From a candidate division KSB1 bacterium (GTDB lineage: Bacteria > Zhuqueibacterota > JdFR-76 > DREG01), in contig JADFJB010000029.1 of the NCBI GenBank assembly GCA_022566355.1, positions 1 to 38,984 of the forward strand: a DNA stretch of 38,984 bases, written 5' to 3'. The notes under the pieces were generated by a model, which saw only the letters and a list, made by a program, of their open reading frames with translations, ran no database searches and had not been told where the DNA came from. The translations under genes and the position numbers were made by a program. How positions within the stretch are numbered: the stretch's first letter is position 1; the number at the start of each line of letters is the position of its first letter. Below are positions 1 to 38,984 of this stretch, piece after piece.

Positions 1-27
1 ACTTTTTACGAGTTCGTCAATCATAAT

Positions 28-139
28 TGAGTTCATTCTAAAAAGGTGGAATACCGATTCCATCGCTCTCATTAGTATTTGTTTTTATGCATCAATTTTT
101 TTTAGAAAAGCGATTGAATCGGTTTTTAGAGTAGACTCA
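28..139. mobile_element. MITE-like 112-bp palindromic element, copy 1
   Basis: The ends are imperfect inverted repeats (TGAGTTCATTCTAAAA at the left, and TTTTAGAGTAGACTCA at the right, 13 of 16 pairing). Inside lie the arms CCGATTCCATCGCT and AGCGATTGAATCGG separated by an AT-rich spacer. A 4-bp direct repeat TAAT flanks the element (24-27 and 140-143), which looks like a target-site duplication. It encodes no protein. A reverse-complement copy of almost the same length is at 30742-30852. The inner arms are the same as those of the 31-bp hairpins near the transposase gene at 34818, which suggests one repeat family mobilised in trans. Confidence 0.8.
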
Positions 140-221
140 TAATTATTTTATTTTTTTGTTTGATATGATCCTTTCAGGAATTCAACTTATTAGTAGTGAA
201 TCTAATGCATAGAAAAGAATT

Positions 222-953
222 ATGTCTAAAATAAAATTTGAGAATATTAATACTCTCTTTCTGGATGTAGGGAATACCCTCATCTCTATTGATTTTGTTT
301 GGATATGTACAGAACTAAGAAAACTGGAAATCCAGTGTGATGCAGGACAACTACAAAAGGCGGAAGCTTCAGCCCGTCCAGTGATTTCTAAACGAATTCA
401 GGAATTTAAAGGTAGGAAAGGTTTAGAGGCTCATGTCTTATACCTGGAATTGATTTTTAGCAAACTACCGGAGAAAATGGTTCACGAAAAAATTCAAATA
501 ATCCAAATTGTAGAAAAACTTGTTCCGATTCTATACCCGGATGGAAATGTGCTCCGTCTTTGGTCCTACGTTTTGCCGGGAGTCCGGGAAGCTTTACAAA
601 AATTAAAAGAGATGAATCTAAAAATAGTAGCGGTTAGCAATGGAGATGGGACAGTCGAAGCGCAATTAACAGATCAGAATCTTATTTCTTATTTTGACAC
701 TGTTATTGATTCCCACGCAGTTGGAGTTTCAAAACCTGATCCCAAAATATTTGAGTATGCTCTTCGAGTTTCCAGGACAGCTCCTGAACGTACATTATTT
801 GTCGGCGATATCTATAGTGTTGATATAGTAGGAGCATGGTCGGCTGGTTTATCCGCTATTTTGCTTGATCCCTATGGTGATTGGCCTGATGTGGACTGTG
901 AACGCATCACCGATTTATTATCACTTTGTAGCAAAATTGCAACTTCTAGATAG
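222..953 (+). CDS. HAD-IA family hydrolase
   Basis: A 243-residue HAD-superfamily hydrolase, probably a phosphatase acting on a small phosphorylated metabolite; the substrate cannot be read from sequence. Motif I is FLDVGNTL with the nucleophile at D15, motif II is the Ser of VAVSNGDG, motif III the Lys of SKPDPKIF, and motif IV is FVGDIYSVDIVGA. The residue two after the nucleophile is Gly instead of the usual acid/base Asp, a pattern seen in some HAD-IA members (REG-2/HDHD3-like). The helical cap lies between motifs I and II, roughly residues 20-110. The ATG start has only a weak purine-rich stretch (agaaaag) upstream. The gene stands alone between the MITE and a convergent reductase gene. 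Confidence 0.85.
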   Translation: MSKIKFENINTLFLDVGNTLISIDFVWICTELRKLEIQCDAGQLQKAEASARPVISKRIQEFKGRKGLEAHVLYLELIFSKLPEKMVHEKIQIIQIVEKLVPILYPDGNVLRLWSYVLPGVREALQKLKEMNLKIVAVSNGDGTVEAQLTDQNLISYFDTVIDSHAVGVSKPDPKIFEYALRVSRTAPERTLFVGDIYSVDIVGAWSAGLSAILLDPYGDWPDVDCERITDLLSLCSKIATSR

Positions 954-976
954 TTAAAGCGATTGAAAGTGGATTA

Positions 977-1561
977 TTAAATAACCACTTCCTCCCTGAC
1001 GAATTGTTCGAGGGCAAACCTTGGACAAATATTATTGTGAATAAAATCAATTAAACTGGTTGCAACACTTCGAACACGTTTTTCTATTTTTTCATCAAGG
1101 CAATTGCCATCTTCATCAAAAACAGATCTCACATTTGCAACTGAAACCGGGCCAGGCAACACAATAGCACCCACATGTGAACAAACGCTTCTCAATTGTT
1201 CCAGGGATTTTATGGCGCCAATTTGACCTGCGGCTACACCTAATAAAGCTACTGGTTTAGTCGCTAATGAGGACGGAAATCCTAAGTTCTCAATGATAAG
1301 TTTGACGGTGGCGCTAAAGCTACCATGATATTCCGGTGTTGAAATCACAATCCCTGTTGCATTCAATATCATTTCCCTGATTCGATCACTGTCAAATGAA
1401 TTATTCGATTGTCCTGGCAATGCTAAATTGAGTTTAGAGGGATCTATTATATCCAACTCAATGTCTTTATTTTTTTTAATCTCATCTTGCACCAATGCCA
1501 ATGCTTTGCCTGTGTAATTACCAGGTCTTACTGTTCCTAAGATTGTGGCAATTTTTATCAT
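977..1561 (-). CDS. NADPH-dependent FMN reductase family protein
   Basis: A 194-residue flavodoxin-fold protein. The N-terminal ATILGTVRPGNYTGKAL resembles the FMN phosphate-binding loop of the SsuE/ArsH/chromate-reductase family (GSxRxxS-like), and STPEYHGSFSATVK at residues 74-87 is the family's PEY motif that contacts the flavin. The later GVAAGQIGAIKSLEQLR segment is also typical. Known members reduce FMN, quinones, chromate or azo dyes with NAD(P)H; the substrate here is not determinable. It is convergent with the HAD gene (23 bp between stops), with no clear terminator hairpin between them. The promoter should lie in 1562-1700. Confidence 0.85.
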   Translation of the reverse strand: MIKIATILGTVRPGNYTGKALALVQDEIKKNKDIELDIIDPSKLNLALPGQSNNSFDSDRIREMILNATGIVISTPEYHGSFSATVKLIIENLGFPSSLATKPVALLGVAAGQIGAIKSLEQLRSVCSHVGAIVLPGPVSVANVRSVFDEDGNCLDEKIEKRVRSVATSLIDFIHNNICPRFALEQFVREEVVI

Positions 1562-1705
1562 TTGGGACTCCTCTTTTTAAATGGGCATGAGAAATAATTA
1601 AAAGACTTAATTGATTATGGAGAATGACAATTAAAATTTCAAGTTTTTAAATCTTTTTGGATAGAAATTTACAGAATCATGTAATTCTAATAAATGTAAC
1701 TAGCG

Positions 1706-2075
1706 TGGATAATTCATGAATCATGCTTTTAAGCTTAAATCTTCCAATTATGTCATCCCGTCGAGCAGGCTGTTGCAGAATAGGCAAAAAGCCTGGAATT
1801 GTCATCCTGGACGGAGCGAAGCGGATTGAAGGGATCTTGTTTGAAACTCGTTATAACTCTCGTATAGTCAAGTTATTAAGGGCTGTACCAGCAAGATTCT
1901 TCTCCCGGCCAGGCGGGATCAGAATGACATTTCAGATGATATTGCGCATTCTGGAACAGCCTGCGTGACGGGATCTATTTCCATACATATGAAAAAGCTG
2001 AATGTTAAGCATAAATAATTGTGAAAAAGCTCTTTTCTCGAATATAACAGTGATAAGGTTTATGAATAGGTCAGG
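1706..2075. repeat. Dispersed repeat family B, expanded copy
   Basis: The left part (TGGATAATTCATGAAT ... TTTAAGC.TAAAT ... GTCATCCCGTC) and the right end (ACAGTGATAAGGTTTATG, then AATAGGTCAGG) match the compact element at 23162-23258 in the same order. In this copy the centre is interrupted by a 220-bp inverted-repeat element (1755-1974) and about 70 further bases. An apparent 81-codon reading frame at 1723-1968 lies wholly inside the repeat and is not a gene. The 1562-2171 gap holds nothing else that I recognise. Confidence 0.7.
1755..1974. mobile_element. 220-bp inverted-repeat element nested in family B repeat
   Basis: The 27-bp termini 1755-1781 and 1948-1974 are inverted copies (24 of 27 positions pair; shared core GCAGGCTGTT). 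A second, weaker nested dyad lies inside: TGTCATCCTGGACGGAGCG near 1800 against the complement of the stretch ending CAGAATGACA near 1929. It is richer in G+C than its surroundings and has no coding capacity, so it is best read as a MITE or REP-like element inserted in, or expanded from, a family B palindrome. Confidence 0.65.
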
Positions 2076-2171
2076 CTAATGAAAAAATTTGAACCTGAAG
2101 GAAATTTGAAATTATTGGTTGGTATTGGTTGTTAGTTAATTCTAATTTAAACTTTAAATCTGTAATCAAAA

Positions 2172-3359
2172 TCAATTTAGCAATGCCTGCCAATTTGGAA
2201 TTTTATCTATCATTTTAAGTTGTGTTAAACAATCCAAATTAATATTCACATTTTCATTAAGGTTATTCCCATTATTTTTTTTGTGAAACAAGCAATTTGC
2301 AACATGAACTGCCATTAAAGGAGAAAATTCACTGTGGGGTGCTAATTCAGGGGTATGGTGAAAAGTGACAGCTTCTACTACTGGATCTGGCAATCCCCAA
2401 ATCCCTAATAATGCGCCGCCTACTTCCGCATGAGTGGTTCCAAATACTTTTTGCTCTGCTTCTGTAAATCCAATATTTTCTGAATTCATTAGTTCTAAAG
2501 TTGAAATATAATCATCACTTAGATTCGCTGCAAGGACTAGTTTTCCGCAGTCATGAAGCAATCCACCCAGAAGGGCGTGATCTGCGTCCGATTTATTAAT
2601 CTGCTCTTTTATAGCAATTCTGTTTGCTAGTCTACCTATTTCCAGGCTATGGAAAATCACATCGTCGATTGATAAACCCAATATTTTTTTTGTATCAAAC
2701 TGAGAGAAAGCATGAGCAGATAATACTAAGGAAGTGATTGTTTCTACGCCTAATAGAATAGTAGCGTCAGTAGGGGTTGCAACATGCCTGGGAAGACCAA
2801 AGTACGATGAATTAACTAATTTGAGAATTTTAGCAGTCATTCCAACATCCCGGGAAACAATTTCACCAACTTTCTTCACTGAGGAGTTGTCTGATTGCAT
2901 CTCCTCAATTAATTCGGTATAAACTGCTGGAAGACTCGGTACAGTATCTATTTTAGCGATAATTTTTATTATAGATTTATTAGAAACCGCCTCGCGTAAA
3001 GTACAAGACCTTTTTATTGTTGATTTTAATAATTCAGTATCACAAGGTTTTGATAGATATTGGTGAGCTATTCCTACTAGATGCATAACAGTTTCAATAT
3101 TCGATTGACCCGATAAAACTATGCGAATGCAATTTGGATGCTTTTCTCGAATTTTACTTAACAATTCGATTCCATCCATACCTGGCATTTGAAGGTCAGA
3201 CACGATAACGTCAATATCAATGTCAGCCATCAAGTTTAATGCTTCCTCTCCACTAGATGCGAAGCTCATACTCCATACATTACGCATTCCGCGCAGCATA
3301 CGTCTTAATCCCTGAAGAAGATCAATCTCATCATCAACAAAAAGAATTTGCTTTTCCAT
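2172..3359 (-). CDS. Response regulator with HDOD output domain (REC-HDOD)
   Basis: A 395-residue cytoplasmic response regulator. Residues 4-125 are a receiver domain with acidic pocket DD at 9-10, phospho-acceptor D55 (VIVSDLQMPG) and K104 (YLSKP). Residues about 138-345 are an HDOD domain (VPSLPAVYTELIEEM, then NSSYFGLPR, then GGLLHDCGKLVLA, where the HD pair is kept). HDOD proteins in other bacteria link two-component or second-messenger signals to motility, competence or cell-cycle control, usually without proven enzyme activity. It is the last gene of a three-gene leftward unit, 27 bp after a REC-kinase gene whose receiver starts almost identically (DDEPNVLEGLRR against DDEIDLLQGLRR), suggesting related receivers fed by one phosphorelay. 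Confidence 0.9.
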   Translation of the reverse strand: MEKQILFVDDEIDLLQGLRRMLRGMRNVWSMSFASSGEEALNLMADIDIDVIVSDLQMPGMDGIELLSKIREKHPNCIRIVLSGQSNIETVMHLVGIAHQYLSKPCDTELLKSTIKRSCTLREAVSNKSIIKIIAKIDTVPSLPAVYTELIEEMQSDNSSVKKVGEIVSRDVGMTAKILKLVNSSYFGLPRHVATPTDATILLGVETITSLVLSAHAFSQFDTKKILGLSIDDVIFHSLEIGRLANRIAIKEQINKSDADHALLGGLLHDCGKLVLAANLSDDYISTLELMNSENIGFTEAEQKVFGTTHAEVGGALLGIWGLPDPVVEAVTFHHTPELAPHSEFSPLMAVHVANCLFHKKNNGNNLNENVNINLDCLTQLKMIDKIPNWQALLN

Positions 3360-3386
3360 GATTGCATTTTCTTAATTAAAATTATA

Positions 3387-4502
3387 TTAAACTATTATTT
3401 TGGTTATTAGTGAAACTCTGACAATAGTTTTAATATTAGAGGAGCTCTCGATTGCTAATTTTCCCCCGTGCAATTCGGTTAGACGTTTTGCTATTATGAG
3501 CCCCATGCCAGAACCTTGTTGCTCTAGGTTTTCACGCTCAAACTGCATATATGCGCCAATTTCATTAATTTGATTATTTTTAAAACCCACTCCGTAATCA
3601 GTTATTGAAAGGGTACAAAATTCATCCTGAACTGTGCTTTTCACTTCAACTGGAGTTCCATGGTTTGAGAACTTAAATGCATTATCCAGTAGTTCTCTTA
3701 TAATTTTTATAAAATATTCTTCTGAGATGCAAATAGAACTATTTTCGATTTCTAAGTTTAAATCCTTCTCCCTTCCAAAATCTTTGGCTTTTTGTTTTGA
3801 GATATCTTTAAGGATCCCTCCAATTTCATAAGTATGAAATCTCTTAAGTGCTTCAATTTTCTCTTTATCAGAGCTGATTACCTCAATTTGAGCATAAATT
3901 AAATAATTTTCGATAAGTCTTCCCAATCTAATCGACGACTTACGGATGCCTTGGGTAAGTTCAATAATATCATTACTTTCTAACATATCAAAACAATCTA
4001 TGATTAAATCGGTGTTGCATATGATTCCAGTTAAGGGGGTTCTTAATTCATGGGGCATTGTAAAAACAATATTTTTCCTTAACTGATTAAGTTTCTCTTC
4101 TGAATAATGATCAGTTGCTACCTTTTTTTTGAGTCTCGCGCTGATTGCAGAAGATAACTCAACGGCTGTGAATGGTTTAGTTAGAAAGTCATCCGCTCCT
4201 AAATCCATTCCCTGCCGGATATCGTTCTTTTCCCCTTTACCGGTTAAAAATATAAATGGAACAATTGCTGTTTTTGGATCTTCACGCAATTTACTTAGAA
4301 CAGTGTATCCATCCATCTCCGGCATCATAATGTCGCATACAATTAAATCGGGTGGTTGTATTTGAGAAATGAATTCTATTGCTTGATTACCACTGTTAAA
4401 GAAATTCATCTCCCATTTATCATTTTTTCTACGAAGGTTACGCCTCAATCCTTCAAGAACGTTTGGTTCATCATCAATAAATATTATTCGCTTTTTTCCC
4501 AT
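3387..4502 (-). CDS. REC-histidine kinase (receiver domain followed by HisKA-HATPase)
   Basis: A 371-residue soluble kinase with the receiver at the N-terminus. The receiver occupies residues 4-125 (acidic DDE at 10-12, D57 in IVCDIMMPEMDG, K109 in FLTKPF). The dimerisation/phosphotransfer helix has H151 in MPHELRTPLTG. The HATPase_c domain follows (N box IIRELLDNAFKFSNHG, G1 DYGVGF, G2 GSGMGLIIAKRL). There are no membrane segments, so it receives its signal by phosphotransfer or protein contact. The stop is 27 bp from the next gene and the start is 12 bp after the preceding one, so all three are very likely co-transcribed. Partners for phosphate transfer are probably the flanking REC proteins. 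Confidence 0.9.
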   Translation of the reverse strand: MGKKRIIFIDDEPNVLEGLRRNLRRKNDKWEMNFFNSGNQAIEFISQIQPPDLIVCDIMMPEMDGYTVLSKLREDPKTAIVPFIFLTGKGEKNDIRQGMDLGADDFLTKPFTAVELSSAISARLKKKVATDHYSEEKLNQLRKNIVFTMPHELRTPLTGIICNTDLIIDCFDMLESNDIIELTQGIRKSSIRLGRLIENYLIYAQIEVISSDKEKIEALKRFHTYEIGGILKDISKQKAKDFGREKDLNLEIENSSICISEEYFIKIIRELLDNAFKFSNHGTPVEVKSTVQDEFCTLSITDYGVGFKNNQINEIGAYMQFERENLEQQGSGMGLIIAKRLTELHGGKLAIESSSNIKTIVRVSLITKIIV

Positions 4503-4514
4503 TGTCTTCTTTTG

Positions 4515-6119
4515 TTATTCTTCAACTTCTAAAATTGGAAGGCGGATTATGAATGTTGTCCCTTTACCCATTTCTGTTTCGAAAATTAGACTACCTGAGT
4601 GTTTCTGAGTTATCACGGAATGAGCAATTGCAAGACCCTGGCCGGTACCTTTCCCAATTTCTTTAGTCGTGAAAAATGGATTAAATATCTTATCTCTTAT
4701 TTCCTCTGGTATTCCAACTCCAGAATCACTAATACGAACCTCTGCCCAATTGTCTACATGATGAGTGGATATTTTTATTATACCATTTTCAGGATTTCGG
4801 TTGTCCCTACCATCGGAAATTGCATGAACTGCATTGATGATTAAATTCAAAATAACTTGATTAAATTCTCCAGCTACGCAAGGAACCAATGGCAGATTGG
4901 GATCAAAGTCCGTAATAATATCTGCTACATATTTCCACTCACCTCCGGCAACTGTAACCGTACTTGCAATCGATTTATTTATATCAATATTTACTTTATC
5001 TCCATTGTCAGGATAAGAAAAATCTTTCATAGCACGTACGATTTTTGAGATCCGTTCAATACCGGCCAAAGTTTGTTTTAGAGCTTTGGGTATTTCCTCA
5101 TATAGATAATCTGCCTCTATTTCTTCAAGTTCTACCTCTATTTTTTTTACTAGTTCTTTTTGAACGTTATCATCTCTCGTTGCATCCAAAAGATTTTCAT
5201 AACTATTTTGTAGTAATCTTAAGTCTTCAAAAGCATCCCTCAAAAAGATTGTATTGTCTCCAACAAACTGCATAGGTGTATTTATCTCATGCGCTATACC
5301 AGCAGCTAACTGACCAATAGATTCTAACTTTTGCGCTTGTATCAGTTGACTTTCTAATTCTCTACGTTTTGTGATTTCAGCGCCAAAAAGAAGAATACCA
5401 TAGATTTTACCAGACTCGTTGATTATGGGATTGATAGTTATACCAAGAAAGCCGCCAGTTCCATCAGGCTTGGTGTAGTGAATATCATCTAAATGATAGG
5501 TTTGTTTTGAATTATGACACATTTTAATTTGTTCTTCGGCAGCGTTCCAATCCCATTCAATTTGGCATTGTAACAATGATCGACCCACTACTTCATTTTT
5601 ATCGAGCTCGAAAATTTTGGATGCGAAATCGTTCCATCTTGTTATTCTATGATCCATATCTAATTCTATCAACATGCATGGGATTGAAGCCAAAAGTTGT
5701 TCATTCTCGGTCTGGTAAGATAGAACCTCTTTTTCTAATTTTAATGGTCTATCCTGTAAATTATTTGTCTGCTTTGTAATTTTTATGCGAGCGATCAATT
5801 CGCTAGCTTGAAAAGGTTTTGTTATGAAATCATTCATTCCGGAGCACAAAGGTGATATGTTTGGGACGGATCCTTTGTCAGTTACAAAAATTATTGTTGT
5901 CCCATTACTATTAACTTTTCTTACTTGAGTACTGAGATTGATTCCATTTGTACTTAAGAATGGTAAATCTAGTATGGCCAGTTTTGGGCTATTTTTTTGT
6001 TGAAGTTCTTTCCAAGAAAGGTTGCCATTTTTTATAATAGGATCATGACCAATGTCTTGAACCGTTTGTTTAATAATTGACAAAGAATTTGGATCTGAGT
6101 CAGAAATTAATACTTGCAT
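4515..6119 (-). CDS. REC-PAS-histidine kinase
   Basis: A 534-residue soluble sensor kinase and first gene of the leftward unit. Residues 1-112 are a receiver (D51 in [10 protein letters not shown]100 in FITKPF); the acidic pocket is DSD at 7-9. Residues about 138-250 form a PAS domain ([17 protein letters not shown], then [17 protein letters not shown] and a PAC-like end). HisKA has H276 in [18 protein letters not shown]; the long helical insert up to residue 370 is common in HAMP/PAS kinases carrying this H-box type. HATPase_c has N box [19 protein letters not shown]1 ISDSGVGI and G2 [13 protein letters not shown]. It shares a 263-bp divergent intergenic region with the REC-PP2C gene, so the two units may be co-regulated. 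Confidence 0.9.
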
Positions 6120-6382
6120 GATTCCACACCGTTAGATTTCCCTAAAATCATTGGAGGTTGTCTTCCATATTAAAAAGTTAGATCTTATTATTTAACCTAA
6201 ATTACATATAACATCGGTTCAATAAATGGATGACTTTAGCTTTTTAGGATATTAATATCCTGTACCAAAAATCCTCAATTTTTTCTATATATGTATATTA
6301 TATTTTAAGATTTTTAATTAATTTGCCGATTTTTTAATATGGCTAATTTTTACGTTTTGTTTTCTAAGAGAACGAAAGGATT
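6120..6382. other. Divergent intergenic region between kinase unit and partner-switching unit
   Basis: Very AT-rich 263 bp that must hold promoters for both the leftward kinase unit and the rightward REC-PP2C unit. A palindrome-like AT tract around 6285-6310 (ctatatatgtatattatat) is the only dyad I see. No confident -35/-10 or -24/-12 pair can be named. GAACGAAAGGA at 6371-6381 is the Shine-Dalgarno region of the rightward gene. Confidence 0.4.
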
Positions 6383-7711
6383 ATGATGGATCCCATCTCC
6401 AATCCGGAATTTAAAGGTTCTAATAAAGCAATTAAAATATTAATAGCTGACGATGAACCAACAATTTTGCGAATGTTGGAAATTTATTTCGCAAAAAAAG
6501 GGTACGATATTGTTTTAGCGCGAAATGGGTTAGAAGCCTGGGAAGAGTTGCAAAAACCTGATCCTCCTCAATTAATGGTTATTGATTGGATGATGCCAAA
6601 ATTGGATGGCTTAAAGCTAACTCGGCGAATTCGCACATCTAACTTGGCTCACTATGTTTACATAATCATGGTCACTGCAAAAGGGGAGAAACAGGATCTT
6701 CTTGAAGCTATTGACCTGGGTGTAGATGATTATTTAACAAAACCTTTTAATTATAGCGAGTTACATGCCAGAGTGCGTGCCGGAGAACGAATCACAAACC
6801 TGGAGCGGACACTTGCTCATAAGAACAAAGAGCTGGAAGAAAAGAACATTCGTTTTATTACCGAAGCTAATAATCGGATGAAAAAAGATCTGGAAGCTGC
6901 TGCTAAGATCCAAGAAGCGCTTTTGCCAAAAAACATTCCTGAAGTTGAAGGGATTAAATTTGGTTGGCAATTTAAACCCTGCACAGAATTAGCGGGTGAT
7001 ATTCTAAATTTATATTGGCTGGATAGTAAACACATCGGTCTTTTTGTATTAGATGTTAGTGGTCATGGCGTAGCTTCTGCATTAAAATCTGTTACTCTAA
7101 GCTATCTTTTGTCTCCTGTTCAAAATCAATCATCTATTCTAAGAAGGAAAATCAAAGGGTCCTCAACCTTTCAAATTAATTCTCCTGCTAAAGTATTGCA
7201 TCAATTAAATCAACAATTTCCAGTCGATATGGAAACCGGTCAATTTTTTACTGTCATTTATGGAATTCTAAATATTGAGACTTACGAATTTATATTTTCC
7301 TCAGCTGGTCATCCTGACCCTATTTTAATCCGGAATTCAAGTAATCCAACCATTTTAAAGTCGTCAAATTTTCCTATAGGATTTACGGAAGAGGTTGCTT
7401 ACAATGATTACAAAGTTTGTCTAAAACCAGGGGATCGGCTTTATTTGTACTCAGACGGCATTACAGAGGCTAAAGAATCCAATAGTGAGGAGTTTGGCCT
7501 TACTCGTTTTGTCCAGTTCCTAAACGAAAACCGCAAAATGAGTTTTGAAGATTCTCTACCCAAGTTACTGAAGGAAGTTACAACTTGGCATGGAAATTCA
7601 AGTTTAGATGACGATGCGTCTCTATTGGCATTAGAAATTACCGGTATAATAAAATCGAACGAAATCCCTAAAGAAAATAAACATCAACATCTATTAGAGT
7701 TGAAAAACTAG
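6383..7711 (+). CDS. REC-PP2C (RsbU/SpoIIE-type) protein phosphatase
   Basis: A 442-residue response regulator with a PPM/SpoIIE phosphatase output. The receiver is residues 17-135 (DDE at 23-25, D68 in MVIDWMMPKLDG, K120 in YLTKPF). A short coiled linker (ERTLAHKNKELEEKN) leads to the phosphatase, about residues 170-425, beginning with the family signature AAKIQEALLPKNIPEVEG. Metal-ligand motifs are kept: LAGDILNLY, LDVSGHGVASAL, YSDGITEA and DDDASLLAL. Predicted role: when phosphorylated on D68 it dephosphorylates the serine of the STAS protein encoded 8 bp downstream, reversing the kinase encoded at 8107. The ATG is preceded by AACGAAAGGA. Confidence 0.92.
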   Translation: MMDPISNPEFKGSNKAIKILIADDEPTILRMLEIYFAKKGYDIVLARNGLEAWEELQKPDPPQLMVIDWMMPKLDGLKLTRRIRTSNLAHYVYIIMVTAKGEKQDLLEAIDLGVDDYLTKPFNYSELHARVRAGERITNLERTLAHKNKELEEKNIRFITEANNRMKKDLEAAAKIQEALLPKNIPEVEGIKFGWQFKPCTELAGDILNLYWLDSKHIGLFVLDVSGHGVASALKSVTLSYLLSPVQNQSSILRRKIKGSSTFQINSPAKVLHQLNQQFPVDMETGQFFTVIYGILNIETYEFIFSSAGHPDPILIRNSSNPTILKSSNFPIGFTEEVAYNDYKVCLKPGDRLYLYSDGITEAKESNSEEFGLTRFVQFLNENRKMSFEDSLPKLLKEVTTWHGNSSLDDDASLLALEITGIIKSNEIPKENKHQHLLELKN

Positions 7712-7719
7712 GAGAAATT

Positions 7720-8028
7720 ATGGATATATCTATTTCAAAATCAGAATCTGAGGTGCAAGTAAAAATATCCGGGCCAATAAATGAATCTGACGGAGAAAAT
7801 CTTAAGAATACATTTAATAATGCACTGAATGAATCAGGGAAGAATGTGGTCGTGGACTTGACCTACGTACCTACAATAACTAGTTCTGGAATCAGTAAAA
7901 TTTTGGTTCTTCTACATCAGCTCAAAAAACAAAACCGTGAATTAGCTGTAGCGGGTATACATATTAATTTACATTCATTGTTCAGTTCAATAAATTTGGA
8001 CAAGCTAATTAAGATCCGCAACATTTGA
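7720..8028 (+). CDS. STAS-domain anti-sigma factor antagonist
   Basis: A 102-residue single STAS domain, the size of SpoIIAA/RsbV. The central VVVDLTYVPTITSSGISKIL holds the phosphorylatable serine (S55 or S56); the residue usually Asp just before the serines is Thr here. It ends after the last predicted helix, without extension. Gene order (phosphatase, STAS, HATPase kinase) is the partner-switching order, so its phosphorylation is probably set by its two neighbours. Its partner could be a sigma factor-bound anti-sigma kinase or another target; no sigma gene is in the window. GGAGAAATT lies just before the ATG. Confidence 0.9.
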   Translation: MDISISKSESEVQVKISGPINESDGENLKNTFNNALNESGKNVVVDLTYVPTITSSGISKILVLLHQLKKQNRELAVAGIHINLHSLFSSINLDKLIKIRNI

Positions 8029-8106
8029 GAGCTTTATTAATTATATTTTGTAGTTAATTGAAAAAGTTAAGACATTAACTTATTTGAATACAAGCACTTA
8101 TAAAAT

Positions 8107-9054
8107 ATGAAAAATATCATGAGATGCTCTGAATTATTTTTAAATGAACCCACAAAATTACTAAAAAACATTCTTGTAATTAGTGCAAACGGATTAAAAA
8201 GAAGTGTCCTTCTTAATAAAACTCTAAAGTCGAATGGTTGCCATATTGAGAACATTAAGAGTTGTAAGGATGCGATCTATCATCTAGAAACAACTCGAGA
8301 TGTGAATCTTGTTTTATATGATCCTAAGACACAAGATTTGGATTGTGTGGAATTCCTTAAAATAATTAGATCGATTAATCCGGAACTGGAAGTTATTCTG
8401 ATTGATTCTGCTTCAAATTATGATTCGAATTTAGGAGGTAGTATTTCCAATGCTATTCATTTTCTGGAACCGCCTTTCAACGATTCAAAGTTGGAGGAAC
8501 TTCTATTTAAAATAGACAAATTAGAGAATCAAAAAGAGGTAAGTATTGAGTCAGAACCTTTGGTCAATCACCTAACGATAGATTTTTCAGTACGTTCCCG
8601 TAATTTCCACTTAGACACAATAAATCTGAAATTAGAAGATTTATTACGGAAATATACAAAAATGAATTATTTAGAAATTCAAAATGTACTGCTTGCTTTT
8701 CAGGAAACTGTTCAAAATGCCCAGGAGCATGGTAACCTCGCTTTAAAATCCGAATGGAAAGAAGAATTTATAGTTAAAGATAATTGCACAATGTTTGAAA
8801 AAGCTATGCAGGAAAGATTGAATGATGCATTATATGCAGATCGGCAAATTAATATCCAAGTGACAATAGATCAATCTTTCGTTCAGTTTTCGGTTGAAGA
8901 TGAGGGTTCGGGAGTAGCTTCATTTGACATCGATGATGAGAAGGTGGGGGCAATCCATGGACTAGGTTTGAAAATGATAAAAAACCTTATGGATGAAGTT
9001 AGATTTAATCAACGAGGCAATAGAGTAACAATTCGTAAATATTTTTATACATAA
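8107..9054 (+). CDS. Pseudo-receiver/HATPase serine kinase (RsbW-like switch kinase)
   Basis: A 315-residue two-domain protein. Residues about 20-140 resemble a receiver: LVLYDPKTQDLDCVEFLKIIR keeps an Asp at the phospho-site, but the conserved Lys-Pro is replaced by EPPF (HFLEPPFNDSKLEELLFKI) and the acidic pair near the N-terminus is missing (VISANGLKRS). Residues about 175-313 form a HATPase_c domain of the anti-sigma kinase type: N box FQETVQNAQEHGN, G1 DEGSGV, G2 HGLGLKMIKNLMDE. A roughly 35-residue insert with RLNDALYADRQI follows the N box. Expected role: phosphorylate the upstream STAS protein. ATGs at 8107 and 8119 are both possible starts. Confidence 0.85.
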   Translation: MKNIMRCSELFLNEPTKLLKNILVISANGLKRSVLLNKTLKSNGCHIENIKSCKDAIYHLETTRDVNLVLYDPKTQDLDCVEFLKIIRSINPELEVILIDSASNYDSNLGGSISNAIHFLEPPFNDSKLEELLFKIDKLENQKEVSIESEPLVNHLTIDFSVRSRNFHLDTINLKLEDLLRKYTKMNYLEIQNVLLAFQETVQNAQEHGNLALKSEWKEEFIVKDNCTMFEKAMQERLNDALYADRQINIQVTIDQSFVQFSVEDEGSGVASFDIDDEKVGAIHGLGLKMIKNLMDEVRFNQRGNRVTIRKYFYT

Positions 9055-9102
9055 ATCGTTTGGAAAAAATTGCACAAAAACAGATTCAAAAATAATAATT
9101 AA

Positions 9103-10740
9103 ATGGATGCTATCAACAAGTTCTGTGCGGAATCAAGCCAGGGTAGCTCTACACTAGCAAATCGTCTAAAGGACATGGTCTCTAAATATATAGAGGAATT
9201 GCTTTCCAGAAGATCAGATTTGCAAGATATTGAGTTTCGATCAAAAGAGTTATCGACACTATCTTCTATTTCTGCAAAAAGAATATCCGGGGAAGGGATC
9301 CTAGCGGCGTTAGATGGTACTTGGAGTATTTTAAATTCTATCTGTATTCATTATATGCTTACGCAGAGAAAAAAAGAAGAAAATTTAAAACTTTTGGTGA
9401 AAATTACTGAGTACCTTTCTGATTTCTCCATTTCATTAGAAGGATTCAACAATATTGTTAAAATGCTAAAAATGCTCGGTACTTTCACAAAAGTAGAAGG
9501 CACCAGACTAAATATTGAAAATAACGGCTTTGAAAAGATCGCAGAAGACGTGGAAAAATTAGCAGATCAGATTAAATTGAAATATCCGGAAATGCAGTCC
9601 CAATCTGAAGAAATAACAGAGCATATTGAGAAAACCCTTGATAGATTGTACGATTCTGTTGATAAACAAAATGTTAGATTAGATGGAATGCTTGAAACTG
9701 CTCAAAAAGATCTGGAATCTGTTATTAATAGTCAAGATACAAGAATTAAGTTTGCAAAATACATTTCAGAATTGACAAAGAAAATTCATAAATCAACAAC
9801 AAAAGTTCTAAGCTTTGTTGAGTTAGATAATTCCTGTATTCAGAAAACAAATACTTTAGTTTCTTCTTTGCAGGAAATGTCGAAGCAATTTATTGAATTA
9901 CCACTTTATGGTGACGATCCGGTCAAATTTTCCAATGAAGTCCAACATGCCATTAGTCAATGTGAATTGCAGTCAAATGAGTTAATAAACATTTGGAATA
10001 ATAAACGACATTCAAATGATCAAGTCGCCATTGCCTTTTTTGAGATAAGGGATTTTCTAAAAGAGGACAATCAATTGCAAGAATCCTTGAATGCTAGTTT
10101 TGAATCTGAAACATTATTCTTGATGGAAGTCGAAAAAGAATTACAGGAAATTGCTGAATTTGCCTTTGAAAATGACAAAGTAGATCAGGAAATATCTGCT
10201 ACCTTATCTTCGTTAGCAAAAAAAGCAGCTAATCTTTCATCTTACATTGGTTCAATTAATGAAATTGGTTCAAGTTTAGAACTAATTGGTGTGAATGCAC
10301 AGATAAAAGCAGCAGGTGCTGGAGAGCAAGGAAGGGCAATTGGGGTACTTGCCGAAGAAATTCACAAACTCTCATTGGATGCTCATCATCTAACGAATAT
10401 AGTTTTTATAAAATTGGATGAAGTTATCTCTTTTGGAAAGAAATTAATATCTGAGAATAACTCAGGTTCTATTTCTCATAACTCTGAGATTGAGAATCAA
10501 ATAAAGTTAATGCGGTCAAAAATGAAATCACTTATTGAGATTAATCAAAATGTGGATTCATTGCTAGATCGATTGAAATCAGAAGAAGAAATTCTCTTTG
10601 ACGATATTAAGAATACAAATGAAAGATTGGGGAACAGCATAATTCATGAAAATGTAATCGAAGATATCCAGAAGTTTTTAAAAATAATAGCTATACAAAC
10701 TCCTTCAATCATTTCAAATCGAGAGATTTCTATCACATAG
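9103..10740 (+). CDS. Soluble MCP-like signalling protein
   Basis: A 545-residue, mostly helical, soluble protein without membrane segments or signal peptide. Residues about 385-425 resemble the methyl-accepting chemotaxis hairpin: ELIGVNAQIKAAGAGEQGRA, then IGVLAEEIHKLS, against the family's [21 protein letters not shown] tip. The glutamate and two alanines of the tip are changed, so contact with a CheA/CheW pair is uncertain. The N-terminal 370 residues are helical bundles that I do not recognise. It sits 48 bp after the pseudo-REC kinase gene, so it probably belongs to the same unit, perhaps as a scaffold. No che genes are in the window. Confidence 0.7.
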   Translation: MDAINKFCAESSQGSSTLANRLKDMVSKYIEELLSRRSDLQDIEFRSKELSTLSSISAKRISGEGILAALDGTWSILNSICIHYMLTQRKKEENLKLLVKITEYLSDFSISLEGFNNIVKMLKMLGTFTKVEGTRLNIENNGFEKIAEDVEKLADQIKLKYPEMQSQSEEITEHIEKTLDRLYDSVDKQNVRLDGMLETAQKDLESVINSQDTRIKFAKYISELTKKIHKSTTKVLSFVELDNSCIQKTNTLVSSLQEMSKQFIELPLYGDDPVKFSNEVQHAISQCELQSNELINIWNNKRHSNDQVAIAFFEIRDFLKEDNQLQESLNASFESETLFLMEVEKELQEIAEFAFENDKVDQEISATLSSLAKKAANLSSYIGSINEIGSSLELIGVNAQIKAAGAGEQGRAIGVLAEEIHKLSLDAHHLTNIVFIKLDEVISFGKKLISENNSGSISHNSEIENQIKLMRSKMKSLIEINQNVDSLLDRLKSEEEILFDDIKNTNERLGNSIIHENVIEDIQKFLKIIAIQTPSIISNREISIT

Positions 10741-10922
10741 TATTATTCACATGTACTCTGTTTTTGTTACAAAATAGAGTTGTGGGTAAAAACCTCTTAA
10801 TCTTAGCGATTTTAAGAATAACTTGCCATTCCATGTTAATCTGAAAATATTTAAGTGACAATGTTCTTGGAAATTTAAGTTATTTTATGTATATTCATTA
10901 ATAAATTAAATTAGGAATTTAA

Positions 10923-12914
10923 ATGCCATCTGTACAACCAACCAAAGTTCTCTATATCGGAAATGACAAGGCATTTCTAAGCTCTGTTTCTCAAATATTA
11001 CAATTTCATCAAAACAATTATAAAATAGAGAAAGTTAGCAGCCTTAAAGAGATCAAAAATTCTCTTGATCAAAATAATTATCATGTATTTCTTTTTGATG
11101 CGGACCTAATCAAAACCAATGGCAATCAATTCTATAATAATATATTAGATTTTGCCAAAAAGATACCCGTTGTTTTTATTGTAGACGAAAAACAAGAACA
11201 GATAGCAGGGGATGCAGTAAAGAATGGAATATTTGATTATATAGTGAAAGTTGAAGGAGCCATAACTGCAATTCCTTTTACCTTAGATCGAGCAAAAGAA
11301 CAGAATATTTCAACAGAAAATATTGCATTTGATTTTCAAGTTGAATCTACTTTATCTCATATAACCTCTTTTTTTGAAATTAACGAAAGTGGTCGCTTTA
11401 TTTCCTTTGATGACAATCTACAGAATATCTTGGGGCTTTCGTCTAGTGAATTCTACAAAACCTATCTGATGGATTTTATTGACGATGAAGATCGAGAAAG
11501 ATTCTACCAATGGCATTCATCAATAAAAGCCCGTCAAGATACATTTATGATTGACACGGAAGTTATTCATAAAACAAGAGGTATTATTCCGGTTGAACTG
11601 CAATTAACACCCTATACAAGACCGGAAGCTCTCTTCTCAGGTTTTCGTGGTTATTTTAAAGTATTGACGAAAGATGAATCACAAGCAATAGAAAGACAAG
11701 TAACCGATATAAAACCTCTATTCCATGAGCTGTATCAATTAAATAATTACTTTCGCAAAAATTTAATTCAGCTATTTTATATGAAATTGGCTGAAATTCC
11801 CAAAAGAAATTTTAAGTTCGGGTACGCATCTTTATTTTTGTATCATACAACTAAGCACCAATATCAAAATGAAATAGAAATTGGTACTAAGTTTCACGGA
11901 GATAAAACTGATATTCGTTCGGATTTTTTCACAGTAAAGGAAGTACAAAAATTATTTCCACAATCGGAATTTGTGCGATTTGTCCATCAAAGCGTGCTGA
12001 ATGAAACAGAACGTAAGCCTGGTGTTGAATTATTTCAACCCAAACTATGGAAAGAAGGGGAAAATTGGGAAATAGGGGATCGACTTTTCATAAATTTGCG
12101 AACTTCCGATGAAAATTGCCTAGGCTTCATTATTCTGGAAAATCCAGAATCAGGAAAAACACCATCTGTCCAAATTTTGGAACGAGCGGAAATATTATCC
12201 AATTACATTTCCGGCCTATATGAATTTCAAACACGCTTTTCAAAATTGGAAACTAAGCATAAACATTTTAAGCAAATCTTTGCAATTTTGGAAACTTTTT
12301 GTATTGATTTGCCTTTGGAAAATCTACTTCGGGAAATCGTTTGGACCATTAAACTTTCGTTGGGTTTTAATTTTCCCATTCTTGCTATTTTCAGTAAATC
12401 CACTCGACGATTAAATTTAAAATCATTTGCATTGGAGAATAAAGAAAAGGCAAGAATTTTGAGTAGGCTGCATTTTTCTATCGAAGAGATTATTCCGCTT
12501 TTGAAACAAAAATATCGAATTTCACATTCATATCTTGTGCAAGAACGTAATAATCCCATGAATATTATTAAAAGGATTTATGGAACGCCTATTACATCCG
12601 TTAACGATCCGCATATGTGGCATTATGAAGATATTCTGCTTGTCCCAATTACAACACGGAAAAAGAAGATTATCGGATTTTTTATATTGGATGACCCAGC
12701 CAATAAACTAAGACCCTATACAGAATTAGTTCAAATTCTTGAAAAAATCGCTCGGTTAGTTGCGGTGACTATAGAAAACAAATTGATATATGCAAAAATC
12801 AAAAACGATTATCAAAGATTACAATTGCTGTATCGCAGTCGAAAGAATTCAAACGGAAATAAAACACGTTCAGGCAGAATAAAAGAAGTTTTGAAAAGAA
12901 TGAATTTGTCTTAA
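10923..12914 (+). CDS. REC-like/PAS/GAF multidomain sensor protein
   Basis: A 663-residue soluble protein without an enzymatic output domain. Residues 6-125 resemble a receiver (VFLFDADLIK with Asp at the phospho-site, FDYIVK with the Lys), but the N-terminal acidic pair is reduced to GND. Residues about 140-240 are a PAS domain (FFEINESGRFISFDDNLQNI, then MDFIDDEDRERF). Residues about 270-420 are poorly defined alpha/beta sequence. Residues about 440-640 look like a GAF domain (LPLENLLREIVWTIKLSLGF, then DILLVPITTRKKKIIGFFIL). It probably passes input to a neighbouring kinase or phosphatase by contact. The 182-bp upstream gap may carry its own promoter. Confidence 0.65.
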   Translation: MPSVQPTKVLYIGNDKAFLSSVSQILQFHQNNYKIEKVSSLKEIKNSLDQNNYHVFLFDADLIKTNGNQFYNNILDFAKKIPVVFIVDEKQEQIAGDAVKNGIFDYIVKVEGAITAIPFTLDRAKEQNISTENIAFDFQVESTLSHITSFFEINESGRFISFDDNLQNILGLSSSEFYKTYLMDFIDDEDRERFYQWHSSIKARQDTFMIDTEVIHKTRGIIPVELQLTPYTRPEALFSGFRGYFKVLTKDESQAIERQVTDIKPLFHELYQLNNYFRKNLIQLFYMKLAEIPKRNFKFGYASLFLYHTTKHQYQNEIEIGTKFHGDKTDIRSDFFTVKEVQKLFPQSEFVRFVHQSVLNETERKPGVELFQPKLWKEGENWEIGDRLFINLRTSDENCLGFIILENPESGKTPSVQILERAEILSNYISGLYEFQTRFSKLETKHKHFKQIFAILETFCIDLPLENLLREIVWTIKLSLGFNFPILAIFSKSTRRLNLKSFALENKEKARILSRLHFSIEEIIPLLKQKYRISHSYLVQERNNPMNIIKRIYGTPITSVNDPHMWHYEDILLVPITTRKKKIIGFFILDDPANKLRPYTELVQILEKIARLVAVTIENKLIYAKIKNDYQRLQLLYRSRKNSNGNKTRSGRIKEVLKRMNLS

Positions 12915-13169
12915 TATCCTCAAAAACGATTCAATTCCGCAACCTACCATAAATTAACTACAAAATTACTTGCCATATCTGCTTAATTATTTTTATAGTT
13001 ATTATCTGTTTCGCAAATTGAAATCTAAAGGAAAAGAAAAATTGCAAAAAAAACAAGATTACTGAAGTGGATCTAGATTGAGTAAAATGTGCCGCAACCA
13101 TTTCATCGATTTTTCGTAACGGCCTATTCAATAATTGACTAGGAAACCAACTATATCCTAAATCGTATT

Positions 13170-14447
13170 ATGTTGTTGATGAATTCATTCAAATTTAGAA
13201 AATCACATTATTTTTTTTATGCCGGATTATTCATTGTCGCAATAAATGGTTGTGCTGATCGTAAACACGAGAATCCTTTAGATCCAGAGAATCCATTTAC
13301 AGAGGGGAAACTAACGGGCTTATCTGTAATATCTTTGGATAGAGTAGTTTCCTTAACTTGGGATGATATTGAAATTAACGGGTATGTTGGCACCAAAATA
13401 TTCAGGCGAACATCACAGGATAGCGGATTTGTAGAAATTGCAGTGGTACCCGGTAATTCATCTCATTATGATGACCAAGATGTTTCATTTGATATTATCT
13501 ATAAATATAAAATTCAGGCAATTACTGAATTTAATGAAAGCCCATTATCTGATGAAGTTGTCATTACACCCGGACCATCTCGTATCTGGGTTGCGATTAG
13601 AACAACTGGTAAACTTTTTCAATTAACGCATGATGCATCTCATACCCTTTTTTCGAGAAGTAATTTTTTTGATATATCAGGAATGGCTAATATCGGTAAT
13701 GGACAAGGAATTTGGCTAAGCGATTTTTTCTTAAACCAGATCGCACACATGTCTTTGGATGGAGAAATAGTTAAAATATTTAACATCAGTGAATCACCAT
13801 TAGATCTTGATTTTGACCCTTCCAGAAATAGATTGTGGATCATTCTTCAAAGTTCCAAAAAATTAGCTTTTGCCGATACTTCAGGTAACCTATTCGTTAT
13901 AAATGAAGAGTTTTCTAACCCGGTTTCTATTTCGGTCGACAGAACATCAGGTATTTGTTGGATTTCAGATGTCCAGGATCAAACAGTCACAAGGTTTAAT
14001 TTGACTGATACTACTAAATCCACTATTGAGAATCTGGATCGACCTGAAGATATAGCTGTTAATTACCAGGATGGTTCTATTTGGGTGGCAGATGTTTCCA
14101 GTGTAAAACATTTTAGTTCCAACATGGAATTACTTATTTCTGCTAGAAATTTTAATTTTGTTTATCAAGTTAGTATAAATCAAAAAACAGGAGATTGTTG
14201 GGCGCTTGATTTGCGTTCTGGGATCAACAATTCCCAATTGATAAAACTGGATAAGAATGGTTCAATAATTTATAAATTAGATGGATTTACGAATCCAACA
14301 TCTTTGGATGTTGATGAATATGACGGAAGCTGCGTTGTTACGGACGCTGGTAATTTTAATGTTACGAAAATATCGGAAGATGGAAGAATTATTGGAAAAT
14401 GGAATGCGCTAGGAGCTCCTAATCTAATCAGGATATCTTCACCATGA
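13170..14447 (+). CDS. Lipoprotein with FN3-like domain and beta-propeller repeats
   Basis: A 425-residue exported protein. A hydrophobic signal segment (FFYAGLFIVAING) ends in a lipobox-like INGC, so C28 is the probable lipidated residue. Residues about 45-135 look like a fibronectin type III domain (VVSLTWDDIEINGY, then YKYKIQAITEFNESPLSDEV). The rest is a repeated blade pattern of SMP-30/NHL type (IWLSDFF, LWIILQSSKK, CWISDVQDQTVTRF, IWVADVSS, CWALDLRS, CVVTDAGNFNVTKI). Likely periplasm- or surface-exposed binding protein. The stop overlaps the next gene's ATG by 4 bp (ATGA), so it is translationally coupled to the 8-TM phosphatase and is a candidate extracellular sensor for it. ATG at 13179 is an alternative start. 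Confidence 0.8.
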   Translation: MLLMNSFKFRKSHYFFYAGLFIVAINGCADRKHENPLDPENPFTEGKLTGLSVISLDRVVSLTWDDIEINGYVGTKIFRRTSQDSGFVEIAVVPGNSSHYDDQDVSFDIIYKYKIQAITEFNESPLSDEVVITPGPSRIWVAIRTTGKLFQLTHDASHTLFSRSNFFDISGMANIGNGQGIWLSDFFLNQIAHMSLDGEIVKIFNISESPLDLDFDPSRNRLWIILQSSKKLAFADTSGNLFVINEEFSNPVSISVDRTSGICWISDVQDQTVTRFNLTDTTKSTIENLDRPEDIAVNYQDGSIWVADVSSVKHFSSNMELLISARNFNFVYQVSINQKTGDCWALDLRSGINNSQLIKLDKNGSIIYKLDGFTNPTSLDVDEYDGSCVVTDAGNFNVTKISEDGRIIGKWNALGAPNLIRISSP

Positions 14448-16555
14448 TAAAACCAGTCATTCGGTTTTTACAACAAAAGAGTAATTATTTTCTGATTGGA
14501 ACCAGCTCGACTGTAATCATTTTGATTTTTATTATTGATTTAGCTTTTCTTACTCGTGAAATAATCCCAACACATATTTATTGGCTACGAGAAACACTAA
14601 TAGTAGCTGTATTTTTATTAGCTTTATCTCTTCTTTTTAAACGTCACAATAAACAGGAGCAGCATATAGTTTATAAACTTAAGACTGCTTTTTTTGCAGC
14701 TTTAGGATTATATATTTCAGTAGCTTTTTCCAAAATGATTATTTCTAGCGAGAATGAAACAACCACCGAAAGTACTTTAAATCTTTTTGGATTACTTCAA
14801 AAGGATTTTCGTGCTACTTTTACTGCTGTTTTTGTTACTTTATTTCTAATTGTTTTACTGTTCTTAATTCGTGATTTAGTTCATTACAAAAGTAAAGCCA
14901 AAACTTATAAATTATTCCGTTTCGGACTTTTTTTATTTGTTGTGTATGTAATATACAGGCATTATACAATTAAAATGTTCAGAACAGAATGGTCATTGCA
15001 AGGTCAAACACCATTAGAATGGGTGTTTTTTGGCTTGCTGCTCTTAATAATATTTTTGTTATCATTTAGAACATCATGGGTGACATACCTAAATAAAAGG
15101 CAGAAGTATGCAGCTTGTTGGGCAGGATTGTTTCTAATTCCGGGAGCGATTTTTGTTTATCAATCAAACATTTTTCAGGAGATTAATAGATATAGTTTTA
15201 CTTTGGGGTCGTTTAATAGTTTTACATTTTATTTTATGTGTTCTTACCTGGTATTGGCGGAATTGAATTTATTGCTTCATTTACCAACAGCTAGTATATT
15301 TGAGAAAAAAATTAGAGAGATTGAATCTTTACAAAATTTGAGTAGAGATATTAGTTCAATTTTAAGCTATGATGAGTTGATATCAAAAGTGACAACATTA
15401 ACACATGATGTTCTAAACCCAGACGCAAGCTGGCTTGAAATGAAAAAGAAAAACGGCGAACTAAGTGTTGTGTCATATCATAATCTCACTAATAAAGAAC
15501 TTTCTAATATGCATCTCAAAAATAATGAAGGATTAAGCGGTTGGATTTTTGAAAATAAAGAATCGATTTTAGTTAATGATGTTTCAAAAGATAGCCGTTC
15601 AAAATATATTCTAAACTATCAAAATAATATAGGTTCAATTTTAGGAGTTCCGCTTACTTCTAAGGATGGAGTTATGGGTATTTTGTATGCTACAAAAGAA
15701 GAAGAATATGGTTTTGAACAGGATGATCGTGAAATGCTGCAAGCTTTTGCCAATCAAGCTTCTGTAGCAATTGAAAATTCCAGGCTTATCGAACAATCGA
15801 TTGAAAAGGAAAGGCTAGAACAAGAATTAATGGTTGCCCGAAATACTCAAATGAAACTTCTTCCAAAAGAAATGCCAAAAAAAGGTTCACTGGATATTGA
15901 TGCACATTGCTTAATGGCTGCCGAAGTTGGCGGAGATTATTTTGATTTTATTGATCTTGATGAGGATAGACTTGGTGTGGTTATAGCAGATGTTTCCGGA
16001 AAAGGGCTATCTGCTGCTTTTTATATGGCAGAATTAAAGGGAATAGTAAGTGCATATGCCAGCCTTTACCATTCCCCAAGAATCTTGCTGGAAAAAGTGA
16101 ATAAAACTTTGTATGAAACATTAGATCAAAAAACATTCGTAACTATGATATATGCTATTTTTGATTTAAAAAAGAAAAAAGTAACAATTTCTCGGGCGGG
16201 GCATGGCCCATTTATTCATTTCTCTTCAAAAAAAAAACAATCCCTATTCTTACAGCCACATGGCATTGGAGTTGCACTTGATAGTGGAACTGTATTTAAT
16301 AAAATTCTTGATGAAATTGAAATAGGCTGGCATAAAAATGATTTTTTTCTATTTTTTACGGACGGTCTAGACGAAGCCAGAAATTCAAAGTTAGAAGAAT
16401 ATGGTTTGGAACGTTTAACGAAAGTCCTCAATGAAACCTATGATATGCCAGCGGAAGAAATTTTAAACAGAATAATTGATGATGTCTCCAAATTTACAAA
16501 AAATGCTAAAAAACATGACGATCTCTCAATGATTGTTGTAAAAGTTGATTCCTAA
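14444..16555 (+). CDS. 8-TM GAF-PP2C (SpoIIE-type) phosphatase
   Basis: A 703-residue inner-membrane phosphatase. About eight hydrophobic segments fill residues 15-285 (for example ILIFIIDLAFL, LIVAVFLLALSLLF, FTAVFVTLFLIVLLFLI, WVFFGLLLLIIFLLSF). A GAF domain follows (about 300-450; VLNPDASWLEMKKK, SILGVPLTSKDGVMGILYAT). The phosphatase, about 465-703, starts with ARNTQMKLLPKEMPKKG and keeps the metal motifs GGDYFDFIDLD, IADVSGKGLSAAF, FTDGLDEARN and HDDLSMIVV. It probably links an envelope signal, perhaps via the upstream propeller lipoprotein, to dephosphorylation of the STAS protein encoded 17 bp downstream. Confidence 0.92.
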   Translation: MIKPVIRFLQQKSNYFLIGTSSTVIILIFIIDLAFLTREIIPTHIYWLRETLIVAVFLLALSLLFKRHNKQEQHIVYKLKTAFFAALGLYISVAFSKMIISSENETTTESTLNLFGLLQKDFRATFTAVFVTLFLIVLLFLIRDLVHYKSKAKTYKLFRFGLFLFVVYVIYRHYTIKMFRTEWSLQGQTPLEWVFFGLLLLIIFLLSFRTSWVTYLNKRQKYAACWAGLFLIPGAIFVYQSNIFQEINRYSFTLGSFNSFTFYFMCSYLVLAELNLLLHLPTASIFEKKIREIESLQNLSRDISSILSYDELISKVTTLTHDVLNPDASWLEMKKKNGELSVVSYHNLTNKELSNMHLKNNEGLSGWIFENKESILVNDVSKDSRSKYILNYQNNIGSILGVPLTSKDGVMGILYATKEEEYGFEQDDREMLQAFANQASVAIENSRLIEQSIEKERLEQELMVARNTQMKLLPKEMPKKGSLDIDAHCLMAAEVGGDYFDFIDLDEDRLGVVIADVSGKGLSAAFYMAELKGIVSAYASLYHSPRILLEKVNKTLYETLDQKTFVTMIYAIFDLKKKKVTISRAGHGPFIHFSSKKKQSLFLQPHGIGVALDSGTVFNKILDEIEIGWHKNDFFLFFTDGLDEARNSKLEEYGLERLTKVLNETYDMPAEEILNRIIDDVSKFTKNAKKHDDLSMIVVKVDS

Positions 16556-16572
16556 CCTTGTAGGAGAATTAA

Positions 16573-16920
16573 ATGAGTGAATTTGCGGTGACCAGAAAAG
16601 ATATTGACGAAATATCTGTTTTGAATTTAGATGGATATTTGGATGCACACACGGCGCCAAGTTTTGAAGAAGCATTGAAACAATTAGTTGATGAAACCAG
16701 GTTTAAGATAATTGTAAATTGCGAGAAATTGGCCTATATCAGTAGTGCAGGTTTAGGTGTCTTTATGGGGTTTATCGAAGATGTCAGATCGAATGATGGT
16801 GATATAAAAATGTCGAACATGTCTGAGAAAGTGTTTAAAATCTTCGATTTGTTAGGATTTCCAAGCCTATACGAAATTGTGGATGATGAAAGTGAAGCCG
16901 TGCAAAATTTTAGAAAATAG
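16573..16920 (+). CDS. STAS-domain anti-sigma factor antagonist
   Basis: A 115-residue STAS protein. LNLDGYLDAHTAPSFEEAL is the typical N-terminal strand-turn, and IIVNCEKLAYISSAGLGVFM holds the phospho-serine (S57 or S58 of ISSAG). A TAGGAGAA Shine-Dalgarno lies just before the ATG. It follows the 8-TM phosphatase and precedes an RsbW-like kinase, the expected partner order. It is not a close duplicate of the STAS protein encoded at 7720 (different serine loop and ends), so the two modules probably signal separately. Confidence 0.93.
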   Translation: MSEFAVTRKDIDEISVLNLDGYLDAHTAPSFEEALKQLVDETRFKIIVNCEKLAYISSAGLGVFMGFIEDVRSNDGDIKMSNMSEKVFKIFDLLGFPSLYEIVDDESEAVQNFRK

Positions 16921-17025
16921 AAGCATAACTAAACCAATCTTCTATAGGTAACTATTTTTATACCATTCCGTAGTTTGGATGTGCTAATTATATATATGAT
17001 TTGCAAAGCAAAATACTTGATTAAA

Positions 17026-17031
17026 CGGAGG
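17026..17031 (+). promoter_or_regulatory. Shine-Dalgarno that fixes a TTG start
   Basis: CGGAGG lies 7 bp before a TTG at 17039 that opens the RsbW-like frame. No ATG is available near it, so this site supports the TTG start. Confidence 0.8.
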
Positions 17032-17038
17032 TTCGATT

Positions 17039-17470
17039 TTGCCGAGTAAAGTTAAAAAATTTTCACTTGTGATCCCAAGTGACGATGAATTCCTGGATTT
17101 AATCCGTAATTTTGTAGGGAAGATTGCCGAAACAGCGGGGTTTGATGATGATAGTGTTAACAAGATACAACTCTCGGTAGATGAAGCTTGCACCAACGTA
17201 ATGAAACACGCTTATAAAGGAGAAAAATCAAAGGATGTCCATATTGAAGTAGAATTAAACTCAAAAAAAATAGTGGTTTCTGTTGTAGATAAGGGTAGTG
17301 GATTTGAATATGATAATATTGGTATTGATGACATGGGGGCTTATCTCACTGAATTTAGGAAAGGAGGACTTGGCCTCCATCTAATAAAAGTATTAATGGA
17401 CGAAGTGAAATTTTCGATTAAGCCCGCTAAAAAGAACGTTATAGAGATGACGAAATACATTACCCCATAA
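17039..17470 (+). CDS. RsbW-like serine kinase / anti-sigma factor (HATPase)
   Basis: A 143-residue single HATPase_c protein of SpoIIAB/RsbW size. The N box is SVDEACTNVMKHAY, G1 is DKGSGF and G2 is GGLGLHLIKVLMDE; all ATP/Mg contacts expected for the family are visible. It starts at TTG with a strong Shine-Dalgarno. In known systems such kinases phosphorylate the cognate STAS protein and bind a sigma factor; here the STAS gene is just upstream and a GAF-GAF-PP2C phosphatase gene just downstream. No sigma factor gene is near, so the output partner is unknown. Confidence 0.93.
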   Translation: MPSKVKKFSLVIPSDDEFLDLIRNFVGKIAETAGFDDDSVNKIQLSVDEACTNVMKHAYKGEKSKDVHIEVELNSKKIVVSVVDKGSGFEYDNIGIDDMGAYLTEFRKGGLGLHLIKVLMDEVKFSIKPAKKNVIEMTKYITP

Positions 17471-17516
17471 AATCCTCTGGCAAGCTAAACAAGCAAAAGC
17501 TACATTAGAAGAATAA

Positions 17517-19337
17517 ATGACAAAAGAAAATAAGCCAATTCCCAATCCTCAGAAAAAGCAGAACGAATCACAAGAACAAACATCTGAAGGATTTGATGAT
17601 CTCAAGATTAAATACCTCGAATTAACCTCCCTTTTTGAAATTAATAAAATTCTAAATTCCAGTCTTGAACTCAGGACTATTTTGGATAACGTTTTATTAA
17701 CACCAATGGGGAGGTTGATGATAAGTAAGGGAATGGTTTTATTAGCGGATTCGAATGATATTTTACATATAAAAAATGTAAAAGGATTATCCACTCAATT
17801 GTTAGGAAGGCAATTCTCACTTCAAGAAATACCAAAAAACTCACTAACAAGAGACAAACTGGAAAACCGCAGCGAACCATTCTTTGATGAGTTCAGAAAA
17901 CACGGATTAGAAATAATAATCCCGATGATTGCAGATAGCAAATACCTTGGGATGATGGTATATGGTAATAAATTTGGTAAGATGTCTTTTGCCCAAGATG
18001 AGATAGATTTCTTGGAGTCCTTAGCTAATCTAGCTGTAATTGCAGTTGACAAGGCTCTGTTGTTTGAAGAGGTTCGTGAAGCGAATAAAAAATTAGACAA
18101 GAAAATTCAAGAATTAAACACAATGTTCGAAATAAGCCGCGAATTAAACTCATCTCTTGAAGAAGATAAAATTGCGCAGGTTCTGTCATTTGCTATTATG
18201 GGGGAATTATTAATTAATAAATGTATTATCATGATCGATAGCCATAACCAATTTAATATGGTTGTTGCTAAAGGAGCAAACCGTGAAATCAAGGAATTAG
18301 ACTTTAGTGCAATAAAAACAAACCTTATTGAAATCTTTGCTTCAGGGAAAACATACATTAGACTTGAGGATGTTAAAGAGAAAGCTGATCTCAAAGAGCC
18401 AATAGAAATATTAATAAATGGTGGGATCGAATTTCTTTTTTCGATGGTGAGTAAGGACCGAGTTCTGGGAATTATTGGAATTGGCAAAAAAATTAATAAT
18501 CAAGAAATTAGCGACGACGAGCTTGCATTTCTTGAAACTCTGGGCAATGAAACCATTATTTCCATTGAGAATGCGCAATTAGTTGACGAAATGCTGGAGA
18601 AACAACGACTAGAAGATGAGCTAATGATTGCCCGGGATATTCAGAAACAACTACTTCCCAGCACTCTTCCTGAAATTCCAGGTATCGAAATATTTGGCCG
18701 CAACGTTTCCAGTCGCGAAGTTGGGGGAGATTATTATGATTGCATTGAATTGTCGGATGATATTTATGGCATTGCAATTGCCGATGTCTCTGGGAAAAGT
18801 ACACCGGCTGCAATGTTAATGGCGAATCTTCAAGCTAGCTTAAGAGCTCTTTCCATTGATTATCGTAATCCTGAAGAAATGGTTTCGATTATTAATAATA
18901 TCATTTACAAAAATACAACTTTGGATAAATTTATTACGTTTTTCTATTGTATTTTAGATGTTAAAAAAAGAACAATCTTATACACAAATGCAGGGCATAA
19001 TCCTCCATACTTAATTCATTCAGACGGAACCTTAGAGACCTTGGAAACTGGTGGTTTAATATTAGGAGTCATGCCTGATGCACCTTATCAGTCAGCAACA
19101 GTAAAATTAAAAATTGGTGATATTTTGTTCATGTTTACCGATGGTATCACCGAAGCCATGAATGCAAATAATGAAGAATATGGTGAAAAAAGATTAGAAC
19201 CGCTTCTTAGTAGCTTGGTCAACCTCAAATTAGTGGACATTGTTTCCAAAGTAGATGACCAGATCGAAGAATTTGTCGGTAATATGCCACAGGCTGATGA
19301 CATGACAGTATTAGCTTTAAAAGTTTCTACTGATTGA
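17517..19337 (+). CDS. GAF-GAF-PP2C (SpoIIE-type) phosphatase
   Basis: A 606-residue soluble phosphatase. Two GAF-like domains begin with matching lead sequences (LFEINKILNSSLELRTILDN near residue 38 and MFEISRELNSSLEEDKIAQV near 202), which suggests internal duplication. The PP2C domain, about residues 365-606, opens with ARDIQKQLLPSTLPEIPG and has GGDYYDCIELS, IADVSGKSTPAAM (Ser where Gly is usual after the Lys), FTDGITEAMN and ADDMTVLAL. It follows the RsbW-like gene by 46 bp and closes the second partner-switching block. It could be the second, cytoplasmic input to the same STAS switch as the 8-TM phosphatase. Confidence 0.92.
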   Translation: MTKENKPIPNPQKKQNESQEQTSEGFDDLKIKYLELTSLFEINKILNSSLELRTILDNVLLTPMGRLMISKGMVLLADSNDILHIKNVKGLSTQLLGRQFSLQEIPKNSLTRDKLENRSEPFFDEFRKHGLEIIIPMIADSKYLGMMVYGNKFGKMSFAQDEIDFLESLANLAVIAVDKALLFEEVREANKKLDKKIQELNTMFEISRELNSSLEEDKIAQVLSFAIMGELLINKCIIMIDSHNQFNMVVAKGANREIKELDFSAIKTNLIEIFASGKTYIRLEDVKEKADLKEPIEILINGGIEFLFSMVSKDRVLGIIGIGKKINNQEISDDELAFLETLGNETIISIENAQLVDEMLEKQRLEDELMIARDIQKQLLPSTLPEIPGIEIFGRNVSSREVGGDYYDCIELSDDIYGIAIADVSGKSTPAAMLMANLQASLRALSIDYRNPEEMVSIINNIIYKNTTLDKFITFFYCILDVKKRTILYTNAGHNPPYLIHSDGTLETLETGGLILGVMPDAPYQSATVKLKIGDILFMFTDGITEAMNANNEEYGEKRLEPLLSSLVNLKLVDIVSKVDDQIEEFVGNMPQADDMTVLALKVSTD

Positions 19338-19506
19338 ATTTCAATTTCTGCTTGATCTGTTATCTAATTCAAATAAAGTATATCCTCCCTTTTTAATCTA
19401 TATTAACTCTGCTTCTTATTAAAATTTCTTGATAATTGCATCCAAACAAGTTAACATTTAATTTGGGATCATTTATTAATCAATAAGATGAAATGACAAG
19501 CGTAGA

Positions 19507-20913
19507 ATGATTCATTCTATAATTGTATTTTTGAATTCTATTTTGAATAAAATTCGCGATTTTTATCTCCATCTAAACCTGCAAGTTAAGTTTAGCCTGG
19601 TTATTGGTTCAATTACGATTGTCATGATTTTAGTGTTAAGTTGGGCTGTTTTGGAAGCTGGGAAATATGTTCTTAGAGAAAAAGTCGAAGCTGTATATAG
19701 ACTATCCATTCAAATTTTGGCAAGTGTAGCGAGCGAGAATTTACTCATAAAAAATCATGCGCCAATTCAGGAAGTAATCAATGATATTGTAATGGAAGGA
19801 TTTGAGAGCGCTTTTGTTATGGATAGAGACAGTGTTATTGTGGCACACTCGGATCTTTCACAAATCAACTCCACAAAAAGCGAATATAAATCTTACTTAT
19901 CTATGGTGGAAGATTTAAAAATCATTGAACATAGGAACAAATCAGAGTATTTACATAAAATTGTGATTAACACGAATCGGAATGGAATTGACCAAGAGAT
20001 AATTACAGGATTGGCTGGTATCGTTTTTTCTCACGCCATGATTCAGTCAGCTTTTAATACTGCAAAAAATATAATCCTTCTGCTAACAATAGGTATAATT
20101 TTGCTAAGTGTATTTTTTGTAAACATCTTTTCCAAACGATTATCATCAAATATTGTGAAACTATCCGACGGTGTTAAGGAATTGGAAAAAGGTAATTTGA
20201 ACGTAGTTATTAAAATAAAAAACAAAGATGAAATTGGATTGCTCGCCGATGAGTTTAACCGTATGGTGATAAGTCTACGGGAAAACATACAAATGAAAAA
20301 ATTTGTATCTTCTCTGACTGTCGATATGATCCAGAATCATTCCGGACAAGACGCTGATACTTCATCGATGATAAAGAAAGAGATTGCTGTTTTGTTCTCA
20401 GATATTCGGGGATTCACAAGTCTTTCGGAACGCATGGAACCGGAAGCGCTTGTTGATATTATAAATGTTTATTTGAATGTACAATCTCGTCATATTATTG
20501 ATAATAATGGTGTTATTGATAAGTTCGCCGGAGATCAGCTTATGGCTATTTTCCAAGGAGAGGATGCATCAGCTAATACAATTAAAGCCGCAGTCCATAT
20601 TCAAAAGGGGTTGATTGATATTAATCATGAGAGAAGAAAAGAGAAAAAAGAATGTTTAACCGTTGGAATTGGCATTAATTACGGGTTTGCTATTTTGGGC
20701 AGTATGGGAGCCAAATCACGTATGGACTATACCGCTATAGGTGATGTTGTAAATTTAGCCAGTAAACTTTGCAATTATGCACGTTCGGGTCATATTGTGA
20801 TCACAAAAACTGTACTTCAAAAATTAGACGAATCTTTTTCTGTAGTTAAAATGGAACCTGCAAAGCTTAGTGGTAGAAAAAATGCCGTGCCAATTTACCG
20901 TGTTACCTATTAA
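19507..20913 (+). CDS. Membrane class III adenylate cyclase with HAMP domain
   Basis: A 468-residue protein with TM1 at about residues 31-50, an extracytoplasmic domain up to about 185, TM2 at about 188-208 (IILLLTIGIILLSVFFVNIF), a HAMP linker to about 262, and a class III cyclase domain from about 285. Metal-binding Asp residues are D299 (LFSDIRGFTS) and D343 (FAGDQLMAIF). K339 and D407 (MDYTAIGD) match the adenine-selective pair, so ATP is the likely substrate. In VVNLASKL the Asn (N416) is kept, but the transition-state Arg four residues later is Lys (K420). It is probably co-transcribed with the PorV-TPR gene 5 bp downstream. Confidence 0.88.
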   Translation: MIHSIIVFLNSILNKIRDFYLHLNLQVKFSLVIGSITIVMILVLSWAVLEAGKYVLREKVEAVYRLSIQILASVASENLLIKNHAPIQEVINDIVMEGFESAFVMDRDSVIVAHSDLSQINSTKSEYKSYLSMVEDLKIIEHRNKSEYLHKIVINTNRNGIDQEIITGLAGIVFSHAMIQSAFNTAKNIILLLTIGIILLSVFFVNIFSKRLSSNIVKLSDGVKELEKGNLNVVIKIKNKDEIGLLADEFNRMVISLRENIQMKKFVSSLTVDMIQNHSGQDADTSSMIKKEIAVLFSDIRGFTSLSERMEPEALVDIINVYLNVQSRHIIDNNGVIDKFAGDQLMAIFQGEDASANTIKAAVHIQKGLIDINHERRKEKKECLTVGIGINYGFAILGSMGAKSRMDYTAIGDVVNLASKLCNYARSGHIVITKTVLQKLDESFSVVKMEPAKLSGRKNAVPIYRVTY

Positions 20914-20918
20914 ATTCA

Positions 20919-23159
20919 ATGAAAAAGTTACTAAATACACTAGCATTAATCTTGTTGCTATCTTTGATGAATGAATTGCATGGCCAATACAATAATTTTA
21001 CTTTTTTTGATGCCAGGTCAAAATCGTTGGGAGGGTTGTCTTCTACATTAACGCAATCTGCGTATTCTTTTTTATGGAATCCAGCCAACCTTAGTTTTAC
21101 CCGGCAACCCAATTTTAGTCTAAATGTGAATGAATCTTTTTTCTACAATAAAGCTGCAATTGCGGATTTTATACCCGGAATTGGTTCTGTTGGATTTACA
21201 GTTGGACGTATTCAAGCACCGACTCCTATCGACTATGCAGGTGTCGGATTAGCAAAATCTTATGCATCCGGCTTGAGAATAGGTTTTAGTTCAATGATCT
21301 TTGACCGTGAAAGATCTTATTCACCTCAATTCAATGTTGGCATGTCTTATTTTCCCTTTAGAAAGGTTGGAGAGAGAATTTTCGGGGTGCCTATTTATTG
21401 GGATAGAATAGGATTGGCTGCTGTAATTCAAAATATGGTTATTTCAAAGAAAAGGTTTGGAATACCCTTGCAGGCTAATTTCGGTGTTTCTTACGTTATT
21501 GCGCCATCATTTTTCCAAACATTTTCTGAACTTCAATTCACAAAAAACCGACGTGATTATATTCAAGGGATCGAAATAAAAAGTTTTAAATCGGCAGTTT
21601 TACGAACCGGCATTGCAAATTTTGATTCAAAAAGATGGTTATACGGTATGGGAGTCTTTCTTGGATCTTTACAACTTGACATCGTTTATGAGAGGTTCAA
21701 AGAAAAAATTCAATTCTCGGCAAATGTAAAGTTTGGAGAGACTCCGGCCACTCGTGCAAAGAAAAATTATGAACAGGGCATGAACTATCTTGACAATAAA
21801 GAAGTTGCGAAAGCATACTTCCATTTCCGTAATTCTATAGCTTATCAACCTGAGAATAAAACCTACCAAAGTACGTTCAAAATTGTCGATGTCAGGTACA
21901 AGTCGTCAGCCAGAAAAGAAAAAAAAATGTTAAGATCGGCGATAGAATATGAAAGAAAGGGAGAAAAATTGCTCGCCTTGATTCAATATGATAACATTCA
22001 CGATCAATTCCCAAATAATGAAATAGCTAAGAGAAAGGTTAACTTATTACGATCTTCAGCATCAAATGAATTGAATCCAGTTAGAAAGAGAATTAATGAA
22101 TTGTTGGAACAAAGTGATTTCGTAAATGCAAATCGTGTGCTCAGTAGGATTCACCACCTATTTCCGAACGATACCTTGATTTCACATTCAAAACAAATGA
22201 CGGAAGATACTTTGAAATACTTAGCAGAGAAAGAGTTTCTCTTGGGTCTTGGTTATTATTCTCAAAAAAAATACCGATCTGCTTTGAGTAAATTTGAAAA
22301 TGTAAAAAGATATGATCCTCTATATCCATCCATAAAGGAAAACTTGAAGGATGTTCAGAATCGCATTCAACATAAACAGTCGCAAATCGATAGCCTGGTT
22401 AAGATAGCTAGCCAATTGGAAACAAATGGGAATTACCTTGAAGCTGTAAACAAATATGGTATGGTTTTACAATTGGATTTTGAAAATCAAAAGGCATCCC
22501 AAGCCGTTCACCAGCTTAAACCTCAATTTGATCAACATTTGATGGATTTGCTAAAGAGAGCACAATCCGCTTATGAAATCCAAAACTTTAGGTTGTCAGA
22601 ATCACTATGCAGTGAAATTCTTAATTTAAAGAAAGATTACTTACCAGCAAAATATCTTATCCGGAAAATCAAAATTGAACGTGCTGAATTAGCAAAAAAA
22701 TTTGAATCATTAGGCGATGTTGCCTATAATCATGGTGATGATAGTACAGCATTAAAACATTACCTGAAAGCTAGGGAATTTAACCTGGGAAACAGTATGT
22801 ATTCAAATGCGGTAACCAGAACCAGGTTACGGATCGATAGGAACCGGAAATGGTCGCAGGCAAAAAAAGCATTGGCAGGCATGCAATATAATAAAGCAGA
22901 GGAACTTTCTATCCAACTTCTTGCAGCGGATCCTGGCCGCCAGGAGATTGCTACATTTATAAGTATAGTACGAACGGCAAAAAATCGTCAAATTACGATT
23001 CTCTTGCAAAGAGGAATTAAACAATATTCACAGAAACAATATCAAGCAGCTGCTGATACTTTTGATGAATTACTCAAATTAGATCAAACCCACAAAACAG
23101 CAAAAGAATATCGGAGACGAACCTTGGATATCATCACGGCTTTACAAAATATTAAATAA
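20919..23159 (+). CDS. PorV/PorQ-like outer-membrane barrel fused to TPR repeats
   Basis: A 746-residue exported protein. Residues 1-22 are a signal peptide (LLNTLALILLLSLMNELHG). Residues about 23-270 resemble the PorV/PorQ barrel family (FDARSKSLGGLSSTLTQSAY, FLWNPANLSF, PGIGSVGFTVGRI). From about residue 275 the protein is TPR-like helical repeats (ARAKKNYEQGMNYLDNKEVA, GLGYYSQKKYRSALSKFENV, GIKQYSQKQYQAAADTFDEL) to the C-terminus. PorV-type proteins of FCB bacteria serve as outer-membrane adaptors; the TPR part would face the periplasm here. It starts 5 bp after the cyclase stop, so the two are likely co-transcribed, and its job may be coupled to the cyclase's periplasmic sensor. Function is not proven. 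Confidence 0.75.
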   Translation: MKKLLNTLALILLLSLMNELHGQYNNFTFFDARSKSLGGLSSTLTQSAYSFLWNPANLSFTRQPNFSLNVNESFFYNKAAIADFIPGIGSVGFTVGRIQAPTPIDYAGVGLAKSYASGLRIGFSSMIFDRERSYSPQFNVGMSYFPFRKVGERIFGVPIYWDRIGLAAVIQNMVISKKRFGIPLQANFGVSYVIAPSFFQTFSELQFTKNRRDYIQGIEIKSFKSAVLRTGIANFDSKRWLYGMGVFLGSLQLDIVYERFKEKIQFSANVKFGETPATRAKKNYEQGMNYLDNKEVAKAYFHFRNSIAYQPENKTYQSTFKIVDVRYKSSARKEKKMLRSAIEYERKGEKLLALIQYDNIHDQFPNNEIAKRKVNLLRSSASNELNPVRKRINELLEQSDFVNANRVLSRIHHLFPNDTLISHSKQMTEDTLKYLAEKEFLLGLGYYSQKKYRSALSKFENVKRYDPLYPSIKENLKDVQNRIQHKQSQIDSLVKIASQLETNGNYLEAVNKYGMVLQLDFENQKASQAVHQLKPQFDQHLMDLLKRAQSAYEIQNFRLSESLCSEILNLKKDYLPAKYLIRKIKIERAELAKKFESLGDVAYNHGDDSTALKHYLKAREFNLGNSMYSNAVTRTRLRIDRNRKWSQAKKALAGMQYNKAEELSIQLLAADPGRQEIATFISIVRTAKNRQITILLQRGIKQYSQKQYQAAADTFDELLKLDQTHKTAKEYRRRTLDIITALQNIK

Positions 23160-23161
23160 CT

Positions 23162-23258
23162 TGGATAATTCATGAATTGCAGTTTTAAGCATAAATCCCT
23201 CTTAGTTGTCATCCCGTCTCGACGGGATGACAGTGATAAGGTTTATGAATAGATCAGG
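23162..23258. repeat. Dispersed repeat family B, compact copy
   Basis: A 97-bp element with the same ends as the 1706-2075 repeat (TGGATAATTCATGAAT at the left, CAGTGATAAGGTTTATGAAT at the right). The centre is a perfect hairpin at 23208-23231, GTCATCCCGTC against GACGGGATGAC with a TC loop. It has no T-run, so it is not a canonical terminator, but the hairpin could affect read-through from the PorV-TPR gene or mRNA stability. It sits between that gene and moaA. Confidence 0.8.
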
Positions 23259-23295
23259 AATAATTAAATAATAGAAGATTGTAAAGGATTTTATA

Positions 23296-24285
23296 ATGAT
23301 GTTGGATAACCACAACAGACCCGTCAATTACTTGCGCTTATCCGTAACAGATCGATGTAACCTGAGATGTACTTATTGTATGCCGGCAAAGGGTATCATT
23401 TACCTGCCAAGAAAAGAAATCCTGACATATGAAGAAATGGAACGGCTTGTGACTCTACTTGTGAAAATTGGAGTTAACAAGGTCCGAATTACCGGGGGGG
23501 AGCCCTTTCTTAGAAAAGGGTTAATTAATTTCTTAAAAGCCATAAGTTCGATCCCTGGTTTGGATGAAATTAACATAACGACAAATGGTGTTTTGACTGA
23601 AAAACATGTTCCGGAACTTAAGAAAATAGGTATAGCCGGCATTAATTTAAGTCTCGATACAACGGATGCCCAACAATTCAAAGAAATTACCAGGAGAGAT
23701 GAACATGCCCAGGTGATGGCCTGTTTCCATAAAATACTTGAATATGGAATTCCTTTAAAGTTGAATGCCGTCATTATGGAAGGGATCAATACAGAGCAGA
23801 TTATTCCTCTTGCATATCTTTCAAAAAAATATCCAATTGACATGAGATATATTGAAGAAATGCCATTTAATGGCACCTCGGAGGATTTTCAAAAACTTCA
23901 ATGGAACTCAAATAGAATATTTAATACTCTGCAAGAAAACTTTGATGGAATGACAAGATTACCTGAAAAACCAAATTCTACTTCAATGACTTATAAAATA
24001 CCCGGGCATGCTGGAACGGTTGGAATCATAGCAGGATTTTCGCGGTTGTTTTGCGGAACTTGTAATCGATTGAGAATAACAGCTAAAGGTATGCTTAAAA
24101 CCTGCCTGTATGATGATGGAGTTCTCGACCTGCAGAAAATGCTAAGATCCGATTGTGATGATCTGGAAATTCAACAATCAATAATCAATTGCATTGGTAA
24201 TCGGTTTAAGGATGGATTTGAAGCACAAGAAAATCGAACTGAGCAAAGACTAGTATCCGAATCCATGTCTGAAATAGGCGGATAA
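23296..24285 (+). CDS. moaA: GTP 3',8-cyclase MoaA
   Basis: A 329-residue radical SAM enzyme that converts GTP to 3',8-cyclo-GTP, the first step of molybdopterin synthesis. The N-terminal radical-SAM motif is CNLRCTYCMPAKG. ITGGEPFLRKG follows. The C-terminal cluster has FCGTCNRLRITAKGMLKTC, the second [4Fe-4S] site that binds GTP. The protein ends in GG, the family's C-terminal double glycine needed for activity. The start is ATG with AAAGGA upstream. First gene of a moaA, moaC-mogA, moaD, moaE series. Confidence 0.97.
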   Translation: MMLDNHNRPVNYLRLSVTDRCNLRCTYCMPAKGIIYLPRKEILTYEEMERLVTLLVKIGVNKVRITGGEPFLRKGLINFLKAISSIPGLDEINITTNGVLTEKHVPELKKIGIAGINLSLDTTDAQQFKEITRRDEHAQVMACFHKILEYGIPLKLNAVIMEGINTEQIIPLAYLSKKYPIDMRYIEEMPFNGTSEDFQKLQWNSNRIFNTLQENFDGMTRLPEKPNSTSMTYKIPGHAGTVGIIAGFSRLFCGTCNRLRITAKGMLKTCLYDDGVLDLQKMLRSDCDDLEIQQSIINCIGNRFKDGFEAQENRTEQRLVSESMSEIGG

Positions 24286-24309
24286 CTTTGAAGAATAATA
24301 AGCTATATT

Positions 24310-25218
24310 ATGATTGATGTAAGCCCGAAATTTAACACTTTAAGGTATGCGAAAGCAAGTGGTGTTTTATCAGCTGGAAAGGAAACTATTCTCAGGGTAA
24401 AAGAAAAAACTGTCCCCAAAGGTGACGTTCTTGCTACAGCAAGAAGCGCTGGAATTCAAGCTGCCAAAAAGACTTCAGATTGGATCGTATTTTGTCATCC
24501 CATACCTATCGATTGGGCTGATATTTCTTTTGAAATTAAGTCGAACCAGATTCAAGTTATCGCAGAAGTGAAAACAATTTGGAAAACAGGTGTGGAAATG
24601 GAAGCGCTTAGTGCCGTATCTGCTGCATTATTAAACATTTATGATATGCTTAAACCTTTGGATGAATCGCTTTTTTTAGGTGACATCAAATTATTGCAAA
24701 AACAAGGGGGAAAGTCCGATTTCATAGATCAATTTGAAGCTCCTTTGAAAGCTGCGGTTTTAGTCATATCCGATAGCACATTTTCCGGAAAACGGGAAGA
24801 TAAATCGGGCAAGTTAATTCAAAAATTTTTGTGCAATCAGCCTATTTCAGTGGATGACTACCAAATTCTTCCGGATGAAATTGGACAAATTCGGGAGAAA
24901 CTCATTGATTTAGTAGATAACCGCAAAATCGATTTGATTTTTACAACAGGTGGAACGGGATTAAGCCCTCGTGATGTTACACCGGAAGCAACTAAAGACA
25001 TTATTCATAAATCAATTCCAGGTATCGCAGAAACCATTAGGAGACATGGAAAGGAAAGGACTCCTTATGCAATGCTCTCTCGAGAGATATGTGGAGTCCG
25101 GAATCAAAGTATGATAATCAATTTGCCCGGCAGTACAAAAGGGGTTAAAGAAAGTTTACAGGCTATTTTCCCCGGGATATTACATGCATTTCCAATTATT
25201 CATGGGGATGGCCATTGA
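24310..25218 (+). CDS. moaC: Bifunctional MoaC-MogA/MoaB fusion
   Basis: A 302-residue fusion. Residues 1-140 are MoaC (cyclic pyranopterin monophosphate synthase): MIDVSPKFNTLRYAKASG, CHPIPIDWADISF, KTGVEMEALSAVS and IYDMLK. Residues about 147-302 are MogA/MoaB (molybdopterin adenylyltransferase): VISDSTFSGKREDKSG, TTGGTGLSPRDVTPEAT, REICGVRNQSMIINLPGSTK. One polypeptide would thus carry the second step of the pathway and the adenylylation before Mo insertion. Such fusions are known as MoaCB in some bacteria. It lies 24 bp after moaA in the same direction. No separate mogA or moeA is in the window. Confidence 0.95.
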   Translation: MIDVSPKFNTLRYAKASGVLSAGKETILRVKEKTVPKGDVLATARSAGIQAAKKTSDWIVFCHPIPIDWADISFEIKSNQIQVIAEVKTIWKTGVEMEALSAVSAALLNIYDMLKPLDESLFLGDIKLLQKQGGKSDFIDQFEAPLKAAVLVISDSTFSGKREDKSGKLIQKFLCNQPISVDDYQILPDEIGQIREKLIDLVDNRKIDLIFTTGGTGLSPRDVTPEATKDIIHKSIPGIAETIRRHGKERTPYAMLSREICGVRNQSMIINLPGSTKGVKESLQAIFPGILHAFPIIHGDGH

Positions 25219-25250
25219 TTAAAAAACTTCATTTCAACGATTAATTTTCA

Positions 25251-25496
25251 ATGCAAGTAGAAGTACGGTTTTTTGCTGTTTGCCGTGATATCGCAGGTTG
25301 TGAATCATTAACACTTGATTTGCCGTTTGATGCAACTGGTGAACTGTTATGGGATCAAGTCATTGCTAAAATTCCACGACTAGAGCCCTTTAGAAAACAG
25401 GGTCGGCTGGCTGTAAATCTAGAATACGTAAAAGATACCATTCAATTACATGAAGGTGATGAAATATGTATTATTCCACCGGTGAGCGGTGGATAA
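25251..25496 (+). CDS. moaD: Molybdopterin synthase sulfur carrier subunit MoaD
   Basis: An 81-residue ubiquitin-like protein. It opens with VEVRFFAVCRDIAGCESLTL and ends in EICIIPPVSGG, the C-terminal Gly-Gly that is adenylylated by MoeB and then carries the thiocarboxylate. Spacing to the fusion gene is 32 bp and to moaE 27 bp. An activating MoeB is not encoded intact here; a decayed moeB-like fragment is at 30435-30741. Confidence 0.95.
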   Translation: MQVEVRFFAVCRDIAGCESLTLDLPFDATGELLWDQVIAKIPRLEPFRKQGRLAVNLEYVKDTIQLHEGDEICIIPPVSGG

Positions 25497-25529
25497 TTTA
25501 CTTTATAAATTTGAATAGGACTATTGAGA

Positions 25530-25970
25530 TTGATTGAAGATCAAAAGAAATATATTGAAATCATCGCCAAAGAATTAAATTATCAAAAGTTATACAATTT
25601 TGTTGCATCAAGTTCCTGTGGCGCTATCGATATTTTTATTGGTACTGTTCGATGTCATGCAGAAGGGCAAAGTGTCAAAGCTATTGAATACCATGGGTAT
25701 CCTGAAATGGCCGAAAAAGAACTTGCCTTAATTTGTGAAAATGCAATGAAAAAATGGCCGGTATACCGTGTGGCTGTGCAGCATCGTCTTGGATTATTGC
25801 AATTAAAAGAAGCAAGTGTGATGATTATGGTTTCATCTGCTCATAGAGCTGAAACTTTTGCTGCTTGTAAATTTATTATTGAAGAAATTAAAGTCAATCT
25901 ACCTATTTGGAAAAAGGAAATATTTGTAGACGGAAAAAGGCAATGGAAGAATACATCTTTTATGCCGTGA
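25530..25970 (+). CDS. moaE: Molybdopterin synthase catalytic subunit MoaE
   Basis: About 147 residues. Typical MoaE blocks are GAIDIFIGTVRCHAEGQSV, the EYHGYPEMAEKE turn, VQHRLGLLQLKEASVMIMV, SSAHRAETFAACKFIIEEIK and LPIWKKEIF, the last with the active-site lysine. It sits 27-33 bp after moaD, as in standard moaDE pairs. No ATG is available: TTG codons lie at 25524 and 25530. AGGA ends at 25520, which is only 3 bp from the first but 9 bp from the second, so 25530 is preferred. Confidence 0.94.
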   Translation: MIEDQKKYIEIIAKELNYQKLYNFVASSSCGAIDIFIGTVRCHAEGQSVKAIEYHGYPEMAEKELALICENAMKKWPVYRVAVQHRLGLLQLKEASVMIMVSSAHRAETFAACKFIIEEIKVNLPIWKKEIFVDGKRQWKNTSFMP

Positions 25971-26194
25971 AATGGTAGGGGACAGAAAATACCAATAGTT
26001 AATATTATCAATTCATACCTTAAATTATATATAATTTTAGACCGATTAAATAAATGTGCGATAAAAATGGTTTAACCGGCTATTGTGGAACTTGTCGTTG
26101 AATATCTCGTTGTTTATTAATATACTTATCGCTTTTAATTAACAAGCCGAATTATTTATTTAGAATAACAGATAGGAAAGGACATGAGGAGTTA

Positions 26195-27514
26195 ATGGCT
26201 GATTTAGACATTCAAAGATTGCTGAAAGACACCCCCAATATAACAGATGAGATCGCTAGCCTTTTAAAGGAATTGCAAAAGGAATCTCTTGAAAAATCCA
26301 TGCTTCTTGAACTAAGCAAGAATATCAATTCAACTTTGAATTTAAATAATGTACTCAATTTAATATTTGATTATTTGAACCGGGTAATTCCTTTTGATGC
26401 TGCAGGAATATTCTTAATAGATCCGACTACCAATAAACTTATCCCCGAATCTATCCGTGGATATGATAAAGAGGCTGTAAAAAAAGCGCATTTAAAAGTA
26501 GGAAGAGGGCTAACAGGAGTGGTCGCGAGAGAAGGAAAAGGCATAATTTGTCCGGATACTTCCAAAGACCGGCTTTATGTAAACGTGAAAAACGAAACTC
26601 AGTCTGCAATGCTTGTGCCTCTTTTTGCAAAAGAAAAATTGATTGGAGTTTTAAATCTTGAATCAGATCGATTAAATGCGTTTAACCAAAAGGATTTTCA
26701 ACTTTTAACAGCTTTTGCAAATCATGCTGCAATTGCTCTTGATAATGCTCGCTTGCACCGGGAATTGTTAAAATCAAGGGACTTGGAAAGAGATCTAATA
26801 ATTGCGAGACAAATACAGGAGGCGATTTTACCCAAATCTTTGCCACAAGAAAATGGCTATGAGTTTGCAAGTTTTAACCTCCCTTCCAAAACGGTAAGTG
26901 GTGATTTGTATGATTTGGTTCGCCTTGCCAGTGGAAATATCGGAGTTGCGATTGGCGATGTTTCCGGCAAAGGAACTCCGGCAGCTATTTTAATGGCATC
27001 CTTATTTTCGACATATAAAAGCCTATTGCATGAGACGTTGTCTGTGCAAGAGACCATGGCATCGTTGAATAACTTGATCTATGAAACTACAATTGCAGAT
27101 ACTTATGCTACCTTTTTTTATGGCGAATTAAATCCCAAAACTCGAGATTTTATTTACACGAATGCGGGACATTTTCCACCAGTAATTATTCGAAAAAACG
27201 GCGGACTCATTGAATTAAAACAAGGCGGTACTGTACTTGGATTTATTCAGAATATGCCATACACCGAATCTAAAGTACAATTAATCCCCGGAGATATCGC
27301 ACTGTTTTATACGGATGGACTCATCGAAGCTCAAAATCCCAACGGTGATTTTTTTGAGCTGAATAATGTGATTGAAATTATTCAAGACAACTCACATTTA
27401 AGCGCTGCTGAATTAATTAATAAAATTACCTCCGAAATCTACCAGTTTAGTATGATCAATAGAGTTGAAGACGATTTAACTTTGATTGTTATTAAAGTTA
27501 ATGATAATGAGTAA
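26195..27514 (+). CDS. GAF-PP2C (SpoIIE-type) phosphatase
   Basis: A 439-residue soluble phosphatase. A short helical N-terminus leads to a GAF domain (about 45-185; YLNRVIPFDAAGIFLI, ARLHRELL at its end). The PP2C domain, about 200-437, opens with ARQIQEAILPKSLPQENG and has VSGDLYDLVRL, IGDVSGKGTPAAI, YTDGLIEAQN and VEDDLTLIVI. It stands apart from the STAS/kinase blocks, between moaE and the EF-G-like gene, so its target is unclear; a STAS protein encoded elsewhere or one of the two in this window is possible. AGGAAAGG-type sequence lies upstream of the ATG. Confidence 0.92.
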   Translation: MADLDIQRLLKDTPNITDEIASLLKELQKESLEKSMLLELSKNINSTLNLNNVLNLIFDYLNRVIPFDAAGIFLIDPTTNKLIPESIRGYDKEAVKKAHLKVGRGLTGVVAREGKGIICPDTSKDRLYVNVKNETQSAMLVPLFAKEKLIGVLNLESDRLNAFNQKDFQLLTAFANHAAIALDNARLHRELLKSRDLERDLIIARQIQEAILPKSLPQENGYEFASFNLPSKTVSGDLYDLVRLASGNIGVAIGDVSGKGTPAAILMASLFSTYKSLLHETLSVQETMASLNNLIYETTIADTYATFFYGELNPKTRDFIYTNAGHFPPVIIRKNGGLIELKQGGTVLGFIQNMPYTESKVQLIPGDIALFYTDGLIEAQNPNGDFFELNNVIEIIQDNSHLSAAELINKITSEIYQFSMINRVEDDLTLIVIKVNDNE

Positions 27515-27815
27515 ACTAAATTCCAATTCTTAACTTTAATTGATCCCCCAACACTGCATTTAAACATTATTTATTTTTAAGATTTTGTTTTTTGAAATCT
27601 TATTATGGTTTATAATTTTATTGATTTATAGATACTGATTTCTTAAAATTAACAGTTCTACTAATTTTATCTTAAATGATTGAGCGAATACAAAAATTTA
27701 CTCGAAATGATCAAAACCTTGCCTGAAGAAACTATTACCACAAATAAAATTATGATATCAAGATAATATGATTTCATTGAAAACTTAGGACTGGTTATTA
27801 AGATCGGAGGAAATA
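27515..27815. other. Intergenic region without a recognisable gene
   Basis: 301 bp of strongly AT-rich sequence. I see no repeat, hairpin terminator or small ORF of note. It ends with the Shine-Dalgarno CGGAGG at 27805-27810 for the GTG start at 27816, and should hold the promoter of the EF-G-like gene. Confidence 0.5.
27805..27810 (+). promoter_or_regulatory. Shine-Dalgarno that fixes a GTG start
   Basis: CGGAGG lies 5 bp before GTG at 27816, which opens the EF-G-like frame. It supports GTG over later ATGs, which would cut into the GTPase domain. Confidence 0.8.
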
Positions 27816-29906
27816 GTGAAGGAGTATTCAACTGAAAAATTAAGAAATATTGCTTTAATCTCCCACAGTGGGGTTGGTAAAACTTCCTTGGCTGAAGCCA
27901 TGGTATTTACATCGGGAGCGTCCAATCGCCTTGGCAAGATAGAGGATGGTACAACAATTTCTGATTATCACCCGGATGAGATTGAGCGCAAAATATCGAT
28001 TACATCATCGTTAATGAATGTAGAGTGGGGGGAATCAAAAATAAACATACTAGATACTCCTGGCTATTCCGATTTTATCGGTGAAGTTATCGGTTCTTTG
28101 CGAGTGGTTGAAACCTCCCTGGTTTTGCTAAATGCTGTTTCAGGTATTGAAGTTGGTACAGAACACGTTTGGGAAGCAGCGAGTGAGGTAAATTCTTCAA
28201 AAATATTTTTTGTGAATCAATTGGATAGGGAACATGCAAATTTTGAGAATATTCTAGACTCTTTACAAAAAAATTATGGAACAGGTGTTGTTGCAATTCA
28301 ATTTCCGACGAACAGTGGGGAAAGTTTTAATCAGTTTGTCGATTTATTTAGAATGAAATTGGTAACCTATGAAAAAGGTGGTTCGGGAAAACGGTCATCG
28401 GCTGAAATTCCTGCTGAGTTGCAAAACAAAGCCAACGAATTACGTGAAAAATTGGTCGAATCGGCAGCTGAAAGTGATGATAATTTATTAGAAAAGTTTT
28501 TTGATGTTGGCAAACTTACCGAAGGTGAAATGGTCCAGGGACTTAAGGCAGGGCTGGTCAACGGCAATATTTACCCTGTGCTTTGTGGTGCGGCTACGGA
28601 AAATATTGGGATTCATGAATTGTTAGATTTCATTGTGAAATTTGCACCTTCACCCACCGATGCGAAAGAATACCAAGGTAAAAATCCGGTTTCAGGTGCT
28701 GAAATCAGTAATCCTATTTCTACCGATTCACCACTGGCTGCATTGGTTTTTAAGACTGAAACAGAGCCTCATGTAGGAGAGTTTGCATTTATAAAAGTAT
28801 ATGGTGGTGTTATTAAAGTTGGTGAAGAAGTTTATAATCCAAACAGAAAATCAAGTGAAAGAATAGGGCAGCTATTTTTGATTAATGGTCATAACCGAAA
28901 CGATATGAATAAGGTGGCTGCAGGAGATATTGGCGCTGTGGTTAAATTAAAAAATACGCATACCGCAGATACTTTATGCTCTAAAAACAATCCTATTCAA
29001 TTGGCCAATATAAAATATCCAATGCCAAGTATTCGTGCAGCGGTGGTGACAAAATCAAAAGGAGATGAAGATAAGATCTCAGCCGGACTTACCACTTTAC
29101 ATGAAGAAGATCCCACTTTTGTCGCCGGATACGATCCGGAATTACGGCAGACAATTATCCAGGGCCAGGGAGAACTTCATCTTGCTATAGTTTTAAAACG
29201 ATTGAAAGAAAAATTTGGTGTTGAAGTGGAATTAATAGAACCAAAAATTCCATATCGAGAAACACTTAAAGGATCCGCACAAACACAATATAAACATAAA
29301 AAACAATCTGGAGGCCGTGGACAATATGGTGAGGTTTATATTAAATTAGAACCACAACGCCATGGAAAAGGATACGAGTTTGTGAATGCAATAGTTGGTG
29401 GTTCTATCCCGAGTAAGTTTATACCTGCAGTGGATAAGGGAATCCAAGAATCCATGGTGGAAGGTCCATTGGCGGGTTGCAATGTTGTGGATTTGAAGGC
29501 TACTCTTTATGATGGCTCCTATCATAATGTAGATTCTTCGGAGATGGCTTTTAAAATTGCAGGATTAATGGCTTTTAAAAAAGCATTCATGGAAGCAAAG
29601 CCATTGCTATTGGAGCCCATTTATGATGTGACAGTGCGTGTTCCTGAAGATTTCCTGGGTGATGTAATGGGAGATCTTTCCAGTCGACGTGGAAAAATAA
29701 TGGGCGTTGATTCCGATGGAAATTTTCAAATCGTTAATGCAAAAGTCCCATTGGCTGAATTGTATCGATATTCCACAAGTTTGCGATCATTAACGCAAGG
29801 TAGGGGATTCCACAAACGTAAATTTTCGAGTTACGAAGAAATCCCGGGTGATGTCGCAGAAAAAGTAATTCAAACTGCCAAAGAACAAAAAGAATCAGAG
29901 AAATAA
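27816..29906 (+). CDS. fusA: Elongation factor G-like GTPase (EF-G-2 type)
   Basis: A 696-residue five-domain translational GTPase. The P-loop is SHSGVGKTSLAEA; the switch I region reads SDYHPDEIERKISI, where classic EF-G has ERGITI; G3 is LDTPGYSDF; G4 is NQLD, not NKxD. Later domains include GGRGQYGEVYIKLEP and EPIYDVTVRVPEDFLGDVMG, followed by SSRRGKIMG. These differences fit the EF-G-like paralogue group (EF-G-2) better than the main elongation factor, so the symbol is used loosely. The stop overlaps the next gene's ATG by one base. It may act in ribosome recycling or under special conditions; this is inferred. Confidence 0.88.
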   Translation: MKEYSTEKLRNIALISHSGVGKTSLAEAMVFTSGASNRLGKIEDGTTISDYHPDEIERKISITSSLMNVEWGESKINILDTPGYSDFIGEVIGSLRVVETSLVLLNAVSGIEVGTEHVWEAASEVNSSKIFFVNQLDREHANFENILDSLQKNYGTGVVAIQFPTNSGESFNQFVDLFRMKLVTYEKGGSGKRSSAEIPAELQNKANELREKLVESAAESDDNLLEKFFDVGKLTEGEMVQGLKAGLVNGNIYPVLCGAATENIGIHELLDFIVKFAPSPTDAKEYQGKNPVSGAEISNPISTDSPLAALVFKTETEPHVGEFAFIKVYGGVIKVGEEVYNPNRKSSERIGQLFLINGHNRNDMNKVAAGDIGAVVKLKNTHTADTLCSKNNPIQLANIKYPMPSIRAAVVTKSKGDEDKISAGLTTLHEEDPTFVAGYDPELRQTIIQGQGELHLAIVLKRLKEKFGVEVELIEPKIPYRETLKGSAQTQYKHKKQSGGRGQYGEVYIKLEPQRHGKGYEFVNAIVGGSIPSKFIPAVDKGIQESMVEGPLAGCNVVDLKATLYDGSYHNVDSSEMAFKIAGLMAFKKAFMEAKPLLLEPIYDVTVRVPEDFLGDVMGDLSSRRGKIMGVDSDGNFQIVNAKVPLAELYRYSTSLRSLTQGRGFHKRKFSSYEEIPGDVAEKVIQTAKEQKESEK

Positions 29907-30406
29907 TGATGGATAGATTGTGGGCCCCATGGCGACTTCAATACATTAAATCTGCAGATCGCATCAACGAGGAAGGTTGTATTTTTTGTGATCTTCCTGC
30001 TCAAGACCCGGAAAATGATCGAGAAAATCTAATCCTCCAACGCGCAATACATTCTTTTATTATTATGAACAAATTCCCCTATAATGGTGGCCATTTAATG
30101 ATTGTTCCATACAAGCATACGAATCGTTTTGATGAGCTCAATTCAGATGAAAAATTGGAACTCATGAATTTGCTCGAGGATTCTATGGAGGCATTTGCAA
30201 ATACCTTTGAACCACATGGGTATAACATTGGAATGAACCTTGGCAGAGTCGCTGGTGCGGGAATAAAAGATCATTTGCATTTTCATATCGTTCCGCGATG
30301 GAATGGCGACACAAATTTTATGCCGGTGATAGGAAAAACAAAAGTGATTTCAGTAGGTCTTGACGAAGTTTGGGAAACACTTCATAAACAATTTAATCTT
30401 AGCTGA
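29906..30406 (+). CDS. HIT family nucleotide-binding hydrolase
   Basis: A 166-residue histidine-triad protein. The HIT motif is HLHFHIVPRW (H-x-H-x-H), and the N-terminus LWAPWRLQYIKSADRINEEG plus CIFCDLPAQDP are typical of the AP4A phosphorylase-like HIT branch. It would cleave dinucleoside polyphosphates or nucleoside phosphoramidates. The ATG shares its first base with the TAA stop of the EF-G-like gene, so the two are translationally coupled; a second ATG is at 29909. The HIT gene is followed immediately by a moeB relic on the other strand. Confidence 0.93.
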   Translation: MMDRLWAPWRLQYIKSADRINEEGCIFCDLPAQDPENDRENLILQRAIHSFIIMNKFPYNGGHLMIVPYKHTNRFDELNSDEKLELMNLLEDSMEAFANTFEPHGYNIGMNLGRVAGAGIKDHLHFHIVPRWNGDTNFMPVIGKTKVISVGLDEVWETLHKQFNLS

Positions 30407-30434
30407 TGGGAACTAATATTTAGGCATACTATCG

Positions 30435-30741
30435 TTAACTCCTGAAAGAAACTTCTATGCCGACTTTAACTTCGACTGTCCGATATTTGCAGTTGAGTTC
30501 ATGGCTTGCCTCCGTAAATTAGATTCTTCTACTACATCAAATTCTACTAATTCTATTTTTTCCCAAATCCTGTTGCTGCCAGGTGTATTGCAAGTGGGGA
30601 TTCCAACCTCTTTCACCAATCAGTGATATGCTTGCGTCTTTAAGTTTTTTTTTGCCTACCTATACCAACTTCTGGTAAAACAAGATGGCGGCTGTAACAC
30701 CGTATCTCATCGTGTGAAAAGTTTTTGTAAATTTCATCTTC
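30435..30741 (-). pseudogene. moeB: Decayed moeB/thiF-like fragment
   Basis: Read on the minus strand from 30741, the DNA encodes NFSHDEIRCYSRHLVLPEVG, the start of a MoeB/ThiF E1-like protein. A run of nine A residues (30645-30653, one too many) shifts the frame. In the next frame LKDASISLIG follows, then after a further shift LESPLAIHLAATGFG, then after another ELVEFDVVEESNLRRQ and STANIGQSKLKSA with a TAG stop. The homology ends near 30435, next to the HIT gene, after only about 100 codons of a usual 240-380. The 5' end is broken by the MITE at 30742-30852. In function it would have adenylylated MoaD. Confidence 0.85.
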
Positions 30742-30852
30742 TGAGTCTACTCTAATAACCGATTCAATCGCTTTTCTAAAAACATTGATACATAAAAACA
30801 AATACTTATGAGAGCGATGGAATCGGTATCCCACCTTTTTAGAATGAACTCA
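30742..30852. mobile_element. MITE-like palindromic element, copy 2
   Basis: A 111-bp reverse-complement copy of 28-139, with ends TGAGTCTACTCTAATAA and TTTTAGAATGAACTCA and inner arms CCGATTCAATCGCTTT and AGCGATGGAATCGG. It is flanked by a 5-bp direct repeat TCTTC (30737-30741 and 30853-30857), consistent with a target duplication. It abuts the first readable codons of the moeB relic, so its insertion may have removed that gene's start or promoter. Confidence 0.85.
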
Positions 30853-31068
30853 TCTTCTGATTCTTATTTAATTCTAATGAAAAAACTTCAGTTTTTTTGC
30901 AGAAAATCATAAAACTGTTTCAGGTACGGAAACAGGTATTCAAAAACAACCCACAATGAAGATTGTCACTTTTTCAAAGAATATCTCGCCATTCTACCAT
31001 CTAGATAGTATATTATTTCCGTTCAGTTAATATTAGCTAATTGATTGTTAAACACTTGAGCCATTGGC

Positions 31069-31248
31069 ATGAATACTAATAACGAAAAAATTCATTGGCA
31101 ATGTTCGTATTTCCATTTTTCCGAGTGTTTTATTTTTGTTCATGGACATTATCAATGCGTAGACTGTAAGCTTGTTGAACCCTGCTGCAACGGAGAAGTT
31201 AGTCGGAAACGCATAGAAAATGATAAGTGGGGATCAATAAAATCATAA
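31069..31248 (+). CDS. Small Cys-rich protein, putative metal-binding
   Basis: A 59-codon frame starting at ATG 31069 and ending at TAA 31246-31248. It has six cysteines (12, 20, 30, 33, 39, 40) and three histidines around HGHYQCVDCKLVEPCCNGE; the C-x2-C plus C-C spacing looks like a metal-binding knuckle. I do not recognise a named family. Codon use resembles nearby genes and the frame is uninterrupted, but there is no strong Shine-Dalgarno (only CTTGAG upstream). It lies 64 bp before the receptor-like kinase. It may be a real small protein or a relic; confidence is moderate. Confidence 0.5.
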   Translation: MNTNNEKIHWQCSYFHFSECFIFVHGHYQCVDCKLVEPCCNGEVSRKRIENDKWGSIKS

Positions 31249-31312
31249 TCTAACCCAAATATTGATCCACTCGAGTTGAAACTTGGGAAATAAACAAAGC
31301 AGATTTTCAGCT

Positions 31313-34300
31313 ATGATTGGTACTCAGTTTGACCATTATATCATTGAAAAGAAAATTGGCGAAGGAGGGATGAGTGAAGTCTATCTGGCAAATGACACCC
31401 GATTACTTCGCCCTGTCGCTATCAAAATTCTTTCTTCCAAATTACTCCAGAATGAAGAAAATCGACTCAGGTTTATCCGCGAGGCTCGGGCGGCATCGGC
31501 TTTAAACCATCCAAATATTTGCACGGTTTATGATGTCGGTCATCAAAAGGGGATCAATTATATTGTTATGGAATTTGTTGATGGAAAAACCTTGCGGGAA
31601 ATATTGAATGAACGAAATTTCTTGCCGGAATCAGAAGTGATAAACCTGAGTTTTAGAATTTGTTCTGCTTTAGAAGCTGCACACAATAAAGGGATTATTC
31701 ACCGGGACATCAAACCGGATAATATAATGATCACTCGAGAAGGTTATGTGAAAGTTATGGACTTCGGTTTGGCGAAACTTGCTTCCGATTCAATCGAATC
31801 CGATCTCGGTGACAAAAAATATATCCAAATAAAAAAGGAACTCGCTCTTACTAAAGATACTTTGGCCTTAAGCGGCATAATGGGGACAGTTTCTTACATG
31901 TCGCCAGAACAGGCACAAGGCAAAACACTGGATTCCCGGACAGATATATTTTCATTTGGAGTTGTTCTGTATGAAGCCTTGACAGGTAATTTACCATTCA
32001 AAGCAAAATCAAATATCACAACCTTATCAAAAATCATCGAAGATGAACCACCAGGTATTCAACTAGTGAATAAAAATATTTCACCTGAAATGTCCGGAAT
32101 GGTAAACAAGCTGCTAAAAAAAAATGTTGGTGAAAGATATCAGAACTTTTTAGTTTTCATAAGTGATCTCAACAAATTGGAAAAGAAAACCTCTAACCCT
32201 CAAAAAAGATCATTGATTTTTTGGCCGCTAATAGCCGCTGTTTTTTTTGTAACTGTATTCGTCACCCTCTTTATGTTTAAGGAACAAAGCAAGGTTGAAG
32301 CTCAATCCGTCAATTTTTTATACGATTTCGGTTTCCCCGGAATCGGTGCAGGACAATTTGACCAACCCGCTGGTCTAGCCTTTAACAATTCAGGGGATTT
32401 AGTCATTGTGGATAAAATGAATCATCGTATCCAGACATTCGATTTGATGGGCAATTTTGTCTCTGAATTTGGCGCATTTGGATCAGAGGACGGCAATTTT
32501 AATCAGCCCACTGGAGTTGCGATCAACAGCTCAAGTAATATTTTGATTACCGATACATTCAATCATCGCGTTCAGGTATTTGATTCTTTTGGCAATTTTC
32601 TGTTTAAATTTGGTAGTGAATGTACAGTTGAAATAGATGAAAGCTGTGTTGACCCGGATGGTGCCGGACCATTGGAGCCGGGAGATGTCCAATTTGACCG
32701 CCCATACGGCGTCGCGGTGGATCACTCAAATAATATCATCATTGCAGATCTCTTCAACAATCGCATCCAGGTATTTGATCCTTCCGGAAAATATTTATTC
32801 AAGTTTGGCGGTCCTTGTATTATAAGGAACGGACAGTATTGTGTTGATTTTGATGGTTCAGGTCCCCTGGAATTGGGTGATGGACAATTTATGAATCCGT
32901 CTGGTGTGGTTGTGAATGACTCCGGTAATATTATCGTGCTTGAGTTTCAGAATTGTCGTGTCCAGGTATTTGATTCATCCGGCCGTTTTCTCTTCAAATT
33001 TGGCGAGTTAGGTTCCGGTGAAGGTCAATTTAATTTACCTACGGGAATCACGTTAGATAATGAGGACGATATTATCGTTACGGATTCAGGCAATAATCGC
33101 ATCCAGGTGTTCGATTCATCCGGCAATTATCTCTACCAGTTCGGTGTTCAGGGCTCCGGGGAAGGGGATCTCAATAATCCGGTTAGCACGCTAGTAGATG
33201 ATTATGGCAATATGGTGGTTTCCGATGCGAATAATAACCGTATTCAGGTTTTTGGAAATCCAATCTTTACAAAAGTAACATCCCAGGTTGGTTTAAAATC
33301 GTTACCTGTTGGGTTGAGGTTTGGAATCTTTGATTTTGACAATGATGACAACCTGGACCTCTACATCCAAATGAAAGATGTGCCCAGCGTTCTTTACCGA
33401 AATAATGGTGAAAACAAAGGGTATTCATTCACAAATATTTCATCCTCTACTGGACTAGACAAAGTATCAGGAGCACATTCGGGAGCAAGCCTTATTGATT
33501 ATGATAACGATGGTTTTGTAGATATATTTGTCACAGCCCATGGCGCCAAAATTCTTTATAGAAATAAAGGTAATGGAACGTTTGAAGATGTTTCTGATGT
33601 TTCCGGGGTTTCCGGAATCACCAATGAAGACAGATCCACTCATAATGCCTTTGGCGATTACAACAACGACGGTTATCTCGATCTGTTTCTCTCCAATGAT
33701 ACCAGCCGTGCAGCTGTCTTATACAAGAATAACGGCCCGCCGCAATGGCAATTTACAGACGTTACAGCAAAATCAAACATCGTTTTCAAGGGCTGGGCTC
33801 ATGGATGTGTTTTTGTGGATTACGACAATGACGGCGACCAGGATCTCTACATATCTACCTATTATGGTAATAACGTCTTATATAGGAACGACGGTAATGG
33901 TACCTTTACGGATGTTGCCCCGCTTGTGGGTCTTGCAATAGGGGAGCGGAGTCGAGGAACTGTCTTTGGCGATTATGACAACGACGGTGATCTGGATCTT
34001 TACGTTACCCGGGGCGTATTTCATACGGCATATTCGAATTTTCTCTTGCGCAATGATGGACCACCTGATTACACTTTTACAGATGTTACTTTCGAAGCTG
34101 GGGTCGGCGATAGTGGAGATGGCGGTGATTCTGCTTTTGGCGATTTTGACAATGACGGCGACCTTGATATCATTGTGGCTAATATGAACAACCAGGCAAA
34201 TGTACTTTATCGCAATAACGGCAACGGAACATTTACTAATGTGACTAAACTGGCTGGGGTATCTAATCCATTAAATATAGATCTTATCGCATTTGGGGAT

Positions 34301-34741
34301 TATAATAATGATGGTTTTCTCGATCTCTATGCTCTAATTGGGAATAATAACATTCTTTACCGGAATAGAGCGACGTCAAAGCATTGGCTAAAGATCAAAT
34401 TGGTTGGCACAAAAAGTAATCGGGACGGTTTTGGTGCAAGAATTATTGTAAGTACCGGCGATTTAAAACAGATGAGGTATGTCGACGGCGGAGATTTTGG
34501 GGGTGGATTTCAAAGCTCTCAGCCCATTCATTTTGGCCTTGGAACTGCGGAAAGTGTAGATCGAATCGAAGTGAAATGGCCAAGTGGTATTGTTACAGTC
34601 TTGGATGACGTACCAGTCAACCAGATGCTGACAATTGTGGAAGGAGATAGCCGTTGTCACACAAACCCCGATTCAATCGCTTTAAGCGATGGAATCGGTA
34701 ACAACCTGGCTCAAAGTAATATCCGTAAAGAGGAAACGTAG
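31313..34741 (+). CDS. Receptor-like Ser/Thr kinase with NHL and CRTAC ectodomain
   Basis: A 1142-residue PknB-type kinase fused to a large extracytoplasmic part. The kinase is residues about 6-290: GEGGMSEVYLA loop, K38 (VAIK), D132 (HRDIKPDN), D150 (DFGLAK) and GTVSYMSPEQAQG. One membrane segment follows (FWPLIAAVFFVTVFVTLFMF, about 303-325). Then come NHL propeller repeats to about 655 (for example GQFDQPAGLAFNNSGDLVIV, and NRIQVFD-like ends), FG-GAP/VCBS repeats (DYDNDG, YRNKGNGTF) and an ASPIC/UnbV domain (HWLKIKLVGTKSNRDGFGAR). The last 25 or so residues are encoded by a REP-like hairpin repeat. ATG 31313 is preferred because this kinase family usually begins MIGT; TTG at 31283 would add 10 residues. 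Confidence 0.9.
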   Translation: MIGTQFDHYIIEKKIGEGGMSEVYLANDTRLLRPVAIKILSSKLLQNEENRLRFIREARAASALNHPNICTVYDVGHQKGINYIVMEFVDGKTLREILNERNFLPESEVINLSFRICSALEAAHNKGIIHRDIKPDNIMITREGYVKVMDFGLAKLASDSIESDLGDKKYIQIKKELALTKDTLALSGIMGTVSYMSPEQAQGKTLDSRTDIFSFGVVLYEALTGNLPFKAKSNITTLSKIIEDEPPGIQLVNKNISPEMSGMVNKLLKKNVGERYQNFLVFISDLNKLEKKTSNPQKRSLIFWPLIAAVFFVTVFVTLFMFKEQSKVEAQSVNFLYDFGFPGIGAGQFDQPAGLAFNNSGDLVIVDKMNHRIQTFDLMGNFVSEFGAFGSEDGNFNQPTGVAINSSSNILITDTFNHRVQVFDSFGNFLFKFGSECTVEIDESCVDPDGAGPLEPGDVQFDRPYGVAVDHSNNIIIADLFNNRIQVFDPSGKYLFKFGGPCIIRNGQYCVDFDGSGPLELGDGQFMNPSGVVVNDSGNIIVLEFQNCRVQVFDSSGRFLFKFGELGSGEGQFNLPTGITLDNEDDIIVTDSGNNRIQVFDSSGNYLYQFGVQGSGEGDLNNPVSTLVDDYGNMVVSDANNNRIQVFGNPIFTKVTSQVGLKSLPVGLRFGIFDFDNDDNLDLYIQMKDVPSVLYRNNGENKGYSFTNISSSTGLDKVSGAHSGASLIDYDNDGFVDIFVTAHGAKILYRNKGNGTFEDVSDVSGVSGITNEDRSTHNAFGDYNNDGYLDLFLSNDTSRAAVLYKNNGPPQWQFTDVTAKSNIVFKGWAHGCVFVDYDNDGDQDLYISTYYGNNVLYRNDGNGTFTDVAPLVGLAIGERSRGTVFGDYDNDGDLDLYVTRGVFHTAYSNFLLRNDGPPDYTFTDVTFEAGVGDSGDGGDSAFGDFDNDGDLDIIVANMNNQANVLYRNNGNGTFTNVTKLAGVSNPLNIDLIAFGDYNNDGFLDLYALIGNNNILYRNRATSKHWLKIKLVGTKSNRDGFGARIIVSTGDLKQMRYVDGGDFGGGFQSSQPIHFGLGTAESVDRIEVKWPSGIVTVLDDVPVNQMLTIVEGDSRCHTNPDSIALSDGIGNNLAQSNIRKEET
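34668..34698. repeat. 31-bp palindromic REP-like hairpin, copy 1 (inside kinase gene)
   Basis: Arms CCGATTCAATCGCTT and AAGCGATGGAATCGG with no more than a few bases of loop, identical to the copies at 35002 and 35411. It is read in frame by the receptor-like kinase gene (peptide PDSIALSDGIG) shortly before its stop. Confidence 0.9.
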
Positions 34742-34807
34742 CTTCAAAAAAAAACACAAAACTGAATGAGTTAAATGCAACCAAATCGATGGAAGCGATT
34801 GCATCGG
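34697..34807. repeat. About 115-bp repeat unit A
   Basis: This unit (GGTAACAACC ... AGTAATATCCGTAAAGA ... TGAATGAGTTAAATGCAACC ... GATTGCATCGG) recurs at 35440-35558 and 35557-35673. Its hairpin part (34787-34807) lacks nine bases of one arm, leaving CGAT then GGAAGCGATTGCATCGG. It supplies the stop codon of the receptor-like kinase. Confidence 0.8.
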
Positions 34808-34817
34808 GGAGATAGGA

Positions 34818-35393
34818 ATGCAAAACTACTACCTACCATTACTCGGAGGAATGTATTATCACATTTACAACCGTGGCAATAACAAAGGAAATATCTTTTA
34901 CACGCCTAAAAATTACAAATACTTTTTGATAAAGTATGGGGAGTATATTTCAACTTATCTGGAAACCTTTCATTTTTTGGTAAGAGTGAAGGAGCGAAAT
35001 CCCGATTCAATCGCTTTAAGCGATGGAATCGGTAACAGAATAAGTGAACAATTTAGACGCTTTTTTATTGGTTATTCCCAGGCTATTAATAAACAGGAAA
35101 AAAGAACAGGCAGCCTCTTCGAGAAAAAGTTTAAAAGAATCTGCATCACTTCAAATAATCACTTGGTTTATCTGATTTATTATATTCATGCAAATCCGCA
35201 AAATCATGGATTGATCAGTGATTTTAGTAAATATCCATATAGTTCTTATTCTGGAATGCTTGGAGATCAACCAACAAGACTTCAGAGAAAAGAAGTAATG
35301 AATTGGTTTGGTTCTAAGAGCGAATATGTAGATTTTCATAAGGATATCCGGGATTTAAAAGACATACAATATATTATGATTGAAGAAGATTAA
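34818..35393 (+). CDS. RAYT-like Y1 transposase, HUH motif deleted and repeat-invaded
   Basis: A 191-residue REP-associated tyrosine transposase relic with an open frame. YYHIYNRGNNKGNIFYTPKN and KQEKRTGSLFEKKFKRI with YIHANPQNHGL identify the family, and GYSQAIN holds the probable catalytic Tyr. Where related proteins read about YCLMPNHFHFL, this one has TYLETFHFLV: roughly nine residues including the first His of the HUH pair are missing. Immediately after RVKER the 31-bp hairpin repeat (35002-35032) is inserted in frame, encoding NPDSIALSDGIGN in place of the usual linker. It is therefore probably inactive in catalysis. The Shine-Dalgarno GGGAGATAGG precedes ATG 34818. Repeat hairpins flank it on both sides. 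Confidence 0.85.
   Translation: MQNYYLPLLGGMYYHIYNRGNNKGNIFYTPKNYKYFLIKYGEYISTYLETFHFLVRVKERNPDSIALSDGIGNRISEQFRRFFIGYSQAINKQEKRTGSLFEKKFKRICITSNNHLVYLIYYIHANPQNHGLISDFSKYPYSSYSGMLGDQPTRLQRKEVMNWFGSKSEYVDFHKDIRDLKDIQYIMIEED
35002..35032. repeat. 31-bp palindromic REP-like hairpin, copy 2 (inside RAYT gene)
   Basis: Identical in sequence to 34668-34698 and with the same flanks (AATCC/ACCC before, GTAAC after). It lies in the reading frame of the transposase gene and keeps it open. Confidence 0.92.
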
Positions 35394-35410
35394 TAATAAC
35401 AATATAAGCC

Positions 35411-35441
35411 CCGATTCAATCGCTTTAAGCGATGGAATCGG
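35411..35441. repeat. 31-bp palindromic REP-like hairpin, copy 3
   Basis: Same 31 bases as copies 1 and 2, 17 bp after the transposase stop and immediately before repeat unit B. Confidence 0.92.
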
Positions 35442-35673
35442 TAACCAAGTACCTAAAAGTAATATCCGTAAAGAAGAAAAGCAGGTTCAAGAAAAACACA
35501 AAGCTGAATGAGTTAAATGCAACCAAATCGATGCCATCGCTGGAAGCGATTGCATCGGTAACAACCTGACTCAAATTAAAACTCCTAAAGAAGAAAAGTA
35601 GGTTCAAGAAAAACCCAAAGCTGAATGAGTTAAATGCAACCAAATCGATGCCATCGCTGCAAGCGATTGCATC
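35440..35673. repeat. Tandem 115-bp repeat units B and C
   Basis: Two head-to-tail units, each with GGTAAC ..., AAAGAAGAAAAG.AGGTTCAA, AAAGCTGAATGAGTTAAATG and a terminal hairpin (35529-35558 and 35646-35673). These hairpins have arms CGATGCCATCGCT and AGCGATTGCATCG: compared with the main hairpin, T-A pairs are replaced by G-C pairs on both arms. Together with unit A at 34697 they bracket the transposase gene. The 35394-35770 gap is otherwise empty, and the long antisense frame across it is an artefact of the repeats. Confidence 0.85.
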
Positions 35674-35689
35674 AATAAAATGGTAGGGA

Positions 35690-35701
35690 TATATCAAATA
35701 A
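35690..35701. promoter_or_regulatory. Shared 12-mer upstream of the sigma-54 activator gene
   Basis: TATATCAAATAA occurs here, about 70 bp before the activator gene, and again at 37368-37379 between that gene and the next. It could be a binding site of the activator's Fis-type helix-turn-helix; this is inference from position only. Confidence 0.3.
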
Positions 35702-35770
35702 ATAATGTTATATTGGCATAGTCTCTTTATCTTAACAAATAGGGATTGAAATTTAAACTGTACCTTATTG

Positions 35771-37357
35771 ATGATGACATTTAGGATTGGTTCAAAAAAA
35801 AATCAAGCAGATCGGCGGGTTAAAAATTCTGGAACTGATGAATCTGCAATGCTCCGCCATCTTCTTGAAATTGGTAAGCTCCTGTTAACTGAATCAGATG
35901 TTAATCGCTTATTGGCGGTTGCGATGGACCAGGTCGTAGAAATTTCCGGAGCCGAACGGGGGATGATCATCCTGTTCGATGATGAAGGTGAAATCCTTTT
36001 TGAAACTGCCAGGAATCTTCGCAAAGAAGATATTGATCATCCGGAATTTGAGATCAGCAGGACAATTATAAACAAAGTCAAAACGCAACGTAAGCAAATC
36101 TGCCTTCGCAATGCTTTGGAAGATCCTGATCTACAGAGTAAAAGTGCAACGCGGCTAAAAATCCTTTCAGTGATCTGTTTACCTATGATGCACAACCAGG
36201 AAGTATTTGGTGTAATCTATCTTGAAAATCGAACCGTTAAAGGCGCCTTTAAGCGTGAAACCTTTGCGTTCGTAGAAATGTTTGCAGATTTTGTTTCACT
36301 TGCAGCTCACCATGCATTAACCCGAAAAATGCTGAATAACCATGTGCAAGCTTTGGAAAAAGAATTACGACGGAAATATCAATTTGGCAATATACTAAGC
36401 CATCATCCTAAAATGGTGGAGATTCTTAAGATTATCGCTCAAATTGCAGATGCCGATACCACGGTAATGATCCAGGGAGAAAGTGGCACGGGAAAAGAAC
36501 TGGTTGCCCGGGCGCTTCACTTTAATAGCAATCGCAGTAAAATGCCATTCGTACCCATTAATTGCGGCGCTCTTCCCGAGAATATTCTGGAATCAGAGCT
36601 TTTCGGCCATGTCCGTGGCGCATTTACCGGGGCTATTAAAGATAAAATGGGTTGGTTCGAAAGCGCGGATGGCGGCACCATCTTCCTTGACGAGATCAGT
36701 GAAATGTCGCCTGCATTACAAGTTAAGTTATTGCGAGTACTGCAAACGGGAGAATATAGCAAAGTTGGAGATACATCCATTCGTTCTTCAGATGTGCGGA
36801 TTGTAACGGCAACGAATAAAGATTTAACTCAATTAATAAAAACAGAAAAATTCAGAGAAGATCTGTACTACCGTTTAAAGGTGATTGAAATTGAGATTCC
36901 GCCACTACGTGACCGGAAAAGCGATATTCCTCTTCTCATTCAGCATTTTCTAAAATTATTTGGAGATAAATCGAACAAGAAGAATTTGCAGTTATCCCAG
37001 GAAACAGAATCTATGTTAATGGATTATGATTACCCTGGAAACGTCCGGGAGTTAGAAAATATTATTCAACGAGCAGTGGTTTTAACAGAAGATAAATTAA
37101 TCGTTCCAAAGCTCCTGCCGGAAAATGTATTCAAAATTTCACAGGCACCATCAGAATCAAAACGTGATTTATCATTTAAAGAAGCAAAACAACAAATCAT
37201 GGAAACTTTCGAGAAGGATTACATCATTGCTAATTTAAGTAAAGCAAGAGGCAACATCAGTACTGCAGCGCAAATGTCAAAGATGACCTACAAAAATTAT
37301 TATGATAAGATGATTAAATATGGTATTGAACCTTCTATGTTTAAACCAGAAAAATGA
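35771..37357 (+). CDS. Sigma-54-dependent transcriptional activator (GAF-AAA+-Fis)
   Basis: A 528-residue bacterial enhancer-binding protein. Residues about 25-180 are a GAF domain (FDDEGEILFETARNLRK, then VICLPMMHNQEVFGVIYLEN). The AAA+ module spans about 205-430: Walker A GESGTGKELVARAL, sigma-54 contact loop GAFTGA, Walker B GGTIFLDEISEMS, then RFREDLYYRL-type KFREDLYYRLKV. The C-terminal Fis-like helix-turn-helix is ARGNISTAAQMSKMTYKNYY. It would activate RNA polymerase with sigma-54 after sensing a small molecule or phosphosignal through GAF. The frame opens TTG-ATG-ATG (35768); ATG 35771 or 35774 is more likely. A near -24/-12 promoter lies just downstream. Confidence 0.93.
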   Translation: MMTFRIGSKKNQADRRVKNSGTDESAMLRHLLEIGKLLLTESDVNRLLAVAMDQVVEISGAERGMIILFDDEGEILFETARNLRKEDIDHPEFEISRTIINKVKTQRKQICLRNALEDPDLQSKSATRLKILSVICLPMMHNQEVFGVIYLENRTVKGAFKRETFAFVEMFADFVSLAAHHALTRKMLNNHVQALEKELRRKYQFGNILSHHPKMVEILKIIAQIADADTTVMIQGESGTGKELVARALHFNSNRSKMPFVPINCGALPENILESELFGHVRGAFTGAIKDKMGWFESADGGTIFLDEISEMSPALQVKLLRVLQTGEYSKVGDTSIRSSDVRIVTATNKDLTQLIKTEKFREDLYYRLKVIEIEIPPLRDRKSDIPLLIQHFLKLFGDKSNKKNLQLSQETESMLMDYDYPGNVRELENIIQRAVVLTEDKLIVPKLLPENVFKISQAPSESKRDLSFKEAKQQIMETFEKDYIIANLSKARGNISTAAQMSKMTYKNYYDKMIKYGIEPSMFKPEK

Positions 37358-37367
37358 CTTACTATTT

Positions 37368-37385
37368 TATATCAAATAAGATATA
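37368..37385. promoter_or_regulatory. Perfect dyad TATATC-N6-GATATA, candidate activator site
   Basis: Inverted 6-bp half-sites with a 6-bp spacer, 11 bp after the activator's stop and about 112-130 bp before the candidate -24 element at 37495. That spacing suits an upstream activating sequence for an enhancer-binding protein. Half of it is shared with 35690-35701. Confidence 0.35.
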
Positions 37386-37447
37386 ATATTTAGTATAAAT
37401 AGGAATACACAACACTATAACTCAAAAACTGTAACTTCCATTAAAAT

Positions 37448-37481
37448 AATCCCTTAGACCATCGGTTAAGGGATTTTTTAT
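37448..37481 (+). terminator. Rho-independent terminator after the sigma-54 activator gene
   Basis: Stem AATCCCTTA (37448-37456) pairs with TAAGGGATT (37467-37475), loop GACCATCGGT, followed directly by a T-rich run (TTTTTATTTT). It separates the activator gene from the surface-protein gene. Confidence 0.85.
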
Positions 37482-37494
37482 TTTCTACCATCAT

Positions 37495-37510
37495 TTGGCA
37501 CAGAAGTTGG
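37495..37510 (+). promoter_or_regulatory. Near-match sigma-54 (-24/-12) promoter
   Basis: TTGGCAC-AGAAG-TTGG places GG at 37497-37498 and the -12 element ten bases later. The consensus is TGGCAC-N5-TTGC; the -12 C is G here, so the match is imperfect. It lies just downstream of a sigma-54 activator gene and about 52 bp before the ATG of a secreted protein gene. A transcript start near 37522 would be expected. Confidence 0.4.
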
Positions 37511-37561
37511 AGGATAATTGATGAAACCAAAATCACATCCTTTACAAAGGAGACTTATATT

Positions 37562-38984
37562 ATGAAATCAAAACTATTTTTATATGCTCTAGCATTTGCG
37601 TTAATGCTGATTTTGCCAGGACTTATTCTGGGTCAGATTCCGCAGACGTTGAGCTACCAGGGAGTTTTGAGTAACTCCAAAGGTGAGGTCGTTGTTGATG
37701 ATATTTATAATATCACCTTTAAGCTCTACAAAACGGATAAAGGCGGTTCACCCATTTGGTCGGAAACACAATCCCTGGCAGTCAAAAATGGGTTGTTTAA
37801 TACAGCGCTTGGCAGCGCTAAGCCTTTTGATTTACCCTTTGACCAACCGTATTGGTTAAGCGTAACCATTGGCGATGACGCCGAGGCCAGGCAGCGCATG
37901 GAGCTAACCGCTTCGGCGTATAGTCTTCACGCCCGTTCAATTGCAGACAGTATCGTAACCGGCGACAAGATTGCCAAAAACCAGGTGGTTAGAGGGATTA
38001 ATTCGATTACCGATAATGTCAACCTCGTAGCCGGTGAAAATGTGATGATCAAGCGAGAGGGACATTCACTCATTATCTCGGCTACCACAAACAAAATTCA
38101 AAGAGAGAATATTGACAATGAGTATGAAGGTCAGGTCTTAAAAATTAATTCACCACCAGGAGACGGCCCTCCTGGAGATGCTAACGGAGTTGTCAGAAGC
38201 TTGAATGACTTGACAGGTCACCTAACATTGAAAGTGCAAGGTGGAGCTTCCATCACAACCGATGGTGATAGTATTATCACTATCAATGCCGGGGCAGGAA
38301 CAGTTGGTGAAATAAATAACACAAATAATACACTTGACATCACTAATCCTAATGGCCCCACCACCACGATCAATGTCAAGGATGGCGGCAATATAGATCT
38401 TGAGGCCGGAGCAAACATAACCATCACGCCGGACGACGGTGCAAATAAGATCACCATTTCATCTACAGCCGGTGCGGATAATGACTGGACGATTTCAGGG
38501 AATAATATGTTTTCGGCGGTATCCGGCAACGTCGGCATAGGTACGAGTACTCCGGCGTCAAAATTGCATCTGACTCATTCAGGGCCCGGCAATTCAATCC
38601 GTGTAGTCCATAATCAAAGCAGTAACGTTGCCGTGAATATAGGTTCTAATAAATTTGGATTATTTATGAACGTCGCCAATGTCCCTAACGGATACTTAAT
38701 GAGATTGTTGTCAAGCAATAGTGATGTTTTTAGGATAGATAATGCAGGCAATGTCGGCATTGGCACGACGACTCCGGCTGCGGTTTTGCACGTTGAAGGA
38801 ACGTCAACTGTGTCAACGGCGTTAAATGTTACCGGCACGGTGACGATAACAAAAGGCAACGTCGGGATTGGCACATCGACTCCGTCAACAAAATTACACG
38901 TGAACGGCACTGTAACGGCGACTGGATTTTTGGGTGATGGATCGGGATTATCGAATGTGCCGATAGGGGCATTAAAAGTAGTAA
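37562..38984 (+). CDS. Secreted surface protein with GNVGIGT repeats (partial, runs off the window)
   Basis: The frame is open from ATG 37562 to the window end (474 codons seen, no stop). AAAGGAG lies 9 bp upstream. Residues 1-24 are a signal peptide (LFLYALAFALMLILPGLILG). QIPQTLSYQGVLSNSKGEVV and the following beta-rich FKLYKTDKGGSPIW domain resemble N-terminal parts of FCB surface proteins. Further on are low-complexity stretches (NITITPDDGANKITI) and three GNVGIGT(S/T)TP repeats (near 38526, 38748 and 38858), each followed by K/VLHV-like sequence, as in phage-tail-like or adhesin proteins. It is visibly richer in G+C than its neighbours. A sigma-54-like promoter precedes it. Function unknown; adhesion or shaft role is only suggested. 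Confidence 0.85.
   Translation, partial: MKSKLFLYALAFALMLILPGLILGQIPQTLSYQGVLSNSKGEVVVDDIYNITFKLYKTDKGGSPIWSETQSLAVKNGLFNTALGSAKPFDLPFDQPYWLSVTIGDDAEARQRMELTASAYSLHARSIADSIVTGDKIAKNQVVRGINSITDNVNLVAGENVMIKREGHSLIISATTNKIQRENIDNEYEGQVLKINSPPGDGPPGDANGVVRSLNDLTGHLTLKVQGGASITTDGDSIITINAGAGTVGEINNTNNTLDITNPNGPTTTINVKDGGNIDLEAGANITITPDDGANKITISSTAGADNDWTISGNNMFSAVSGNVGIGTSTPASKLHLTHSGPGNSIRVVHNQSSNVAVNIGSNKFGLFMNVANVPNGYLMRLLSSNSDVFRIDNAGNVGIGTTTPAAVLHVEGTSTVSTALNVTGTVTITKGNVGIGTSTPSTKLHVNGTVTATGFLGDGSGLSNVPIGALKVV

Follow-up and report, generated by a model that had tools for sequence, protein, structure and literature searches.

The RAYTs (REP-associated tyrosine transposases) are the enzymes thought to move REP palindromes. 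The window analyzed here, a contig of 38,984 nucleotides from a candidate division KSB1 bacterium (JADFJB010000029.1 in assembly GCA_022566355.1), contains a RAYT-like gene with a palindrome inside its reading frame and copies of the same palindrome on both sides. This arrangement raises the question whether a transposase gene has been written into by the very palindrome family that it presumably helped to spread and whether the gene could still act as the spreader.

The RAYT-like gene and its palindromes

The only family matched by the window protein is NCBIfam NF047646 (REP_Tyr_transpos), with an E-value of 3.6e-9 and a score of 36.6 bits, which is under the cut-off of 80; a Pfam search started with the same protein identifies no family even at E 10 and does not reach Y1_Tnp. 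The relatives at about 40-56% identity are RAYTs of Bacteroidota, Chloroflexota, Calditrichota, gammaproteobacteria and the window's own phylum. For one of these, from Draconibacterium orientale, an AlphaFold2 model (mean pLDDT 94) has as its best PDB match the entry 4ER8, the Escherichia coli RAYT with a REP hairpin (E 1e-7, TM 0.64/0.73, 17% identity). The Y motif, which contains a single tyrosine (Y..NP), reads YIHANP in the window protein. The family match and the fold of the relative agree with the original prediction that this gene encodes a RAYT homologue.

The 31-bp palindrome, CCGATTCAATCGCTTTAAGCGATGGAATCGG, is present at the locus in three mismatch-free copies, the middle one in the open frame of the RAYT-like gene (Table 1), both as originally predicted. 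The first reading overlooked the two diverged copies downstream, the degenerate one just upstream of the gene, the position of the first copy inside the preceding ORF and the loss of the HuH motif discussed below. Altogether, six palindromes of one family can be counted at the locus, five of them recognisable and one degenerate. The flanking copies belong to 117-bp units, of which one precedes the gene and a tandem pair follows it; the internal copy is a bare 36-bp block. Elsewhere in the window, a 26-bp hairpin at 23207-23232, TGTCATCCCGTCTCGACGGGATGACA, is unrelated to the 31-bp palindrome. An Rfam scan of the window yields no match.

Table 1. Features of the RAYT-like locus (window coordinates)
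Feature	Position	Strand	Comment
C-terminal tail and stop codon of ORF 31283-34741, most likely palindrome-derived	34667..34741	+	most homologues end just before
31-bp palindrome, upstream copy	34668..34698	+	within C-terminal codons of the kinase/NHL/FG-GAP/ASPIC ORF
Degenerate palindrome, same family	34785..34809	+	between upstream ORF and RAYT-like ORF
RAYT-like ORF, 191 aa	34818..35393	+	palindrome in frame; AYCLLxNH segment absent
Junction of the putative 27-nt in-frame deletion (codons F51 H52)	34968..34973	+	first HuH histidine removed
36-bp block (12 codons)	35001..35036	+	36/36 identical, internal vs downstream copy; likely insert unit
31-bp palindrome, middle copy	35002..35032	+	in frame in RAYT-like ORF; residues 62-72, PDSIALSDGIG
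31-bp palindrome, downstream copy	35411..35441	+	exact copy, 3' of RAYT-like ORF
117-bp unit, palindrome plus spacer	35412..35528	+	repeated at 35529-35645 (84%) and 34669-34785 (72%); BIME-like array
Diverged palindrome, same family	35529..35558	-	
Diverged palindrome, same family	35646..35673	-	

The upstream ORF encodes a protein of 1152 amino acids that combines a Ser/Thr kinase with NHL repeats, FG-GAP repeats and an ASPIC/UnbV domain, and its C-terminus ends with HTNPDSIALSDGIGN... A search started with the 133 C-terminal residues shows that most homologue matches stop at about residue 100-110, with a few weaker ones going further, and the palindrome begins at about residue 110. Because most matches end about where the palindrome begins, the tail and the stop codon of this protein most likely derive from the palindrome unit, as judged from these alignments. 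The palindrome is read in the same phase in this ORF as in the RAYT-like ORF.

Pattern and DNA searches of the 4.6 Mb genome identify exact 31-bp copies only at the RAYT-like locus, where all three are located, and nine copies of the wider palindrome family, of which the four distant from the locus are all intergenic. The GT[AG]G foot is not present at the window hairpin and was found in one of the 36 loop hairpins of relatives (see below). Thus, the palindrome is a low-copy element and, because of the low copy number and the missing foot, not a REP in the strict sense (GTAG type, with a GT[AG]G foot, high copy number and intergenic location). Such a small family would be odd for an active mobiliser and is consistent with a dead one.

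Hairpins in the loop of related transposases

The internal palindrome occupies a loop just after the HuH strand, and the original prediction that it replaces the usual linker is borne out, given that other members of the family have unrelated residues, or none, at this site. In the Draconibacterium RAYT, a hairpin encodes residues 66-77, and the block of lowest confidence in the model is residues 71-80 (mean pLDDT 58). The possibility that the loop peptide is a conserved element of RAYTs was considered and rejected, as the loop sequences vary freely among relatives; conservation of the peptide without palindromic DNA, the pattern that would speak against an insertion, was not found among the aligned relatives.

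The loop could be aligned in 125 relatives, 32 of which have a total of 36 hairpins in it. All of these belong to the 84 whose loops are at least 13 amino acids long (32/84, which is not a population frequency because the profile used to collect the relatives included RAYTs with internal hairpins), and none to the 41 with shorter loops. Of the 38 hairpins inside the genes of relatives, two are located elsewhere in the coding sequence and 36 in the loop, which accounts for 10.5% of the coding length (binomial p 4e-33). When the loops of the 125 genes were codon-shuffled, 0.11 hairpins were obtained in total on average, so that the 36 observed are far beyond chance. The number of loop hairpins per gene ranges from 0 to 3, with none in the majority of relatives; for example, there are two in each of two Methylobacter relatives, one in a third and none in a Methylomonas relative. 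In one RAYT (L053 1738-1887, G044:C47), three palindromes are present in a single loop and several more on either side, all of one family.

The same genome encodes a paralogue (L057 3774-4373, G000:C3) that is 48% identical to the window protein. The search for an intact paralogue suggested at the outset was thus successful: this protein has an intact HuH motif and contains, in frame in the same loop, a different palindrome, AAACCCCTCAGGTCTTCAAGACCTGAGGGGTTT, with a similar palindrome just downstream of the gene. Across the relatives, an internal hairpin is much more similar to the hairpins flanking the same gene (median similarity 0.76) than to hairpins from other loci (0.33; Wilcoxon p 5e-7). 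All three codon phases are used, and the distance from the HuH motif varies, with 22, 7, 6 and 1 cases by class. A tree of 99 RAYTs, including 31 carriers, that was built without the loop columns requires at least 19 state changes to explain hairpin presence, compared with a mean of 26.5 and a minimum of 20 for shuffled labels; presence is patchy and tracks kinship weakly. The likeness to own flanks, the use of all codon phases and the patchy distribution together indicate that loop hairpins have been repeatedly gained or lost. The collections searched contain no close orthologue of the window gene without the hairpin, the best relatives being about 56-59% identical.

A single ancestral insertion is disfavoured by the differing codon phases and by the tree. 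In a modified form of this scenario, the hairpin would be ancestral to this RAYT branch and would have been homogenised with the flanks by gene conversion rather than newly inserted time and again. The use of one and the same loop in all carriers, the similarity of internal copies to the flanks and some clustering of carriers on the tree (19 changes vs 26.5) are all compatible with this scenario, but gene conversion would preserve phase and site, contrary to the three codon phases and variable HuH distance, and differences in phase or exact site between sister RAYTs have already been seen in part, so that we consider it unlikely.

Alternatively, the internal palindrome could have a function in self-regulation, acting in the mRNA as a hairpin or in the gene as a site to which the RAYT binds, and be selected rather than merely tolerated. 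Internal hairpins do track their own flanks, and in two close relatives (L084 and L098) the first loop hairpin differs by paired, compensated stem changes within the coding sequence (TTCC/GGAA vs TCCC/GGGA). However, the patchy presence, the variation in phase, position and copy number, and the absence of hairpins from most relatives make a selected function improbable. The simplest account of the loop hairpins is that in-frame insertions persist at a site where the protein can accommodate them.

The missing HuH segment and the state of the locus

Every full-length relative contains the sequence AYCLLxNHFHLLVR or a variant of it, which in the alignment corresponds to ETFHFLVR in the window protein. 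Nine codons, including that of the first HuH histidine, are absent in frame from the window copy in the draft assembly. The HuH motif (H-hydrophobic-H) is not found in the window protein and is found in its relatives, including the paralogue from the same genome; H-x-H is kept in all full-length relatives, and the segment is gone solely in the window copy. The codons at the junction are ACC TTT CAT, compared with TTC or TAT ... CAT TTT/TTC CAT/CAC in relatives, and would allow a deletion by slippage between short TTT/TTC repeats. The HuH hairpin of the modelled window protein is built from two strands of 4 residues, vs 8 residues each in the Draconibacterium relative. Because the first HuH histidine is absent and the strands are shortened in the model, a catalytic residue appears to be missing from the window RAYT, which is probably dead, with catalysis unlikely. 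Accordingly, as regards the original prediction that this gene is linked to the spread of the palindrome family, the window copy is unlikely to be the present-day mobiliser. Among the other loci, one (L045 1557-2030, G067:C27) encodes a RAYT fragment that lacks the N-terminal half and begins at a palindrome of the window's family.

Given that this is a draft assembly of 213 contigs, with a number of similar repeats clustered inside 1 kb, repeat collapse might have created the internal hairpin copy or the 27-nt gap. This explanation is very improbable: on either side of the hairpin, the reading frame is open and the sequence family-like, the same arrangement is present in the paralogue on another contig and in many named genomes, and the gap is a multiple of three located about 30 nt from the repeat.

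We consider it most probable (roughly 0.8) that the locus is a degenerate REPtron, i.e., a RAYT gene with members of its own palindrome family on both sides, one of which was copied into the loop, and that, with the HuH motif lost, the locus is a relic. One palindrome would have been copied as a bare 36-bp unit of 12 codons into the disordered loop that connects the HuH strand, beta3, to the following helix, alphaC. Local copying would drop hairpins around and inside the gene, probably through a RAYT that acts on single-stranded DNA in the vicinity of its gene, or else through gene conversion between neighbours, and the dense palindromes around the gene would ensure a frequent supply of insertions. 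Selection would then spare just the in-frame hairpins in that loop, which appears to tolerate almost any peptide. An in-frame deletion of 27 nt, at the same time as the insertion or earlier, would have removed AYCLLxNH together with the first HuH histidine, so that the protein is most likely a nuclease no longer. A variant to which we give little credence is that the loop is a preferred landing or conversion site, in which the in-gene hairpin is renewed to match the current REP specificity of the enzyme, as self-marking rather than tolerated debris.

Comparison with known systems

Under the degenerate-REPtron reading, a transposase gene was invaded, as originally predicted; the case is not singular. 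An in-frame palindrome in a RAYT has already been described and is recurrent in one RAYT branch, so that the arrangement is not unreported and the window provides a further case: in the account of TnpA_REP subclass 2.4 by Quentin et al. 2018 (PMC6006769), REPs are inserted within tnpA_REP genes with the frame intact, as a rule between the HuH and Y motifs, in a region that is peripheral and variable. The same account gives the motifs NH[IFV]H, WQ and YIxNNP for this subclass. Like subclass 2.4 as described there, the window gene carries a REP-like palindrome in frame between HuH and Y, an arrangement with 36 cases in relatives; NHFH is found in these relatives, and their distribution over Bacteroidetes and scattered phyla is similar. 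Unlike that description, the window protein has a broken HuH, F in the W motif (GSLFE/FQ) and YIHANP as its Y motif, and the hairpin has no GT[AG]G foot. The relatives have NHFH, F[EQ] and YIHxNP, and the window protein has FE in place of WQ. Because the W motif and HuH differ and the foot is absent, the window RAYT is subclass-2.4-like and is not filed as a member of subclass 2.4 as published.

The E. coli RAYT/TnpA_REP (4ER8), the best structural match of the modelled relative, is a protein for which no internal REP has been reported. Intragenic REPs of the GTAG and CGTC families are short palindromes in protein genes that are tolerated in flexible parts or termini (PMC3733652), and the palindrome-encoded tail of the upstream FG-GAP/ASPIC protein is of this kind; unlike these REPs, the window family is low-copy, and one of its host genes is the transposase itself. 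The Rickettsia palindromic elements (RPE; cited in PMC3733652) likewise turn palindromic DNA into peptide by in-frame insertion but, as far as their description goes, association with a RAYT is no part of it.

To these systems, the present analysis adds figures for confinement to the loop, match to the own family and diversity of phase, as well as one RAYT copy in which HuH is broken and a palindrome lies inside the gene. In many phyla, a palindrome family has entered the gene of its own presumed mobiliser while preserving the frame, and the restriction to the loop, the own-family match, the three phases and the repeated gain or loss make insertion of hairpins by RAYTs near their own gene a testable point in REP dissemination.
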